Positions 1 to 64,000 of a stretch of 64,000 bases of DNA are shown here, piece by piece. The first letter of the stretch is position 1. Each line of letters begins with the position of its first letter. This stretch comes from Lutibacter sp. Hel_I_33_5 (GTDB taxonomy: Bacteria > Bacteroidota > Bacteroidia > Flavobacteriales > Flavobacteriaceae), in NCBI RefSeq assembly GCF_007827455.1, contig NZ_VISM01000001.1, forward strand, positions 3,037,421-3,101,420, given 5' to 3'. The translations under genes and the position numbers were made by a program. The notes below the pieces were generated by a model, which worked only from the letters and a program-made list of their open reading frames with translations, was not told where the DNA came from and ran no database searches.

Positions 1-1182
1 AATTACAATTTTATCGCCTTCTTTTGGCGTGTCTTTTAATGCTTGTTCTGCTTTTCCGTATCCAATACCTCCAGCTTGCATAATCACTTTATCGTACCCT
101 AACTTTCTTGGATTAGAATCGCTTGATGCCGAATTTTCTTCATGCTCAAAAGTTAATACAGATCCTGTAATTAAAGGTTGTCCAAATTTGTTACCAAAAT
201 CCGAAGCACCGTTTGAAGCTTTTATTAAAATATCCATTGGTGTTTGGTACAACCAATCTCTAGCTTCAAATTTTTGTTCCCAAGGTCTGTTTTCTTCTAA
301 TCGTGAATATGAAGTCATATAAACTGCTGTTCCTGCTAAAGGTAAAGAACCTTTTCCGCCAGCAAGTCGATCTCTAATTTCTCCTCCAGATCCTGTGGCA
401 GCACCGTTAAAAGGTTCGACCGTAGTAGGGAAATTGTGCGTTTCTGCTTTTAATGAAATTACAGAATTATAATCTTCGGTTTGATAATAGTCTGGTTTGT
501 CTGCCGTTTTAGGAGCAAACTGTTCCACTTTTGGGCCTTTTATAAACGCCACATTATCTTTGTATGCAGAAACAATATCGTTAGGAAATTGTTTCGACGT
601 TTCTTTTATCATTTTAAATAGGGAAGTGGGTTGCTCTTCGCCATCGATAACAAAAGTTCCATTAAATATTTTATGTCTACAGTGTTCTGAGTTAACTTGA
701 CTAAATCCAAATACCTCAGAGTCTGTTAGTTTTCTTCCTATTTTTGTAGCAACACTTTCTAGGTACTCAACTTCTTCATCACTTAATGATAAACCTTCTT
801 GTTTATTATATGTAGCAATATCATCAATATCTAAAATAGGTTCTGGCTGAATATCAATCGCAAATGATTCTTGATGAAGTCCATTAAATTTTTCAGAAAT
901 CATCGGATCAAAATCAGAAAAATCTTCTGTCGTTGCTTCAAACTCTTCAATTCTAATGATATCAGAAATTCCCATGTTTTGAGTAATTTCTACTGCATTA
1001 GTACTCCAAGGCGTAATCATTGCTGCTCTTGGTCCAATAAAAAAAGCGTCTAAAGACGCTGCGTTTATTTTTGGTTGATCGCCAAAAAGCCAATTTAATT
1101 TTGAAATAGTGTCTGCTGTTAATTCTTTTGTTGCTTGAACAGCAAATATTGTACTGTTTTGGTTTCCGAAGAAGTGAATCAT
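1..1182 (-). CDS. purL: Phosphoribosylformylglycinamidine synthase, N-terminal part (cut by window edge)
   Basis: This frame begins with ATG at 1182 and stays open to base 1, giving the first 394 residues of a large PurL. The enzyme converts FGAR to FGAM with glutamine and ATP in purine synthesis, in the cytoplasm. The translation starts MIHFFGNQNST and contains the family signatures FSQVNSEHCRHKIFNG, KAETHNFPTTVEPFNGAATG and GGEIRDRLAGGKGS, which are the ATP/FGAR-binding segments of the synthase domain. The N-terminal PurS-like region is present, so this is the single-chain type (usually about 1200 residues); the glutaminase part lies outside the window. A terminator separates it from the upstream methyltransferase gene, and a TAAATTTG element about 30 bases before the ATG suggests its own promoter. 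Identification is firm. Confidence 0.95.
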   Translation of the reverse strand, partial: MIHFFGNQNSTIFAVQATKELTADTISKLNWLFGDQPKINAASLDAFFIGPRAAMITPWSTNAVEITQNMGISDIIRIEEFEATTEDFSDFDPMISEKFNGLHQESFAIDIQPEPILDIDDIATYNKQEGLSLSDEEVEYLESVATKIGRKLTDSEVFGFSQVNSEHCRHKIFNGTFVIDGEEQPTSLFKMIKETSKQFPNDIVSAYKDNVAFIKGPKVEQFAPKTADKPDYYQTEDYNSVISLKAETHNFPTTVEPFNGAATGSGGEIRDRLAGGKGSLPLAGTAVYMTSYSRLEENRPWEQKFEARDWLYQTPMDILIKASNGASDFGNKFGQPLITGSVLTFEHEENSASSDSNPRKLGYDKVIMQAGGIGYGKAEQALKDTPKEGDKIVI

Positions 1183-1213
1183 GCTCTTTTAGTTTGCGTG
1201 TTGTTTAAAGATG

Positions 1214-1221
1214 CAAATTTA
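1214..1221 (-). promoter_or_regulatory. Bacteroidota -7 element upstream of purL
   Basis: On the minus strand this reads TAAATTTG, a full match to TAnnTTTG, ending about 30 bases before the purL ATG. No clear TTTG (-33) partner is visible at the expected distance, so only half of the promoter is supported. Confidence 0.45.
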
Positions 1222-1290
1222 CTTTTTTTCATTCTAAAATAGATGAATTATTACTGGTAAATTTTAGAGTTATTCACGTGTTTATTAACC

Positions 1291-1318
1291 AAAAAAAAAC
1301 GATTCTTAAAGAATCGTT
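1291..1318 (-). terminator. Rho-independent terminator after the rRNA methyltransferase gene
   Basis: On the minus strand AACGATTCTT pairs with AAGAATCGTT and is followed by a run of nine T. It starts 13 bases beyond the methyltransferase stop codon and isolates that gene from purL. Confidence 0.8.
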
Positions 1319-1330
1319 AGTTGAATTAAT

Positions 1331-2542
1331 TTATTTCTTTTCTATGAGCGCCATATAAAATCCGTCAAAACCAGAAATGTGAGACAGTACTTTTTTATCG
1401 GATACAAAAGAAAACTCTTTTCCTGCTTCAGAAGCTAAGAACTCTTCCACTTGTAATTGGTTCTCAGATGGCAAAACAGAACAGGTTGCGTATACTAGTT
1501 TTCCGCCTGGTTTTACCATTTTTGAATAGCTCTGTAAAATTTCTTGTTGTATTTTTTTAATGTTATCGATAAATTCTGGTTGTAATTTCCATTTAGAATC
1601 TGGATTTCTACGAATAACACCTAAACCAGAACACGGAGCATCAATTAAAACTCTATCAGCTTTTCCGTGTAATTTTTTGATTGGTTTTGTAGAATCAATC
1701 ACACGCATATCAATATTATGCGCTTTATTTCTTTTTGCTCTTACTTTTAATTTACGCAATTTACTTTCGTAAATATCCATCGCAATAACTTGCCCTTTAT
1801 TTTCCATTAAAGCTGAAAGATGTAATGTTTTTCCTCCCGCACCAGCACAGGTATCTACAACTTTCATTCCTGGTTTTACGTCTAAATAAGCTGCAACAAG
1901 TTGCGATGAAGCATCTTGAACTTCAAAAAAACCGTTATGAAATGCTTCTGTTCTAAAAACATTGGCTCTCTCTTCTAAAATTAATGCATCTGGATGATTT
2001 GGAACTGGTAATGTATTTACATTCTCAGTTTTTAATTTCTTTTGAAGGAGTTCTCTACTGATATTTAATGTATTAGTTCTTAGAATTACACTAGCTTGTT
2101 TGTTTAAAGCGGCTATTTCTTTTGTCCAAATATCTTCACCTAATTCTGAAACACATAACTCATCCATCCAATCTGGAATAGATTCTCTATATTTTCTAGT
2201 TTTAGAAAGTTCAGCAAAACGACCTTTAATTCTTCTTTCTGGAACATCACCAATCTGATTCCAATCGGGTAGGGCAATACCTCTTAAAATACACCATACA
2301 GAAAATAAGCGCCAAATATTATCTCTATCATAAGGTGCTTTTACTTCTGCAATTTCTGCGTATAACCTATTCCAACGAACAATTTCGTAAATAGTTTCTG
2401 CCACAAACTTTCTGTCTCTGCTTCCCCAGCGTTTATCTCTTTTTAACGCTTTTTCTACTGCCTTATCTGCATAAACTCCTTCATTAAAAATATCTCGGAT
2501 ACTATCTATTACTGCAAAAGTTAAGTTTCTATGTAATCTCAT
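1331..2542 (-). CDS. RsmB/NOP family RNA (cytosine-5) methyltransferase
   Basis: The 403-residue product is a SAM-dependent m5C methyltransferase of the NOL1/NOP2/Sun family, expected to act on rRNA in the cytoplasm. The N-terminal ~120 residues look like the NusB-like RNA-binding domain seen in RsmB. The Rossmann part shows a SAM-binding VDTCAGAGGKTLHL, then DAPCSGLGVIRRNPD with the release cysteine, and YATCSVLPSEN with the catalytic cysteine, so both active-site cysteines are present. Length fits the family. The gene is monocistronic: a TAGCTTTG promoter element lies just upstream and a strong terminator just downstream. Whether the target is C967 of 16S rRNA, as for E. coli RsmB, cannot be decided here. 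Confidence 0.88.
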   Translation of the reverse strand: MRLHRNLTFAVIDSIRDIFNEGVYADKAVEKALKRDKRWGSRDRKFVAETIYEIVRWNRLYAEIAEVKAPYDRDNIWRLFSVWCILRGIALPDWNQIGDVPERRIKGRFAELSKTRKYRESIPDWMDELCVSELGEDIWTKEIAALNKQASVILRTNTLNISRELLQKKLKTENVNTLPVPNHPDALILEERANVFRTEAFHNGFFEVQDASSQLVAAYLDVKPGMKVVDTCAGAGGKTLHLSALMENKGQVIAMDIYESKLRKLKVRAKRNKAHNIDMRVIDSTKPIKKLHGKADRVLIDAPCSGLGVIRRNPDSKWKLQPEFIDNIKKIQQEILQSYSKMVKPGGKLVYATCSVLPSENQLQVEEFLASEAGKEFSFVSDKKVLSHISGFDGFYMALIEKK

Positions 2543-2564
2543 TCGTTTGTTTTCTTACAAAGTG

Positions 2565-2572
2565 CAAAGCTA
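2565..2572 (-). promoter_or_regulatory. Promoter -7 element of the methyltransferase gene
   Basis: The minus strand reads TAGCTTTG, matching TAnnTTTG, about 22 bases before the ATG. A CTTTT tract about 19 bases further upstream may serve as a weak -33 element. Confidence 0.5.
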
Positions 2573-2597
2573 CGAATATATGTGAGTTGTAAAAGGA

Positions 2598-5500
2598 TTA
2601 ATTTTTCTTTGTAAAGTCTTTAAAAATAACCTTTCTCCGTTTTTCAACAACATAGAAGGAAATATAAACGCCATCTTGAGAATTTTTGAGTTTCATTGGG
2701 ATGTTATTTCTTGAGATTTTAAAACGTTCTCCTAAGATTTGTTCGTCCATAGTGACCGTATAATCTCCAAAAGGTAAATAGAATTCGAATCGTCCTTTCT
2801 TGTTTGTAAGTGTGCTATAAGCGTTGGTGTTTTTTATTGCGGTAATTTTTATTCTTGATAAATCGATAGCTGCTTTATCGGCTACCGCAATTTTCTGACG
2901 GTCTAAAATGACGTCTCCATAAACTTTAACACCTCTTACAAAGGGAATGTGAGTTATTCCGTCATCAATAATAAAAATTGAATCTTTTACATTCGGAAAC
3001 CACCCATTTAGTTTTTCTAATGAAAATGTTTCTAGCTTGTATTTATTTTTCTGAAGATTTTTAACGATTGCTTCTCCATTAGCATCCGTTAGTACTTCAT
3101 TTTTATTCAATTTAACAACAACATTTTCTAAAGCACTTTCGTTAGCATCTTTTATACTATTTCCATTAATATCAAGAAAAGCAACTATTTTTTTAGTGGC
3201 ATTTACTTTTTTAGCAAAAGGAATCGGAATTCCGAAATCTTTTCTTAGGCTAAAATTCAAATTAAAATTACTGTTTATTATTGGCCCCGAAGTACCGAAG
3301 GTGTTATTGTTTTGTTGATCTACATTGTCGAAAACAGAACTGAAATCTGATGAGCTAAATGTATAATTTGCACTTAAACCAAAACGCCAACCTGTATCTG
3401 TAAAGTAATAGACATTAGGAAATATTCCTGCGGTATGATTATTAAATACGTTATTAAAACTATAGATAAGATTAGATTCTAAGACTAATCTTCTATTAGG
3501 AAATTGATATTGATTTTGCAACGAAAGTCGTATAGATTGAGGCGTTAAAAAGTCGTTTGTACTTGCTTGTGAAGTAATGGAAGAAAAAGAACCTAGACTA
3601 TATAAAGCATTAAAGTTCCAGGTTTTATATCTAATTAAGCCTGTAACTTGTAAGTTAAAATAGTCTTTTGCATCTATAATATCTTTTGCTCTAGCATACC
3701 CAACTCTTGTAAAAACAGAGGCTAAAAAGTTATTCAAGAAATTAAATTTAGAGTATCTAAAGGTTGCTCCTCTGTTTAATAATGAATTATTGGGTATATT
3801 TCTATTTTCGTAATATAAACCTGTTTGATAGGAGCCACTATCATTTTTTGTAGAAAATACAAGGTTAGAGAATACTAAATCTTGTTTATATAATTGATTA
3901 TTATTGATATCGTATGACGTTAAATCTTGATAGTTTGTAGATAAAAACGAACTCCAATTATTGTTAATTTTATACTGTACTCTATTGTTTGCAACAAATC
4001 TTTCAAAATTTGAAAAACTAAAGTTTTTATCATTTACTCTAAAACTTGTATTTACTTTTAATCTCTTTTTTAGAAAGGAGGCATTATAACTACCGCCAAA
4101 CATAAAGCCTTTTCTAGTTTCTGAAGTGTTTAAAATTTCTTTATTAGAAAATACAGTATTAATATTAATACCATGCTTGTTAAATATTTTTGCGTTCGCA
4201 CTTAAAGAAGCAATGGTTATGTTTCTATTTGAAATATTATTTATATTTCTACCAACACTTGCGGTAATTTCATAGCCATTATAAGGTCTAAATCGATACC
4301 AACCACCAAAAGTTCTATTGTTTTTAGAATCAAAAAATCCATTTGAGTTTACAAAAAATGCACCAGCTGCATGTTTTTCAGAAAATAAATAGGACGCTTT
4401 TACACCTGTACCAGCATTGGCAATTCCAATTAAATTTCCGCTTACTTGCCCAACTTCAATGCTCTTTTTTTCATCAAAATAACCAACATACCACGGCATG
4501 TTATTAAAAACATTGTTGGTGAAAAAAGCATTACTATAATTTATTTGAGTAGAGTAAATAATATTAGCTTTGGAATTAAGCTGTTTAAAGCCTCGTAAAC
4601 TTAATGCAAGAAAAGAACGATCATCTAGAACGTTTTGTGCGTTTAATTCTACTGTTAATGGTAAATAAGGGTATCCGTAAGGATTAGCCTCTAATTCATT
4701 AGGCAGTTTTACAAAATTTAATTTTGTTCTTTTCCTTGAAAAATTACTTTCAAATTTTGGTTCACTACTATTAATAATCAACGAATGTGTTTTTCGCTTC
4801 TTATTTTTATTTGGTAAATAGGTGTTTAAAGAAATTCGTTTATGGTTTCTTTTTAGCAAATTATTAATATTAGCAACATAACTAAACTCTTTTTGAGCTC
4901 TTGGTTCTAAACTAATTGTTGTATTAATGTTCTTTAAACGATTAAATAAAGTATCCGTAAGAAATAAGTCTTTTTTAGGAATGTTAAAGTTGATAAACAA
5001 ATCTTGATTGTTGTTTCCAGTATTTATTACAGAAAAGTCAAATCGTTTCGTTGTTTCACCATTTTTAAAATAAATATTTGTGTTATTTGGAGCGCTTAAT
5101 GCCCAAGAAATTCTTTTTTTAGTTTTTAAAGAAAAGAAATTATTTGCTAATTGCTGGTCTTCTTCACCAACTAAAAAGGTATTAACTATTATTTCTGTAT
5201 TTCCATTAATTAATTTTCTTGGGCTTATAATTATCGGTACATATAAGGTATCGTTAGCTTTTACAGTATATGTTTTTGTGGCATCATCAATTCGTGTCCA
5301 GCCACCAGGATAAATTAAATCTGTTTTAAAACGTATTTCTTTTTTACCAATATTTACAATATGCAAAACGTTAGAAACTACTTCTCCAGGTTTTAAATTA
5401 ATAATTTTTCTAGCATACTTTGTCAGTAAATTTCCGCTTCTTAAAAACTCATTATCTTCATCTTCTTCGATAAAATTCCTTTTCCCAGGAGCAACTAAAG

Positions 5501-6854
5501 TTTTAGAAATACTTTGTGTTATGGTGTCTTTTGGAATTATTGATTCACTTATTTGTTTTTTTTCTTCTGCTTTATTTACGATATCTTCTAAAATTGTAAA
5601 ATCACCTTCTTTTGAGTTGATTTTCTTCTCTTCTTTATTGGTTGGAGTGGTAGTAACTATTTCAGGTAATTCAGCAACTGTCTTCTTTTGTGGTGCGCTA
5701 ACTATTGTAGATTCATTTTCTTTTGAGTTAATTTTCTCCGTTTCTTTTTTTGTTGGCGTAGTAGTAACTATTTCAGGTAATTCAGCAACTGTCTTCTTTT
5801 GTGGTGCGCTAACTATTGTAGATTCATTTTCTTTTGAGTTAATTTTCTCCGTTTCTTTTTTGGTTGGAGTGGTAGTAACTATTTCTGGTGATTCAGCAAT
5901 AGTCTTTTTTTGAGGTGCATTTATTATTGTAGATTCATTTTCTTTTGAGTTAATTTTCTCCGTTTCTTTTTTGGTTGGAGTGGTAGTAACTATTTCTGTT
6001 GATTCAGCAATAGTCTTTTTTTGAGGTGCATTTACTATTGTAGATTCACTTCCTTTTGAGTTAATTTTCTCCGTTTCTTTATTGGTTGGATTGTTAACAG
6101 CTACTTCTGACGATTCAGCAAGTATCTTCTTTTTATTCAGTACAACTTCTTGAGCTGGATTAATATCTTCTTTAATTACTATTTTGCTTTTTGCATTTTC
6201 TTTTTTCTTCAGAACAGTTTTTTCAAGAGCTTTTGTTATTTCTTTTGTTGCTGATGCAATTGATTCTTTTTTCTCTTTTACTTCAGTATTAGGACTTTCT
6301 GATGTTGTCTTTTTCTGATTTAATGCAACTTCCTCTTTTGATTCTGTTACACTATTTTTTTCAATAGAAGGATCTTCTTTAAGATGTATGATTTCTTTTA
6401 AAGTAATTGGATCGATTATTTTTTTTGGTGGAGGTTTTACTTCAGTAAAAACTACTTCTTTATTTTCGTCTTTAATTTTTTGCTTAACGTTCTTTGCAAG
6501 TCGCTCTAGTTCTAAATTATTTTTAAGTGTTTTTAAAGAGTCTAATTTCTTTTTTCTTTGAAGTAAAGCATAACGTTTTTGTTTAAGCTTATCTAAATCT
6601 CTTGCTTTTTTTTCTGCAATTCTAATTTTCCTAGCCTCTTGTCTTACCTTTAATCGTGCTTTTTTAATAGAATCTTTTTTTCTTTTTTGGGCAATTTTTG
6701 CAGCTCTTATTTTTTTTAATATAGTAGCTCTAGATTCTTTTTTTACAGGAATTGTATCGTTTTCTTGAGAAAAACTTGATTGCGAGCATAGAAGAGCACA
6801 AATGAATAAAAGTTTATAAAGAAATTTTAATAAAGAAGAATTATTGGTTTTCAA
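2598..6854 (-). CDS. Usher-like outer-membrane beta-barrel protein with long Lys/Glu-rich periplasmic arm
   Basis: I do not recognise a named family for this 1418-residue protein. Visible parts: a signal peptide ending around FSQ (residues 1-29); a Lys/Glu-rich, probably helical and extended segment to about 440 carrying ~37-residue tandem repeats; two Ig-like, NEW3-type beta domains (about 460-690, for example LKPGEVVSNVLHIVNIG); a long stretch of alternating aromatic/polar strands typical of an outer-membrane barrel (about 700-1200); and two C-terminal carboxypeptidase-regulatory/SdrD-B-like domains (FLDINGNSIKDANES, then TNKKGRFEFYLPFGDYTV). The plan of periplasmic beta domains, a barrel and small C-terminal beta domains, together with a PapD-like chaperone and two subunit-like proteins in the same operon, suggests an usher-like secretion and assembly pore. 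That role is inference from context. It starts 4 bases after the upstream gene. It could instead be an anchoring or sensing porin. Confidence 0.6.
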   Translation of the reverse strand: MKTNNSSLLKFLYKLLFICALLCSQSSFSQENDTIPVKKESRATILKKIRAAKIAQKRKKDSIKKARLKVRQEARKIRIAEKKARDLDKLKQKRYALLQRKKKLDSLKTLKNNLELERLAKNVKQKIKDENKEVVFTEVKPPPKKIIDPITLKEIIHLKEDPSIEKNSVTESKEEVALNQKKTTSESPNTEVKEKKESIASATKEITKALEKTVLKKKENAKSKIVIKEDINPAQEVVLNKKKILAESSEVAVNNPTNKETEKINSKGSESTIVNAPQKKTIAESTEIVTTTPTKKETEKINSKENESTIINAPQKKTIAESPEIVTTTPTKKETEKINSKENESTIVSAPQKKTVAELPEIVTTTPTKKETEKINSKENESTIVSAPQKKTVAELPEIVTTTPTNKEEKKINSKEGDFTILEDIVNKAEEKKQISESIIPKDTITQSISKTLVAPGKRNFIEEDEDNEFLRSGNLLTKYARKIINLKPGEVVSNVLHIVNIGKKEIRFKTDLIYPGGWTRIDDATKTYTVKANDTLYVPIIISPRKLINGNTEIIVNTFLVGEEDQQLANNFFSLKTKKRISWALSAPNNTNIYFKNGETTKRFDFSVINTGNNNQDLFINFNIPKKDLFLTDTLFNRLKNINTTISLEPRAQKEFSYVANINNLLKRNHKRISLNTYLPNKNKKRKTHSLIINSSEPKFESNFSRKRTKLNFVKLPNELEANPYGYPYLPLTVELNAQNVLDDRSFLALSLRGFKQLNSKANIIYSTQINYSNAFFTNNVFNNMPWYVGYFDEKKSIEVGQVSGNLIGIANAGTGVKASYLFSEKHAAGAFFVNSNGFFDSKNNRTFGGWYRFRPYNGYEITASVGRNINNISNRNITIASLSANAKIFNKHGININTVFSNKEILNTSETRKGFMFGGSYNASFLKKRLKVNTSFRVNDKNFSFSNFERFVANNRVQYKINNNWSSFLSTNYQDLTSYDINNNQLYKQDLVFSNLVFSTKNDSGSYQTGLYYENRNIPNNSLLNRGATFRYSKFNFLNNFLASVFTRVGYARAKDIIDAKDYFNLQVTGLIRYKTWNFNALYSLGSFSSITSQASTNDFLTPQSIRLSLQNQYQFPNRRLVLESNLIYSFNNVFNNHTAGIFPNVYYFTDTGWRFGLSANYTFSSSDFSSVFDNVDQQNNNTFGTSGPIINSNFNLNFSLRKDFGIPIPFAKKVNATKKIVAFLDINGNSIKDANESALENVVVKLNKNEVLTDANGEAIVKNLQKNKYKLETFSLEKLNGWFPNVKDSIFIIDDGITHIPFVRGVKVYGDVILDRQKIAVADKAAIDLSRIKITAIKNTNAYSTLTNKKGRFEFYLPFGDYTVTMDEQILGERFKISRNNIPMKLKNSQDGVYISFYVVEKRRKVIFKDFTKKN
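5641..6084. repeat. 111-bp in-frame tandem repeats inside the barrel gene
   Basis: GTTGG...GTAGTAAC motifs recur at 5641, 5752, 5863, 5974 and 6085, exactly 111 bases apart, giving four full units and degenerate flanks. Each encodes 37 residues of the type PTKKETEKINSKENESTI followed by an APQKKT...EIVTTT half. The first two units (5641-5862) are nearly identical, which points to recent expansion. The phase is preserved because the unit length is a multiple of three. Confidence 0.9.
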
Positions 6855-6858
6855 ATCT

Positions 6859-7488
6859 TTATAAGTTTTCTGATAATAGGAATCTAATATTTAATTTGAA
6901 TATTCCTGGATTAAAAGAAAAGTCTGGTTTAAACCTAATATCAACATTAAAATTAAACTCATTATAATTTGTTAAATAACTTCCTGCACCATTTATATTA
7001 TCTGTACAGCTTCCGGCTGGAGTAACTGGTAACATCTGTTCTATGATATCTAAAATATCATTTGCATCTGTAAACGATCTATAAATTCCATCTGAAGGTG
7101 ATGTAGTACAAGAATTCCTTACTCTAATTTCTAAAGAATTTATTAAAGGGTTTTGACCATTTCCATTACCATAAGTAGTAATTTCTTCCCATTCTGTAGG
7201 TGGAGTTCCAGCACCAGAATTATTATCAATAAACATACGCAAACTCCAAGAACATAATGGATCTGGTGTGTTTTTATCTTCTACGGTTACTCTAATTCTT
7301 GTAACACTATTAATTGTAATACCAGATTGGTAATTCGTAAAATTATCAAAAACCATTAAAGAGTTTACAGTTGTATCTGGCGTTATAGAAACATCGCCAC
7401 AATGAATTTGAGCATTGCTTGTTGTAGTTGCCCAAAATAACACGACTACTATTAGAAAATTTAATACTTTAGATAGTTTTAAAATCAT
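6859..7488 (-). CDS. Secreted subunit-like protein, paralogue of the upstream 256-residue protein
   Basis: This 209-residue protein has a signal peptide (cleavage near NAQ, about residue 27) and no recognisable enzyme motif. It shares an order of motifs with the neighbouring 256-residue protein: a GDVSIT start, then YQSGIT, a V-rich strand, a W-S-L motif, then GAGSYL and a C-terminal strand PGIFKLNIRFLL near the end. The neighbour has DVSIT, YNAGIT, W-D-L, AGGSYL and PGVYTMYVQYVLL at matching places. The pair therefore looks like minor and major subunits of one secreted structure, handled by the chaperone encoded upstream. A hairpin terminator lies between the two genes, so this one is probably expressed less. 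It sits 4 bases before the barrel gene. Function is inferred only from context. Confidence 0.6.
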   Translation of the reverse strand: MILKLSKVLNFLIVVVLFWATTTSNAQIHCGDVSITPDTTVNSLMVFDNFTNYQSGITINSVTRIRVTVEDKNTPDPLCSWSLRMFIDNNSGAGTPPTEWEEITTYGNGNGQNPLINSLEIRVRNSCTTSPSDGIYRSFTDANDILDIIEQMLPVTPAGSCTDNINGAGSYLTNYNEFNFNVDIRFKPDFSFNPGIFKLNIRFLLSENL

Positions 7489-7495
7489 TCTTATT

Positions 7496-7534
7496 ATAAA
7501 AAGGATGTAACTAAGTAATTAAGTTACATCCTTT
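7496..7534 (-). terminator. Internal (attenuating) terminator between the two subunit genes
   Basis: The minus strand forms a 12-bp stem AAGGATGTAACT / AGTTACATCCTT with an 8-base loop, followed by TTTTT. It lies inside the operon, after the 256-residue gene and before the 209-residue gene, so partial read-through would lower expression of the last two genes. Confidence 0.75.
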
Positions 7535-7556
7535 TTTAATTACATTTTTATTTTTT

Positions 7557-8327
7557 TTATTGGTCTTCTAGTAAAACATATTGTACATACATTGTATATA
7601 CTCCAGGTTCTGCATAGTTACCCGCAGCATTTGCAGTTACAATATCTTCTGCAGCAGCTGTTGTTTGATTAAATGCATTTGGGAATACAGCCGGTAAACT
7701 TGGTAAAATTCTATAATCCATTACATAGTAAAAGTTAGAAGATGTACCAGTTTGGTTTAAATAACTACCACCAGCCATAAAATCTCCAGTACCAGTTGTA
7801 CCATCGTGTCCAGCAATATATTTGTTATTTAAGTCTGGTGCGTTAGAACCACCATCATCATTTACAAATACACTATTAGATCCAGAAGGAGTACTTGCAT
7901 TTGGAAAACGTGCACTATAATCTCTAAAAGGACCAGTACTTGCTCCACCACCAGTATTTGCTTGACTCTGTCTAAGCTCTAATAAACTGATAGGTAAGTC
8001 TGATATAGAATTTGAAGAACTTCCGTAAGATACTTGTTGATCCCAAAATCTATTTCCTCTTTGCGATCTACCTACTGCATATAAATCCCAGTTTACTGTA
8101 GAACTTACTTTTAATATAGTACCACCATGTTGGGTAATACCTGCATTGTACTCATTCACCTCATCAAAAACGAATTCGATTTGATTCGGAGTAGTCATTT
8201 CTAATTGCAACACCGGTTGCATGTCTAATGTGATTGACACATCTTTTTCGTCAATCAATTGTGCGTTGGCAGATGAAAATACACCTACTAGTAGCACTGC
8301 TGTAATTACTAAATTTAGTTTTCTCAT
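7557..8327 (-). CDS. Secreted subunit-like protein (candidate major subunit)
   Basis: The 256-residue product begins with a clear signal peptide, MRKLNLVITAVLLVGVFSSANAQ. The mature part is Gly/Ser/Asn/Thr-rich with few charges and no cysteine, as expected of a beta-sandwich surface subunit. Motifs shared with the downstream paralogue are DVSIT, YNAGIT, a V-x-x-x-x-x-W-D-L strand, AGGSYL and a terminal amphipathic strand PGVYTMYVQYVLL. The W-x-L motif after a beta-rich N-terminus recalls WxL and spore-coat-U/DUF4402-like modules, but the similarity is too weak to assign a family. It is the second gene of the operon, 48 bases after the chaperone gene and followed by a hairpin terminator. That is the expected position for the most abundant subunit. 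The structural role is an inference. Confidence 0.6.
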   Translation of the reverse strand: MRKLNLVITAVLLVGVFSSANAQLIDEKDVSITLDMQPVLQLEMTTPNQIEFVFDEVNEYNAGITQHGGTILKVSSTVNWDLYAVGRSQRGNRFWDQQVSYGSSSNSISDLPISLLELRQSQANTGGGASTGPFRDYSARFPNASTPSGSNSVFVNDDGGSNAPDLNNKYIAGHDGTTGTGDFMAGGSYLNQTGTSSNFYYVMDYRILPSLPAVFPNAFNQTTAAAEDIVTANAAGNYAEPGVYTMYVQYVLLEDQ

Positions 8328-8375
8328 AATAAATAAAATTTAAGGGAGTTTTTGTTAATATTAATTTTTTATAAT

Positions 8376-9242
8376 TTATTTGATTTCAAATTCCATTTTT
8401 GCTGCTTGTATTTCATCAGAACTTTCGTAATCTAATACTCCTACAGCCAAATATTTTCCACTAGGGAGTTTATCTGGTAATGTAAAAGAGAAGTTTCTTT
8501 CTAGTTCTGGTATGATAGTAAACTTTTTCACTTTTAATCTTTCTTGTTGCCCAGTACTTAAATTTGTTAAATCTATATAAGAAGTACAATACGCAATTCC
8601 GTCTCCAGTATTTTGAACTTTTAAAAATAAAGAGGCAGTATCTTCTGACTGATCAAACTGAAAATCAGTGAACTCTACTTTATTAGATAATACATTTGGC
8701 GGATTTTGATAAGCAAAAATTCCAAATGCAAAAGTTGGTATTACTCCTAAGGCAACTGTACCATTACTTTTACGTGTATTTGCTAAAGAGGTTCTTGGAG
8801 CTTCTTGTTCTACCATTAAGATAGACCAAGCTGCTTTTCTACCAGAATCATCATTAGGAACACTAACGGTAACTTTTACTAATCTTTTTTCGAAAGGCTT
8901 TAATTCTACAAAAGTAGGAGAGACGCTTAACCATTTAGATAATGAATATTTTCCTTTTCCAGGAGGTAAAAAACTACTCTTACCTCTGCTATTCATATCA
9001 AAGTCATACATGTTTACATTAAACTGCATGTTACTATTCGTACTATTATTAATAGTAATATTATAGGTTTTTACTTCTCCTTGTTTTTGATTGAAATGGA
9101 AATGTGCAGGTGAGACCGAAACTCCAGTGGATTTACGAGCAGGTTTGTTTTGACTATTGACATTCTGAGTGTTTAAACAAACAGAAAAAACCAACATAAT
9201 CATCAAAACTGAATATAGGGGAATTCTAGTTTTTAGGGGCAT
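8376..9242 (-). CDS. PapD-like / DUF916-like periplasmic chaperone
   Basis: The 288-residue protein has a signal peptide (residues 1-30, ending NSQ) and two Ig-like domains. The first contains GVSVSPAHFHFNQKQGEVKTYNITINNSTN, the start-of-domain pattern of fimbrial chaperones and of DUF916 (WxL-protein partner) domains, then LSVSPTFVELKPFEKRLVKVTVSVP. The second (about 185-288) has FLKVQNTGDGIAYC and LPSGKYLAVGVLDYE, typical of the DUF3324/bacterial Ig class. Its likely job is to bind the following two subunit-like proteins in the periplasm and present them to the barrel protein. It is the first gene of the operon and has the best promoter match in the window directly upstream. Classical PapD active-site basic residues cannot be assigned with confidence, so the family call is moderate. 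Confidence 0.65.
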   Translation of the reverse strand: MPLKTRIPLYSVLMIMLVFSVCLNTQNVNSQNKPARKSTGVSVSPAHFHFNQKQGEVKTYNITINNSTNSNMQFNVNMYDFDMNSRGKSSFLPPGKGKYSLSKWLSVSPTFVELKPFEKRLVKVTVSVPNDDSGRKAAWSILMVEQEAPRTSLANTRKSNGTVALGVIPTFAFGIFAYQNPPNVLSNKVEFTDFQFDQSEDTASLFLKVQNTGDGIAYCTSYIDLTNLSTGQQERLKVKKFTIIPELERNFSFTLPDKLPSGKYLAVGVLDYESSDEIQAAKMEFEIK

Positions 9243-9269
9243 TAAATTTGGTTTACTGAGTCAAATAAA

Positions 9270-9299
9270 CAAATTTAGAATTTAATAAACAAATCCAAA
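9270..9299 (-). promoter_or_regulatory. Promoter of the chaperone/subunit/barrel operon
   Basis: On the minus strand a TTTG (-33; plus 9296-9299) is followed after 18 bases by TAAATTTG (-7; plus 9270-9277), an excellent match to the Flavobacterium housekeeping promoter. The ATG of the chaperone gene lies 27 bases further on. Confidence 0.65.
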
Positions 9300-9369
9300 G
9301 CCTATTAATTTTGTTTTGTTTTCTTTAATTTCGTCAAATAGAAGGAATAAAAAATTTAATCTTTTTTAG

Positions 9370-11469
9370 TTGATTTCGCTACAAAAACCAATTACATATA
9401 TAAAAGGTGTTAGCCTTAATAAAGCAGCACTATACTACAAGGAGCTAGGTATAAAAACATGTAATGATCTATTGCATTTCTTTCCTTTTAGATATATTGA
9501 TAAAACTAATTTTTATGCTATTAAAGATTTACAAATTAATAGTTCAGAAGTACAGGTTGTAGGTAAAATAACTCATATTAAGTCTGTTACGCAAAAAAGA
9601 GGGAGTCGATTAGTGGCAACTTTTGTTGATACTTCGGGTACGATAGAGCTTATTTGGTTTAAAGGGCAAAAGTGGATTAAAGATTCTTTAAAGGTTAATG
9701 AACCTTATGTTGTCTATGGTAAATTGAATCATTATAAAGGAAGTTTTAGTATTCCGCATCCAGAAATGGAACTTGTTTCAGAATATAAAAAGAAGTTGCA
9801 ACCAAAAATGCAACCAGTGTATCCTTCCACAGAAATGTTGGCTAATAAAGGGATCAGCAATAAAGTTACACAAACAAGTATGCTACATCTTTTTACAGAG
9901 ATTTATGATGGCATTCAAGAAAATTTACCAGACTACCTTATAAAAGAACATAACTTACTGAATAAAAAGGATGCTTTACTGAATATCCATTTCCCTAAAA
10001 GTCAGGAATTATTAGCAAAAGCATCGTATCGATTAAAGTTTGAAGAGTTGTTTTTTATTCAATTACAATTAATTCAGAAAAAATTGATTCGTAAACAAAA
10101 AAATAAAGGATTTGTTTTTGAGCAAGTAGGTGAGCATTTCAATACTTTTTATACAAACTACTTACCGTTTAGTTTAACCAACGCTCAGAAAAGAGTATTA
10201 AAAGAGGTAAGAAAAGATGTTGCTTCCAATGCACATATGAACCGATTATTACAAGGCGATGTTGGGTCTGGAAAAACCATTGTTGCATTATTATCTATGT
10301 TATTAGCAATAGATAATGGTTTTCAAACGGCTATTATGGCTCCAACAGAAATCTTAGCAACTCAACATTATACAGGTATTATTGAGTTATTATCTGAAAT
10401 GGACATCAATGTTGCTTTATTAACAGGTTCAACCAAAGTAAAAAAACGAAGAGAAATTCATGAAAGCCTAGAAAACGGAACGTTACATATATTAATAGGT
10501 ACACACGCTTTATTAGAAGATAAAGTACAATTCAAAAATTTAGGAATCGCAATTATTGATGAACAACATCGATTTGGTGTTGCGCAACGTTCAAAATTGT
10601 GGTTGAAAAATAAAATCCCACCACATATTTTAGTAATGACAGCAACGCCAATTCCGAGAACTTTAGCGATGTCAGTTTATGGGGATTTAGATATTTCTGT
10701 GATTGACGAATTACCACCCGGTAGAAAAGAAGTGAAAACAGTACATCGATATGATAGTAATCGCTTGTCAGTTTTTAAATTTATGAAAGATGAAGTTGCA
10801 AAAGGAAGACAAGTATATGTTGTTTATCCATTAATTCAGGAATCTGAAGCCATGGATTATAAAGATTTGAAGGATGGTTATGAAAGTATATCACGAGAAT
10901 TTCCTAATCCGAAATATCAAATAAGTATTGTTCATGGAAAAATGAAACCTGCGGATAAAGAATTTGAAATGAATCGTTTTGTTAAGGGCGAAACTCAAAT
11001 AATGGTAGCAACAACTGTTATAGAAGTAGGTGTTAATGTACCAAATGCTTCGGTAATGATTATAGAGAGTGCCGAGCGATTTGGATTAAGTCAGTTACAT
11101 CAATTACGAGGTAGGGTTGGACGAGGAGCAGACCAAAGTTATTGTATATTATTATCTAGTTTTAAATTGTCTTCGGAAGCCAAAACACGTTTAAAAACCA
11201 TGGTTGAAACTTCAGACGGATTCAAAATTGCAGAAGTAGATTTAAAATTACGAGGTCCAGGAAATATGATGGGAACACAACAAAGTGGTGTATTAAATTT
11301 AAAAATTGCTGATGTTGTTAAAGATACTCCTATTCTGGTAAAAGCTAGAAATACAGCTATAGAACTATTACAAAACGATCCAAGTTTATCTAAACCAGAA
11401 AATACCGTATTGCAAAAAGCTTTTTTAGAACTTCAAAAAACTAGTGGTTTGTGGGGTAATATTAGTTAA
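9370..11469 (+). CDS. recG: ATP-dependent DNA helicase RecG
   Basis: The 699-residue protein is RecG, which remodels stalled forks and Holliday junctions. The N-terminal wedge/OB part starts PITYIKGVSLNKAALYYKELGI with HFFPFRYIDKT, as in the family. The helicase core shows LLQGDVGSGKTIVALL (Walker A), IIDEQHRFGVAQR (DEQH box), MTATPIPRTLAM, and in the second RecA lobe ATTVIEVGVNVPNA and LRGRVGRG. Length is normal. The start is a TTG: the reading frame matches the family's usual N-terminus immediately after it and no ATG is nearby. It runs divergently from the chaperone operon and converges on ndk with a shared terminator. Confidence 0.95.
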   Translation: MISLQKPITYIKGVSLNKAALYYKELGIKTCNDLLHFFPFRYIDKTNFYAIKDLQINSSEVQVVGKITHIKSVTQKRGSRLVATFVDTSGTIELIWFKGQKWIKDSLKVNEPYVVYGKLNHYKGSFSIPHPEMELVSEYKKKLQPKMQPVYPSTEMLANKGISNKVTQTSMLHLFTEIYDGIQENLPDYLIKEHNLLNKKDALLNIHFPKSQELLAKASYRLKFEELFFIQLQLIQKKLIRKQKNKGFVFEQVGEHFNTFYTNYLPFSLTNAQKRVLKEVRKDVASNAHMNRLLQGDVGSGKTIVALLSMLLAIDNGFQTAIMAPTEILATQHYTGIIELLSEMDINVALLTGSTKVKKRREIHESLENGTLHILIGTHALLEDKVQFKNLGIAIIDEQHRFGVAQRSKLWLKNKIPPHILVMTATPIPRTLAMSVYGDLDISVIDELPPGRKEVKTVHRYDSNRLSVFKFMKDEVAKGRQVYVVYPLIQESEAMDYKDLKDGYESISREFPNPKYQISIVHGKMKPADKEFEMNRFVKGETQIMVATTVIEVGVNVPNASVMIIESAERFGLSQLHQLRGRVGRGADQSYCILLSSFKLSSEAKTRLKTMVETSDGFKIAEVDLKLRGPGNMMGTQQSGVLNLKIADVVKDTPILVKARNTAIELLQNDPSLSKPENTVLQKAFLELQKTSGLWGNIS

Positions 11470-11473
11470 CAAA

Positions 11474-11506
11474 AAAACTCGCAACATATGTTACGAGTTT
11501 TACTAT
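11474..11506. terminator. Bidirectional terminator between recG and ndk
   Basis: AAAACTCG at 11474 pairs with CGAGTTTT at 11494-11501; the loop ACATATGT is itself self-complementary. T-rich tracts follow on both strands, and the two genes converge here. Confidence 0.75.
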
Positions 11507-11526
11507 TTTTTAAAAGCTAATCTTAC

Positions 11527-11946
11527 TTAAAACTGCTCTCTTCCAGAAAAATGAAAGTTTCCTTCAATTTGTGCATTCTCATCAGAATCAGAACCATGAA
11601 CTGCATTTTCTCCCATAGAAGTTGCGTATAATTTTCTAATTGTTCCTTCAGCTGCATCTGCAGGGTTTGTAGCTCCAATTAAAGTTCTAAAATCTTCTAC
11701 TGCATTTTCCTTTTCTAAGATAGCCGAAATAATTGGACCGCGCGTCATAAACGCAACTAATTCACCAAAAAACGGACGCTCATTATGCACAGCATAAAAA
11801 GTTTCAGCATCTGCTAACGTCATTTGTGTTTTTTTAAGCGCTACAATTCTAAATCCAGCTGCATTAATTTTTTCTAGGATAGCACCAGTATGTCCGTTTT
11901 CTACGCCATCTGGTTTAATCATTGTAAATGTTCTATTTGTTGCCAT
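11527..11946 (-). CDS. ndk: Nucleoside-diphosphate kinase
   Basis: The 139-residue enzyme transfers the terminal phosphate of ATP to nucleoside diphosphates through a phosphohistidine. The family start [19 protein letters not shown] and the catalytic NAVHGSDS with His117 are intact; Lys11, Arg87 and Arg104-type nucleotide-binding positions are in context. Length is typical. It is a single gene, convergent with recG and divergent from the nrnA-like gene. Confidence 0.97.
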
Positions 11947-12033
11947 TATAATAAATATTTCTTTTGTTAAATTAATTAGTACGATTAACGTACAAAATCG
12001 GCGCGAAATTACGCAATTTTTTTAATTAAATTG

Positions 12034-12041
12034 TATCTTCG
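12034..12041 (+). promoter_or_regulatory. Possible -7 element before the nrnA-like gene
   Basis: TATCTTCG differs from TAnnTTTG by one base and lies 6 bases before the ATG, which would give a nearly leaderless transcript. No convincing -33 element is seen. Confidence 0.35.
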
Positions 12042-12047
12042 CAACTT

Positions 12048-13076
12048 ATGATTTTGAAAGGCTTTGAAGATTTAAAAACTTTTTTGGATACTCCAAAAAA
12101 TATGACAATTATCGGACATAGAAACCCGGACGGAGATGCTATGGGTTCTACCTTGGCATTATATCATTATTTTAAAAAGAAAGGCCACAATCCTACGGTT
12201 GTTGTACCCAATGAGTATCCAGAATTTTTACATTGGCTACCAGGTTCTAAAACCACGTATCGATTTGATTGGCAGAATTCGCAATCTCAAAGAGCTATAA
12301 ATAGTTCTGATATTATATTTTTACTAGATTTTAATGCATTGCATAGAGTAGGATATGATATGCAAAATACTTTGGAAAAATACCCAAATGATTTTGCGAT
12401 GATTGATCATCATCAGCAACCAGACGATGTAAGATATATGTATTCTGATGTAGATATTTGTTCAACCTGTCAAATGGTATATCAATATATTGAAATGAAT
12501 AATGATCTTGATTTAATTGATGCAGATATTGCTACCTGTTTGTATACTGGAATTATGACAGATACGGGGTCATTTAGATTTAGATCTACTACGAGTAAGA
12601 CACATAGAATTATAGCCGATTTAATTGATAAAGGAGCAGAAAACGATAAAATTCATACTAATGTGTATGATGCAAATTCTTACGGAAGACTTTTATTGTT
12701 AGGACAAGCGTTAAGTAATTTACAGATGTTACCCGAATACAATACAGCATTTATCACATTAACAGAAGAGGAAAAAAAGAAGTTCGATTTTCAAAAAGGA
12801 GATACAGAAGGTGTGGTTAATTATGCACTTTCTTTAAAAGGAATTGTGTTTGCAGCAATTTTTATTGAAGATAAAGAACAAAATATTATCAAAATGTCAT
12901 TACGTTCCAAAGGAACTTTTTCCGTAAATCAATTTGCGAGAAAACACTATAGTGGAGGAGGACATGATAATGCAGCAGGAGGAAAATCATTAAAAACAAT
13001 GGAAGAAACTATAGTAGAATTTAAAAAAATAGTTCCGCAATACCAACAAGAATTAGCAACATCTTATGAGGTTTAG
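12048..13076 (+). CDS. DHH/DHHA1 phosphoesterase (NrnA-like oligoribonuclease / pAp phosphatase)
   Basis: The 342-residue protein belongs to the DHH superfamily of bifunctional nano-RNases and pAp phosphatases. Metal-binding motifs are visible: IIGHRNPDGDAMGS (motif I), a DIIFLLDFN aspartate, AMIDHHQQ (the DHH box) and TGIMTDTGSFRF. The DHHA1 domain ends with SGGGHDNAAGG, the substrate-binding glycine motif. Length fits NrnA. It opens a plus-strand series with gldI and two further PPIase genes and overlaps gldI by 11 bases, so they are probably cotranscribed. Confidence 0.9.
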   Translation: MILKGFEDLKTFLDTPKNMTIIGHRNPDGDAMGSTLALYHYFKKKGHNPTVVVPNEYPEFLHWLPGSKTTYRFDWQNSQSQRAINSSDIIFLLDFNALHRVGYDMQNTLEKYPNDFAMIDHHQQPDDVRYMYSDVDICSTCQMVYQYIEMNNDLDLIDADIATCLYTGIMTDTGSFRFRSTTSKTHRIIADLIDKGAENDKIHTNVYDANSYGRLLLLGQALSNLQMLPEYNTAFITLTEEEKKKFDFQKGDTEGVVNYALSLKGIVFAAIFIEDKEQNIIKMSLRSKGTFSVNQFARKHYSGGGHDNAAGGKSLKTMEETIVEFKKIVPQYQQELATSYEV

Positions 13077-13596
13077 TATTTTTCTTTTACTTTTTCTGAT
13101 GCTTTTTATTTCTTGCAATGAACCGATAGCAAGAAGACCAATCAGTACAAAAAAATCTACTATTCTTAAAGCTTCGATAGAAGAAAACAAAGCACTAAAT
13201 AAAATAGAAGAAGATAAAATAACTGCTTTTATAAAAAAAGATAGTTTGCAAACCTATTATAATTCGTCAATGGGATTTTGGTATGCGTATCATACAAAAG
13301 TTGAAACTGAAACACCTACACCAAAATTTGGAGAAGAAGTAACTATATCCTTCGATATTAAAGATTTAAGTGGAAATAGTATGTATCCACAACAAGAAAA
13401 AAAATACACAATAGATAAAGAAGATTTTATTACAGGTTTACAACATGGAATAAAGTTGATGAAAGTTGGTGAAACCATTACATTTGTAATTCCGTCTTAT
13501 AATGCTTTTGGAGTTGCTGGAGATGGAAATAAAATAGGAATTAATCAATCAATAAAAAGTACCTTAACATTAATACATATAAATAACAAACAATGA
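13066..13596 (+). CDS. gldI: Gliding motility-associated FKBP-type peptidyl-prolyl isomerase lipoprotein GldI
   Basis: The 176-residue product has a short hydrophobic signal ending in FISC, a lipobox-like site, then the ARRPIS segment and a short helical region typical of Flavobacterium GldI. The FKBP domain covers about 80-176 (VTISFDIKDLSGN, LQHGIKLMKVGE, IPSYNAFG). GldI is required for gliding and T9SS function in Flavobacterium johnsoniae, presumably by folding periplasmic or outer-membrane parts. FKBP catalytic aromatics are only partly conserved, as in other GldI. It overlaps the neighbours at both ends (11 bases upstream, 4 downstream), which indicates translational coupling. Confidence 0.87.
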   Translation: MRFSIFLLLFLMLFISCNEPIARRPISTKKSTILKASIEENKALNKIEEDKITAFIKKDSLQTYYNSSMGFWYAYHTKVETETPTPKFGEEVTISFDIKDLSGNSMYPQQEKKYTIDKEDFITGLQHGIKLMKVGETITFVIPSYNAFGVAGDGNKIGINQSIKSTLTLIHINNKQ

Positions 13597-14285
13597 AAAC
13601 GATAAAAATTGTAGCATTCACAGTGTTCTTAGGAACATTAATCTCTTGTAATAATCAGAAAGCTGATGTAAAATCTTTAGAAACAGAAGTGGATTCTGCT
13701 AGTTATGCGCTAGGTTTAAATTTAGCAAACTACATTAAAACAAATTTCACACAAGCAAATAAAGAATTGTTTTTACAAGGATTTAGAAATGGATCAGATT
13801 CTTTAAATCTTTTGATTGAAGATAAAGATGTAAATAAAGTCTTATCTGCTTTTTTCCAAAAAGAGCAAAAAAGAAAGTTGGCAGAACAATTTAAAGATGT
13901 AAAAGATGAAGGAATTGCTTTTTTAGAGAAAAATAAAACTGCTAAAGGAGTAAAAACTACAGCAAGTGGTTTACAATACAAGGTTATAAATGAAGGAAAA
14001 GGTAAAAATGCCGTAGCCTCTGATAAAGTAAAAATTCATTATCATGGAACATTAATTGACGGAACTGTATTTGATAGTTCAGTAGATAAGAAAACACCAA
14101 TAGAAATGGGTGCAAGTCAGTTTGTAAAAGGGTTTAGCGAAGGATTATATTTAATGAATGAAGGTGCGAAATATAAATTTTTCATTCCGCAAGAGTTAGG
14201 ATATGGAGAAAACCCAAGAAGAGGAGGACCAATTAAACCTTTTGCAGCATTAGTTTTTGAAGTTGAATTAATAGAGATTAAATAA
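13593..14285 (+). CDS. FKBP-type peptidyl-prolyl cis-trans isomerase lipoprotein (FkpA/FklB-like)
   Basis: The 230-residue protein has a lipoprotein signal (TLISCNN) placing it in the periplasmic face of a membrane. An N-terminal dimerisation domain of the FKBP_N type (about 28-115, SYALGLNLANYIKTN) precedes a canonical FKBP domain (about 135-230) with HYHGTLIDGTVFDSSVD, the typical substrate-pocket sequence, and IPQELGYGENPRRGG. It probably acts as a chaperone and isomerase for exported proteins. It starts 4 bases inside gldI and ends 1 base before the cyclophilin-FKBP gene. Confidence 0.9.
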   Translation: MKTIKIVAFTVFLGTLISCNNQKADVKSLETEVDSASYALGLNLANYIKTNFTQANKELFLQGFRNGSDSLNLLIEDKDVNKVLSAFFQKEQKRKLAEQFKDVKDEGIAFLEKNKTAKGVKTTASGLQYKVINEGKGKNAVASDKVKIHYHGTLIDGTVFDSSVDKKTPIEMGASQFVKGFSEGLYLMNEGAKYKFFIPQELGYGENPRRGGPIKPFAALVFEVELIEIK

Positions 14286-14286
14286 A

Positions 14287-15444
14287 ATGAAATATTTTAA
14301 AGTATTAGTAGTCTTTTTAATAGTATTTTCTTCTTGTAGATCTGCAAAATATAAAGGTTTAGAAGACGGAATCTATGCAGAGTTAAAAACAAATAAAGGG
14401 GAGATTTTTATGCAATTACATGCAAAAGAAACTCCAATGACGGTTGCAAACTTTGTGTCTTTAGCAAACGGAACCAATCCTAAATTAGTAGATTCTATTA
14501 AAGGGAAAAAGTTTTTTGACGGAATAAAATTCCATAGAGTTATAAAAGATTTTATGGTTCAAGGTGGAGATCCAACGGGAACGGGGAGAGGAAATGCTGG
14601 ATATAGATTTCATGATGAATTCCCAAGAGATACCGCTAAAGTATTATTGTTTACTCATAACGATGCAGGTATTTTGTCGATGGCAAATTCTGGACCAGGA
14701 ACAAACAGTAGTCAGTTTTTTATCACACATAAAGAAACCCCTTGGTTAGATGGAAAACATACCGTTTTTGGTAAAGTTTTATCATTGCCAACTGAGGTTG
14801 ATAAAATAAAAGCTATCGTAAAAGATTCTACAAAACTAGCATTAGCATTAGATTCATTAAAATTAACGGTTTTAAATTCGATTGAAAAAAATGATACTAT
14901 TCAATCTATAGAAATTGTAAGGTTAGGGAATGCAGCAAAAAGCTTTGATGAAGTAAAGATATTTACAGAAGAGATTGCCAAATTTGATGAAAAAACTAAA
15001 GAAGGAAAAGCAAGACAAGAAGAAGCAGATAAAGTTAGGTATGAGAAGTTTTTAAAAGATCAGAAAACTTATGAAGCAACTATAGATGTTGCTAAAGCAA
15101 CAAAGACATCTTCTGGTTTAAAAATCTTAATGACAAAAAGTAATCCTAATGGTAAAAAAGTTGTTGACAACGTACCATTGGATGTAAATTACGGATTAAG
15201 TCTTGCAGACGGTACAGTTGTACAATCTACTTTTGGGCAGAATAGACCTTTAACGTGTCAATTAAATGATACTAAAAGACCTATGATTGCTGGATTTAAA
15301 GAAGGTGTACTAATGATGCGAGAAGGTGAAAGAGCACGTTTATTTATACCTTATTATTTAGCGTATGGTGAGCGTGGTGGAGGTCCATTTCCTCCAAAAG
15401 CAGATATTGTTTTTGATGTAGAAATTTTAAAAGTAGGTAAATAA
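14287..15444 (+). CDS. Cyclophilin-FKBP fusion peptidyl-prolyl isomerase lipoprotein
   Basis: This 385-residue lipoprotein (signal ending FSSC) joins two unrelated prolyl isomerase folds. Residues ~25-180 are a cyclophilin with FHRVIKDFMVQGGDPTGTGRGNAGY and MANSGPGTNSSQFFITHKETPWLDGKHTVFGKV, including the catalytic Arg, Phe and Trp positions. A charged helical linker (about 215-260) follows, and residues ~275-385 form an FKBP domain (IAGFKEGVLMMREGE, IPYYLAYGERGGGPFP). The FKBP half lacks a clear DGTVFDSS-type pocket (it has DGTVVQST), so it may be mainly a binding module. It is third in a row of PPIase lipoprotein genes after gldI. Confidence 0.88.
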   Translation: MKYFKVLVVFLIVFSSCRSAKYKGLEDGIYAELKTNKGEIFMQLHAKETPMTVANFVSLANGTNPKLVDSIKGKKFFDGIKFHRVIKDFMVQGGDPTGTGRGNAGYRFHDEFPRDTAKVLLFTHNDAGILSMANSGPGTNSSQFFITHKETPWLDGKHTVFGKVLSLPTEVDKIKAIVKDSTKLALALDSLKLTVLNSIEKNDTIQSIEIVRLGNAAKSFDEVKIFTEEIAKFDEKTKEGKARQEEADKVRYEKFLKDQKTYEATIDVAKATKTSSGLKILMTKSNPNGKKVVDNVPLDVNYGLSLADGTVVQSTFGQNRPLTCQLNDTKRPMIAGFKEGVLMMREGERARLFIPYYLAYGERGGGPFPPKADIVFDVEILKVGK

Positions 15445-16017
15445 TTGTTGGAATCTTTATTACATAAAGACGAACAGCTTTTAATTTATCTAAATAATTT
15501 AGGAACAGAACAATGGGATTCATTTTGGTTCGCAATTACCAATCAGTTTAATTGGGTTCCATTGTTTTTATTGGTTTTTGCACTATTTTTTAAAAAATTT
15601 GGATTTATAAAAGGACTTTTTATTATTCTCTTCACTGTTGTTTTAGTAGTTTTTACAGACCAGTTTACAAACTTTATAAAAAACCTAACCGAGCGTTTAA
15701 GACCTTGTAATGTGGAAAGCTTACAGGATAGTTTACGTCAGTTTTCATATAAACCAAGAGGGTTTAGTTTCTTTTCTGGTCATGCTTGTTTATCAACAAC
15801 ATTTACAGTTTTTTCAATTTTATTATTAAAAAAACACTTTAAGTTAATCTTTATAATGATATTATTTCCAATCCTTTTTGGATATAGTAGAATCTATTTA
15901 GGCGTTCATTATCCGATTGATGTAACTTCGGGTTATTTAATGGGAACCTTATTAGGAATACTTTTCTTCAAATTACTTTCTTATTTTTATTTAAAAATAT
16001 TTAAAAAAATAATTTAA
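15445..16017 (+). CDS. PAP2 family membrane phosphatase
   Basis: The 190-residue protein is an integral membrane phosphatase of the PAP2 superfamily, which in bacteria usually removes phosphate from undecaprenyl pyrophosphate or phosphatidyl substrates. Signature pieces are KNLTERLRPC (motif 1), FSGHACLS (motif 2 with the catalytic His) and SRIYLGVHYPIDV (motif 3 with the nucleophilic His). About five or six hydrophobic segments are present. The start is TTG directly after the upstream stop codon; a second TTG follows at once, so either may be used. It overlaps the convergent glycosyltransferase gene by 4 bases. Confidence 0.87.
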   Translation: MLESLLHKDEQLLIYLNNLGTEQWDSFWFAITNQFNWVPLFLLVFALFFKKFGFIKGLFIILFTVVLVVFTDQFTNFIKNLTERLRPCNVESLQDSLRQFSYKPRGFSFFSGHACLSTTFTVFSILLLKKHFKLIFIMILFPILFGYSRIYLGVHYPIDVTSGYLMGTLLGILFFKLLSYFYLKIFKKII

Positions 16018-17750
16018 TCTTTTTGTAAACTATACATTTTACTAAGTCTTGTTAAATGTAACTTGGGGTTGTTTTTTCCAATTATTTGAATATATTCTGC
16101 TTTATTGACCAAAGAAATAGTTCTTTTAGGTATTTTTATTGTGGTGTTAACAAGATTTTTTTCTTCAATTTTTAAAATTTTATCATTGATTGATAATGGA
16201 ATTGTAAATAAATCAAAATCACTTATTTTATACTTCTTTGCTTTTTTTCCATTTAAAAATAAGAGATGTTTGTTTTTATCAAAAAGAACTAGATAAAAAT
16301 CGAAATCATTTATAGAAAAATTATTTTTAGATGTATTTATCATATCAATCGATATAGTGTTATCATTGGAAGTTTTTACATTATTAATGTTTATTTTTAA
16401 CAAGTTTGGTGCTTTAAAACCATTTATATAAGAAACATAGAGGGAATCTTTATTTTTTCTTTTAATTCCGAAATTACTATACCCATAATCCTTATTCGTA
16501 ATATAATAGACATCTTCATTAAAAACGGTATTATTTATATTTAATAAATCAAAATGATTTTTTCTATCATTAAAATAATTATATGAAGCAATTGGGTCTT
16601 TACTATAGAATAGGTATGTTGAAGCTCTTTGATAAGAATTAAAAAAAACCTTCTTTTTCCCTTTTGTTTTTTTTTGTAACTCAGAAACCCACTGTTTATG
16701 GCCATGCATATCTAACTGAAAAGGAAGAATACTTTCAAAAGCCATTACAATTCTTATTAAAATAATAAGCGCAATATTTATAAATGCTAAACGCTTAAAT
16801 AGTGTTATTTTATGTTGATTGTTAACCAAATAATGAAACACGATTATCATTAACGGAATACTAATAGGAACAATCCACTGCGCCTGAACATGTCCTTTAA
16901 AAGACATTAAAAAAAAGAATACAAGAAAACCACCAACGATATAGTTTAATCCTTTTTGGAATTGATTTTTAGTTTTTAAATTTTTAAAAAAAGCTTTGTA
17001 AAAGAATATAAAAGTTACTCCAATAATCGCAAACATATTTACAAAATGGAGTAAGGAATTTTCAATTTTATAACTTGATTTAGCCGTTCTTTCAAAAAGG
17101 TGATATCTAAAAGTTGGATAATCATTTGCATACTGCCAGTAGAGATGCGGAAAAAATAGGAGTAGAGCAACAAAGCCAGTAATCCAAATTTTATAATCTT
17201 TAAGGACTTTTATATTAGATAACAATACAAAAAACACAATTAGTACCCCTTGATATTTACTATATAATAAACCTGCAACGGCTAATGAAATGATAAGATA
17301 ACTTAGATTAGATTTGTCTTTTAAATACTTTTTATAGCCTAATAAAAAGATGCTCATAAAAAATAGCAGTGGAGTGTCGGGCACGGTAATAAATCCGTAT
17401 GCATTAAATAAAGTAGTAGATAAAACGATGAGTAAAAATAGCCAAGTATAGTTTGATTTTTTAGGAAAGTCAATCAGTTTCCAAATAAAAAAGATGTTTA
17501 GAGAAAGTGTAATAGCTGATAAAATACGCACACCTAATTCGCCATTTTCAAAAAAGAAACTAGAAATAGTTATCCAAATAGCTACCATAGGAGGATGATC
17601 GAAATATCCCCAATCTAAAAATTGACTATATACCCAATAATAGGCTTCGTCGTCTAATAATTCTGTAAAATAACCTTGTAATATATTTACTATACAGAGT
17701 AAGAAAAGTGTGATAAAAAGTAATTTATTCGGGTTTTTCAATAATTTCAT
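16014..17750 (-). CDS. GT39/ArnT-like membrane glycosyltransferase
   Basis: The 578-residue protein has the topology of polyprenyl-phosphate-sugar dependent transferases: about 10-12 transmembrane helices in the first ~350 residues and a soluble C-terminal domain of ~200 residues. The first loop carries ELLDDEAYYWVYSQFLDWGYFDHPPM, where the acidic pair and DHPP correspond to the catalytic loop of ArnT and PMT proteins. It should move a sugar from a lipid carrier onto lipid A, a glycan or a protein at the periplasmic side; the acceptor cannot be told. The start overlaps the meaB stop by one base, so the two are translationally coupled although their functions are unrelated. Confidence 0.85.
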   Translation of the reverse strand: MKLLKNPNKLLFITLFLLCIVNILQGYFTELLDDEAYYWVYSQFLDWGYFDHPPMVAIWITISSFFFENGELGVRILSAITLSLNIFFIWKLIDFPKKSNYTWLFLLIVLSTTLFNAYGFITVPDTPLLFFMSIFLLGYKKYLKDKSNLSYLIISLAVAGLLYSKYQGVLIVFFVLLSNIKVLKDYKIWITGFVALLLFFPHLYWQYANDYPTFRYHLFERTAKSSYKIENSLLHFVNMFAIIGVTFIFFYKAFFKNLKTKNQFQKGLNYIVGGFLVFFFLMSFKGHVQAQWIVPISIPLMIIVFHYLVNNQHKITLFKRLAFINIALIILIRIVMAFESILPFQLDMHGHKQWVSELQKKTKGKKKVFFNSYQRASTYLFYSKDPIASYNYFNDRKNHFDLLNINNTVFNEDVYYITNKDYGYSNFGIKRKNKDSLYVSYINGFKAPNLLKININNVKTSNDNTISIDMINTSKNNFSINDFDFYLVLFDKNKHLLFLNGKKAKKYKISDFDLFTIPLSINDKILKIEEKNLVNTTIKIPKRTISLVNKAEYIQIIGKNNPKLHLTRLSKMYSLQKD

Positions 17751-18823
17751 TACTGCAAATCTAATAGGTTTTTGGCTGCAGAAAAAGGAGTTGTTAACCC
17801 ATTTTCAATTTTTTTAAGTTCTTCTTCTAATAATTGTTTTATATCACTTTGATTATAAAACTTAGTTTTTAATTGATTCTCAATGGTAGAAAACAACCAG
17901 TTTTTATTCTGTTCGTTTCTTTTTTGCTGAAAATAACCGTTTTCAATACTAAGTTTATAATATCCTGAAATCAGATCATAGACTTCTTTAATTCCTTTAT
18001 TTTGTAGTGAACTAGCGGTTAATACTTTTGGCTGCCAAGTACTTTCTTTTATCGGATATAAATGCAAAGCTCTTTGAAAAGCTATTTTAGCAATCTGTGC
18101 ATTTTTTTCATTTCCAGTATCCGCTTTATTTATAACAATCGCATCTGCCATTTCTATAATTCCGCGTTTAATACCTTGTAATTCGTCACCAGCACCTGCG
18201 AGTTTTAATAATAAAAAGAAATCAGTCATGGCATGAACAGCGGTTTCAGATTGTCCAACACCAACAGTTTCAATAATAATGGTATCAAAACCAGCCGCTT
18301 CACATAGTATAATACTTTCTCTTGTTTTTTGAGCAACACCACCTAAAGAAGTCCCTGAAGGAGAAGGACGAATAAATGCATTTTTATCGGTAACCAATTC
18401 TTCCATTCTTGTTTTATCACCTAAAATACTTCCTTTATTTATAGAACTAGAAGGGTCTACAGCAAGAACAGCGACTTTTTTTCCTAAGGATGTTAAGTAT
18501 TTTCCGAATACTTCTATAAACGTACTTTTTCCAACTCCAGGAACACCAGTAATACCAATTCGAATAGATTTATTGGCATGTGGCAAACAAGCTTCAATAA
18601 TCTTATTCGCTTTTTGTTGATGTTTTTCGTTGTTGCTTTCTACCAATGTAATGGCTCTACTTAATGATGAAATATCACCTTGTAAAATTGTTTTCACTAA
18701 ATCATCCGAAGAAACTTCTTTTCTTCTATTTATTTTAATTTTTTCAGCAGAAGCATCACTTGTTGTATTAGGTTGTAATACACCATCTCTTTCGGTAAGC
18801 GCAAATTTGTTTTTATCAATCAT
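17750..18823 (-). CDS. meaB: Methylmalonyl-CoA mutase-associated GTPase MeaB (ArgK family)
   Basis: The 357-residue G3E-type GTPase protects and reloads adenosylcobalamin in methylmalonyl-CoA mutase. Visible motifs: IGITGVPGVGKSTF (P-loop), VAVLAVDPSSSINKGSILGDKTRM (switch region and base-specific family signature), IIIETVGVGQSE (switch II) and VINKAD (NKxD). The C-terminal helical dimerisation arm is present. The mutase subunits are not in the window. Downstream is the coupled GT39 gene; upstream is the divergent ECF sigma operon. Confidence 0.93.
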   Translation of the reverse strand: MIDKNKFALTERDGVLQPNTTSDASAEKIKINRRKEVSSDDLVKTILQGDISSLSRAITLVESNNEKHQQKANKIIEACLPHANKSIRIGITGVPGVGKSTFIEVFGKYLTSLGKKVAVLAVDPSSSINKGSILGDKTRMEELVTDKNAFIRPSPSGTSLGGVAQKTRESIILCEAAGFDTIIIETVGVGQSETAVHAMTDFFLLLKLAGAGDELQGIKRGIIEMADAIVINKADTGNEKNAQIAKIAFQRALHLYPIKESTWQPKVLTASSLQNKGIKEVYDLISGYYKLSIENGYFQQKRNEQNKNWLFSTIENQLKTKFYNQSDIKQLLEEELKKIENGLTTPFSAAKNLLDLQ

Positions 18824-18879
18824 TTAACTTTTGTGAGATAAAATAATAAGTAAATTTAGAAATAAATTTTTTGACAAAA

Positions 18880-18907
18880 TGCAACGCGGTTAAAAAACAA
18901 TCGTCTA
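18880..18907 (+). promoter_or_regulatory. ECF-type promoter in front of the sigma factor gene
   Basis: TGCAAC (18880-18885) and CGTCTA (18902-18907) are separated by 16 bases, matching the usual ECF layout of an AAC-containing -35 and a CGTC-containing -10. The sigma ATG lies 18 bases downstream. No TAnnTTTG element is found in the gap, which supports transcription by an ECF sigma factor, most simply its own product. Confidence 0.55.
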
Positions 18908-18925
18908 TAAAGTAAGAATTCGTAA

Positions 18926-19471
18926 ATGAGCCATACCAAACAGCTTCATCACGCTATTATTAGCAAGTGTAAATGCAATGATGCAAAAGCGCAAATGCAA
19001 TTGTATAAATTGTATTGTAATGGGATGTTTTTGGTTGCTAAACGATATGTAAAGGAAACTGCAATTGCGGAGGACGTTATGCAAGATGCGTTTATTAAAG
19101 CATTTAAAAATATACATTCTTATAAAGGTGAAGTTTCTATTGGAGCATGGATTAAAAGGATTGTCATTAATCAAAGTATTGATGAATTAAAAAAGAAGAA
19201 GTTAGAGATTGTTGCTATTAATGACGAAGTTCATACAGTAGAGGATGAAAAATGGACAATAAATGATGGAATTTCTATGCAACAAATAATTGATTCAATA
19301 CAAGCGTTAAAAGAAAAATACCGAGTGGTTTTGTCCTTGTATTTGTTAGAAGGATATGATCATAAAGAAATTTCAGAAATATTGGGAATTACAGAAGTAA
19401 CATCTAGAACTCATTTAATGAGAGGGAAAAAAATAGTCAAAGAAAGTTTAAAAGCAATTCGATATGCCTAA
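18926..19471 (+). CDS. RNA polymerase ECF-type sigma factor
   Basis: The 181-residue protein has the two-domain layout of group IV sigma factors. Region 2 (about 25-95) includes AIAEDVMQDAFIKAFKNIHSYKGEVSIGAWIKRIVINQSID, the core-binding and -10 recognition helices. Region 4 (about 125-175) includes LKEKYRVVLSLYLLEGYDHKEISEILGITEVTSRTHLMRGKK, the -35 binding helix-turn-helix. It overlaps by 8 bases a gene for a one-helix membrane protein, the expected anti-sigma position, and a secreted protein gene follows. The promoter itself has an ECF-like -35/-10, so the operon is probably autoregulated. The environmental signal is unknown. Confidence 0.92.
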   Translation: MSHTKQLHHAIISKCKCNDAKAQMQLYKLYCNGMFLVAKRYVKETAIAEDVMQDAFIKAFKNIHSYKGEVSIGAWIKRIVINQSIDELKKKKLEIVAINDEVHTVEDEKWTINDGISMQQIIDSIQALKEKYRVVLSLYLLEGYDHKEISEILGITEVTSRTHLMRGKKIVKESLKAIRYA

Positions 19472-20033
19472 AGACATTAGAGAAGTATTAGAAAATTATA
19501 AAGAGGAAACTATAGAACTTTCATCAAATCATTCAAAGAAATTTGAAACTAAATTGTTGAAAGAATTACATCCAAAAACAACAAAAAAGAGATCCTATAA
19601 ATGGTTATCTATTGCTGCTTCAATTGTTTTACTAATTAGTTTAGGAATACAATTTTATCCTACAGATATAGAAGAAAATCCTGTTATAGAAAGTGAAATT
19701 CCAACGAAAAACATCAGTTTAGAAACTATTTCTCCAGAATTAAACACCATAGAATCTTACTATGCCAATAGTATTAACTACGAGTTAAGTCAAATAAACA
19801 TGACAAAAGAGAATAAGGAAATGGTAGATGGATATTTGGCAAGAGTAGGAGAATTAACAAAAGAGTATAAATCATTAACACTAGAGCTCAATACAAACGG
19901 TGTTAATGATGCTACGATAGATGCATTAATAAATAATTTGCAATTAAGATTACAGCTGTTACAACGTTTAAAAAAACAATTAAAAAATTTAAAAAAAATA
20001 AACACAAAACAATATGAAACTCAACAAGTATAA
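19464..20033 (+). CDS. Single-pass membrane protein, putative anti-sigma factor
   Basis: The 189-residue product has a short charged cytoplasmic part (1-46), one transmembrane helix (about 47-64, WLSIAASIVLLISLGIQF) and a helical periplasmic part of ~120 residues rich in Glu, Asn and Leu. No zinc-binding HxxxCxxC motif is present, so it is not a ZAS-type anti-sigma. Position is the main argument: it overlaps the ECF sigma gene by 8 bases and the following secreted-protein gene by 20 bases, so the three are coexpressed. It could bind the sigma factor through residues 1-46. Confidence 0.6.
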   Translation: MPKDIREVLENYKEETIELSSNHSKKFETKLLKELHPKTTKKRSYKWLSIAASIVLLISLGIQFYPTDIEENPVIESEIPTKNISLETISPELNTIESYYANSINYELSQINMTKENKEMVDGYLARVGELTKEYKSLTLELNTNGVNDATIDALINNLQLRLQLLQRLKKQLKNLKKINTKQYETQQV

Positions 20034-21483
20034 TAAACATCTAGTTTTTGCTTTTGCTGTTTTTGTTACAATAGTACATGCGCAAAAATTTGATAAAAAA
20101 TTTACAGAAAGGTTCAATACAAATAAGGACGTAACCATAGAAATTAATGCAAGTAATACGGATATTGATGTTACTACTTGGAATAAAAACGAAGTATTAG
20201 TAGAAGCCTGTTTTGAAGTAGAAGGAATTGATAAAAAAGAAGCTGAAAAGTACTTTAAAAACTGGAATTTTGAAGCATTGGGAAATAAGGGGAAAGTGAA
20301 AATAAAATCTGGTAGAAGTAATCATTTATTTGGTAATTCTAACGATTTTGTAATTTTTAATAATGATAATTTTGTGATGCCAGAGATGCCAGAGATGCCA
20401 GAAATGCCTGAGTTTCCTGAAATTCCTGATTTTGATTTTGAAACTATTGTAATTCCTGAAATGGATTATGAAAAAATGTTTTCTGGACTTAGACATTTAG
20501 AGTTCGATTTTGATAAGTATTTCGAAGATGGTGATAATTATTTTTTCTCTTGGAAAGATGATGCGCATAATATCACTATAAAATCTAAAAAAGAGTGGGA
20601 GAAATTTAAAAAGACTGAGGAATACAGAGATTTTGTTAAAGAAATGAAACGCAATAAACTAAAACTTAAGAAAAAACTTTTAGAAAAAGAAAAAAAGTTA
20701 AAACGTAGTAAAATTAAATTGAAAAAACAGCTATTAGAATCTAAAAAACGATTTAAAAAAATAGATAGAAAAAAAATTAAAGAAGCATTAGAAAAGGCAA
20801 GTAAAAAATTAAAAAATAGTAAGTTTAGTTATTTCTTTAATTCAGATTCTAACGATATTACGATTAATGGAAAAAAAGTAAAAATTAAAAAGCGTTTGGT
20901 TATTAAAGTACCAAAAGGAGCTAAATTCGATTTAAATACACGTCATTGTAAAGTAAAATTACCAAATACAAAAGCTTCAGGTAAGGTTAGTTACGGAACC
21001 TTTAATGCTAATAATTTACAAGGAGGAAAATTAAACATCTCTTATTCTCCAGTAACTATAAATGATTTAAACGCTTGTACTTTATTTTTAAATAATGTAA
21101 CCGATGCTAAAATAGCGTCGGTTACAAATACAACCATGAGTAATAACTCATCTGGTGTTGTTATTAATACAATCAATCAAGATGTTGATGTAACAAATAA
21201 ATATGGAGAGCTCACTATTGATAATATTGCTCCAAATTTTAATACATTTAAATTGTTGCTAAATTCTTCTGAAGCTGATATTAATTTAACAAAATTAAAA
21301 GATCAACTTGTATATAGAGTAGGTAGTAATTCTACATTTTATCTAGATAAGCCTGCTGTTTTTAGTAAGTTGTCAAAAAGTCAAAATAAAGCCTTAAATG
21401 GAGATTTTATTATTATTTCAAATGATAAAAAACTTAATATTAAAGGTAAATACAGTAAATTAATCTTAAAAAAGAAAATTTAA
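20014..21483 (+). CDS. Secreted DUF4097-like beta-helix protein with charged coiled-coil insert
   Basis: The 489-residue protein has a signal peptide (ending VHAQ, about residue 23). The N-terminal part (TIEINASNTDIDVTTWNKNEVLVEA) and the C-terminal half (about 290-489, with GKVSYGTFNANNLQGG and repeated short strands) resemble the DUF4097 right-handed beta-helix type. Between them lie an acidic Pro/Glu/Met stretch near residue 120 (MPEMPEMPEMPE) and a strongly basic, Lys-rich coiled coil (about 195-270). It is the third gene of the ECF sigma operon, starting 20 bases within the putative anti-sigma gene, and may be the extracytoplasmic input or output of that system. No enzyme motif is seen. 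Confidence 0.6.
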   Translation: MKLNKYNKHLVFAFAVFVTIVHAQKFDKKFTERFNTNKDVTIEINASNTDIDVTTWNKNEVLVEACFEVEGIDKKEAEKYFKNWNFEALGNKGKVKIKSGRSNHLFGNSNDFVIFNNDNFVMPEMPEMPEMPEFPEIPDFDFETIVIPEMDYEKMFSGLRHLEFDFDKYFEDGDNYFFSWKDDAHNITIKSKKEWEKFKKTEEYRDFVKEMKRNKLKLKKKLLEKEKKLKRSKIKLKKQLLESKKRFKKIDRKKIKEALEKASKKLKNSKFSYFFNSDSNDITINGKKVKIKKRLVIKVPKGAKFDLNTRHCKVKLPNTKASGKVSYGTFNANNLQGGKLNISYSPVTINDLNACTLFLNNVTDAKIASVTNTTMSNNSSGVVINTINQDVDVTNKYGELTIDNIAPNFNTFKLLLNSSEADINLTKLKDQLVYRVGSNSTFYLDKPAVFSKLSKSQNKALNGDFIIISNDKKLNIKGKYSKLILKKKI

Positions 21484-21514
21484 TTGATAAAAAACTACTC
21501 TAATTTTTTATCAA
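21484..21514 (+). terminator. Hairpin after the ECF operon
   Basis: TTGATAAAAAA (21484-21494) pairs perfectly with TTTTTTATCAA (21504-21514). The stem is AT-only apart from one G-C pair and the second arm carries the T tract, so it is a weak or moderate terminator. Confidence 0.45.
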
Positions 21515-21588
21515 ACTTCTAACAAATTCCATTTCTCAGTTCTTTATAAAGTACCTATATTTATCATCTGTAAATAGTTACTTTTTTA

Positions 21589-23067
21589 ATGGAATTATAC
21601 AAAGAAAATCAACTTAAAATATATAACTCTTTAACCAAAACTAAAGAGAACTTTAAACCAGTCATAGAAGGCAGAATTGGTATGTATGTTTGTGGACCAA
21701 CTGTGTATAGCAATGCGCATTTAGGAAACGTACGAACATTTATGTTTTTTGATGTTGTCTACAGGTATCTCTTACATTTAGGTTATAAAGTACGTTATGT
21801 TCGTAATATTACGGATGCTGGTCACTTAGAAAATGATGCAGATGCTGGTGAAGATAGAATTTCTAAACGTGCTCGTTTAGAAGAAATTGAACCAATGGAG
21901 GTTGTGCAACGTTATACCGTTGATTTTCATGATGTCTTAAAAAAGTACAATTTTTTGCCACCAAGTATAGAGCCAACAGCAACAGGTCATATTGTTGAGC
22001 AAATCGAAATGATTAAAGAAATCATAGAAAAAGGTTTTGCATATGAAGTAAATGGTTCGGTATATTTTGATGTTTTAGAATACAATAAAAAAGAAAATTA
22101 CGGAATTCTTTCAGGAAGAAAAGTAGAAGACTTAATTCACAATACACGTACTCTAGACGGACAGTCGGATAAGAAGAATCCACAAGATTTTGCACTTTGG
22201 AAAAAAGCTGATGAGCGTCATATTATGCGTTGGCCTTCTCCTTGGAGCGATGGTTTTCCAGGGTGGCACTTAGAATGTTCTGTAATGAGTTCTAAATATT
22301 TAGGATCTCAATTTGATATTCATGGTGGTGGAATGGATTTAAAATTTCCACATCACGAATGTGAAATAGCTCAATCAAAAACTTGTAGTGGTGTGACTCC
22401 AGTAAATTATTGGATGCATACAAATATGTTATTGTTAAATAGTCAGAAAATGGCTAAATCGACTGGAAATTATATTTTACCTGATGAGATTTTAACAGGA
22501 GATAATAAGGTCTTACCAAAAGCATTTTCAGCAAGTGTTGTTCGTTTTTTTAACTTACAAGCCAATTATAGGAGTGTCTTAGATTTTTCTGGAGATGCTT
22601 TATTAGCTTCAGAAAAAGGACATTCAAAATTAATGGAAGCAATTAGCTTTTTAGATAAAATTGAAGCTAGTAATTCATCAACTTTTGATGTGAAAAAATG
22701 GAAAGGTGATTGTTATAATGCAATGAATGACGATTTTAATACACCTATATTGATATCACATTTATTTGAGGCTGTTAAAGTTATTAATCAAATTAAAGAT
22801 GATAAAGCGACTATAACAACTGAAGATTTATCAACTTTAAAAATAACTTTAAACGCATTAGTTTTTGATGTATTAGGGTTAATGAATGAAACTTCAGAAA
22901 GTAGCTCAGACAAGATAAATGGAGTAGTAGAACTACTAATAAAATTGCGTAAAGAAGCAAGAGAAAATAAAGATTGGGCATTATCCGATCAAATTAGGGA
23001 TGAATTAATTGCGTTAGGAATTCAATTAAAAGACGGTAGAGAAGGAACAACGTTTTCTATAAGTTAA
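21589..23067 (+). CDS. cysS: Cysteine-tRNA ligase
   Basis: The 492-residue class I synthetase charges tRNA-Cys. Diagnostic elements are [19 protein letters not shown] (zinc cysteine plus the HIGH-equivalent HLGN), WHLECSVMS with the second zinc cysteine, [18 protein letters not shown], and KMAKSTGN as the KMSKS loop. Length is standard. It stands alone between the ECF operon and yidD and starts with ATG in an AT-rich leader. Confidence 0.97.
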
Positions 23068-23095
23068 TTACGAATTGTAAATTATGAAATACGAA

Positions 23096-23120
23096 TGTCA
23101 TTTCGAACGGAGTCGAGAAT
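23096..23120. repeat. Solo half of a TGTCA-type palindromic element
   Basis: TGTCATTTCGAACGGAGTCGAGAA in the cysS-yidD gap matches one arm of the elements at 23385-23456 and 52650-52728, but no inverted partner follows before yidD. Confidence 0.55.
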
Positions 23121-23146
23121 GTTATTTATTTTTAAATAATTAATTA

Positions 23147-23380
23147 TTGAATAAATTTTTGACATACCCATTTGTAATATTAGTTCGTTTTTATCAAACA
23201 GCAATTTCACCTTTTACGCCATCAACATGTAGATATAGTCCAACATGTTCACATTATACCATAGAAGCTTTACAAAAGCATGGATTGTTTTCTGGAGGCT
23301 GGTTATCGTTAAAAAGAATATTTAGTTGTCACCCTTGGGGAGGAAGTGGTTATGATCCAGTCCCTGAGAAGAAAAAATAA
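23147..23380 (+). CDS. yidD: Membrane protein insertion efficiency factor YidD
   Basis: This 77-residue protein carries the invariant YidD core: [28 protein letters not shown] followed by [18 protein letters not shown], including three conserved cysteines. YidD assists YidC-dependent insertion of inner-membrane proteins, lying at the cytoplasmic face through an N-terminal amphipathic helix. The start is TTG at 23147; no ATG is available before the conserved core. It lies between two palindromic repeat copies and upstream of lgt. Confidence 0.93.
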
Positions 23381-23384
23381 TATT

Positions 23385-23456
23385 TGTCACCTCGAGCGCA
23401 GTCGAGAGGTTTAAAAGTAATTATATTAAAAGGTCTCGACTGCGCTCGACCAGACA
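23385..23456. repeat. Palindromic intergenic element (GTCACCTCGAGCGCAGTCGAGAGG family)
   Basis: The left arm TGTCACCTCGAGCGCAGTC is mirrored by TCTCGACTGCGCTCGA...AGACA, separated by about 25 AT-rich bases. The same arms build the 90-bp array at 46977-47362. It sits directly before lgt and can fold into a long hairpin in DNA or RNA. Confidence 0.8.
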
Positions 23457-23469
23457 TAAAATAAAATAA

Positions 23470-24312
23470 ATGAGATTATTATCCATCGTTTGGGATCCAT
23501 CAGTAGGAATCGATTTAGGTTTTTTTACTATTAGATGGTATAGTTTAATGTTTGTTGCTGCCTTTCTTTTAGGCTTACATTTAATGAAAAAAATATATGT
23601 AGCAGATAATGTTCCTAAAGAAAAATTAGATCCATTGTTTATGTACGTCTTTATATCAATGTTAATTGGTATGCGTTTAGGTGATGTGTTTTTTTATAGT
23701 TGGGATTATTATCAAAACCATTTATTAGAAATATTTTTACCAATAAAAGAAAGTCCAAACGATACATTGTTTGGTTTTATAAAAGGCTGGAAATTCTCTG
23801 GATTTATGGGGTTTGCAAGTCATGGTGCTGCTATAGGAATTCCAATTGCAATGTATTTTTATGCTAAAAAGCATTTACAAAAACCATGGTTGTTTATTTT
23901 AGATAGATTAGCCATTATGGTTGCTTTAGCTGGTTTTTTTATTAGAACAGGGAACTTTTTTAATTCTGAAATTTACGGTAAACCTACAGGAACTGATTTT
24001 GGTGTCATTTTCACTAAAGCTGGAGAAATTGTCCCAAGACATCCGACACAATTATATGAAGCCCTTGGTTATTTAGCAATATTCTTTATGATGTGGTACT
24101 TATACTGGAAAACAGATAAAAAGAATCAAACTGGATTCTTATTTGGGTTATTTTTAGTGGTTTTATGGTCTTTACGTTTCTTTATAGAATTCTTAAAAGA
24201 AGCACAAGTTGATGGAAGAGAAGATTGGGTGTTTAATTCGTTAAATACAGGTCAGGTTTTAAGCATACCACTTGTTTTATTAGGCTTTTGGTTGATGTTT
24301 AGAAAGAAATAA
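23470..24312 (+). CDS. lgt: Phosphatidylglycerol-prolipoprotein diacylglyceryl transferase
   Basis: The 280-residue polytopic inner-membrane enzyme adds diacylglyceryl to the lipobox cysteine of prolipoproteins, the first step for GldI and the other lipoproteins encoded nearby. The family signatures are present: GFMGFASHGAAIGI with the essential His, FFIRTGNFFNSEIYGKPT, and VPRHPTQLYEAL with the conserved Arg. About seven hydrophobic segments are visible and length is normal. A palindromic repeat lies upstream and a strong bidirectional terminator is shared with the convergent adhesin gene. Confidence 0.96.
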   Translation: MRLLSIVWDPSVGIDLGFFTIRWYSLMFVAAFLLGLHLMKKIYVADNVPKEKLDPLFMYVFISMLIGMRLGDVFFYSWDYYQNHLLEIFLPIKESPNDTLFGFIKGWKFSGFMGFASHGAAIGIPIAMYFYAKKHLQKPWLFILDRLAIMVALAGFFIRTGNFFNSEIYGKPTGTDFGVIFTKAGEIVPRHPTQLYEALGYLAIFFMMWYLYWKTDKKNQTGFLFGLFLVVLWSLRFFIEFLKEAQVDGREDWVFNSLNTGQVLSIPLVLLGFWLMFRKK

Positions 24313-24330
24313 ATAAGATATAAGAATAAA

Positions 24331-24364
24331 AAAAAGCCCAAGTTTTAAACTTGGGCTTTTTTTT
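24331..24364. terminator. Bidirectional terminator between lgt and the MBG adhesin gene
   Basis: AAAGCCCAAGTT pairs with AACTTGGGCTTT around a TTA loop and has A/T runs on both sides. The last T residues overlap the adhesin stop codon region. Confidence 0.9.
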
Positions 24365-27300
24365 ATTCAATTTTAAAGAATTTAAGGACTTTGGAATTTT
24401 GATTAGAGTAGACTTTAATAAAGTAAACACCAACTTTTAAACGCTCGACATCTAATTGTATATCTTTAGATTGATGATTTCTAAATTGTAGTTCTTTACC
24501 ATTTATATCGTAAACTATCGTTTTTGTAATCTTAGAATGGTTACTAATAGTTATTCTTTTTGATACAGGATTTGGAAAGAGTTTTAAATTTTGAAATACA
24601 ACATCTTCTACTGATAAAATAGTTTCTGTTTTAAATTTCCATGAAGTTTTACTTGTTAAACCAGACCAATTATTATTAAATTGACCTTTTATAATTCCAT
24701 TAGGAATATCAATATAGATATCAGTATTTTGTGGTAAATAGGTAATGGGATAAATTACTAAAGTATTATTATAAATAACGGTATTTATTACATCAATAGT
24801 ATTTATTATACTGTTGTCACTAACTTTTCTGATAAATAGTGAACCTTCCCCTTTTTGAATAAATCTGTCGAAATTAATTTCTAAGTTTTTATTGATTTTA
24901 ACATTGGTTGCATTATTAATTGGAGAAAACGTTGTAGTTAAAGGTTCTTCTGCCTCTGTATGGAAATTCTCTACACCACCATATAAAACATTGTTTTGAA
25001 TTCTACCATTGTTATTACCAAGAATAATATAAGTTTGAAAATAATATTGAGTAGCTACTGATAAATTATTGATGGTAATTGTGAATTCACCAGTAAAAAC
25101 ATCATCTACAACTTTGATTACATCTGCACCTCCAATTTTAGGGCTCATATTTGTAGATGAATATACAACACCACGTTCTATTACATTTACGTCAGTTGCT
25201 TCTCCAGTAATAGTTACAGAAACCGAAGAAACAGCACTTGTTTGTAAAGTTTGCACAAGGGTAATTGAAAAATCACTAGAAACAAAAGTTTCGTTATAAT
25301 TATCTCCATAGGTTAAGGTTCCTTTATTTATAGAATAAGTTCCAACAGTTTCACCATTAGTTCTTTCTAACATTCCAGAAGCATTATCATTATTTACAGC
25401 AGAACTAGCAGTTATAGAATATGTTAATATTGGGTCATTTTCTCCTTCAATTTTAAATTGATTATGATTAACTGTAATTGTAATAGCTCTTTTAGTAACA
25501 GTAAATGTTCCTTTAGTTTGTATGATGTTGTAATTAACATCTGTAGCATTAGTAACATTAATATCATACGTTCCCACATCTGATAAAGTTGTAGCTATAG
25601 AATTAATAGATGGCGCAGTATCTAAAGAACTAGCATCATCCGAATTTTTAAATCCGCTAAACATCACTGTAAAAGTTGGGTTCGTATCCCCATATTCACG
25701 TGTTTTATTATCCGCAGTAATGGTAAGATTCGCTTTAGAAATAGTTAATGTTCCTTTAGTTTGAGTAATATTATAATTAACATCAGCCCCACCAGATAAA
25801 TTAATATCATGATTTCCTACATTAGAACTCTCTGTTGCCGTAGAACTCACAGAAGGAGCATTGTCTAAACTAGCAAAAGTATCCGAGTTTTTAAATCCGC
25901 TGTAAACAATTGTAAAAGCAGGATTCGCATCACCATATTCACGTGCTTTATTTTCAGCTGTTGCAGTAACAGTTGCTTTAGTTATTGTTAAGGTTCCTTT
26001 GGTTTCAGTAATGTTATAATTAACATCAGCCCCACCAGATACATTTATATCATGATTTCCTACATTAGAAGCATTTGTTGCCGCAGAACTCGCAGTAGAA
26101 GCAGTGTCTAGACTAGCAAAAGTATCCGAGTTTTTAAATCCACTGTAAGCAATTGTAAATGCAGGATTTGCATCACCATATTCACGTGATTTATCATCAG
26201 CAGTAGCAGTAATTGTAGCTTTACTAATAGATAACTTTCCTTTTGTTTGTGTGATGTTATAATTAGCATCTACAGCACCAGCAACAGTAATATCATGATT
26301 TCCAACATTCGATGAAGTATCAGCAGTAGAACTAGCCGTAGGTTTGGTATCTAAACTATCAGAAGTATCAGCGTTTTTAAATCCACTATAAGAAATTGTA
26401 AATGTTGGATTTGCATCTCCATATTCACGAGTTTTGTTATCAGCAGTAGCAGTAATTGTAGCTTTACTAATAGTTAACGTTCCTTTTGTTTGTGTGATGT
26501 CATAATTAGCATCTACAGCACCAGCAACAGTAATATCATGATTTCCAACATTCGATGAAGTATCAGCAATAGAACTTGCAGTAGGTTTGGTATCTAAACT
26601 ATCAGAAGTATCAGCGTTTTTAAATCCACTATAAGCAATTGTAAATGCAGGATTTGCATCTCCATATTCACGAGATTTATTATCAGCTGTCGCTGTAATA
26701 GTTGCTTTAGAAATAGTTAACGTTCCTTTTGTTTGTGTGATGTCATAATTAGCATCTACAGCACCAGCAACAGTAATATCATGATTTCCAACATTCGATG
26801 AAGTATCAGCAGTAGAACTTGCATTAGGTTTGGTATCTAAACTATCAGAAGTATCTGAGTTTTTAAATCCACTATAAGCAATTGTAAATGCAGGATTTGC
26901 ATCTCCATATTCACGAGTTTTGTTATCTGCAGTAGCCGTAACAGTTGCTTTAGAAATAGTTAAGGTTCCTTTTGTATTTGTTATATCATAATTGTTGTCA
27001 CTTCCACCATTAACGGTAATATCATGAGTTCCTGCATTTGTATTGGCATCGGCAACAGAACTAGCAGTAGGAGCAGTATCTAAAACTGTATTGGTTTCAC
27101 CATTTTTAAATCCTGCATAAATAATTGTAAATGTTGGATTTGCATCTCCATATTCACGAGTTTTGTTATCTGCTGTAGCCGTAACAGTTGCTTTAGAAAT
27201 GGTTAAAGTTCCATTAGCAGGAGTGATGTTATAATTGTTATCGCTTCCTCCATTAACGGTAATATCATAAGTTCCTGCATTTGTATTTGCATTGGTAATT

Positions 27301-30300
27301 GAACTAGCAGTAGGCTCTGTATCTAACACCGCATTCGTTTCACTATTTTTAAATCCTGCATAAGTTATTGTAAATGTTGGATTTACATCCCCATATTCAC
27401 GAGATTTATCATCCGCTGTAGCGGTAATAGTTGCTTTAGAAATAGTTAAAGTTCCGTTTGCAGGAGTGATGTTATAATTGGTATCGCTTCCACCACTAAC
27501 TGTAATATCATGAGTTCCTGCATTGGTTGTTGTATCTGCTGTAGAGCTTACTGTTGGTAAGGTATCTATATCAGTACTAGTCTCTGAATTTTTAAATCCA
27601 CTATAATTAATTGTGAAAGTAGGATTTGCATCCGCATACTCGCGAGATTTATCATCCGCTGTAGCGGTAATAATTGCTTTGTTAATAGTAAGAGTAATAT
27701 CTTTAGTTGCTGCTTTATAATTTGCATCCTCAGCTAATGTTGCTCTAACGGTAACGCTAGCTGCATTACCTACAGTTACAGTTTTTTTATTAGTACCAGA
27801 TAAACTGGTTCCGTTTTTAGTTCCAATAATTGAATATGAAATTACTCCTGTTGAATTTGATGTAGCTGCTAAATCAAAATTTGCATCACCATAGGTCTTA
27901 GTTATATTTTCAAAAGTAATAGTAGGATCTAATTTTGTGGTAGTAAAAACTCCTGTAAATCCATAGGTAGTACCTATAGCATTCGATGAATATGCCTTAA
28001 AATGATATTCAGTGTTAGGGGATAAGCTAGTTATGGATTTAGAAAAGGTTCCAAAACCAGCACCATTGACATCTTTTGATACTCCTGTACCATCAATAAA
28101 AGGATCTGCATTAATGGATTTAATTGAATATACTACACCTCTTTCGGTAATATTTATACCTCCAGTTGTTAAAGCTTCTCCTGCAAGAGTTACAGATGTA
28201 CTAGCAATATTACTTGCTGCTTGGGTACTTGTTGTTGGTAGTTTGGTATTAATAGCAATATTTGTATTGCTTTGAAGGTCGGTAAAACCACCTACATAAA
28301 AATTTGTATTTGCAGGATTATTACCAGAGTCTATTATAGTTCCAGAATTTAGATCTAGATAAGGACTATGATGAATTAATAAATCCGTATTTGCTTCATC
28401 ACCAGCTTGAACGGTATAAAGAAAACGTAGGGTATCTGAATCATTACCACTAGTATAATTAATAGTTCTATCTACTGTACCTGTTTCTAAAGTCATTTGT
28501 GGAGTGCCCGTTACAAATACTTTTTCAGAAAATTTTACATCTATGTATATTTCTTCACCTATAGAATAAGTACCATCAGGTGTTGTAGAATCTACACTTA
28601 AAATTGTTGGAGCAACTAAGTCTTTTATAATGGTATAAGTGAGTTCTGGACCTGGATTTTCATTATTTACATCTGCTACTCTAAATTTAAAAGTTATTTC
28701 CCCGTCCAATAATGTGTTTAAGCTACCGATAATAAAGTTAGTATAGCTTCCAGAATAGTATGTGCTGCCCAAAGTAGGGCCGCCAGCACTACTTGTTACA
28801 GACCAAGTCATAGGGAATTGTTTAGATGGATGATTTACACCTTCAAAATTTAATGTAGTGCTGCTTACATTATTACTAATATTTATAGCTGCCACATCTA
28901 CATTAAAACTATACCCAATGGGTGTAGTAACAGCATCAATATTTAAGGCTTTTATAAAACCTAATGAATTACTCGCTCCAGGCGTAGCTAGAGTTAAAGC
29001 TGCATCATTATTTAAATTATCTTTAATTGTACCTCCATTTAATGTTAAAGAATTGGTTGCTTTATAATCTAAGTCACTATTTAAATCGCCAGCTTGTACT
29101 GTATAGTTAAATGTTAAGGTGTTTGTATCGCTTCCAGATACATAATCAATTAACCTATCTGTAGTTCCTGTTTCTAATTCTAATTGAGGAGTTCCTGTAA
29201 CGGTAACATTTTTGTTAAATTGAATGGTGATGGGGATTAATTCTCCCGTATTATAATTACCATCTGTTTTAGTACTTGATACTAATGATACAATTGGAGT
29301 AGAAGTATCTATAGTAATATTTTTGTTTGCTCCTAAAGAATTTGCAGCCCCTGGTGAGGGTAAAGTTAGTGTAGCGTTTTTAGCATTCGCATGTTTTATT
29401 GTTCCTCCATTTAATGTTAATGAACTTGTAGCTTTATAATCTAAATCGCTAATATTATCTGTAGGTTGTACTGTATAATTAAATAATAACGTATTTGTTC
29501 CAGTACCAGAGACATAATCAATTTCTCTATCAGTTATACCAGTATTTAATTCTAATTTCGGAGTACCAGTAACATTTACAGGTTCCGAAAATGTAATAGT
29601 AATAGGAATTACATTTGATAAAACATAAGTTCCATCTGAAACAGAACTGGTAACGTTGGTTACAGTTGGTGTAACGGTAGATATTACTAAATTTTTATTA
29701 GCACCTAAAGAACCTGCTGCTCCAGGACTCGGCAAAGTTAATATTGCATTGCCACCTGAATTAACGTGTTTTATAGTGCCTCCATTTAATGTTAAAGAAG
29801 TTGTTGCTTTATAATCTAAATCGGCACTTTCATCGCCATTTTGTATTGTATATGTAAAAGTTAAAGTATTGGTTCCTGTTCCAGTGCTATAGGTTGCTAT
29901 TTTATCTGTTGAACCCGTTTCTAATTCTAATTGAGGAATTCCTGTTACATTTACTGAATGAGAAAAAGTAACTGTAATAGGCATTGGTGTACTTATATCA
30001 TTATAAGTACCATCAGGAACGGAAGTAGTAATATTGGTTACAGTAGGATTTACTATTGGTATTATATCTGCTTCAAAGATTAAATCATATCCTGAGGTTG
30101 GACTATTTGAAGAAAAATAAGCTTGTCCACCACTATAAATATTAGACCCATTACTTTCGTAAAACAAATTTGCACCATTACGAATATCAAATGTGTATTT
30201 CTGACCGTTAGTTACAGAGATATTTAATGAAGAAACATCAATTTCAGAATAGTCTGTATTAGTAGTCTTTGTGCTTATATTTGCAGTTGATAAATTCCCT

Positions 30301-30548
30301 AAATTAGATCCTAAATATCCTTCACCTTCATAAATAGTAATGGTTGCTCCAGATTTGTCAGCTCCACCTAAAACTTTAATTTTAGATAAAACACCTGATT
30401 GACAAGCGGTGAAACTTTGTCCAAAATAATCATATTGAGCATTTGTTATTGTACCACTAGTTGCACTTTCTGTACATTGAGCGTTACTTTGGATTGATGT
30501 AAAAAAAATAAATACAAGTATTACTACTAAAGCATATTTTTTATTCAT
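24363..30548 (-). CDS. Giant T9SS-exported adhesin-like protein with nine MBG repeats
   Basis: This 2061-residue protein has a signal peptide (ends SNAQ, about 23), a beta-rich N-terminal domain, and four Ig-like repeats of the type VTSxxxDGTYxxGxxIPITIxFxxxVxVTGTPxLxLETG (about 165-740). Nine MBG domains of ~81 residues follow (about 960-1690), each with [19 protein letters not shown] and a GTLTISKA end. The C-terminal ~75 residues ([15 protein letters not shown]...GVYFIKVYS) form a type A T9SS sorting domain that is recognised for export and cut off at the surface. Function is probably adhesion or surface coating. It is monocistronic, with a -7 element upstream and a terminator downstream. 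Ligand is unknown. Confidence 0.85.
25490..27674. repeat. Nine 243-bp tandem repeats coding for MBG domains
   Basis: The segment is close to nine times 243 bases. Repeats four to six, counting from the protein N-terminus, are almost identical over long stretches, while the first and ninth are most divergent. This is the usual outcome of unequal recombination in the middle of an array. Confidence 0.9.
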
Positions 30549-30584
30549 AGTATAAGTTTTTAAGATTGGTTATTGGGGTTAATT

Positions 30585-30592
30585 CAAAGTTA
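30585..30592 (-). promoter_or_regulatory. -7 element of the MBG adhesin gene
   Basis: The minus strand reads TAACTTTG, matching TAnnTTTG, 36 bases before the ATG. No convincing -33 element is seen upstream. Confidence 0.45.
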
Positions 30593-30622
30593 TTAATTAT
30601 ATATTAATTTTATTATTAAGTT

Positions 30623-31171
30623 TTAAAAAGAAGTAATCTTAGCAATATCATACTCTAGTCCAATAAAGAAACTATACCGTAGATCTTTTCTTTTTAAATC
30701 TGTTCTTTTTGTATATTGATTGATAGCTGAAATTCTAATTCTATCATATATTTTATAGCCAATTTCTATGGAAGCTGCCCAACTAAAAGTGTTTTTTCTT
30801 CTTCTTTTAATCTTTCCAAAACTTATTGCAGGAGTAACTTCAAACCTTTTATATTCTGAGCTAGGTGTGTTTTTCCAACCAAAATTATTAATGGTATACC
30901 CGAAAACTCCACTAATTCTAGAAAACATTTTTGTAAGGTTGGCTTGTTCGTATTCAATCATAAAATTGCAGAAACCTATATAATTTTGAGAAGTTTGAAG
31001 TTTTGCCCTAGCTAAGATATTTAGAGTACCTGCCATGTTACCTAAATTATCTCCTAAAGCAAGAAGTTTTAAATCTTGATGTATAGACATACTAACTCTA
31101 TCTTGAGCATTTAAAAAAGATATAGCTAACAAAAAGTAAAGTAATAATGTTTTGGGGACATTAATTTTCAT
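30623..31171 (-). CDS. Small exported protein, probable outer-membrane beta-barrel
   Basis: The 182-residue product has a signal peptide (ends LNAQ, about residue 22). The mature part alternates hydrophobic and polar residues in strands (for example FEVTPAISFGKI, FSWAASIEIGYKIYDRIRISAINQY) and ends in an aromatic residue after FFIGLEYDIAKITSF, all features of small outer-membrane barrels. I do not recognise a named family. It has its own TATATTTG element and lies 74 bases upstream of the adhesin gene on the same strand, so a partnership in surface display is possible but unproven. Confidence 0.6.
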   Translation of the reverse strand: MKINVPKTLLLYFLLAISFLNAQDRVSMSIHQDLKLLALGDNLGNMAGTLNILARAKLQTSQNYIGFCNFMIEYEQANLTKMFSRISGVFGYTINNFGWKNTPSSEYKRFEVTPAISFGKIKRRRKNTFSWAASIEIGYKIYDRIRISAINQYTKRTDLKRKDLRYSFFIGLEYDIAKITSF

Positions 31172-31202
31172 AACAATTCTTATAAAATTGTTAGGGGTAC
31201 AA

Positions 31203-31210
31203 CAAATATA
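31203..31210 (-). promoter_or_regulatory. -7 element of the small barrel gene
   Basis: The minus strand reads TATATTTG, a full TAnnTTTG match, located between the M1 terminator and the ATG at 31171. Its position just after a terminator supports a real promoter. Confidence 0.5.
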
Positions 31211-31212
31211 GG

Positions 31213-31252
31213 TAAAATTATAAAACCCTTACTAGTTTACTAGTAAGGGTTT
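31213..31252 (-). terminator. Terminator after the first M1 peptidase gene
   Basis: AAACCCTTACTAG and CTAGTAAGGGTTT form a 12-13 bp stem followed on the minus strand by a TTTTATAATTTT tract. Confidence 0.8.
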
Positions 31253-31276
31253 ATACCTGAAAAAAAAGCTAGGTGT

Positions 31277-33535
31277 TTATCCTTTTACTTTTTCTTTAAA
31301 CTTATCAAATTTAGTTTCCTTTTTCTTTGGCCAGCTGTTGTTAGACCTATCTACATCAGCAGTTTCTAAATCTGGATCTATTTTAAAGCTTTTAATTTCT
31401 TTAGCAGATCTAAATACTTTAGATACTTCAGTATCATTTTTCATCCAAATTTGAGCTGGATACGTAATTCTTTCTTTTTGTCCATCTGCATATTCAACTT
31501 CAACAATAATTGGCATTACTAATCCTCCTGGTTTCTCAAACGTTACTTCATAAAAATAATTTGGAGCATCTTTTAAATCAGCTTTTTCATCATCAGTCAT
31601 TTTAGCAATGTGATTTTTAATCACATCAAAATCCATTGCTTTTTTAGCGCCAGTCTTAGGTTCACCTTCTTTTTCTTCAGCAAAATAGACCAATTTACCT
31701 TCATAATCGGCTAAATTCATTTTGTAAAGTTCTGCTAGTTTCTTAGCTTTTTCGGTAGGTTGATCTGTTAAATAGTATTTCTTAACACCTTTAATTCCGA
31801 TATCAGAATAATCTGTGGTATAAAACCAGCCTCTCCAAAACCAATCTAAATCCATTGCAGAAGCATCTTCCATAGTTCTAAAGAAATCTGCTGGTGTTGG
31901 GTGTTTAAACATCCAACGTTTAGAATAGGTTCTAAATGCATAATCAAATAATTCTGGTCCCATAATAGTTTGACGCAATAGATATAAACCAGCAGCTGGT
32001 TTTGTATATGCATTTGGTCCGAATTGTTTTACATAGTCTCCTTGAGACATAATAGGAGAGAGGTTACTTTGATCTCCGCCCATATATCCAACAATATCTT
32101 TAGGCAAGTTTCCTGTAAAGAAATTAGGATCATAATCTAATTCTGATAAGGTTTCTACAAATGAATTTAATCCTTCATCCATCCAAGTCCATTGACGTTC
32201 ATCTGAATTTACAATCATTGGGAAAAAGTTATGACCAACTTCGTGCGTAATTACACCAATCATTCCTCTTTTTAATCTTGCTGAGTAAGTTCCGTCTGGT
32301 TTTGGACGTCCATAATTAAAGCAAATCATTGGATATTCCATACCCATTTGTGCATGTACGGAAATCGCTTTACTATATGGATAATCGAAGGTTAATTTAG
32401 AATATTCTTCTAAAGTGTTAGCAACAACTCTTGTAGAATGTTCTTCCCATAAAGGGTTTCCTTCTTTAGCATATAATGATTCTGCCATTACGGTTCTACC
32501 ACCAATATTAACTGCCATTGCATCCCAAATAAATTTTCTTGAGGTTGCAAATGCATAATCTCTTACATTTTTAGTTTTAAAATGCCATGTCTTCGTTTTA
32601 TTAGAGCGTTTTTTCTCTGCAGCTTCTGCTTCCGCTTGCGTAACAATAAAAACAGGGTCTTTAAACGATTTTCTAGCTTGCTCCATTCTTTTACGTTGCT
32701 CTCTAGTTAAAACGTCTTTTTCGTTTTGTAGTTCACCAGTAGCTTCTAATTTATGATCTGCTGGTACTGTAATTTTTACATCAAAATCTCCAAATTCTAA
32801 TGCCCATTCGCTACGTCCCCAGAATTGCATGTTTTGCCATCCTTCAACATTATCATACACGGCTAAACGTGGGTAAAATTGTGCAATTACATAATCTTTA
32901 TTTCCATCAGGAAATTCTTCGTATCCAGAACGTCCTCCATCTTTTCTATGGTTATTGATTAAATAGTCCCATTTAATGCTAAACTTAAAAGTATCACCAG
33001 GAGCAAGAGGAGTTGTAAGATTAATACGCATCATTGTTCTGTTTATCATATGTGATAAATTAGAACCATCAGCGTTTTTTACTGCTTCAATATTGAATCC
33101 TCCTTGAAAAGGTTTTTTTAAATTTCCACCTGTAAAAGTAATTGGACCATTAAAAGCAGCGTTTCCTAAATTTTCTGCTTTTGCTAAAGGAGTTTTAGAA
33201 TCTGGCGCACGCATATTCTGATCTAATTGCACCCACAAATATTCTAAATGATCTTTAGAATTATTATGATAGGTAATTTTTTCATTTCCATAAAGACGAT
33301 TTGTGTTTTCATCTAAACGGATATCCATAACATAATCCACTTTTTGTTGTGTGTATGCATGTCCTGGTGCTCCCGAAGCTGTTCTACGATTACTTGGGGT
33401 TGGCAAAACATCTTTCATTTGCCTAAATTTATTTTGATCTGTATGACCTTGTTGGCGCTTTTTTGGTGCATCTTGTGCAAAAACTCCAGCAGAAACAAAA
33501 AGTACAGATAAAAACAGTACAGATAATTTTTTCAT
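31277..33535 (-). CDS. M1 family metallopeptidase (copy A)
   Basis: The 752-residue protein has a signal peptide (ends VFAQ) and an aminopeptidase N-type fold. The gluzincin zinc site is intact: ITHEVGHNFFPMIVNSDE supplies HExxH and WTWMDEGLNSFVE supplies the third ligand Glu. The exopeptidase GxMEN-like segment reads MGMEYPMICF, so the usual N-terminal-amine Asn is replaced by Tyr-Pro. This may alter specificity and is shared by copy B. It should degrade peptides in the periplasm or outside the cell. It is one of two adjacent copies; the upstream junction retains a remnant of the neighbouring DUF6702 gene. Compared with copy B it carries an extra ~45-residue lysine-rich insert near residues 610-660. 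Confidence 0.9.
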   Translation of the reverse strand: MKKLSVLFLSVLFVSAGVFAQDAPKKRQQGHTDQNKFRQMKDVLPTPSNRRTASGAPGHAYTQQKVDYVMDIRLDENTNRLYGNEKITYHNNSKDHLEYLWVQLDQNMRAPDSKTPLAKAENLGNAAFNGPITFTGGNLKKPFQGGFNIEAVKNADGSNLSHMINRTMMRINLTTPLAPGDTFKFSIKWDYLINNHRKDGGRSGYEEFPDGNKDYVIAQFYPRLAVYDNVEGWQNMQFWGRSEWALEFGDFDVKITVPADHKLEATGELQNEKDVLTREQRKRMEQARKSFKDPVFIVTQAEAEAAEKKRSNKTKTWHFKTKNVRDYAFATSRKFIWDAMAVNIGGRTVMAESLYAKEGNPLWEEHSTRVVANTLEEYSKLTFDYPYSKAISVHAQMGMEYPMICFNYGRPKPDGTYSARLKRGMIGVITHEVGHNFFPMIVNSDERQWTWMDEGLNSFVETLSELDYDPNFFTGNLPKDIVGYMGGDQSNLSPIMSQGDYVKQFGPNAYTKPAAGLYLLRQTIMGPELFDYAFRTYSKRWMFKHPTPADFFRTMEDASAMDLDWFWRGWFYTTDYSDIGIKGVKKYYLTDQPTEKAKKLAELYKMNLADYEGKLVYFAEEKEGEPKTGAKKAMDFDVIKNHIAKMTDDEKADLKDAPNYFYEVTFEKPGGLVMPIIVEVEYADGQKERITYPAQIWMKNDTEVSKVFRSAKEIKSFKIDPDLETADVDRSNNSWPKKKETKFDKFKEKVKG

Positions 33536-33570
33536 TTTATTTTGAATTGATTTAAAAAAGTAGCGTAAAG

Positions 33571-33625
33571 TAAGAATATGTGATGAAATAAGTTAAATAA
33601 TGTTAAAACTTTAACAAACCTTTAT
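33571..33625. repeat. Duplication footprint, copy upstream of M1 peptidase A
   Basis: These 55 bases match 35895-35949 with one mismatch. Read on the minus strand they contain the last codons of the DUF6702 gene (KGLLKF plus stop) without the rest of that gene. They mark the edge of the segment that was duplicated with the M1 gene. Confidence 0.9.
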
Positions 33626-33626
33626 A

Positions 33627-33664
33627 ATAAAAGAAGGCATTATGAATCATAATGCCTTCTTTTT
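33627..33664 (-). terminator. Terminator after M1 peptidase B
   Basis: AAGAAGGCATTATGA pairs with TCATAATGCCTTCTT and is followed on the minus strand by TTTT. It separates the two M1 genes, so copy A needs its own promoter. Confidence 0.85.
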
Positions 33665-33682
33665 AAAATGTAAACTTATTTT

Positions 33683-35815
33683 CTATCCTTTTATTTTGTT
33701 TTTGAATTTCTCAAATTTATTAGTTTTTTGTTTAGGAAAACTATTGTTAGAAGTATCTACATCTGCAGTTTCTAAATCTGGATCTATAACTATACTTTCG
33801 ATTTCTTTTTCAGAAGAGAAGACTTTAGTTACTTCTTTATCATTGTACCTCCAAATTTGTGCAGGATATGTTTTTCTTTGAGTTGTTCCATCTTTGTACT
33901 TGAATTCTACAATAATTGGCATGACTAAACCACCTGGTTTATCATACGTAATTTCATAATGATATTTAGAATCGGTACTCTTTTTTGAACCAAAACCTAA
34001 ACCATCAGTCGTATCTTCATTGAAATTAACAGAACCATCATCATTTTTGGAAGTAGTAAATTTTTTAACACCTTTAATTCCTATATCAGTAACATCTGTT
34101 GTGTAAAACCATCCTCTCCAAAACCAATCTAAATCCATTGCAGATGCATCTTCCATAGATCTAAAGAAATCTGCCGGAGTTGGGTGCTTAAATTTCCATC
34201 TTTTTGCATACGTTTTAAAGGCATGGTCAAATAATTCATGTCCCATTATTGTTTCACGAAGAATCCATAAAGCAGTTGCTGGCTTACCATAGGCATTATT
34301 TCCAAAACTATATACATTATCTCCTTTAGACATAATTGGAGCAATTTTAGATTGATCTCCAGCCATATACTTAACAATGTTCTTAGGTAAACCTCTTCTT
34401 AAAGGGAAATTTGGATCATAATCTAACTCGGCTAACATTTCCATGTAAGAGTTTAACCCTTCATCCATCCAAGTCCATTGACGTTCATCAGAATTTACAA
34501 TCATCGGAAAGAAATTATGACCAACTTCATGAATAGTTACTTTAATCATAATATTTTTAATTCTTTCAGAATAGGTTCCGTCTGCATTTGGTCTTCCTGG
34601 ATTGAATGCCATTTGCGGGTATTCCATTCCCATTTGTCCATCAACTGAAACAGCTTTGTGGTATGGGTAGTCAAATGTATATCTAGAATATGTTTTTAAA
34701 GTTTGTGCAGTTGCCCTTGTTGAATGCTCTCCATATAAAGGATTTGCTTCTTTAGAATATAAAGATTCTGCCATTACAGTTCTACCATTAATATCAACAG
34801 CCATAGCATCAAAAATAAATTTTCTTGATGTTGCAAATGCATAATCTCGTACATTTTTAGCTTTAAACCTCCAAGTCTTAGTTTTTTTAGAACGACTCAG
34901 TTCAATTTTTTCAGCTTCTTTTTGAGTTCTAATAATTACTGGATTATCGTATGTTTTTCTAGCTTTCTCTATTCTTTTTAATTCTTTTTTTGAAAATACA
35001 TCTTTTGGATTTTGTAAAACTCCAGTTGCACCTAACATATGATCAGCTGGTACTGTAATATTTACATTAAAATCTCCAAACTCCAAAGCAAATTCACTTC
35101 GTCCCCAAAATTGATCGTTTTGCCAACCTTCTACATTATCATATACACACATTCTTGGATAAAACTGTGCAATTTTATAACTGTTATTCCCATCTTTTGG
35201 AAAATGTTCATAACCAGATCTACCACCTTGTGTTCTATTATTATTGATATTATACCACCAAGAAATATTAAATTTAAATGTTTCTCCTGCAGCTAAAGAT
35301 TTTGGTAAATTAATACGCATCATAGTTTGATTAATGGTATAGGATAATTTACTACCATTTATATTTGTAACGCTTGTTATATTAAAACCACCTTCGAAAG
35401 CTTTGTCTGGAAAAGCTCGATTAAACCATCTTTTGCTTAATTTTTTTCTAATTTTATTTGGTTGAATATCTGGAGTTTTAGAATCTGAAGCTCTTACATT
35501 TTGATCTAATTGAACCCATAAATAAGGCAATTCATCTGCAGAATTATTATGATATGTTATGGTTTCTGAACCTGTAATTTTTTTGTTATCATCATCTAAA
35601 ACAATATCCATTGTATAATCAACCTGTTGTTGTGTATACTCCTTTCCTGGTGCACCAGAAGCAGTATGTTGATTGTTAGGCGTTGCTAAAACGTCTTTTA
35701 ATTGTCTAAACTTATTCTGGTTTGTATGTCCTTCTTTTGTTATTTTCTTGTCTTGTGCTAAAGAACTAGCAGCAACAAAAAAAACACAAAATACTAGTTG
35801 TGTAATTTTTTTCAT
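33683..35815 (-). CDS. M1 family metallopeptidase (copy B)
   Basis: This 710-residue paralogue of the adjacent gene has the same plan: signal peptide, N-terminal beta domain with ASGAPGKEYTQQQVDY, catalytic ITIHEVGHNFFPM-type HExxH with WTWMDEGLNSYMEM, and a C-terminal segment ending SNNSFPKQKTNKFEKFK. MGMEYPQMAF again replaces a canonical GxMEN. The HExxH motif here is preceded by VT rather than GVI, and the C-terminal region is shorter. Lying next to the intact DUF6702 gene, it occupies the ancestral position; the divergence of the two proteins suggests specialisation rather than simple dosage. Confidence 0.9.
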   Translation of the reverse strand: MKKITQLVFCVFFVAASSLAQDKKITKEGHTNQNKFRQLKDVLATPNNQHTASGAPGKEYTQQQVDYTMDIVLDDDNKKITGSETITYHNNSADELPYLWVQLDQNVRASDSKTPDIQPNKIRKKLSKRWFNRAFPDKAFEGGFNITSVTNINGSKLSYTINQTMMRINLPKSLAAGETFKFNISWWYNINNNRTQGGRSGYEHFPKDGNNSYKIAQFYPRMCVYDNVEGWQNDQFWGRSEFALEFGDFNVNITVPADHMLGATGVLQNPKDVFSKKELKRIEKARKTYDNPVIIRTQKEAEKIELSRSKKTKTWRFKAKNVRDYAFATSRKFIFDAMAVDINGRTVMAESLYSKEANPLYGEHSTRATAQTLKTYSRYTFDYPYHKAVSVDGQMGMEYPQMAFNPGRPNADGTYSERIKNIMIKVTIHEVGHNFFPMIVNSDERQWTWMDEGLNSYMEMLAELDYDPNFPLRRGLPKNIVKYMAGDQSKIAPIMSKGDNVYSFGNNAYGKPATALWILRETIMGHELFDHAFKTYAKRWKFKHPTPADFFRSMEDASAMDLDWFWRGWFYTTDVTDIGIKGVKKFTTSKNDDGSVNFNEDTTDGLGFGSKKSTDSKYHYEITYDKPGGLVMPIIVEFKYKDGTTQRKTYPAQIWRYNDKEVTKVFSSEKEIESIVIDPDLETADVDTSNNSFPKQKTNKFEKFKNKIKG

Positions 35816-35894
35816 TTGTAAGTAAATTTGGATGATATAAAATATCTTTAAGATTTTTTAAAATTATAATTTCCATTGAAATGGAGTTCTAAAT

Positions 35895-35949
35895 TAAGAA
35901 TATGTGATGTAATAAGTTAAATAATGTTAAAACTTTAACAAACCTTTAT
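35895..35949. repeat. Duplication footprint, original copy upstream of M1 peptidase B
   Basis: This is the source-side partner of 33571-33625. It spans the last codons of the DUF6702 gene and the start of the M1-B upstream region. Confidence 0.9.
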
Positions 35950-36424
35950 CATTATTTTTAGAAAGCATCACACTTTTATATTTTTTATCAACTTTTGCTT
36001 TGATAAGATTTTGTTGTTTTTCGTAGTTTTTTACTAAAACAGTGTTAGTAACTTCTATCGTTTTTATAGACGGAATGTCTTCAATTTCTAGATAAAAATA
36101 AACCAAATCCCCTTCGTATTCTTTTCCTATATAGTTGAATTTCGTTAAACTATCGTTTACTTTTAATTGTAAGTTTTCAGATAAATACTTATTAAAATAA
36201 GTATTGTTGTTTTTTAACTCATCTTTTGTAGTGAGTTGTAAATCAATAGCATATTCTTCGTTTAAGGCATATTCTATATCATCCATAAAAACATTCATAA
36301 TAATTTGAATGGATTTTTTTTCTGATGAATATTCTATTTGTGTTAAACTTAAATAATACTTATGTGTAGTAAAAGAGAGTAGTGGAATCAGTAAAAATAA
36401 TAGGTATATTTTTTTTAATTTCAT
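35927..36424 (-). CDS. DUF6702-type exported protein
   Basis: The 165-residue protein has an N-terminal hydrophobic signal (LLFLLIPLLSFTTHKYY) followed by HKYYLSLTQIEYSSEKKSIQI, the pattern of a conserved Bacteroidota family usually found next to M1 peptidases. No catalytic motif is visible. Its 3' end has been copied upstream of the second M1 gene. It lies 30 bases downstream of the 275-residue gene on the same strand and 111 bases upstream of M1-B, so it may connect the two groups. Function is unknown. Confidence 0.65.
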   Translation of the reverse strand: MKLKKIYLLFLLIPLLSFTTHKYYLSLTQIEYSSEKKSIQIIMNVFMDDIEYALNEEYAIDLQLTTKDELKNNNTYFNKYLSENLQLKVNDSLTKFNYIGKEYEGDLVYFYLEIEDIPSIKTIEVTNTVLVKNYEKQQNLIKAKVDKKYKSVMLSKNNDKGLLKF

Positions 36425-36454
36425 ATAGTTTATAATTTCAAAAACTAAGCCAAA

Positions 36455-37282
36455 TTAGTCTTTTTTAATTATTTTCAGATAACTAATGCTTTCTTCTTGT
36501 AAAATTTTAATAACTTTAAGTAACTCATTTTTCTTATATAATTCTTCAATTTCTTTCAAATTGCAATATTCAATAAAATGATAATACTTTTCTTTTGGTA
36601 TTTTTAAATCTTTATAGAAAAAACTATTTCCAAGTTCTGTTAAAAGTTTTTTTGGAAAATTCTTTTTAAATTTAAGTTCCTTTCTCAAATCCCAATATTC
36701 TTTTGAATTTTTTCCATTTGAGAGACTTTGTTTTGTTCCGAAAAACAATCCATTTTCTAATACTTTTTGTATTGGGTCAACTGTTACTTTAGTAGGTTTT
36801 ACATTTGATTCTATAAAATCTAGCTTTTCTATGATAGGCCTACTAAAATCCATTCTTTTTATTTCATTTACCATGTTTTTAACTCTTTCATGATTTTTAT
36901 TAATCGGTGTTTTATCTACATCAGAAGTTAACACACTGTTTAAATTATGTTTTTTTATTTCAAACTCATCAAGTTCATAAATTTTAGGTTGTAAATAAAT
37001 TTTTAATTGATTAAATCCAAAACTCGTTTTTTTGACAATATACTTTTTAGTTTGATGCTGAATTGATGTTATTTTTAAAGTATCACCAACTTTAGCAAAG
37101 GTTTTAAAAGTTCCGTCAATTATTGTTGCTGTTGCAATGTTTGATTGAATATTTATAATATGTACATTATTTATTACATCTAAAGAATCTGAAATTATTC
37201 CATACAATGGCTTTCTTTCTTGAGAATAAATATTATTAAATATTAATAGTGAAGTAAATATTATAAGTAGTTTTTTTATCAA
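36455..37282 (-). CDS. Carboxypeptidase-regulatory-like domain protein (275 residues)
   Basis: A signal peptide (ends IYSQ, about residue 21) is followed by a transthyretin-like beta domain of the TonB/SusC-plug-preceding type: GIISDSLDVINNVHIIN, IDGTFKTFAKVGDTLKI, LKIYLQPKIYELDEFEI. The C-terminal ~150 residues are Lys-rich and helical. The neighbour 11 bases upstream is a paralogue with the same order of motifs. Such proteins are common exported or periplasmic proteins of flavobacteria; a specific role cannot be given. Confidence 0.65.
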   Translation of the reverse strand: MIKKLLIIFTSLLIFNNIYSQERKPLYGIISDSLDVINNVHIINIQSNIATATIIDGTFKTFAKVGDTLKITSIQHQTKKYIVKKTSFGFNQLKIYLQPKIYELDEFEIKKHNLNSVLTSDVDKTPINKNHERVKNMVNEIKRMDFSRPIIEKLDFIESNVKPTKVTVDPIQKVLENGLFFGTKQSLSNGKNSKEYWDLRKELKFKKNFPKKLLTELGNSFFYKDLKIPKEKYYHFIEYCNLKEIEELYKKNELLKVIKILQEESISYLKIIKKD

Positions 37283-37293
37283 ATAAGAGGATT

Positions 37294-38076
37294 TTAATTC
37301 TTGGTTAATAATAATCTCTCATCATAAATTTTATGAGGAAACTCTTCACTTTCTTTTATTAAAAGATGTGTTAGTTTTATTTTATTATCATTTACAAAAA
37401 AATATATGATGTTTTTTTCAATACAGAAATTTAAAAATTGATTGATGTATTCTTTCTTTATCTTTAAGTCTGTTATAAAAAAATCATCAGTATAGTCTTT
37501 CCTTATTTGCAATAGTCGTTTATCTTCTAGAGCAATTTCTTTAGCTAATTTTTCTTGTTTATACTTTCCGTTTAATCTATTTAAGATTCCATCTAAATTG
37601 ACTGTAAAACCAGATTTAATTTTCACTAATGATTTATCTTTTTTACCAGTAACATTGGCATAGGGTAAATTCAAACTTTCAGAATTTACAATAGGTAAAT
37701 TATGAGGCATTATTTCTTTATCAAGATAAAATATACTTTTAGATTTTTCTAAAACTATTTCTTCAAGAACATGTGTTTTTTCAGATAATTGAACATTTAA
37801 ATTGTTCTCGGAAATGATTTCTTTAGTGATAACAATCAATTTATCATTTAAATTAATGTGAGAAAAATAAATACTATCACCTTTTTTTATTGGTAACTCA
37901 AAGATTCCTTTTTCATTTATAATTGTACCTCTGTTTGTGTTTTTATTAAGAACATGAATGTCTGAAGTTGTATGATTTTTAAGTAAAACTTTACCAACAA
38001 TTAACTTTCTTTTTTCTTGACCAACAGATGATAAACTGAAAATTATTACTACAATAAATATGATTGTTTTTTTCAT
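37294..38076 (-). CDS. Carboxypeptidase-regulatory-like domain protein (260 residues)
   Basis: This is the first gene of the pair. It has a signal peptide (ending near VGQ), a transthyretin-like domain (GKVLLKNHTTSDIHVLN, INEKGIFELPIKKGDSIYFSHI, LNVQLSEKTHVLEEIVLEK) and a basic C-terminal part. Domain order and many residues match the 275-residue neighbour, so the two arose by duplication and then diverged strongly. No enzyme motif is seen. Confidence 0.65.
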   Translation of the reverse strand: MKKTIIFIVVIIFSLSSVGQEKRKLIVGKVLLKNHTTSDIHVLNKNTNRGTIINEKGIFELPIKKGDSIYFSHINLNDKLIVITKEIISENNLNVQLSEKTHVLEEIVLEKSKSIFYLDKEIMPHNLPIVNSESLNLPYANVTGKKDKSLVKIKSGFTVNLDGILNRLNGKYKQEKLAKEIALEDKRLLQIRKDYTDDFFITDLKIKKEYINQFLNFCIEKNIIYFFVNDNKIKLTHLLIKESEEFPHKIYDERLLLTKN

Positions 38077-38160
38077 TTATACAAAGAAAAGAAGTGTCTC
38101 TCTTAAAAATGTATTAATGCATTTGTAAACTTTTGTTAAAACAAATTGTATTTTAGATGC

Positions 38161-38862
38161 ATGAAAAAACTCATCGTAGCAAGTACATCAACGGTACATG
38201 GTAGTGGATATCTAGAATATCTTTTACCAACGTTAAAAATCTTTTTTAATGAGGTAAAAGAGTTGTTATTTATTCCTTATGCTAGACCAAGCGGAATTTC
38301 TTATGATGAATATACAGCTATTGTTACCAAAGCTTTTTCTACCATTAATATTAACGTAAAAGGAATTCATGAATTTGAGAATCCAAAAGAAGCGATACAA
38401 AATGCTGAAGGTATTTTTACAGGGGGTGGGAATACATTTGAGCTAGTGAATCAATTATATAAAAATGATGTTTTAAGCGATTTAAAAGCAGCGGTAGATA
38501 ATGGAACACCTTATTTAGGTACAAGTGCTGGAAGTAATATTTGTGGTGTTAATATGATGAATACGAATGATATGCCAATAGTCTATCCACCAAGTTTTAA
38601 AACGTTAGAATTCATCCCTTTTAATATAAACGCACATTATTTAGATCCTATAAAAGGTTCTAAGCATATGGGAGAAACTAGAGAAACTCGTATTAAAGAA
38701 TTTCATGTATTTAATGATGTTCCTGTTTTAGGCTTGCGCGAAGGTTCTTGGTTAGAAGTTTCTGGTGATACAATTATTTTAAAAGGTGAGCATTCTGCTA
38801 GATTTTTTCAACAAAACAAAGAACCAATTGAGTTAGAAAGTGGGAGCGAGGTTAATAGTTAA
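38161..38862 (+). CDS. pepE: Dipeptidase E (alpha-aspartyl dipeptidase)
   Basis: The product belongs to the S51 serine peptidases, which cleave Asp-Xaa dipeptides in the cytoplasm. The nucleophile lies in LGTSAGSNICG, the His in NINAHYLDP, and FIPYARP plus TGGGNTFEL are family signatures. I place the start at the ATG at 38161 (MKKLIVAST); the frame extends to a TTG 15 bases upstream that would add an unlikely MYFRC leader. The stop overlaps the convergent ribBA by 11 bases. Confidence 0.9.
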   Translation: MKKLIVASTSTVHGSGYLEYLLPTLKIFFNEVKELLFIPYARPSGISYDEYTAIVTKAFSTININVKGIHEFENPKEAIQNAEGIFTGGGNTFELVNQLYKNDVLSDLKAAVDNGTPYLGTSAGSNICGVNMMNTNDMPIVYPPSFKTLEFIPFNINAHYLDPIKGSKHMGETRETRIKEFHVFNDVPVLGLREGSWLEVSGDTIILKGEHSARFFQQNKEPIELESGSEVNS

Positions 38863-39985
38863 CATAATCTACAATCTCTAAACCATAACCAATCATACCT
38901 ACACGTTTTGCTTGTTGTGTATTAGAAACTAGTTTTAATTTACTGATATTAATATCGTGTAAAATTTGAGCACCTATCCCAAAATCTCTAGTATCCATCG
39001 TAATTCTAGGCGCTTTTAATTCTCCTTTTACTTGATTATCTTTTAGAATATGTAACCTTTTTAAAAGATTTAAAGATTGTGCTTGTTGATTGATAAATAC
39101 AATTGCACCTTTTCCTTCGTCATTAATCAACTTAAACATACTGTCTAATTTCTTATCAGCATTATTGGTTAAGGTTCCTAAAATATCATTATTGACTAAT
39201 GTGGAATTAATTCGTGTTAAAATAGCATCATCTTTAGTCCAATTTCCTTTTGTTAATGCTAAATGTATTTGCTTATTAGTAGTTTGTTGATAGGCTCTTA
39301 AACGGAAATTACCAAAACGAGTCTCTATTTCAAAATCTTCTTTCTTTTCAATTAAAGAATCATGTTCCATTCTATAGGCAACCAAATCTTCTATAGAAAC
39401 TATTTTAATGTCAAACTTTTTTGCAACTTCCAATAATTGAGGTAACCGTGCCATGGTTCCGTCTTCATTCATTATTTCTACAATAACACCTGCGGGTTGT
39501 AAACCAGCTAATCTAGCAAAGTCAATAGCAGCTTCTGTATGTCCAGTTCTACGTAAAACACCACCATCTTTAGCTTTTAATGGGAAAATATGTCCTGGAC
39601 GTGCTAAATCGAATGGTTTTGTATCCTTATCTATTAAAGCTTTTACAGTTTTAGCTCTATCTGCAGCAGATATTCCTGTAGTAACACCGTTACCACGTAA
39701 ATCTACTGATACTGTAAAGGCAGTTTCTAAAGGATCGGTATTATTATTTACCATCATCCCTAGTTCTAATTCTTTACAACGAGTTTCGGTTAATGGAGCA
39801 CAAATTAATCCTCTACCATGAGTTGCCATAAAATTGATCATCTCTGGAGTTACAGTTTCTGCCGCTGCTAAAAAATCACCTTCATTTTCTCGATTCTCAT
39901 CATCTACAACAATAATAATCTTACCTTTTTTAATGTCGCTTATTGCAGATTCTATGGTATTAAGTTGTGTTGGTTTTGTTGTCAT
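38852..39985 (-). CDS. ribBA: 3,4-dihydroxy-2-butanone-4-phosphate synthase with degenerate GTP cyclohydrolase II domain
   Basis: Residues 1-205 are a complete DHBP synthase: VVDDENRENEGDFLAAA (metal site), HGRGLICAPL and VLRRTGHTEAAIDFARLAG. They make the four-carbon unit of riboflavin. Residues ~210-377 have the GCHII fold but not its zinc site. Where active enzymes have three cysteines (an EC followed ten residues later by CDC), this one has INSTLVNNDILGTLTNNAD with no cysteine. The RQEGRGIG nucleotide loop is INQQAQSLN. The second domain is therefore probably inactive, a RibBX-like fusion, and a separate ribA should exist. It overlaps the lptF/G stop by one base. Confidence 0.88.
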   Translation of the reverse strand: MTTKPTQLNTIESAISDIKKGKIIIVVDDENRENEGDFLAAAETVTPEMINFMATHGRGLICAPLTETRCKELELGMMVNNNTDPLETAFTVSVDLRGNGVTTGISAADRAKTVKALIDKDTKPFDLARPGHIFPLKAKDGGVLRRTGHTEAAIDFARLAGLQPAGVIVEIMNEDGTMARLPQLLEVAKKFDIKIVSIEDLVAYRMEHDSLIEKKEDFEIETRFGNFRLRAYQQTTNKQIHLALTKGNWTKDDAILTRINSTLVNNDILGTLTNNADKKLDSMFKLINDEGKGAIVFINQQAQSLNLLKRLHILKDNQVKGELKAPRITMDTRDFGIGAQILHDINISKLKLVSNTQQAKRVGMIGYGLEIVDYVNY

Positions 39986-41430
39986 TATCTTGTTGTCTTT
40001 TTAGATGTAAACCTTTTAAAGAAGTTTGTAATTGGTAAAAATATGCCGTTTAAATTAAGTAGTCCTTTATCTTTTGTTGCTCTAATAGTTAGGAAAATTC
40101 CAACCGGTATCATAACAATTGCTGCTATCCAAGAACCTAAAAAAGCGGTTACTGAACTTTCTTCTGCTAAATTTCTACCAAAAGAATTTCCAAAGAAATA
40201 AAGGACATAGGTAGATATAGCTAATATCATTGGTAATCCAAATCCACCTTTTCTAATTATAGAACCTAATGGTGCTCCAATAAAAAATAATATTAAACAA
40301 GAAAATGAAAAGGCAATTCTATTATAGAATTCTACATCATACAAATTCAACCTTTTTCTTCTTTTCTTAAGAATTTCTTTATTATTTTTTATGTTTTTAA
40401 ATGTACTTCTAGCTCTAGATAAGGAAGAACTTAAAATGGTAGTTTTCTGTTTTAAATTGAAATTACTTAAAATATCTGGACTTAAATTTTTTGTTTTTAA
40501 AGAATCTGGATAACTGTGAAGTGTTTTTGCCTGTGTATTTGAATAAACATTTATAGATCTTACCCTTATAAATTCATCAAAACTAGTTTTCATTTTTGGA
40601 ATTGTGTCTTTTAATTGACCTAAACTAAGCATATTATAAACACCACTCCAGTTTTCTTTATCTAAGTCATCATCAGAAAGTGAAGATATATCGATGTTAA
40701 ATTCATATTCATCAAATTTTGCACTTGATGCAGGCATTTTTTTTCTTGCTTTAAAAGAGGTGTTATTCCTTATATGCTCTTCGTAATAATAGCCATTATA
40801 GAGTATTAAAGTCATGTACTTGCTTCCTTCTTCAGAAGCTATTTTTCCACGCTCAGCTGTGATTACTTTCTGATTTCCTTTTTTACTAGTTAAATCATAG
40901 ATTAAAACTTTTTTTAATAAGTTTTCTTCTTCACCATATTTTTCATCAAACTTTATTTGATAATTAGGAATGTCTGCATTAAAACTACCAGGAACTAAAG
41001 CCATAGCGGGCTTTTTCTTTTTTATGTTGATGTATAAATTTTTCTGCTTTAACATAGCGTGAGGATAAATGTTGTTTAAAAAAACAAAATTAATTCCACT
41101 CATGAAAAACGTAAGAATTATTAAAGGTCTTACCAACCTTTGTAAGGAAATGCCTGTAGATTTTGCGGCTGCAAATTCATAATTTTCAGACAAATTACCC
41201 AATGCCATAATAGACGAGAGCAGGATACCAATTGGCAATGCTTGCGGTGATACAATAAGTGACGTGTAAAAAAGAAACTTTAAGATAAATACAATACTAA
41301 TACCTTTTCCAGCAATATCATCAAAAGTTAGCCATAACGCTTGCATTACCAGTACAAAAAGTACAATAAAGAAGGTGGCGAAAAATGGAACTAGAAAACT
41401 TTTTAATATATATCTATCAAGTATTTTCAT
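39985..41430 (-). CDS. LptF/LptG family permease
   Basis: The 481-residue protein is a YjgP/YjgQ-type permease subunit of the ABC machine that lifts LPS from the inner membrane. It starts MKILDRYILKSFLVPF, the family N-terminus, with three transmembrane helices before a periplasmic beta-jellyroll region (about 125-370) and three at the C-terminus (FSCLILFFIGAPLGSIIRKGG). The periplasmic part holds an extra charged helical section near 290-360. Whether it is LptF or LptG cannot be settled. It follows lolA by 23 bases in an envelope-biogenesis operon. Confidence 0.88.
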   Translation of the reverse strand: MKILDRYILKSFLVPFFATFFIVLFVLVMQALWLTFDDIAGKGISIVFILKFLFYTSLIVSPQALPIGILLSSIMALGNLSENYEFAAAKSTGISLQRLVRPLIILTFFMSGINFVFLNNIYPHAMLKQKNLYINIKKKKPAMALVPGSFNADIPNYQIKFDEKYGEEENLLKKVLIYDLTSKKGNQKVITAERGKIASEEGSKYMTLILYNGYYYEEHIRNNTSFKARKKMPASSAKFDEYEFNIDISSLSDDDLDKENWSGVYNMLSLGQLKDTIPKMKTSFDEFIRVRSINVYSNTQAKTLHSYPDSLKTKNLSPDILSNFNLKQKTTILSSSLSRARSTFKNIKNNKEILKKRRKRLNLYDVEFYNRIAFSFSCLILFFIGAPLGSIIRKGGFGLPMILAISTYVLYFFGNSFGRNLAEESSVTAFLGSWIAAIVMIPVGIFLTIRATKDKGLLNLNGIFLPITNFFKRFTSKKTTR

Positions 41431-41453
41431 CGACTAACTTTCATCAAAAACAA

Positions 41454-42107
41454 CTAATCGATTAGATAATTTTGTTTAAGATATTTTGCTTTGTCAAAAG
41501 TAAAGAGTTTTTCTGAGATAGTTTGATTGCTTTTGAATTGATTAATAGTAAATGTGGTTTTAGAACCATTACTACCAACTTGAATTAATTTATAGATGTG
41601 TTTTGTTTTTGCATCAACACCTAATTGAACTTTAGTAATATCCGAATTACTATCAATAGGGGTTAAATCTACATACTGTACTTTTCTTCCTTTTATGGTT
41701 TTTAAAGCGCCCATTTTAAAGTTATAGCCTTCTTTGTAAAAGGTTAATAATTTAGAAGGATAGATAAATCCATCTTGCTCTTCCATATCTCCATCATTAA
41801 TAGAAATCTCTTTGTCTTCATTATTAATGATGTACAATTTATTTCCATCAAAAATAAAGGTGTTCCCTAAATAATCTAAATTATATTTTTCTCCTTGTAA
41901 CATAATGTTTCCTCTAATTGGAGGATCATCTGTAATACCAACTTCATCATTTGTTAATGTTGAACTAAAAGCAATTTTCATATTGTCGTAAGCACCCATT
42001 TTAGTAGAAACTTCATCTAATAATTGTTTTGCTTTAGACGTTGTATTTTGTCCAGATATTGTTATGCTTAAAAGTAATGTGATAAATAATATTGATAATT
42101 TTTTCAT
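41454..42107 (-). CDS. lolA: Outer-membrane lipoprotein carrier protein LolA
   Basis: The 217-residue periplasmic protein has a signal peptide (MKKLSILFITLLLSITISGQ) and the single LolA fold: KAKQLLDEVSTKMGAYDNMKIAFSSTL, RGNIMLQGEKYNLDYLGNTFIFDGNKLYIIN, and repeated beta strands with VDAKTKHIYKL. It carries lipoproteins from the Lol ABC transporter toward the outer membrane. It follows ftsK by 5 bases; this ftsK-lolA order is common in Bacteroidota. Confidence 0.88.
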   Translation of the reverse strand: MKKLSILFITLLLSITISGQNTTSKAKQLLDEVSTKMGAYDNMKIAFSSTLTNDEVGITDDPPIRGNIMLQGEKYNLDYLGNTFIFDGNKLYIINNEDKEISINDGDMEEQDGFIYPSKLLTFYKEGYNFKMGALKTIKGRKVQYVDLTPIDSNSDITKVQLGVDAKTKHIYKLIQVGSNGSKTTFTINQFKSNQTISEKLFTFDKAKYLKQNYLID

Positions 42108-42112
42108 CTTTT

Positions 42113-44554
42113 TTATTGATTCTTTTCGTTTGCTAATAATTGTTCCAAAGCAATAAAATCGGGTACTAATACTTGTCTTGCTTTACTTCCTTCAAAAGGA
42201 CCAACAATTCCGGCAGCTTCTAATTGATCTATTAATCTACCTGCTCTATTGTACCCAAGTTTTAATTTTCTTTGTAATAAAGACGCAGAACCTTGCTGTG
42301 CTGTAACAATAACTTCTGCTGCTTCTTTAAACAACTTGTCTCTATCTGATATATTATTATCAAGACTTGTGCCACTTTCTTCACCAACATATTCTGGAAG
42401 TAAATGTGCTTCTGCATAGGCTCTCTGTGCACCAATAAAATCAGTTATTTTTTCTACTTCTGGAGTATCTACAAATGCACACTGAATTCTGTTTATTTCA
42501 TTTCCATTGGTGTATAATAAATCTCCACGTCCAATTAATTGATCGGCTCCACCTGCATCTAAAATAGTTCTAGAATCAATTTTTGATGTTACTCTAAACG
42601 CAATTCTAGCTGGGAAATTCGCCTTAATAATACCTGTAATTACATTAACCGAAGGTCTTTGTGTAGCTACAATTAAATGAATTCCAATTGCACGAGCTAA
42701 TTGTGCTAAACGGGCGATAGGTGTTTCTACTTCTTTACCTGCCGTCATAATTAAATCGGCAAATTCATCAATAACTAAAACAATATATGGTAAGAATTGA
42801 TGTCCGTCATTAGGATTTAATTTACGTTGTTTAAACTTGGCATTATACTCTTTAATATTTCTAACCATTGCATTTTTAAGCAAATCGTAACGCGCATCCA
42901 TTTCAATACAAAGCGAGTTTAAGGTATGCACAACTTTGGTTGTATCAGTAATAATTGCTTCGTCTGTATCTGGTAATTTTGCTAAATAATGACGCTCAAT
43001 TTTATTAAATAATGTCAATTCTACTTTCTTAGGATCTACTAAAACAAACTTAACTTCTGCAGGATGTTTCTTATATAAAAGTGATGTTAGTACCGCATTT
43101 AATCCAACAGACTTTCCTTGTCCAGTTGCACCAGCCATAAGAAGGTGAGGCATTTTAGCTAAATCAACCACAAAAGTTTCATTAGAAATAGTTTTACCTA
43201 AAGCAATCGGTAATTCCATTTGAGATTCTTGAAATTTCTTAGAAGAAATTGCAGAATGCATAGAAACAATGGTCGATTTTTTATTTGGGACTTCAATACC
43301 AATCGTTCCTTTTCCTGGAATAGGAGCAATGATACGTATTCCTAAAGCTGATAATGACAAAGCAATATCATCTTCTAAGTTTTTAATTTTTGAAATTCTA
43401 ATTCCAGCTTCTGGAACTATTTCATACAAAGTAATTGTTGGTCCAACGGTGGCTTTAATTTCTGCAATCCCAATTTTGTAGTTTTTAAGCGTTTCTACAA
43501 TTCGGTTTTTGTTCTGTTCAAGTTCTTCTGGATCTATAGAAATTGTTTCGTTGTATTCTTTTAATAAGTTAAAGGTTGGGAATTTATAGTTTCCTAATTC
43601 TAACTTAGGATCAAATTCTCCAAAGTCTTTAACTAGTTTATCCGATAAATTTTCGGCAACACTTTTTTCTTCTGCTACTTGTTCAACTTCTATATCAACA
43701 CTTTTTTCTTCAACAACTTTTTCTTCAACTTTTAGTGTCGGTTCTAATTCTTTTTTAGCTTCTTCTTTTGTTGAAACGTCAGAATGTTTAGAAATAGTAG
43801 GCTGTAAATTTTCTAAATGAACTTCAAACTCAGATTTTGTCGTTTCAGTTTTATCTGCTACTTTTTCTTCTACCTTTGGAGTAGAAGTTTCATTAAAAAC
43901 AACTTCGTTTGGTTTTTCTTCAACATCTAAAGCAGCTTTTGCTTCTCTTTCTGCTCGTTTCTCTTTTATTTTTTCAATAATCTTATCTGGTGTAATCTTA
44001 AATTTTATCACTAGATACATCAGGAAAAAGAAGAGTAACACAATGGCTAATCCAGTTTTTCCTAAAAAGGTTTGTAAATATTCATTTACTTCAGTTCCAA
44101 TAACGCCTGCTAATAATTCGTATTTTTTTTCTGCAAATCCAAAAACGACTGCAATCCAAAGCATAGATACTAATCCCCAGTTCCAAGAAGTAAGTATTTT
44201 TTTAGTTTTAGAATTTATCAATCTGTAAATCCCAGTAAGAAAAATTAAAAAAGGAATAAAAAAAGCGCCAATTCCAAATCCGTTATAGATAAAAAAGTGA
44301 CTTAGTTTTGCCCCAATTTTACCTAGTAAGTTATTACTGGTAACATTTTTATCAGTTAAATGACCTAGAGTACTTTGATCTTCTTGCCAATTAAAAAAGA
44401 AGGAAATAAAAGCAATAGTTAAAAAAAACGCGAACAAAATTAGAAACGTTCCAATAATAGTTTGTGTTTGTCTACTTTTAAAAAATTCACTTATTTTAGA
44501 AGGAGCAGCGGTCTCAGTTTTTTTAGTGGACGTCTTTTTAAGTTTTATAGCCAT
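42113..44554 (-). CDS. ftsK: DNA translocase FtsK/SpoIIIE
   Basis: The 813-residue protein pumps chromosomal DNA through the division septum. The N-terminus has four transmembrane helices (about 30-200), followed by a Glu/Lys-rich linker (200-320). The motor has the alpha domain, Walker A in LLMAGATGQGKSVGLNAVL, VLVDPKKVELT, Walker B in IVLVIDEFADLI and the RLAQLARAIGIHLIVATQRPSVNVITG segment. The C-terminal winged-helix gamma domain (LLQRKLKLGYNRAGRLIDQLEAAGI) that reads KOPS-like sites is present. It is complete. Confidence 0.96.
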   Translation of the reverse strand: MAIKLKKTSTKKTETAAPSKISEFFKSRQTQTIIGTFLILFAFFLTIAFISFFFNWQEDQSTLGHLTDKNVTSNNLLGKIGAKLSHFFIYNGFGIGAFFIPFLIFLTGIYRLINSKTKKILTSWNWGLVSMLWIAVVFGFAEKKYELLAGVIGTEVNEYLQTFLGKTGLAIVLLFFFLMYLVIKFKITPDKIIEKIKEKRAEREAKAALDVEEKPNEVVFNETSTPKVEEKVADKTETTKSEFEVHLENLQPTISKHSDVSTKEEAKKELEPTLKVEEKVVEEKSVDIEVEQVAEEKSVAENLSDKLVKDFGEFDPKLELGNYKFPTFNLLKEYNETISIDPEELEQNKNRIVETLKNYKIGIAEIKATVGPTITLYEIVPEAGIRISKIKNLEDDIALSLSALGIRIIAPIPGKGTIGIEVPNKKSTIVSMHSAISSKKFQESQMELPIALGKTISNETFVVDLAKMPHLLMAGATGQGKSVGLNAVLTSLLYKKHPAEVKFVLVDPKKVELTLFNKIERHYLAKLPDTDEAIITDTTKVVHTLNSLCIEMDARYDLLKNAMVRNIKEYNAKFKQRKLNPNDGHQFLPYIVLVIDEFADLIMTAGKEVETPIARLAQLARAIGIHLIVATQRPSVNVITGIIKANFPARIAFRVTSKIDSRTILDAGGADQLIGRGDLLYTNGNEINRIQCAFVDTPEVEKITDFIGAQRAYAEAHLLPEYVGEESGTSLDNNISDRDKLFKEAAEVIVTAQQGSASLLQRKLKLGYNRAGRLIDQLEAAGIVGPFEGSKARQVLVPDFIALEQLLANEKNQ

Positions 44555-44587
44555 GAAGTACTTATAATAATATCGTAAATATACCTT

Positions 44588-44971
44588 TTACCCTAGTAAC
44601 ATCATAATTTTTGGAATATAAATAATTCCTGCAATCACTAAAGAAATTAATGCTGCTATCGCGGGTGCTCCAGCAGCAATATCTTTAATAAAACCAATTC
44701 TTTCATGATATTCTGGATGGATAAAGTCTGCTACTTTTTCTACCGCAGTATTTGCAGCTTCAGCAACTAAAACCAATCCAATAACCAATAATTGTATCAT
44801 CCATTCTGTAGGAGAAATATCAAAATAAAAACCCATACCAATGGCAATTAATGCGATTGTAGATTGAATTTTTATACTTTCTTCTGTAGTTATTAAAAGC
44901 CAAAGTCCTTTTAATGCACATATGGCAGAATAGTATTTGCGAACTATGAATGGTTTATCGGTATGTTGCAT
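44588..44971 (-). CDS. Diacylglycerol kinase family protein
   Basis: The 127-residue protein has the three-helix DgkA-type membrane fold. The active-site helix reads LVAEAANTAVEKVADFI, matching the conserved E-x-x-N-T-A-x-E pattern, and an amphipathic N-terminal part (CALKGLWLLITTEESIKIQ) precedes it. It phosphorylates diacylglycerol or undecaprenol; the second is typical outside Proteobacteria. It overlaps tpx by one base and precedes ftsK by 33 bases. Confidence 0.88.
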   Translation of the reverse strand: MQHTDKPFIVRKYYSAICALKGLWLLITTEESIKIQSTIALIAIGMGFYFDISPTEWMIQLLVIGLVLVAEAANTAVEKVADFIHPEYHERIGFIKDIAAGAPAIAALISLVIAGIIYIPKIMMLLG

Positions 44972-45471
44972 TATTTTAACGCGTCTAATGCTGCTTTATA
45001 ATTAGGCTCGTCTACTGTTTCTGTAACTTGTTCTGTATGTGTAATTACACCTTCTGCATTGATAACAATTATGGAACGAGAATGTAAATTATTTAACGGA
45101 GCATCAACAATTTCTAAACCGTATTCTTTACCAAAACTACCCGTAGCATAATCTGATAACATCACTACATTTTCTATACCTTCTGCGCCACAAAAACGAC
45201 CTTGGGCAAATGGTAAATCTCTAGAAATACATAATACTTTTGTGTTTTCTAAACTCGCTGCAGTTTTATTGAATTCTCTTACAGAAGTTGCACAAGTACC
45301 TGTATCTATACTAGGAAATATGTTTAAAATAAGTTGTTGTCCACTAAAATCTGATAAACTTTTTACAGATAAATCTGTAGCTGTTAAACTAAAATTTTGT
45401 GCTTTAGAACCTACTGCTGGTAAATTTCCTATGGTATTTATTTCGCCTCCTTTTAATGTGATTTTTGCCAT
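44971..45471 (-). CDS. tpx: Thiol peroxidase
   Basis: The 166-residue 2-Cys peroxiredoxin of the Tpx class reduces lipid and hydrogen peroxides using thioredoxin. Peroxidatic Cys60 lies in SIDTGTCATSVREFN and resolving Cys94 in GRFCGAEG, the same spacing as in the E. coli enzyme. It opens the envelope operon and has a TATTTTTG element upstream. Confidence 0.95.
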   Translation of the reverse strand: MAKITLKGGEINTIGNLPAVGSKAQNFSLTATDLSVKSLSDFSGQQLILNIFPSIDTGTCATSVREFNKTAASLENTKVLCISRDLPFAQGRFCGAEGIENVVMLSDYATGSFGKEYGLEIVDAPLNNLHSRSIIVINAEGVITHTEQVTETVDEPNYKAALDALK

Positions 45472-45495
45472 TTTTTATGTTGTTTATTTGAAACT

Positions 45496-45503
45496 CAAAA
45501 ATA
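45496..45503 (-). promoter_or_regulatory. -7 element of the tpx operon
   Basis: The minus strand reads TATTTTTG (TAnnTTTG) 24 bases before the tpx ATG. No TTTG is visible at the -33 distance. Confidence 0.45.
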
Positions 45504-45562
45504 CATTTTTTTAGTTAATATTATTGTTTGAATAAGAATAATTATTACTCGAATTTTATGAA

Positions 45563-45570
45563 TATCTTCG
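45563..45570 (+). promoter_or_regulatory. Possible -7 element before the MATE gene
   Basis: TATCTTCG, one base from TAnnTTTG and identical to the element before the nrnA-like gene, lies 25 bases before the TTG start. The -33 box is not evident. Confidence 0.3.
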
Positions 45571-45595
45571 TGCAGAATTTATTAGATTTTTAACC

Positions 45596-46975
45596 TTGAT
45601 ATTATCTAAATACACATCAGAATTTAAATACAATTGGCAACTTGCAGCACCAGTAATGTTGGGAATGCTAGGGCACACGCTTGTAAGTTTTGTAGATAAT
45701 ATTATGGTAGGGCAGTTGGGTACAGCAGAATTAGCGGCGGTTTCTTTAGGAAATAGTTTTATGTTTATTGCCATGTCTTTAGGAATTGGTTTTTCCACAG
45801 CCATTACACCGTTAACCGCAGAAGCAGATGCTTCTAATGATTCTAAACAAGCAAAAGCAACTTTTAAGCATGGTTTATTTCTATGTACAGCTTTAGGAAT
45901 TCTAATGTTTTTAATGGTCTTTTTTTCTAAGCCATTATTATACTTTATGAAACAACCTACGGAAGTGGTAGAGCTCGCAATTCCGTATTTAAACTTAGTG
46001 GCATTTTCGTTAATTCCGTTAATCGTCTTTCAGGCATTTAAGCAGTTTAGCGACGGAATGTCTATGACCAAATACCCGATGTACGCAACAGTACTTGCAA
46101 ACTTGGTAAATGTGTTGTTAAATTATATATTAATCTTCGGAAAATTTGGTTTTCCTGCATTAGGGATTGTTGGTGCAGCATACGGAACTTTAGTTTCACG
46201 TTTAATAATGGTCGTGTATTTATGGTGGTTATTGGCTAAAAAAGAGAAGACAAAAAAACTTGTTACCAATATTAAATTGTTTGTGTTAGATACTTTAATG
46301 ATTCGAAAAATCATCAATTTAGGAGCGCCAAGTGCGTTGCAAATGTTTTTTGAAGTCGCTATTTTTACAGCAGCCATTTGGTTAAGCGGATTGTTGGGTA
46401 AAAATCCACAAGCAGCCAATCAGATAGCGTTAAACTTAGGTTCTATGACGTTTATGATTGCCATGGGATTAAGCGTTGCAGCCATGGTACGAGTAGGAAA
46501 TCAGAAAGGATTGCAGAATTTTAAAGAGTTACGTAGAATATCATTCTCTATTTTTTTATTAGGATTGGTATTAGCCGTTATTTTTGCCGTTATCTTTCTA
46601 CTATTCAACAACAGTTTACCTAAATTATATGTCGATTTAAACGATGCCGTAAACTTTGCTGATAATACAGAAGTAGTAACAATAGCCGCAAAATTATTAA
46701 TTATTGCAGCAATTTTTCAAATATCTGATAGTATACAAGTCATGGTGTTAGGCGCTTTACGTGGATTACAAGATGTAAAGATTCCAACAATTATTACCTT
46801 TATAGCCTATTGGGTAATCGGTTTTCCGATATCCTATTTTTTAGGAACCGAAGAAATGTATGGCAGTATGGGAATTTGGATCGGCTTATTGGCAGGATTA
46901 ACAAGTGCATCCATTTTACTGTATATTCGATTTAATTGGTTGACATTAAAATTAATAGAAACAAAAGAAAAATAA
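45596..46975 (+). CDS. MATE family efflux transporter (NorM-like)
   Basis: The 459-residue protein has twelve hydrophobic segments in two similar halves. It has the MATE signatures LAAPVMLGMLGHTLVSFVDNIMVGQLGTAELAAVSLGNS in the first half and LGAPSALQMFFEVAIF...NPQAANQIALNLGSMTFMIAMGLSVAAMVRVGN in the second. It should export cationic drugs or metabolites using Na+ or H+. Start is TTG at 45596, immediately before the conserved N-terminal YTSEFKYNWQLAAPV. It is followed directly by the palindromic tandem array. Confidence 0.92.
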   Translation: MILSKYTSEFKYNWQLAAPVMLGMLGHTLVSFVDNIMVGQLGTAELAAVSLGNSFMFIAMSLGIGFSTAITPLTAEADASNDSKQAKATFKHGLFLCTALGILMFLMVFFSKPLLYFMKQPTEVVELAIPYLNLVAFSLIPLIVFQAFKQFSDGMSMTKYPMYATVLANLVNVLLNYILIFGKFGFPALGIVGAAYGTLVSRLIMVVYLWWLLAKKEKTKKLVTNIKLFVLDTLMIRKIINLGAPSALQMFFEVAIFTAAIWLSGLLGKNPQAANQIALNLGSMTFMIAMGLSVAAMVRVGNQKGLQNFKELRRISFSIFLLGLVLAVIFAVIFLLFNNSLPKLYVDLNDAVNFADNTEVVTIAAKLLIIAAIFQISDSIQVMVLGALRGLQDVKIPTIITFIAYWVIGFPISYFLGTEEMYGSMGIWIGLLAGLTSASILLYIRFNWLTLKLIETKEK

Positions 46976-46976
46976 C

Positions 46977-47362
46977 TGTCACCTCGATTGCGCTCGAACT
47001 GACATTAACATAAAAAAAAATATTAGTGTCACCTCAATCGCATTCGAAAGATCATAAACTATACAGCGTTCTCGACTGCGCTCGAACTGACTTTAACATA
47101 AAAGGAAAAATAATAGTGTCACCTCAATCGCAGTCGAAAGATCATAAACGATACAGTGTTCTCGACTGCACTCGAACTGACATTAACATAAATGGAAAAA
47201 TAATAGTGTCACCTCAATCGCAGTCGAAAGGTCATAAACGATACAGTGTTCTCGACTGCGCTCGAACTGACATTAACATAAAAAGAAAAATAAAAGTGTC
47301 TCCTCGAGCGCAGTCGAGAGGTTTTAAATTATATACAATTTTCGATTAAATTGTAACTGACA
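46977..47362. repeat. 90-bp tandem array of palindromic TGTCA elements
   Basis: Units starting TGTCACCTC lie at 47027, 47117 and 47207, exactly 90 bases apart, and a diverged unit (TGTCTCCTCGAGCGCAG) begins at 47297. A 50-base short unit at 46977 lacks the middle, as if the two palindrome arms had recombined. Each unit has a left arm CACCTCAATCGCAGTCGAAAG and a complementary right arm CTCGACTGCGCTCGAACTGACA around a ~20-base loop, then an AT-rich tail. It fills the gap of over 400 bases between the MATE gene and the 74-residue gene. The open frame across it is a repeat artefact. Confidence 0.9.
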
Positions 47363-47381
47363 AAACATAAAACAAAATACC

Positions 47382-47606
47382 ATGGAATTACCTAAATTTT
47401 TACTAGCAGATAATAGCAATTTTCCAGACGATATTTTTGTATTACATACAGAATATCCTCGTTTTTTAATTAACTTAAAAGATGACGAAGTTGAATGGTA
47501 CGAGGACTTATCTGGAGAAAAAGAAGAAGATATTACGGAAGAGTTAGCCGATTTAATGGATAAAGCAGGCGCTTTTTACGATGCGGAAATGAAAGGGTTA
47601 GAGTAA
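47382..47606 (+). CDS. Small acidic conserved-looking protein
   Basis: The 74-residue product begins MELPKFLLADNS and has an acidic composition, with FVLHTEYPRFLINLKDDEVEWYEDL followed by an amphipathic acidic helix to the end. It has no signal peptide, membrane segment or known motif. The ATG, the ordinary codon use and a compact domain-like pattern favour a real gene despite its size. It is isolated between the palindromic array and the convergent EthD-like gene. Function unknown. Confidence 0.6.
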   Translation: MELPKFLLADNSNFPDDIFVLHTEYPRFLINLKDDEVEWYEDLSGEKEEDITEELADLMDKAGAFYDAEMKGLE

Positions 47607-47698
47607 GATTCTATGAGTTTTTTGCTAAAAAAGTAAAAACAACAAAAACGAATGTATAAAGAGCATTTTAATACCCTTTATACATGAGTAATAAGCTT

Positions 47699-48022
47699 TT
47701 AAATCATTACTTCGCTAATTTGAAATATAGGCTCTATGTTGGTGTAATTTGGTATATCGCCCATTATTTTATCGGCATGTGGCCCAAATGAATTCTGAAA
47801 AGCTTCAACAGATTCAAAATATATATTTCCCATTGCTTGAAAAGGAGCTGCAGAATCTGGTGCGCCACCAGCAAGGCCTTTTTCTACAGTTGCGCCTTTT
47901 ACAGCATCTCCTAATAGCTCTGCAACCATGGGTATATGTTTATTGCAGTAATAATCCATATCAAATGTTTTGCCTTCTCCGTCTGGGTATAGTACACTAA
48001 CTTTAGTTTTTGCGTTACTCAT
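47699..48022 (-). CDS. EthD family protein
   Basis: The 107-residue protein is a small dimeric ferredoxin-like fold of the EthD type: KVSVLYPDGEGKTFDMDYYCNKHIPMV has the conserved Tyr/His region, and YFESVEAFQNSFGPHADKIMGDIPNYTN matches the second half. Members are often annotated EthD family reductase but most have no proven activity. It is a single gene with no obvious partner. Confidence 0.82.
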   Translation of the reverse strand: MSNAKTKVSVLYPDGEGKTFDMDYYCNKHIPMVAELLGDAVKGATVEKGLAGGAPDSAAPFQAMGNIYFESVEAFQNSFGPHADKIMGDIPNYTNIEPIFQISEVMI

Positions 48023-48227
48023 TTTTAATTGTTTTTATTTGTTTGGCCCGTTTTTTTTAGTGGATTCTGGACTCCACTTAACATATTATAGTAGTATTCA
48101 ATTGTATTTAATAGTAAGCTAATATAGAACTTAAAAAACAAAAATCTAGATGTAAAAAACCTGTTTTTCAGTATTTTTAATTCAAATCAATAATACTTTA
48201 TCACCAAAAAGAAATCTGGTTTAGGGA

Positions 48228-48258
48228 TATCAAAAAAACGACTTGAGTTTTTTTGATA
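48228..48258 (-). terminator. Perfect 12-bp hairpin after the OLD-family gene
   Basis: TATCAAAAAAAC (48228-48239) pairs with GTTTTTTTGATA (48247-48258) around GACTTGA. It lies 47 bases beyond the OLD gene stop. The T tract is inside the stem rather than after it, so terminator function is likely but not certain. Confidence 0.45.
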
Positions 48259-48304
48259 AAAAAGTAAGCGGAAAACAATTATTATCTAATCTTGTTGTAC
48301 CCAG

Positions 48305-50047
48305 TTATTTATTGTTTTCATTCCAAAAAGAATCAAATATGCTAATAAAGAGTTCAATTGATTTTTCGGATAATATTTTTCTTGCTTTATTCCGTACTTC
48401 CTTTTTTGAGCTTAAAATTGAAAAAATAGTAGAAAACTCTTTCTTGTTTACATTACCTTCTCGTTCTTTATTGAAAATTAATTTATATAAATCAAGTTTT
48501 TCTTTTTGTGTAAAACAAGATTCTATTTTCTTGTTGTCAATCGGTAAAACCTTAATTATATTGTTATTTAATTCATATTCATCAATATATCTTTTTTGTG
48601 CTTTCTTTCCTTCTTTATCTGAATCTAAAAGAACATAGAAATTCGTATTCCAACCGATATTTAGAGAAATTAATGAATTTAAATTCTGTGCTGATGTTCC
48701 AGGGTAGATAACAAAATCTTTTTTCTTTTTTGGAAAGCAAATAGAAAACATAGTTTCTAAAACTTTTAAATCTGAAGGACCTTCTGTTAGAATTGCTTTT
48801 TGCCAAGGAATGTCAAAATTGTTTGGAATGATATTTAATATGTTAGCTAAAGGCTGATAGTAGGTTTGATTTGATTTATCTTGCTTTATATAGTCGCTCC
48901 ATAATGTTGTTGTCACAATACCATCTCTCTTAACTACATATGTGTTTTTAATGTTTTCTAATGATATAAGATACTGACTGTGAGTAGAGTATATTACTGA
49001 GGTGTCTTCAACTAATTTTTGAAAATCTTCTATCATATTTTGTTGAGCGGTTGAATGTAAATTTGATGCAGGCTCGTCAATTAAGAAAATTGGTCTACCA
49101 AGGCCTAATCTTAATTTTTTTCTTCTAAATTCTGTCTTCATTAAGAACGACAAATACCAAAGAGCTCCTTTACTACGTTCTTCAACATTAAAAGTAGTTC
49201 CGTCTGTGTCAGTTATTGAAATCTCAAAATATTTACTTCCTAGATGATTAAATTTAAGTTCAGTTTCATCAATATCTTTAACACCAGATAAATCTTTCCA
49301 TTTTTCAGAGAATGTTTCATTGAATTTTTTATTCACTCTTTTTAATACAGTATCAGCATCATTACGTCTTGGATTACTTTTTGAAAAGAATTTGTTGAAA
49401 TTGGCAATGCTATACTCTTTATTTGTATTGTAAAATAAACCATCTATTATATCATACCAATCAGAATTAAATGCATCATTGCCTTTAATTATATGTATCT
49501 TGTCTGGAATTCTATCTTTAAAATCTTCAAAATAAATAATGTAAGGTGAATGTTTAACTATTTCCTTTGCAATTAATTTAGAAACTTTATTTTTTGTAAA
49601 CGGGTGGTCAGTAACAAATTCATAATAAGGTGTTTTTGGATTTCCATTTTTAAATGGGAAAACTCGAGAAATAATAACTTCTTTTTTAGTATTTATTTCC
49701 CTTAAAAAACCTTCAATGTTTTGTTGGTCAGATGAAGATATATTAGTTGCTCTAATTATACTTTTAAACCAATCCATTTTGATTGGTTCATCAATTTCGA
49801 TATGCGATGTTACTTTTGCACTTTCATTAGAGTTTATATTTGATTTATTTCTAATTGACCGATAAAATTCATTTAAGAATTCAGGACGTGGGTCATTAGT
49901 ATAATCAAAGGATTCTATTGCTTTTAAGATTGTTGTTTTTCCAGATTCATTTAAACCTAGAAGGAGAACTAAGTCATTTTTTTTAAGACTTATTTCTATT
50001 TGTTTAATACCTTTATATTGTTCTATTGTAAAGTTTTTATATATCAT
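48305..50047 (-). CDS. OLD-family ATP-dependent nuclease (AAA ATPase plus TOPRIM)
   Basis: The 580-residue protein has an SMC/RecF-like ATPase: Walker A in LLLGLNESGKTTILKAI, signature-like EERSKGALWYLSFL, Walker B in PIFLIDEPASNLH, and an H-loop in SVIYSTHSQYLIS. The C-terminal half is a TOPRIM nuclease domain with AILTEGPSDLKVLE (metal-binding Glu) and FYVLLDSDKEGKKA (the DxD). This is the layout of class 1 OLD nucleases such as phage P2 Old and GajA, which often act in phage defence. No GajB-type UvrD helicase, reverse transcriptase or other partner is adjacent: neighbours are EthD and katG. It may be a single-gene defence system or a cellular DNA-repair nuclease. Confidence 0.85.
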   Translation of the reverse strand: MIYKNFTIEQYKGIKQIEISLKKNDLVLLLGLNESGKTTILKAIESFDYTNDPRPEFLNEFYRSIRNKSNINSNESAKVTSHIEIDEPIKMDWFKSIIRATNISSSDQQNIEGFLREINTKKEVIISRVFPFKNGNPKTPYYEFVTDHPFTKNKVSKLIAKEIVKHSPYIIYFEDFKDRIPDKIHIIKGNDAFNSDWYDIIDGLFYNTNKEYSIANFNKFFSKSNPRRNDADTVLKRVNKKFNETFSEKWKDLSGVKDIDETELKFNHLGSKYFEISITDTDGTTFNVEERSKGALWYLSFLMKTEFRRKKLRLGLGRPIFLIDEPASNLHSTAQQNMIEDFQKLVEDTSVIYSTHSQYLISLENIKNTYVVKRDGIVTTTLWSDYIKQDKSNQTYYQPLANILNIIPNNFDIPWQKAILTEGPSDLKVLETMFSICFPKKKKDFVIYPGTSAQNLNSLISLNIGWNTNFYVLLDSDKEGKKAQKRYIDEYELNNNIIKVLPIDNKKIESCFTQKEKLDLYKLIFNKEREGNVNKKEFSTIFSILSSKKEVRNKARKILSEKSIELFISIFDSFWNENNK

Positions 50048-50268
50048 ATTTATTCAGAGAGCTATTTTTTTATTGGGTACAATTTATTTGATATGACCGA
50101 GTTTCATTACTGAAAACAAACACATAGCAATTGTTTTATTTTAAGATAGTTAACAAAGTTAAGGAAATTGTTTTAAAGTTTTAATAGGTGTAAACACCTA
50201 ATCTTCATTAAAATCAATAGTATTTCTATTTAGTATCAATTTTTTTTATAGTGGGTTCCTATATTTTA

Positions 50269-50314
50269 ATAACAAACAGTTTTAATTTTAGTAGCATTTA
50301 GCTAAGTTTGTTAT
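50269..50314 (+). promoter_or_regulatory. katG promoter with flanking inverted repeat
   Basis: In the 302-base gap before katG, TAAGTTTG (50303-50310) is a full -7 match and GTTTT at 50279-50283 lies 19 bases before it as a weak -33. The inverted repeat ATAACAAAC (50269-50277) / GTTTGTTAT (50306-50314) overlaps this promoter and could be an operator for an oxidative-stress regulator. The rest of the gap (50048-50268) shows nothing I can assign. Confidence 0.5.
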
Positions 50315-50337
50315 CCAAAAAATAACATAACAATTAA

Positions 50338-52554
<2,217 letters not shown>

Positions 52555-52575
52555 TATCAAATAAATATTTCTAAT

Positions 52576-52610
52576 AACAAAGGCGGTTTTTTAACCGTCT
52601 TTGTTGGTTT
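52576..52610 (+). terminator. Terminator after katG
   Basis: AACAAAGGCGGTT pairs with AACCGTCTTTGTT (one G-T wobble) and is followed by GGTTTT. It lies 21 bases after the katG stop. Confidence 0.75.
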
Positions 52611-52649
52611 TATAAAGTATTAGTTGCTAATTATATTGTTTAAGACAAA

Positions 52650-52728
52650 TGTCATTTCGACTGAAATGGAGAAATCTTAATTATATGGTGAGATTTCTCA
52701 ACTGCACTGCGTTTCGTTCGAAATGACA
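52650..52728. repeat. Palindromic element, TGTCATTTCGA family
   Basis: TGTCATTTCGACTGAAATGGAGAAATCT is answered by AGATTTCTCAACTGCACTG...TTCGAAATGACA on the other arm. TGTCA ends and the interior layout resemble the elements near yidD and after the MATE gene, but the core differs. Confidence 0.8.
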
Positions 52729-52761
52729 AGTTTGTTTTATAAAGTATTGTAAAACCCAATC

Positions 52762-52836
52762 TGTCATTCCTGCGAAGGCAGGAATCTATTTTAAAAAAAA
52801 CTCAATCATGAGATTTCTGCCTACGCAGGAATGACA
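52762..52836. repeat. Palindromic element, TGTCATTCCTGCG family
   Basis: TGTCATTCCTGCGAAGGCAGGAATCT and AGATTTCTGCCTACGCAGGAATGACA are inverted arms separated by about 25 A-rich bases. Each arm also contains a short hairpin. It lies 33 bases after the previous element. Together with the katG terminator the two fill the 312-base gap before mutS2. Confidence 0.85.
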
Positions 52837-52867
52837 ATTATTTGTCTATCACAAGATTGAATGCTAA

Positions 52868-55072
52868 TTATTTAGCTTTTTCCACTAATTCTAACTTGGC
52901 AGTAGTGGTTTTTGTAGTGAAAACTCCGTAGTTGATAGTTACATTCTTTTTTTCAATTTTATCGATAGTTCCAACTGCGTTGCTATCAATAATTCTAACA
53001 CGGTCGTTTACTTTGTAGATATAGTTTGCTCTTTCTTTTGCAATTTTATCAGCTTCAATTTTCTTTTCCTTTCTAACTTTTACAACTTTAGCTAAAACTT
53101 CTTTCTCTACTTTTTCTATAATTTCTTTTTTTACGGCTACTTTTCTCTTTTCCTCTTTTTTCTCAACCTTGGTTTTCTTTTTTAGAGGCGCTTTTTTTAT
53201 GTGCTTTGTTTTTTCTGCGGCAACCCATTTATTAAAGTTAGCATTCAGCTCTTTTTTATTATTGGTCTGAAAGTATTTATTGAGCAATTCATTTGTTTTC
53301 CTTCCTAAAGACAACATTTTCTGATTGCTATCATACAATTCTTGAAAACCAGATAGCTTTTCTTGTAATCGATCTTCCTTTTCTTGAAGACTTTCAATAT
53401 GTTCTTTACCTTTAGATTTCTGTTTTTCTAAGCTATCAGAGTTTTTTTGAAGCCTGTTGCGTTCTTTCTGTAGTTTAGAAATGGTTTTATCTAAACGAAT
53501 TTTCTCTGTTTCAACTCGTTTTTTTGCCTTGTTGATTAAACTATAGGGAATTCCGTTTTTCTGAGCTACTTCAAACGTAAAAGAACTCCCAGCTTGTCCA
53601 ATAAACAGCTTATAGAGCGGTTCTAAGGTGCGTTCGTTAAATTGCATGCTTGCATTGGTAACGTTTTCTAATTCGTTGGCTAAGACTTTTAAATTAGCAT
53701 AATGAGTGGTGATAATTCCGAACGCATTTTTTGCATAAAACTCTTCTAAGAATATTTCTGCTAAAGCGCCACCTAATTCTGGATCAGAGCCAGTACCGAA
53801 TTCGTCAATTAAGAAAAGTGTGTTGTCATTACATTTGCGTAAAAAATAGCGCATGTTTTTTAAACGATAACTATAAGTACTTAGCTGATTTTCAATAGAT
53901 TGGTTATCGCCAATATCAGTAAGAATCGTATCGAAAATAGACGTTGTACTGCGTTCATCCACAGGAATTAACAACCCACTTTGCAACATTACTTGTAACA
54001 AGCCAATGGTTTTTAACGTGATACTTTTTCCACCAGCATTCGGGCCAGAAATTACAATAATTTGTTGCTGATGATGTAATTTTATTGATTGTGGTACGGT
54101 AGTTATTTCTTGCTCCTTATTTTTTTTCCATAAAATGGGATGTACCGCATTTTTAAAATCAATCTTTTTTTCTTTGGTTATTTTAGGTAACAACCCATTT
54201 ATTTCTCTAGCATATTTTGCTTTCGCTCCAACGGAATCTAAATGCGTTAAGAATTTAATATATTCTTTTAAAAGTGGCGTGTAGGGTCTAATTTTTTCAG
54301 ATAAATCACGTAATATTTTTACAACTTCTTGTTTTTCTTCGTACAATAAGTTTTGTAATTCTCTTGCATAGGCTAACGTTGCTTGTGGAGCAATAAAAAC
54401 AATGCCTCCAGATTTTGAAGCGCCTAATAAACTTCCTTTAACTTTTCTTCTGTGCATGGCTAAAACAGCCAAAACTCGCTGATTATCAACTACAGATTCT
54501 TTAATATCATCTAAATATCCAGAAGCAATACATCTGCTAAGCGCGTTAGAAAAACTCTGACCGATTTTACCGCGAATATGTTGGGTGTCTTTTCTTATTT
54601 GTTTTAAAACCGGTGAAGCGGTGTCATTTACTTCTCCATTCAGATTGATGATTTTTTTAATTTCCTCAATAATAAATGTGGTAAACTCGATGGTTTCTGT
54701 ATTCTCAAAAAAAGTAGGAAACTGAATTTTAAATTTTTTAAAAAATTTAATCAATTCATTCACTGTAGTTGAGGTAGCCGATATTTTTAGAAAAGCTTCG
54801 GTTTCTATAAATGAATTTTCTATGGCAAGCCGATCAATATTTTCAATGATATTATCAAAACCATGATTCGGAATTCTATTTTCACTTTCAAAAGAGGATA
54901 GATATTCGTTTACCAAATTCAACTCTTTAAATAGAGCATTATTATTGGTGTAGGGTTTTGTTCTCTTAATTTTATTTTTTCCTAAATCAGTGATACAAAA
55001 TTCTGCAACGTGTTGTAAAACCGTTGTAAACTCTAAATCTTGTAATGTTTTTTCTGATATGTTTTTAATCAA
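52868..55072 (-). CDS. MutS2-type ATPase lacking the Smr domain
   Basis: The 734-residue protein is a MutS2 homologue: a coiled-coil core and clamp region (1-320), ATPase with IIVISGPNAGGKSITLKTIGLL (Walker A), LFLIDEFGTGSDPELGGAL (Walker B) and ITTHYANLK, then a long Lys/Glu coiled coil (about 510-680) and a small KOW-like beta domain (VNDRVRIIDSNAVGTIDKIEKK). The usual C-terminal Smr nuclease domain is absent, so the nicking activity described for Thermus MutS2 cannot be assumed. MutS2 acts on branched DNA or collided ribosomes rather than in mismatch repair. Start is TTG at 55072, in frame directly before the conserved start of the family. Confidence 0.88.
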   Translation of the reverse strand: MIKNISEKTLQDLEFTTVLQHVAEFCITDLGKNKIKRTKPYTNNNALFKELNLVNEYLSSFESENRIPNHGFDNIIENIDRLAIENSFIETEAFLKISATSTTVNELIKFFKKFKIQFPTFFENTETIEFTTFIIEEIKKIINLNGEVNDTASPVLKQIRKDTQHIRGKIGQSFSNALSRCIASGYLDDIKESVVDNQRVLAVLAMHRRKVKGSLLGASKSGGIVFIAPQATLAYARELQNLLYEEKQEVVKILRDLSEKIRPYTPLLKEYIKFLTHLDSVGAKAKYAREINGLLPKITKEKKIDFKNAVHPILWKKNKEQEITTVPQSIKLHHQQQIIVISGPNAGGKSITLKTIGLLQVMLQSGLLIPVDERSTTSIFDTILTDIGDNQSIENQLSTYSYRLKNMRYFLRKCNDNTLFLIDEFGTGSDPELGGALAEIFLEEFYAKNAFGIITTHYANLKVLANELENVTNASMQFNERTLEPLYKLFIGQAGSSFTFEVAQKNGIPYSLINKAKKRVETEKIRLDKTISKLQKERNRLQKNSDSLEKQKSKGKEHIESLQEKEDRLQEKLSGFQELYDSNQKMLSLGRKTNELLNKYFQTNNKKELNANFNKWVAAEKTKHIKKAPLKKKTKVEKKEEKRKVAVKKEIIEKVEKEVLAKVVKVRKEKKIEADKIAKERANYIYKVNDRVRIIDSNAVGTIDKIEKKNVTINYGVFTTKTTTAKLELVEKAK

Positions 55073-55157
55073 AATCCTATCTTTGAAATCGCAACAAAAG
55101 TAACAAAGAATGGAGTTATATATAGTGGAACTTTATAGTTTTTTAGCACCTAAAGTT

Positions 55158-55892
55158 TTAAAACAGCTCTAAAAATGTTTTTTTATTCGCTTTCGAGATT
55201 GGAACTCTATAAGAATTATCAAGTACAATATACCCTTCATTATCAAAATGCCTTACTTTTTCTAGATTTATAATATGTGATTTGTGACATTTAAAAAAAA
55301 TAGAACTCAACACCTTTTCAAATTTACCTAGATTATAGGAACTGACTATTGTAGTATTATTAATTAAATGAAATTTTGTATATCCTTTATACCCTTCTAA
55401 ATGTAGAACTTCTTCTTGAGGTATGAATGAAGTTCCATTAACCGTTTGTATAATAATCTTGTTGTTTTTAGATAAAGTATTGGTTAATAGGTTTACAAGT
55501 TTATGATTGTTTTGAGTATTTTCTTTTGTTGTAATAAATGTTACTGCTTTATTTATTGCCAGAACTAAATCTGCATCATCAATAGGTTTTAAAACATAAT
55601 CTATTGCATTTTGTTTAAAAGCTTCAATAGCATATTCGCTATAAGCTGTAATAAAAATGACTTGAAAATTGATTTCATTTAATTGCGATAACAACTCAAA
55701 CCCATTAATTCTAGGCATTTCAATATCTAAAAAAACAATATCTGGTTGTTGAGTATTTAAGTACTGTATTGCATTTTCTGGTTTTTGAAATGTTTGTAAT
55801 ATCTCTAAATCTGGAAATAATTTACCCAGTTTTTGTTCTAATCCTTTTAGATTAGAAATTTCATCGTCTATTAACACAGCAGTTAAATTCAT
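55158..55892 (-). CDS. LytTR-type response regulator
   Basis: The 244-residue regulator has a receiver domain (1-120; acidic pair in LIDDEIS, phospho-acceptor in DIVFLDIEMPRING, Lys in YVLKPID) and a LytTR DNA-binding domain (about 145-244; HLEGYKGYTKFHL, FKCHKSHIINLEKV, VPISKANKKTFLELF). LytTR proteins bind direct repeats ahead of surface and secretion genes. It begins 4 bases after the histidine kinase gene, so the two form one two-component system. Confidence 0.94.
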   Translation of the reverse strand: MNLTAVLIDDEISNLKGLEQKLGKLFPDLEILQTFQKPENAIQYLNTQQPDIVFLDIEMPRINGFELLSQLNEINFQVIFITAYSEYAIEAFKQNAIDYVLKPIDDADLVLAINKAVTFITTKENTQNNHKLVNLLTNTLSKNNKIIIQTVNGTSFIPQEEVLHLEGYKGYTKFHLINNTTIVSSYNLGKFEKVLSSIFFKCHKSHIINLEKVRHFDNEGYIVLDNSYRVPISKANKKTFLELF

Positions 55893-55896
55893 AGTT

Positions 55897-58749
55897 TTAT
55901 TTTTGAGTAATTAAAAAGGTTACTTTGTGACCTTTATCATTTATAGTTGGGTTTAGCTCTTCTTGTTTGTATGTTATTTCCCATAATCCAGAACTGTTTA
56001 AAAATTTAAGTCTATCTTCTAAAACATTAGATGATTTTATTTTTATACTAGTTTTCTTTTTAGTGTTTAAAAGTCCTACACCATCATCTATAATTTCTAC
56101 TTTTACACTTTTTTCAGTTAGATGTATAAAATTAATGATCACAGTTCCATTTTCAATTTTATTAAAAAGACCATGATTTATAGCATTTTCTACAATGGGT
56201 TGAATAAGCATAGTAGGAAGCTTAATAGCATCTAAGTTAATCTTTTTATCAATATTAATACTGTATTCAAATTTATCTTTAAAACGAAGTTTTTCAATAT
56301 CTAAATAGTTTTTAATCAGTTTTGCTTCTAGGTTGATACTAATCTCAGTTTCTTTAGATAATTCAAAAAACTGACGAATTAATTTCGAAAATTTAACCAA
56401 ATACAATTCTGATGCTTCTATTTCATTATTATTGATATAATATTGAATGGCTGATAAAGAATTAAATACAAAATGTGGATTCATTTGAGAACGCAACGCT
56501 TTTAATTGTATTTCTGAAAGCTGTTTTTCTTGCAATAATTTATTATTTTTCTTTTCTTGATTTTTTATACTAATCCTCCAAAAAATGTATGCTATGATTC
56601 CACCACAAACTATAATTACAAGAAATTTAAACCAAATTAGTTGCCACCACAAAGGTTTTATAGTAAAGTTAAATTTTGATTCTTTTGTGCCCGATTTTAC
56701 ATGAAAAACATAAGAATCTGGTTTTAAACTATTAAAATTAAAATTATTGGAAGCTGTTGTATTCCATTGATTTTGAATATGTTCTAATTTGTAAGTGAAG
56801 CTAGAAGTATTGCTGTCAGAAAAATTTATAGCATTTGCTTTTAAACTTAACGTAGCATTGGTTTGGTATTTTATACTAGAATTCGATGTTATTAATTGGG
56901 AGTTATAGGTTGCTTTTTCAACAAAAAGATCTAACAATAAATTACTTTTTATTTGATTGATAGGCACTCTTGCTAACCCATAATTTGTACCAACAAAAAG
57001 TTCTTTATCATCAACAAAAATGGTATTAATATTATTGCTTGGCAAACCATCATTTATGGTGTAATTTCTTATAACTTGGTATTTTTTAGTTCTTTTTTTA
57101 AGATGTAATACGCCATTGTTTGTAGCCAACCAAATATCATTTTTATTAATATATGCTTCTTGTACGCTTAAATGTTCTGTTCCTATTAAAGGTTTTATGG
57201 TATTTAAATCTGTAATATAACTACCAAAACCATCTGTATTAACCAATAGTTCTGTTTTACTTAATGCTTTAATACTTAATATAGGTTTATTAAAGTTTTC
57301 ATTTTTAAAAGATATGTCTTGTATTGTATTGTTTATTAATTCTTTAAAACGATTTGTTGTTGCTATTATAAGCCTAGAATTAAAAACCAAAAGATCTGTA
57401 CAACCTTTTAAAGCTATCTCGTTTTTTATTTTGTAGGTTTTATGATTAAATATAGAAAATCCACCAGAAGTCATTCCATACATCTCTGAATTAAAAAATG
57501 CTACTTTTTTAATTCCACCATATATGTAGTTTAATTTTTTATTCTTTGATTGGTTATTTGTAAATCTATTTTTTTGATTATTATGGGTAGTAATAAATGT
57601 TCTATTTAAGAAAAATGTTTTATTTAAAGCAGCTACATTTTGCGCACCAAAACAATACTCGTTAGCTGCTATATAAGGATTAAAAGTTTTACTTTTTTTA
57701 TTATATTTAAAATATCCTTTATTATAAACCCCCATTAACAAGTTGTTATTAATAACATTAAAGGTCTGTATCTTATCATCAATAAAATTATACGTTACTT
57801 GTTGTTTACTTGCTGGCAGTTTATAAATACCTTTATTAAAGGTAGATAACCAAATAGTGTTTTGCCTATCTATAAAACCAAAATGTGCATTTACATGCGA
57901 TGGAAAAAAGTATGGTTTTATAATTTTAAAATTATTATCTAAAAAACCAACAAACCCTTTTCCAGTAATTTGTAGCTTTTTGTCTACCAAATTAATACGC
58001 GGATATTTTATAGCAGTTTTATCAATTTGGTCTTTAAAACTATAAGTTTTAAACTCTAATGAATTTAGGTTTAATATAGAATATTTTTTAGTTGAAGTAT
58101 AAAAATAAATGCTATCATTAATTTGCCCTCTAGCACCATTACTATAACTATATAAATTTGATTTAAATTGTTTTAATAGTTTCTTTTGATTATTATATAT
58201 ATCAAAAGTATTTTTATCATAATTTGGTGTAAAATGCCCTACATTGTTATGAATTACTTGATGAAAAGCATGTAGTTTTGATACCGGTTTTGGCGCTTTA
58301 ATTTTTTGCCACTCCTTATTTTTTAGTTTGTATGTGTTTCTTGGTCCAGCAGGAAAAACACTGTCTTTTATCTGTATAGAAAAAAGAGGGTTTATAATCT
58401 CATCTTTTATTTTATTAGAAAAAACATGTACACTGTCATTTTCTATATATCCTTGTTTTGTAGATTTTGAAAAATACCATATTTTACCATCTGGTGTCGT
58501 AAAAGCATCCCAAATATCGTTAGTTGGTAACCCATTTTTAGTTGTAAAAGTTTTAAAGGTTTTACCATTAAATTTAGCCATGCCTTTGTCTGTTAAAAAC
58601 CACATAAAGCCTTTAGCATCTTGTAAAATGGTATAAACGTGATTACTTGGTAAACCGTCTTTTGTTGTATAATTGGTGTAGTTTTGGGCAAAAGAAAAAC
58701 TACATATTAATATAGCAAACAGTGTTATATGCAGTTTTAGTGCTTTCAA
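55897..58749 (-). CDS. Beta-propeller sensor histidine kinase (LytS/YpdA class)
   Basis: The protein of about 950 residues has a signal peptide (ends SFAQ), a periplasmic domain built from Reg_prop propeller blades (NYTTKDGLPSNHVYTILQDAKGFMWFLTDKG and similar repeats), a Y_Y_Y-like Ig domain (near 650-700), one transmembrane helix (WFKFLVIIVCGGIIAYIFW) and a cytoplasmic His_kinase domain with LRSQMNPHFVFNSLSAIQYYI carrying the phospho-His, plus an HATPase part (IQPIVENAINHGL, DDGVGLL). I use the TTG at 58749. The frame extends to a TTG at 58770, but that codon is part of a TATATTTG promoter element and would be untranscribed. The next gene is its LytTR partner. Confidence 0.88.
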   Translation of the reverse strand: MKALKLHITLFAILICSFSFAQNYTNYTTKDGLPSNHVYTILQDAKGFMWFLTDKGMAKFNGKTFKTFTTKNGLPTNDIWDAFTTPDGKIWYFSKSTKQGYIENDSVHVFSNKIKDEIINPLFSIQIKDSVFPAGPRNTYKLKNKEWQKIKAPKPVSKLHAFHQVIHNNVGHFTPNYDKNTFDIYNNQKKLLKQFKSNLYSYSNGARGQINDSIYFYTSTKKYSILNLNSLEFKTYSFKDQIDKTAIKYPRINLVDKKLQITGKGFVGFLDNNFKIIKPYFFPSHVNAHFGFIDRQNTIWLSTFNKGIYKLPASKQQVTYNFIDDKIQTFNVINNNLLMGVYNKGYFKYNKKSKTFNPYIAANEYCFGAQNVAALNKTFFLNRTFITTHNNQKNRFTNNQSKNKKLNYIYGGIKKVAFFNSEMYGMTSGGFSIFNHKTYKIKNEIALKGCTDLLVFNSRLIIATTNRFKELINNTIQDISFKNENFNKPILSIKALSKTELLVNTDGFGSYITDLNTIKPLIGTEHLSVQEAYINKNDIWLATNNGVLHLKKRTKKYQVIRNYTINDGLPSNNINTIFVDDKELFVGTNYGLARVPINQIKSNLLLDLFVEKATYNSQLITSNSSIKYQTNATLSLKANAINFSDSNTSSFTYKLEHIQNQWNTTASNNFNFNSLKPDSYVFHVKSGTKESKFNFTIKPLWWQLIWFKFLVIIVCGGIIAYIFWRISIKNQEKKNNKLLQEKQLSEIQLKALRSQMNPHFVFNSLSAIQYYINNNEIEASELYLVKFSKLIRQFFELSKETEISINLEAKLIKNYLDIEKLRFKDKFEYSINIDKKINLDAIKLPTMLIQPIVENAINHGLFNKIENGTVIINFIHLTEKSVKVEIIDDGVGLLNTKKKTSIKIKSSNVLEDRLKFLNSSGLWEITYKQEELNPTINDKGHKVTFLITQK

Positions 58750-58767
58750 TGAAATAGCAGTTTTTAT

Positions 58768-58775
58768 CAAATATA
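58768..58775 (-). promoter_or_regulatory. -7 element of the sensor kinase operon
   Basis: The minus strand reads TATATTTG. It lies between the terminator of the upstream broken gene and the kinase, where an independent promoter is needed, and it argues against the TTG start contained within it. Confidence 0.5.
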
Positions 58776-58795
58776 CAATTAAAGGCTCTTAATGT

Positions 58796-58833
58796 AAAAA
58801 GAAACACACCTTTACTTTTGTAAAGGTGTGTTT
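58796..58833 (-). terminator. Terminator after the large T9SS gene
   Basis: AAACACACCTTTAC pairs with GTAAAGGTGTGTTT around a 4-base loop, followed on the minus strand by TTTCTTTTT. It lies 10 bases past the stop codon at 58843. Confidence 0.85.
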
Positions 58834-58842
58834 TTTAAGAAG

Positions 58843-60221
58843 CTATTCAATCATAACTTTAGTAGTCTTTTTAAAGTTATTTCCATTTGTTTTTAAAATG
58901 TAAATACCTTTAGGGTAATTAATCAGATTAATTCTGTTGTCTCCACTTTTAATTTTAAACTTCATTAATTCTTTTCCGTTTAAATCATATAATATAGAGT
59001 TACCAGCTTCTCTAGAATAAATATTCATATAATTCTTTACTGGATTTGGATAAACAAAGAATGATGATTTTTTGTTTTCATCTATTGTAGAAAGTACCTT
59101 GTTATCTTTTACTTCTACTTCTCTTAAAATTAATTCTTCTTTATAATTACCAAACTTATCTAATACCGAAACTTTAAAATATAAAGTAGCTACATAACTA
59201 CAACCTATGCAATCTTTTTGATAAGGTAGGTTATAGGCCAAACTTAATTTAGCTTCTTTTTTATAATCTACACCCTCTTTTGTCCACCAAGATATTTCAT
59301 TAAAGACTGTATTGCCATTATCTTTATTGGTATAAATAGGATTCTTAAGTTCCATTTTTTCATTAGACAGTTTACTATTTAATGGGTCTAAAGAAATTTT
59401 TGGATTCAATTTACTATCTTCTTCATTTGTATATTTAATATCAGAATAAACTAAGTTTACTTTATAATCTGTTATAAATTCAGAATCTACAGTAAATGTA
59501 AACTCATCTACTATTCTTATAACTCCAATATCTTCAACTACTTCGTGAATTGAATCATCTGCGATAAATGGTCCAATACAACAAATAATATCTGGTGTAT
59601 CACAAGCATCACCAATTCCATCATTATCTGAATCTAATTGATCAGGATTTTCAATTGTAGGGCAGTTGTCTACATTGTCAAAAATTCCATCACCATCAGT
59701 ATCTGTAACACAAGGATCACAAGCATCACCAATTCCATCATCATTTGTGTCTTCTTGGTTAGGATTCGAAATTTTTGGACAATTATCACATGCATCAAAT
59801 TCACCATCACCATCTGTATCTACTTCACCACAAGGAGTAGGGTCACAAGCATCACCAATACCATCTCCATCTGTATCTAGTTGATCTAGATTTGCATTGT
59901 CTGGACAATTATCTTTTTCGTCACAAATAAAATCTCCATCTCTATCTATACATGGATCACAAACGTCTCCAATCCCATCGCCATCAATATCAGATTGATC
60001 TTCATTTGCAATTAAAGGACAATTATCACATGCGTCTCCAATTGTGTCATTATCAGAGTTTAATTGATCTGGGTTAGCAGTATCTTTACAGTTATCACAT
60101 GCATCACCAATACCATCATCATCAGAATCTGTTTGATCTGTATTAGATGTATTTATACAATTGTCTTCAACGTCACAAATACCATCACCATCTGTATCTT
60201 TACATCCACCTTCACAATTTA
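58843..60221 (-). pseudogene. Fragment: second thrombospondin type 3 block and T9SS sorting domain
   Basis: This frame is open from the last break to the stop at 58843. It encodes calcium-binding repeats (NCEGGCKDTDGDGICD onward; [16 protein letters not shown]), a beta domain, and the C-terminal T9SS signal with YPNPVKNY, ILYDLNGKELMKF and GIYILKTN. No usual start codon occurs in frame before about 59409, consistent with it being the internal part of a longer gene rather than a gene of its own. Confidence 0.75.
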
Positions 60222-60533
60222 AGAATTAACTAATTGAAATTCATTACCCACAATAGTAACAGTAACCTCTCCAGAATAAGGGTTAGAAAAAGAATAGCCA
60301 TCTTGAGCTTCTTCTCTTACTGTATAATCTCCAGCTTCTAAGCCATAGAATATATACAAACCATTAACATCTGTTATAGCAGTATCAATTAGGGTATTCG
60401 AACTATCATAAAGGTTTACTGTCCAGTTTGATAAAACATTTTCATTAGCCTGTAATTCACCATCGCAATTTGCATCTAAATATTTTCTACCATAAATAGC
60501 GCCTAAGTTATTACAACAGTTATCACCTACCAT
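60219..60533 (-). pseudogene. Fragment: SdrD-B-like domain
   Basis: The piece encodes NLGAIYGRKYLDANCDGEL, WTVNLYDSSNTLIDTAITDVNGLYIFYGLEAGDYTVREEAQDGYSF, a complete SdrD-B/Cna-B-like beta sandwich common as a stalk module in T9SS proteins. It is linked to the preceding piece by adding one G to a GGG run (giving TSQGVAVQGDITSQNNIM). Confidence 0.7.
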
Positions 60534-61105
60534 TATATTATTTTGGCTAGTAATATCTCCTTGAACAGCAACCCTTGTGATGTTGCTGCATCATCTCTAT
60601 GTTCAATAACTAAATAATAAGTACCTTGGTTAAGGTTTATTGTTTGTATTAATGAAGTTGGTGTTTGGAAATTAGCAGTTGTTATAGAATTTGGTACGTG
60701 GCTTACAATAGTATTAACCACAACATCTCCTTCAGCTCGATAACCAATAGAGGCCCAATTATCAGATAAAAACTTAAATCAAATTCTACATCACATTTTC
60801 TAATAAACAAATTTTCTTTCAAATTGATAAGATTCAGTAGTGTTTGTATTTCTGTTATCTACAGAAGCAGTATTAGTCATAAATTCTGATATATACCTAG
60901 CACCAATTAAATTAGCCCAAGCACTGTTTGGAGATATTACATTCCCAGGAGAATCAAAATTAATATTATTATTAGGATTTGGCCCGCTTTTTAAAATCCA
61001 TTTACTGTCTACATTCCCTGCTACTATTGGAATAAGTGAATTTGTTACAGTACTAAACCCAGTAGAAATATTTATCTGAGTGACTGTATCTGTCCTAACG
61101 GGCAA
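60533..61105 (-). pseudogene. Fragments: beta domain between thrombospondin block and SdrD-B domain
   Basis: Three frames are needed here. One piece (60800-61105) reads [20 protein letters not shown]...DSKWILKSGPNPN and ends at FERKF. A short middle piece, IRKCDVEFDLSF, uses a second frame. The third continues SDNWASIGYRAEGDVVVNTIVSHVPN to 60533. The pattern (DSKW, FER, DNWASIGY) matches a beta domain recurrent in flavobacterial surface proteins. Confidence 0.6.
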
Positions 61106-61524
61106 GTATCACAAACATCACCAGCACCATCTCCATCTATATCTTCTTGATTAGGAACAATTATATCACAAACGTCTCCTATATCATCTCCATCTGAATC
61201 TTCTTGGTTAGGGTTTTCAATATATATACAATTGTCGCAATCATTTCCAAAACCATCATTATCAGAATCTAATTGCTCTGGGTTTGGATTCTCTATACAA
61301 TTATCACAAGCATCACCTACACCATCACCATCAGAATCTTTTTGGTCTTTGTTTGGTTCTCTAGGACAATTATCACAAGCATCACCTACACTATCTCCAT
61401 CTACATCTATTTGTTTTGGGTTGTATGTTGTAGGGCAATTATCACAATCATCTCCAATTCCATCTCCATCTTTGTCTTCACCACAAGGATCAAAACAAAC
61501 ATCACCTATACCATCCATTAACAT
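61072..61524 (-). pseudogene. Fragment: thrombospondin type 3 repeats
   Basis: About six DxDxDGxGDxCDNC units (for example [16 protein letters not shown]) with the CDNCP spacing expected for calcium-binding type 3 repeats. It joins the previous fragment at LDVNG/DGIGD, where two bases are missing from an expected GGAGAT. Confidence 0.7.
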
Positions 61525-62488
61525 CTAATTGATCTGGGTTTGGTTTTTCTTTACAATTATCACAATCATCACCAATTCCATCTCCATCTGAATCTAATTG
61601 CTCTGGATTCGAAGTATAAGGACAATTATCACAAGCATCTGGAAATCCATCATTATCTCTGTCTGGACCATCACCTTTAATACAATCTGGGTCACATGCA
61701 TCTCCTATACCATCATTATCCTCATCAGATTGATCTGGGTTAGGATTTTTTGGACAATTATCACAAGCATCTTTATAACCATCACCATCTGAATCTTCAC
61801 CTTCTTGACAAATAGGATCACAAATATCACCAATACCATTTTGATTTACATCTATTTGATGTGGATTGTATCTTCTTGGACAATTATCACAAGCATCAGG
61901 AAAGCCATCTTTATCTCTGTCTGGCCCTTCACCTTTTATACAAGGATCACATGCGTCACCAATACCATTACCATCAGAATCTAATTGATCTGTGTTTGGT
62001 TTTTCTATACAATTATCACAGTCATCTGGTACACCATCACCATCTGTATCCTTAGGGTCTTTACTAATACAGGGAATTTTACATTCTGATGCACAGAAAT
62101 TATCTAATGCAATAATTTCATCATTTACGTTGTCATAATCAGAATCAAATAAAATACCACTTACATTAGTGATTAATTGATTCCAAGCATTTTCAGCATT
62201 TGCACCTGTTAAAGGAGTAGAGCTATTAGCATTAAATAATTGCCAACTACCTAAATCATTATTTGGTACTGTATTGTTTGTAGCTTTGTAAATTGGTAAG
62301 CAATAGTTTTTCCAATTAGCATTTGGTAATGTTTGGTTTGTTGAATTACCAACAAATACAGCCCTAAGTCTAGTATTTAGTTGTGCTATACTATTTATTT
62401 GGTTACCAGTATAAATAGATAATTTAGGAGCTGTATCTGTAGTTGTCGTTTTTGGATCATATTTTAAAGAAAATCGAAACACATACAA
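61502..62488 (-). pseudogene. Fragment: beta domain followed by thrombospondin type 3 repeats
   Basis: The first ~130 residues are a beta domain ([26 protein letters not shown], with NYCLPIYKATNN); the rest has seven calcium-binding repeats alternating with CIKGEGPDRDKDGFPDACDNCP units. It joins its upstream neighbour by adding one T to a TTT run, restoring [12 protein letters not shown]. Confidence 0.7.
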
Positions 62489-62946
62489 TTACCTGGATAT
62501 TTTTGTAACCAATCTCCAAAGAAATCTTTATTATTAATAAGGCTAGATTCTTTATCACTATTTGTAAATCTAATAATGTTTTGTTGTTCTTCTTCTAAAT
62601 CAAAAGCTACATCCAATAAATTATCATTTAGCCAATTTTCTTTATTATAATCTTTTTCAAAATCAATACAGCCATCAATTACTACAGGAGGTTGACAAGC
62701 ATCACCAACTCCATCACCATCTGTATCTAATTGGTTAGGGTTGTTTTTTGTTTTACAATTGTCGCAAGCATCACCAATACCATCTCCATCTGTATCTAAT
62801 TGATCAGCATTGTCTATACCTGGGCAGTTATCTTTTACAACAGCACAGACATTTGCTGGTGATAAATTAATAGGAGTACCTCTATCCAAATAATCTACAC
62901 CAGTTAAACTAAAGGTATTACAAATCGTACTATTTATTTGCTTCAT
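62464..62946 (-). pseudogene. Fragment: start of thrombospondin block and beta domain
   Basis: It encodes a linker with cysteines ([12 protein letters not shown]), two type 3 repeats ([17 protein letters not shown]) and a domain start ([19 protein letters not shown]). Removing one A from an AAA run links it to the preceding piece as [12 protein letters not shown]. Confidence 0.65.
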
Positions 62947-63462
62947 TTTTTACAATAGTAGGAATGTCTATATTTATTTCATCTCCGTACACAAATAAAT
63001 AATTGGTTAGTGATGTAATTTTTAATGTATTATTAATTAATGTAGCACTAAAATCAATTGTATTATTATTAAATGCTCCACCATTTGTAGAAACAGAAAT
63101 TGTTTCCGAACCTAAAGTGTAATTTACATTTGGCAAGCCATCTGTAATTACTAAATCTTTAAATTCTAAATTCCCTAAATTTTTTATATTTAAGCGATAT
63201 AGAATTTCTTGACCTGGAAAACATTTGGTATCGAATTAGAGTTTGTCCATGTTGTACCATTGTCTAAGCTTTGCAATTTTTCAGTTCTAATTCCTGCTAA
63301 TTCTTTTACATTAACATACACAGGACTAGATGTTTTAGAAGTTTCGTCACCATCTAATGTAAATTTATTTGCATATCTACCTGGGGGAGCATTGTTGTTA
63401 ACTCTAACATCAAACTCTATAAAAGTTATCAATACGATATTCTCCACCACAATTATGACCAA
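62930..63462 (-). pseudogene. Fragments: DUF11-like repeat region
   Basis: Two frames, 63190-63462 and 62930 to about 63217, together read FIEFDVRVNNNAPPGRYANK...SIPNVFPGQEILYRLNIKNLGNLEFKDLVITDGLPN once one T is added to a TTTT run. This is the typical DUF11 pattern (PGQ..YRL.I.N.G...) of long surface proteins. Confidence 0.65.
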
Positions 63463-63934
63463 TATTAGGGATTGTCCATTTTAAATCCGTACCACTAGGA
63501 TCATAATTACTGTGATTTGAAGTTACATTAAAATTATTAACATTTCCTGAAATCGTTGGGTTGCAACCTGGGTTTTGACCTAAAGGAGAGGAATAAGAAC
63601 TTTCGGAGCCCAAATAAGTAAAATTTGAATCTAATAAATCAGATATTACTACATTGTTTAAATCGTCTGAACCTGTACTTAAGATTCTTAATCTGTAACG
63701 AATTATATCTCCTGGACTAAAAAATTGATTACTATTACCACAAATAGATTTCTGAACAAAAATTTTCACTTTTGGTTCACTAACGATAAATGACTCAGTA
63801 GCATTTTTAGTTAATAAAGTTGTGTTGTTCGCAAAATTAAATGATGCATTTGCAGTGTTTGTAATGGTGGTACTAGGCAATACATTACTATTAATATTAA
63901 AATATACTTTAGCTAGAAAGGTCCAGTTTACCAA
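63410..63934 (-). pseudogene. Fragment: DUF11-like repeat at the window edge
   Basis: This piece reads WTFLAKVYFNINSNVLPSTTITNTANASF, then KIFVQKSICGNSNQFFSPGDIIRYRLRILSTGSDDLNNVVISDLL. Upstream of it (63935-64000) a different frame, SIRVDLDSSLG, continues past the window. Removing one A from GGTAAACTGG joins them as DSSLGNWTFLAK. Confidence 0.65.
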
Positions 63935-64000
63935 GGCTAGAGTCTAAATCTACTCTTATAGAATCATCAATACCTGTTGAAATTGTACTTATATTAGAGG

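Follow-up and report, generated by a model that had tools for sequence, protein, structure and literature searches.

What is built by four consecutive genes that lie on the minus strand (9242-2598), between recG-like and rsmB-like genes (names by eye), in the order chaperone, subunit 1, subunit 2 and barrel? The genes were found in the window, the whole stretch of DNA that was analysed, which comprises the last 64 kb of a 3.10-Mb single-contig genome. According to the homologies, models and gene orders described below, they likely encode a chaperone-usher-like pathway for building an extracellular TLP-type protein fibre, which would resemble the chaperone-usher pili of other bacteria although its components are related to theirs only distantly. 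The features of the operon are as follows.

9262..9299, minus strand: putative Bacteroidota-type promoter, a TTTGG...TTTATTTG element (9299-9262) upstream of the operon
8376..9242, minus strand: chaperone, 288 aa, two Ig-like domains, WxLIP/DUF916-like, periplasmic
8709..8765, minus strand: chaperone residues 160-178 (NGTVALGVIPTFAFGIFAY), a putative G1-like donor strand that precedes the QNPP turn
7557..8327, minus strand: subunit 1, 256 aa, major pilin candidate on the basis of homology to PDB 9ikk/9ikj
8214..8258, minus strand: putative donor strand at the N-terminus of mature subunit 1, residues 24-38 (LIDEKDVSITLDMQP)
6859..7488, minus strand: subunit 2, 209 aa, related to subunit 1, candidate tip subunit with four invariant Cys
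2598..6854, minus strand: outer-membrane barrel protein, 1418 aa, TTG start, candidate usher-like assembly platform

The four-gene operon of the preliminary description was confirmed by the ORFs on the minus strand, by intergenic gaps of 48, 68 and 4 bases (chaperone to barrel) and by an order kept in relatives. A Sec-like signal was recognized by eye at the start of each of the four proteins. No lipobox pattern was found in residues 1-45 of the four proteins, and no T9SS sorting model was found among the matches of the window proteins to NCBIfam (a collection that includes T9SS sorting-domain models) at E<=1, in agreement with the preliminary description. The promoter had been called strong, a description not supported by the sigma-70-like sites, which occurred at chance level (32 found vs 32.8 expected). 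A TTTGG...TTTATTTG-like element, which we take to resemble the Bacteroidota promoter consensus, was visible in six of seven aligned upstream regions, but not in that of L009. Elsewhere in the window, an ORF of 2061 residues is located on the minus strand at 24363-30548.

The fibre itself was approached through subunit 1, of which residues 24-254 were homologous, in profile and single-sequence searches, to PDB 9ikk (E 2e-41) and 9ikj (E 3e-40) at about 41% identity. These entries, titled 'Cryo-EM structure of TLP-1b' and 'TLP-1a', respectively, were released on 2024-11-13 and contain 16 chains each; from this chain count and the method (cryo-EM), we infer that they are filaments. Subunits 1 and 2 were mutually related (HHalign 96.6%, E 7e-10), in agreement with the earlier claim of two related exported subunits, and at E<=1e-3 249 homologues of subunit 2 and at least 985 of subunit 1 were obtained. 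In structural comparison, TLP 9ikk also ranked first for the subunit-2 model, followed by a mixture of TasA, CanA, virus capsids and FimG, and no Pfam fimbrillin match was present among the window proteins. In subunit 2, Cys30/79/127/161 were invariant (50-row alignment). The N-terminal strand motif was detected in 26/26 subunit-1 sequences and 0/23 subunit-2 sequences, the N-terminus being shorter in only 14 of the latter 23. Because the motif is absent from subunit 2, this protein is possibly the tip, and we somewhat favour that assignment. Classes B and C encode a larger tip-like protein of 340-478 residues with a C-terminal pilin domain (HHalign 99%), and 11 class B/C loci hold short pilins together with it. 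Four or five pilin genes (about 180 residues; mutual identity, 53-100%) were observed near the chaperone in L042, L044 and L045, three of the five in L044 being located about 4 kb further from the chaperone. An orphan subunit-1 paralogue of 271 aa sharing the N-terminal strand motif was observed in the own genome about 9.4 kb before the window start (L145:9221-10036), and it may serve this machinery as an alternative pilin.

The barrel protein, for which at least 365 homologues were obtained at E<=1e-3, was divided as follows.

5445..6764, minus strand: charged N-terminal arm, residues 31-470 as counted, varying between relatives
4863..5444, minus strand: periplasmic Ig-like pair, residues about 471-664 (model strands 17-210)
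3225..4730, minus strand: beta-barrel of about 24-26 long strands counted by eye, residues about 709-1210 (model strands 255-756)
2643..3203, minus strand: two C-terminal beta domains, residues about 1218-1404 (model strands 764-950)

The model thus reproduced the domain plan proposed for this 1418-residue protein, namely an Ig pair, a long barrel and two C-terminal beta domains; the last matched SdrD_B and CarboxypepD_reg slightly below the cut-offs. A charged arm of about 400 residues had been considered unique. The arm is real, with 440 residues (19% Lys, 14% Glu) and a tandem repeat of 111 bases (37 residues) in 4.9 copies at 5593-6133, but it is neither unique nor general: among 110 scored homologues (the best 120 of at least 365, less 10 that were unscorable), the residues before the core numbered <120 in 83, 120-300 in 6 and >300 in 21. 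Arm length varies widely between relatives, and the long arm is a lineage-specific accessory of part of the family, not a defining feature.

The proposed usher likeness was examined by fold and by profile. In Foldseek searches of the barrel model the best matches were FimD chains, a result that was only partly specific; in VIA-align, 6r2q and porins ranked alongside FimD. No usher profile was matched: none of the window proteins hit PF00577, PapC_N or PapC_C at E<=1, and PF00577 gave no hit in the genome at E<=0.001 (among 14 control genomes only E. coli was positive). As judged from profiles, the barrel is outside the PF00577 usher family. The barrels of classes A-D were homologous to one another over about 800 columns or more (HHalign 98.5-99.9%, five class pairs). 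A barrel lacking plug similarity to ushers was one of the results that the preliminary description had named as refuting, and such a barrel was seen in the single model, which shows no plug-sized insert; the longest strand-free stretch inside its barrel region is 24 residues (715-738).

Two further assignments were tried and rejected. Identification of the barrel as an usher by sequence was based on an HHalign probability of 58% against seven K-12 ushers (controls: reversed, 7.6%; five shuffles, <=0.1%; smaller class profiles, <=11%), yet twelve TonB receptors of the own genome were matched at 84%, and the usher match is therefore generic for outer-membrane strands. The Ig pair was compared with the chaperone as a possible built-in copy; pooled profiles gave 96%, but 12/16 class comparisons were <20%, the four high ones (79-96%) being B, C and D vs D and C vs A. 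Generic Ig similarity is enough to account for the likeness, although the two may be related.

The barrel could be read as an outer-membrane anchor or docking platform only, for a surface fibre or layer whose subunits are stabilised by the chaperone and secreted by another route. The largely unspecific fold matches and the plugless model are compatible with this reading, and the Ig pair and C-terminal domains are possible docking modules; against it, neither a T9SS model nor a lipobox was found, and the barrel is linked to the chaperone. When all 36 chaperone matches from other genomes (phylum search, 21/296 genomes; family search, 13/299) were read in context, a barrel-family gene adjoined the chaperone in 30/36 loci, that is, in 17/20 profile-source loci and 13/16 others; the class B-D barrel profiles were built from the first 20 loci, and 13/16 is therefore the independent figure. 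No barrel-family gene was found by the chaperone in L049, L050, L053, L086, L088 and L091, the last showing no chaperone ORF of >=80 residues. Chaperone and barrel identities covaried (r 0.93, 35 loci, 0/2000 permutations), a correlation that shared species history alone could produce and that includes L009 and L076, which are identical in sequence. On balance, the anchor-only reading is considered unlikely.

PF06030 (DUF916) matched the chaperone with E 7.7e-6 and 26.4 bits, slightly below the cut-off of 27.3, and the family profile A6 (20 sequences) matched solved EfmWxLIP1 (9i25 and 9i1y) with E 1e-8 across both domains (DUF916 and DUF3324; profile positions 40-261). Against seven K-12 PapD-type chaperones, the family alignment of 41 rows gave 89.5% in HHalign (E 1.9e-6; 200 columns, collinear), with controls of 0.4% (reversed) and 0.1-0.2% (five shuffles); smaller profiles gave 56% (20 sequences) and 0.6% (class A alone). 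K-12 pilins were matched by the 41-row profile at 40%, over the signal-peptide region. Conversely, when 1223 ORFs were searched with the K-12 chaperone profile, the six proteins listed all belonged to this chaperone family (best E 1.1e-5). PF00345 did not match the window chaperone and scored 18.9 bits for the L086 chaperone (cut-off, 23), and no window protein matched PapD_N at E<=1. By these comparisons the family is homologous to WxLIP, with weaker support for a relationship to PapD-type chaperones, in line with the PapD/DUF916-like assignment made at the outset.

Residues 160-178 of the chaperone aligned with the FimC strand ending in the IKLYYRP motif. In PapD, the C-terminus of the subunit is anchored by a conserved Arg (R8) and a conserved Lys (K112). 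At the anchor positions defined by FimC TR and IKLYYRP, the window chaperone has H47 and F176, not R and K; class A rows had H in 7/8 and F in 8/8 (L009 and L076 being one sequence), class B had R in 6/6 and K in 6/6, class C had R in 4/7 and K in 0/7, and class D had neither R nor K (0/15 each). By direct reading, no C-terminal transmembrane helix was found in the window chaperone, which ends in ...LDYESSDEIQAAKMEFEIK.

The WxLIP homology across both domains, together with the lack of a conserved anchor R and K in the window's class, would also fit a WxL-like system in which the chaperone-like protein remains with the subunits as a structural partner and has no catalytic chaperone role. Against this, Bacteroidota, the host group, are diderm, the chaperone lacks a C-terminal membrane helix, and relatives of subunit 1 have been solved as 16-chain assemblies of that chain; such a system is thus quite improbable. 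In PMC10599100, the WxL sandwich is predicted to be completed by a DUF916 strand or hairpin of WxLIP, which is the same logic as donor-strand complementation.

Synteny in relatives, which had been named as a check, was not lost, and the set was kept across Bacteroidia families. The chaperone search of species genomes gave eight loci, titled Flavobacterium, Flavobacteriaceae, Polaribacter, Flavicella and Bacteroidia. The complete order of chaperone, subunit 1, subunit 2 and barrel was found between recG and rsmB in L004, L006, L007, L008 and L009, and a window-like order was found up to the locus end in L005. All four genes were also kept in a Bacteroidia MAG (L011) of 60% GC, vs 30% in the window. 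From the conserved order and this MAG, the set is therefore regarded as old within the class and as occupying one site in these Flavobacteriaceae. The set is sparse, however: class-A chaperones (E<1e-100) were present in 3/299 family genomes and the barrel in 3/59 relatives (own genome included in both counts; one of the barrels is a remnant). In a genome of the same genus (G020), the barrel at the rsmB site is a broken remnant (L003), and a class-D chaperone-barrel pair is intact at another place (L054). At L010:8193-8939, between recG and rsmB, a deletion joins the first 238 chaperone residues to the last barrel residues. Decay of the window locus itself, as might be suggested by the L003 remnant with its stops and by the L010 fusion, can be given hardly any weight in view of four intact frames with 33-71% identity to aligned relatives.

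The TLP sequence matched 31 of 395 genomes of the class at E<=1e-5 (own included), and 20 regions were fetched, 19 for the top-scoring places in other genomes and one for a further place in the own genome. Subunit 1, subunit 2 and barrel occurred together in 17/20 regions and with the chaperone in 16/20. The chaperone was located about 1.6 kb beyond the barrel in L126 and L129, L130 reached a contig end near the expected chaperone place, and L135 was a short contig with partial ends. L134, L141 and L145 (own genome) carried orphan subunit-1 genes in genomes that hold the set elsewhere. The gap between subunit 2 and barrel was -19 to 13 bases in 15/17 regions, and 37 and 62 in the rest. Related chaperones are common in the phylum, since profile A6 matched 82/395 sampled genomes at E<=1e-6 (gene context read only in part) and 32 at E<1e-40.

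Sequence comparison shows that these parts have homologues across Bacteroidia and that they occur together. The initial interpretation as chaperone/usher-like fibre assembly is upheld because of the TLP homology of subunit 1, the WxLIP/PapD-like chaperone, the conserved gene set and the FimD chains at the top of the Foldseek matches. Probably, then, this is a working fibre system in Bacteroidota; the evidence for the parts and their linkage is strong, and from it we infer a mechanism of donor-strand exchange with export through the barrel. Briefly, subunits would reach the periplasm via Sec, where the WxLIP/PapD-like chaperone would fill the incomplete subunit sandwich with a strand of its own (at about residues 160-178) and hand the subunit over to the barrel protein at its periplasmic Ig pair and C-terminal domains. 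Having no N-terminal strand motif, subunit 2 would enter first and become the tip. Each copy of subunit 1 arriving after it would place its N-terminal strand (LIDEKDVSITLDMQP) in the groove of the preceding subunit as the chaperone departs, and the fibre chain would thread the 24-26-strand barrel. Where present, the repeat-rich arm might span the periplasm or bind the wall.

More tentatively, and at slightly less than an even chance, the locus may belong to a donor-strand fibre pathway that extends throughout Bacteroidota and stands apart from the PF00577 usher lineage, with a chaperone superfamily linking WxLIP and PapD, a plugless barrel and TLP-type filaments. In that case, strand-complementation chaperones would predate chaperone-usher pili and be more widespread, with the usher as one of at least two outer-membrane solutions. 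WxL and PapD systems would be joined in one evolutionary picture.

No paper on the four-gene system or on TLP was found in the open PMC literature, the scope of the search (subscription papers and preprints being mostly outside it). Type V (lipoprotein) pili are surface fibres of Bacteroidota, and the present locus differs from them in having no lipobox, no Pfam fimbrillin match and another gene set. With the classical and archaic chaperone-usher systems (FimC/FimD, Csu), it shares a two-domain chaperone, subunits with a putative N-terminal strand, a barrel modelled with two C-terminal beta domains, a single operon and the FimD Foldseek matches, whereas PF00577, PapC_N, PapC_C and PapD_N are unmatched by the window proteins (E<=1), an Ig pair replaces the usher N-terminal domain, and the model is without a plug-sized insert. 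Chaperone-usher is left out of the survey PMC4793230. The Gram-positive WxL/WxLIP systems (DUF916-DUF3324) are alike in chaperone homology over both domains and in the strand insertion into WxL predicted in PMC10599100; they differ from the present system, in which the chaperone has no C-terminal membrane helix and its partner is an outer-membrane-type barrel. Finally, TLP-1a/1b, although only about 41% identical to subunit 1, are homologous to it over residues 24-254 and give the top structural match of the subunit-2 model, and the four genes described here would provide the probable assembly machinery for these solved filaments.
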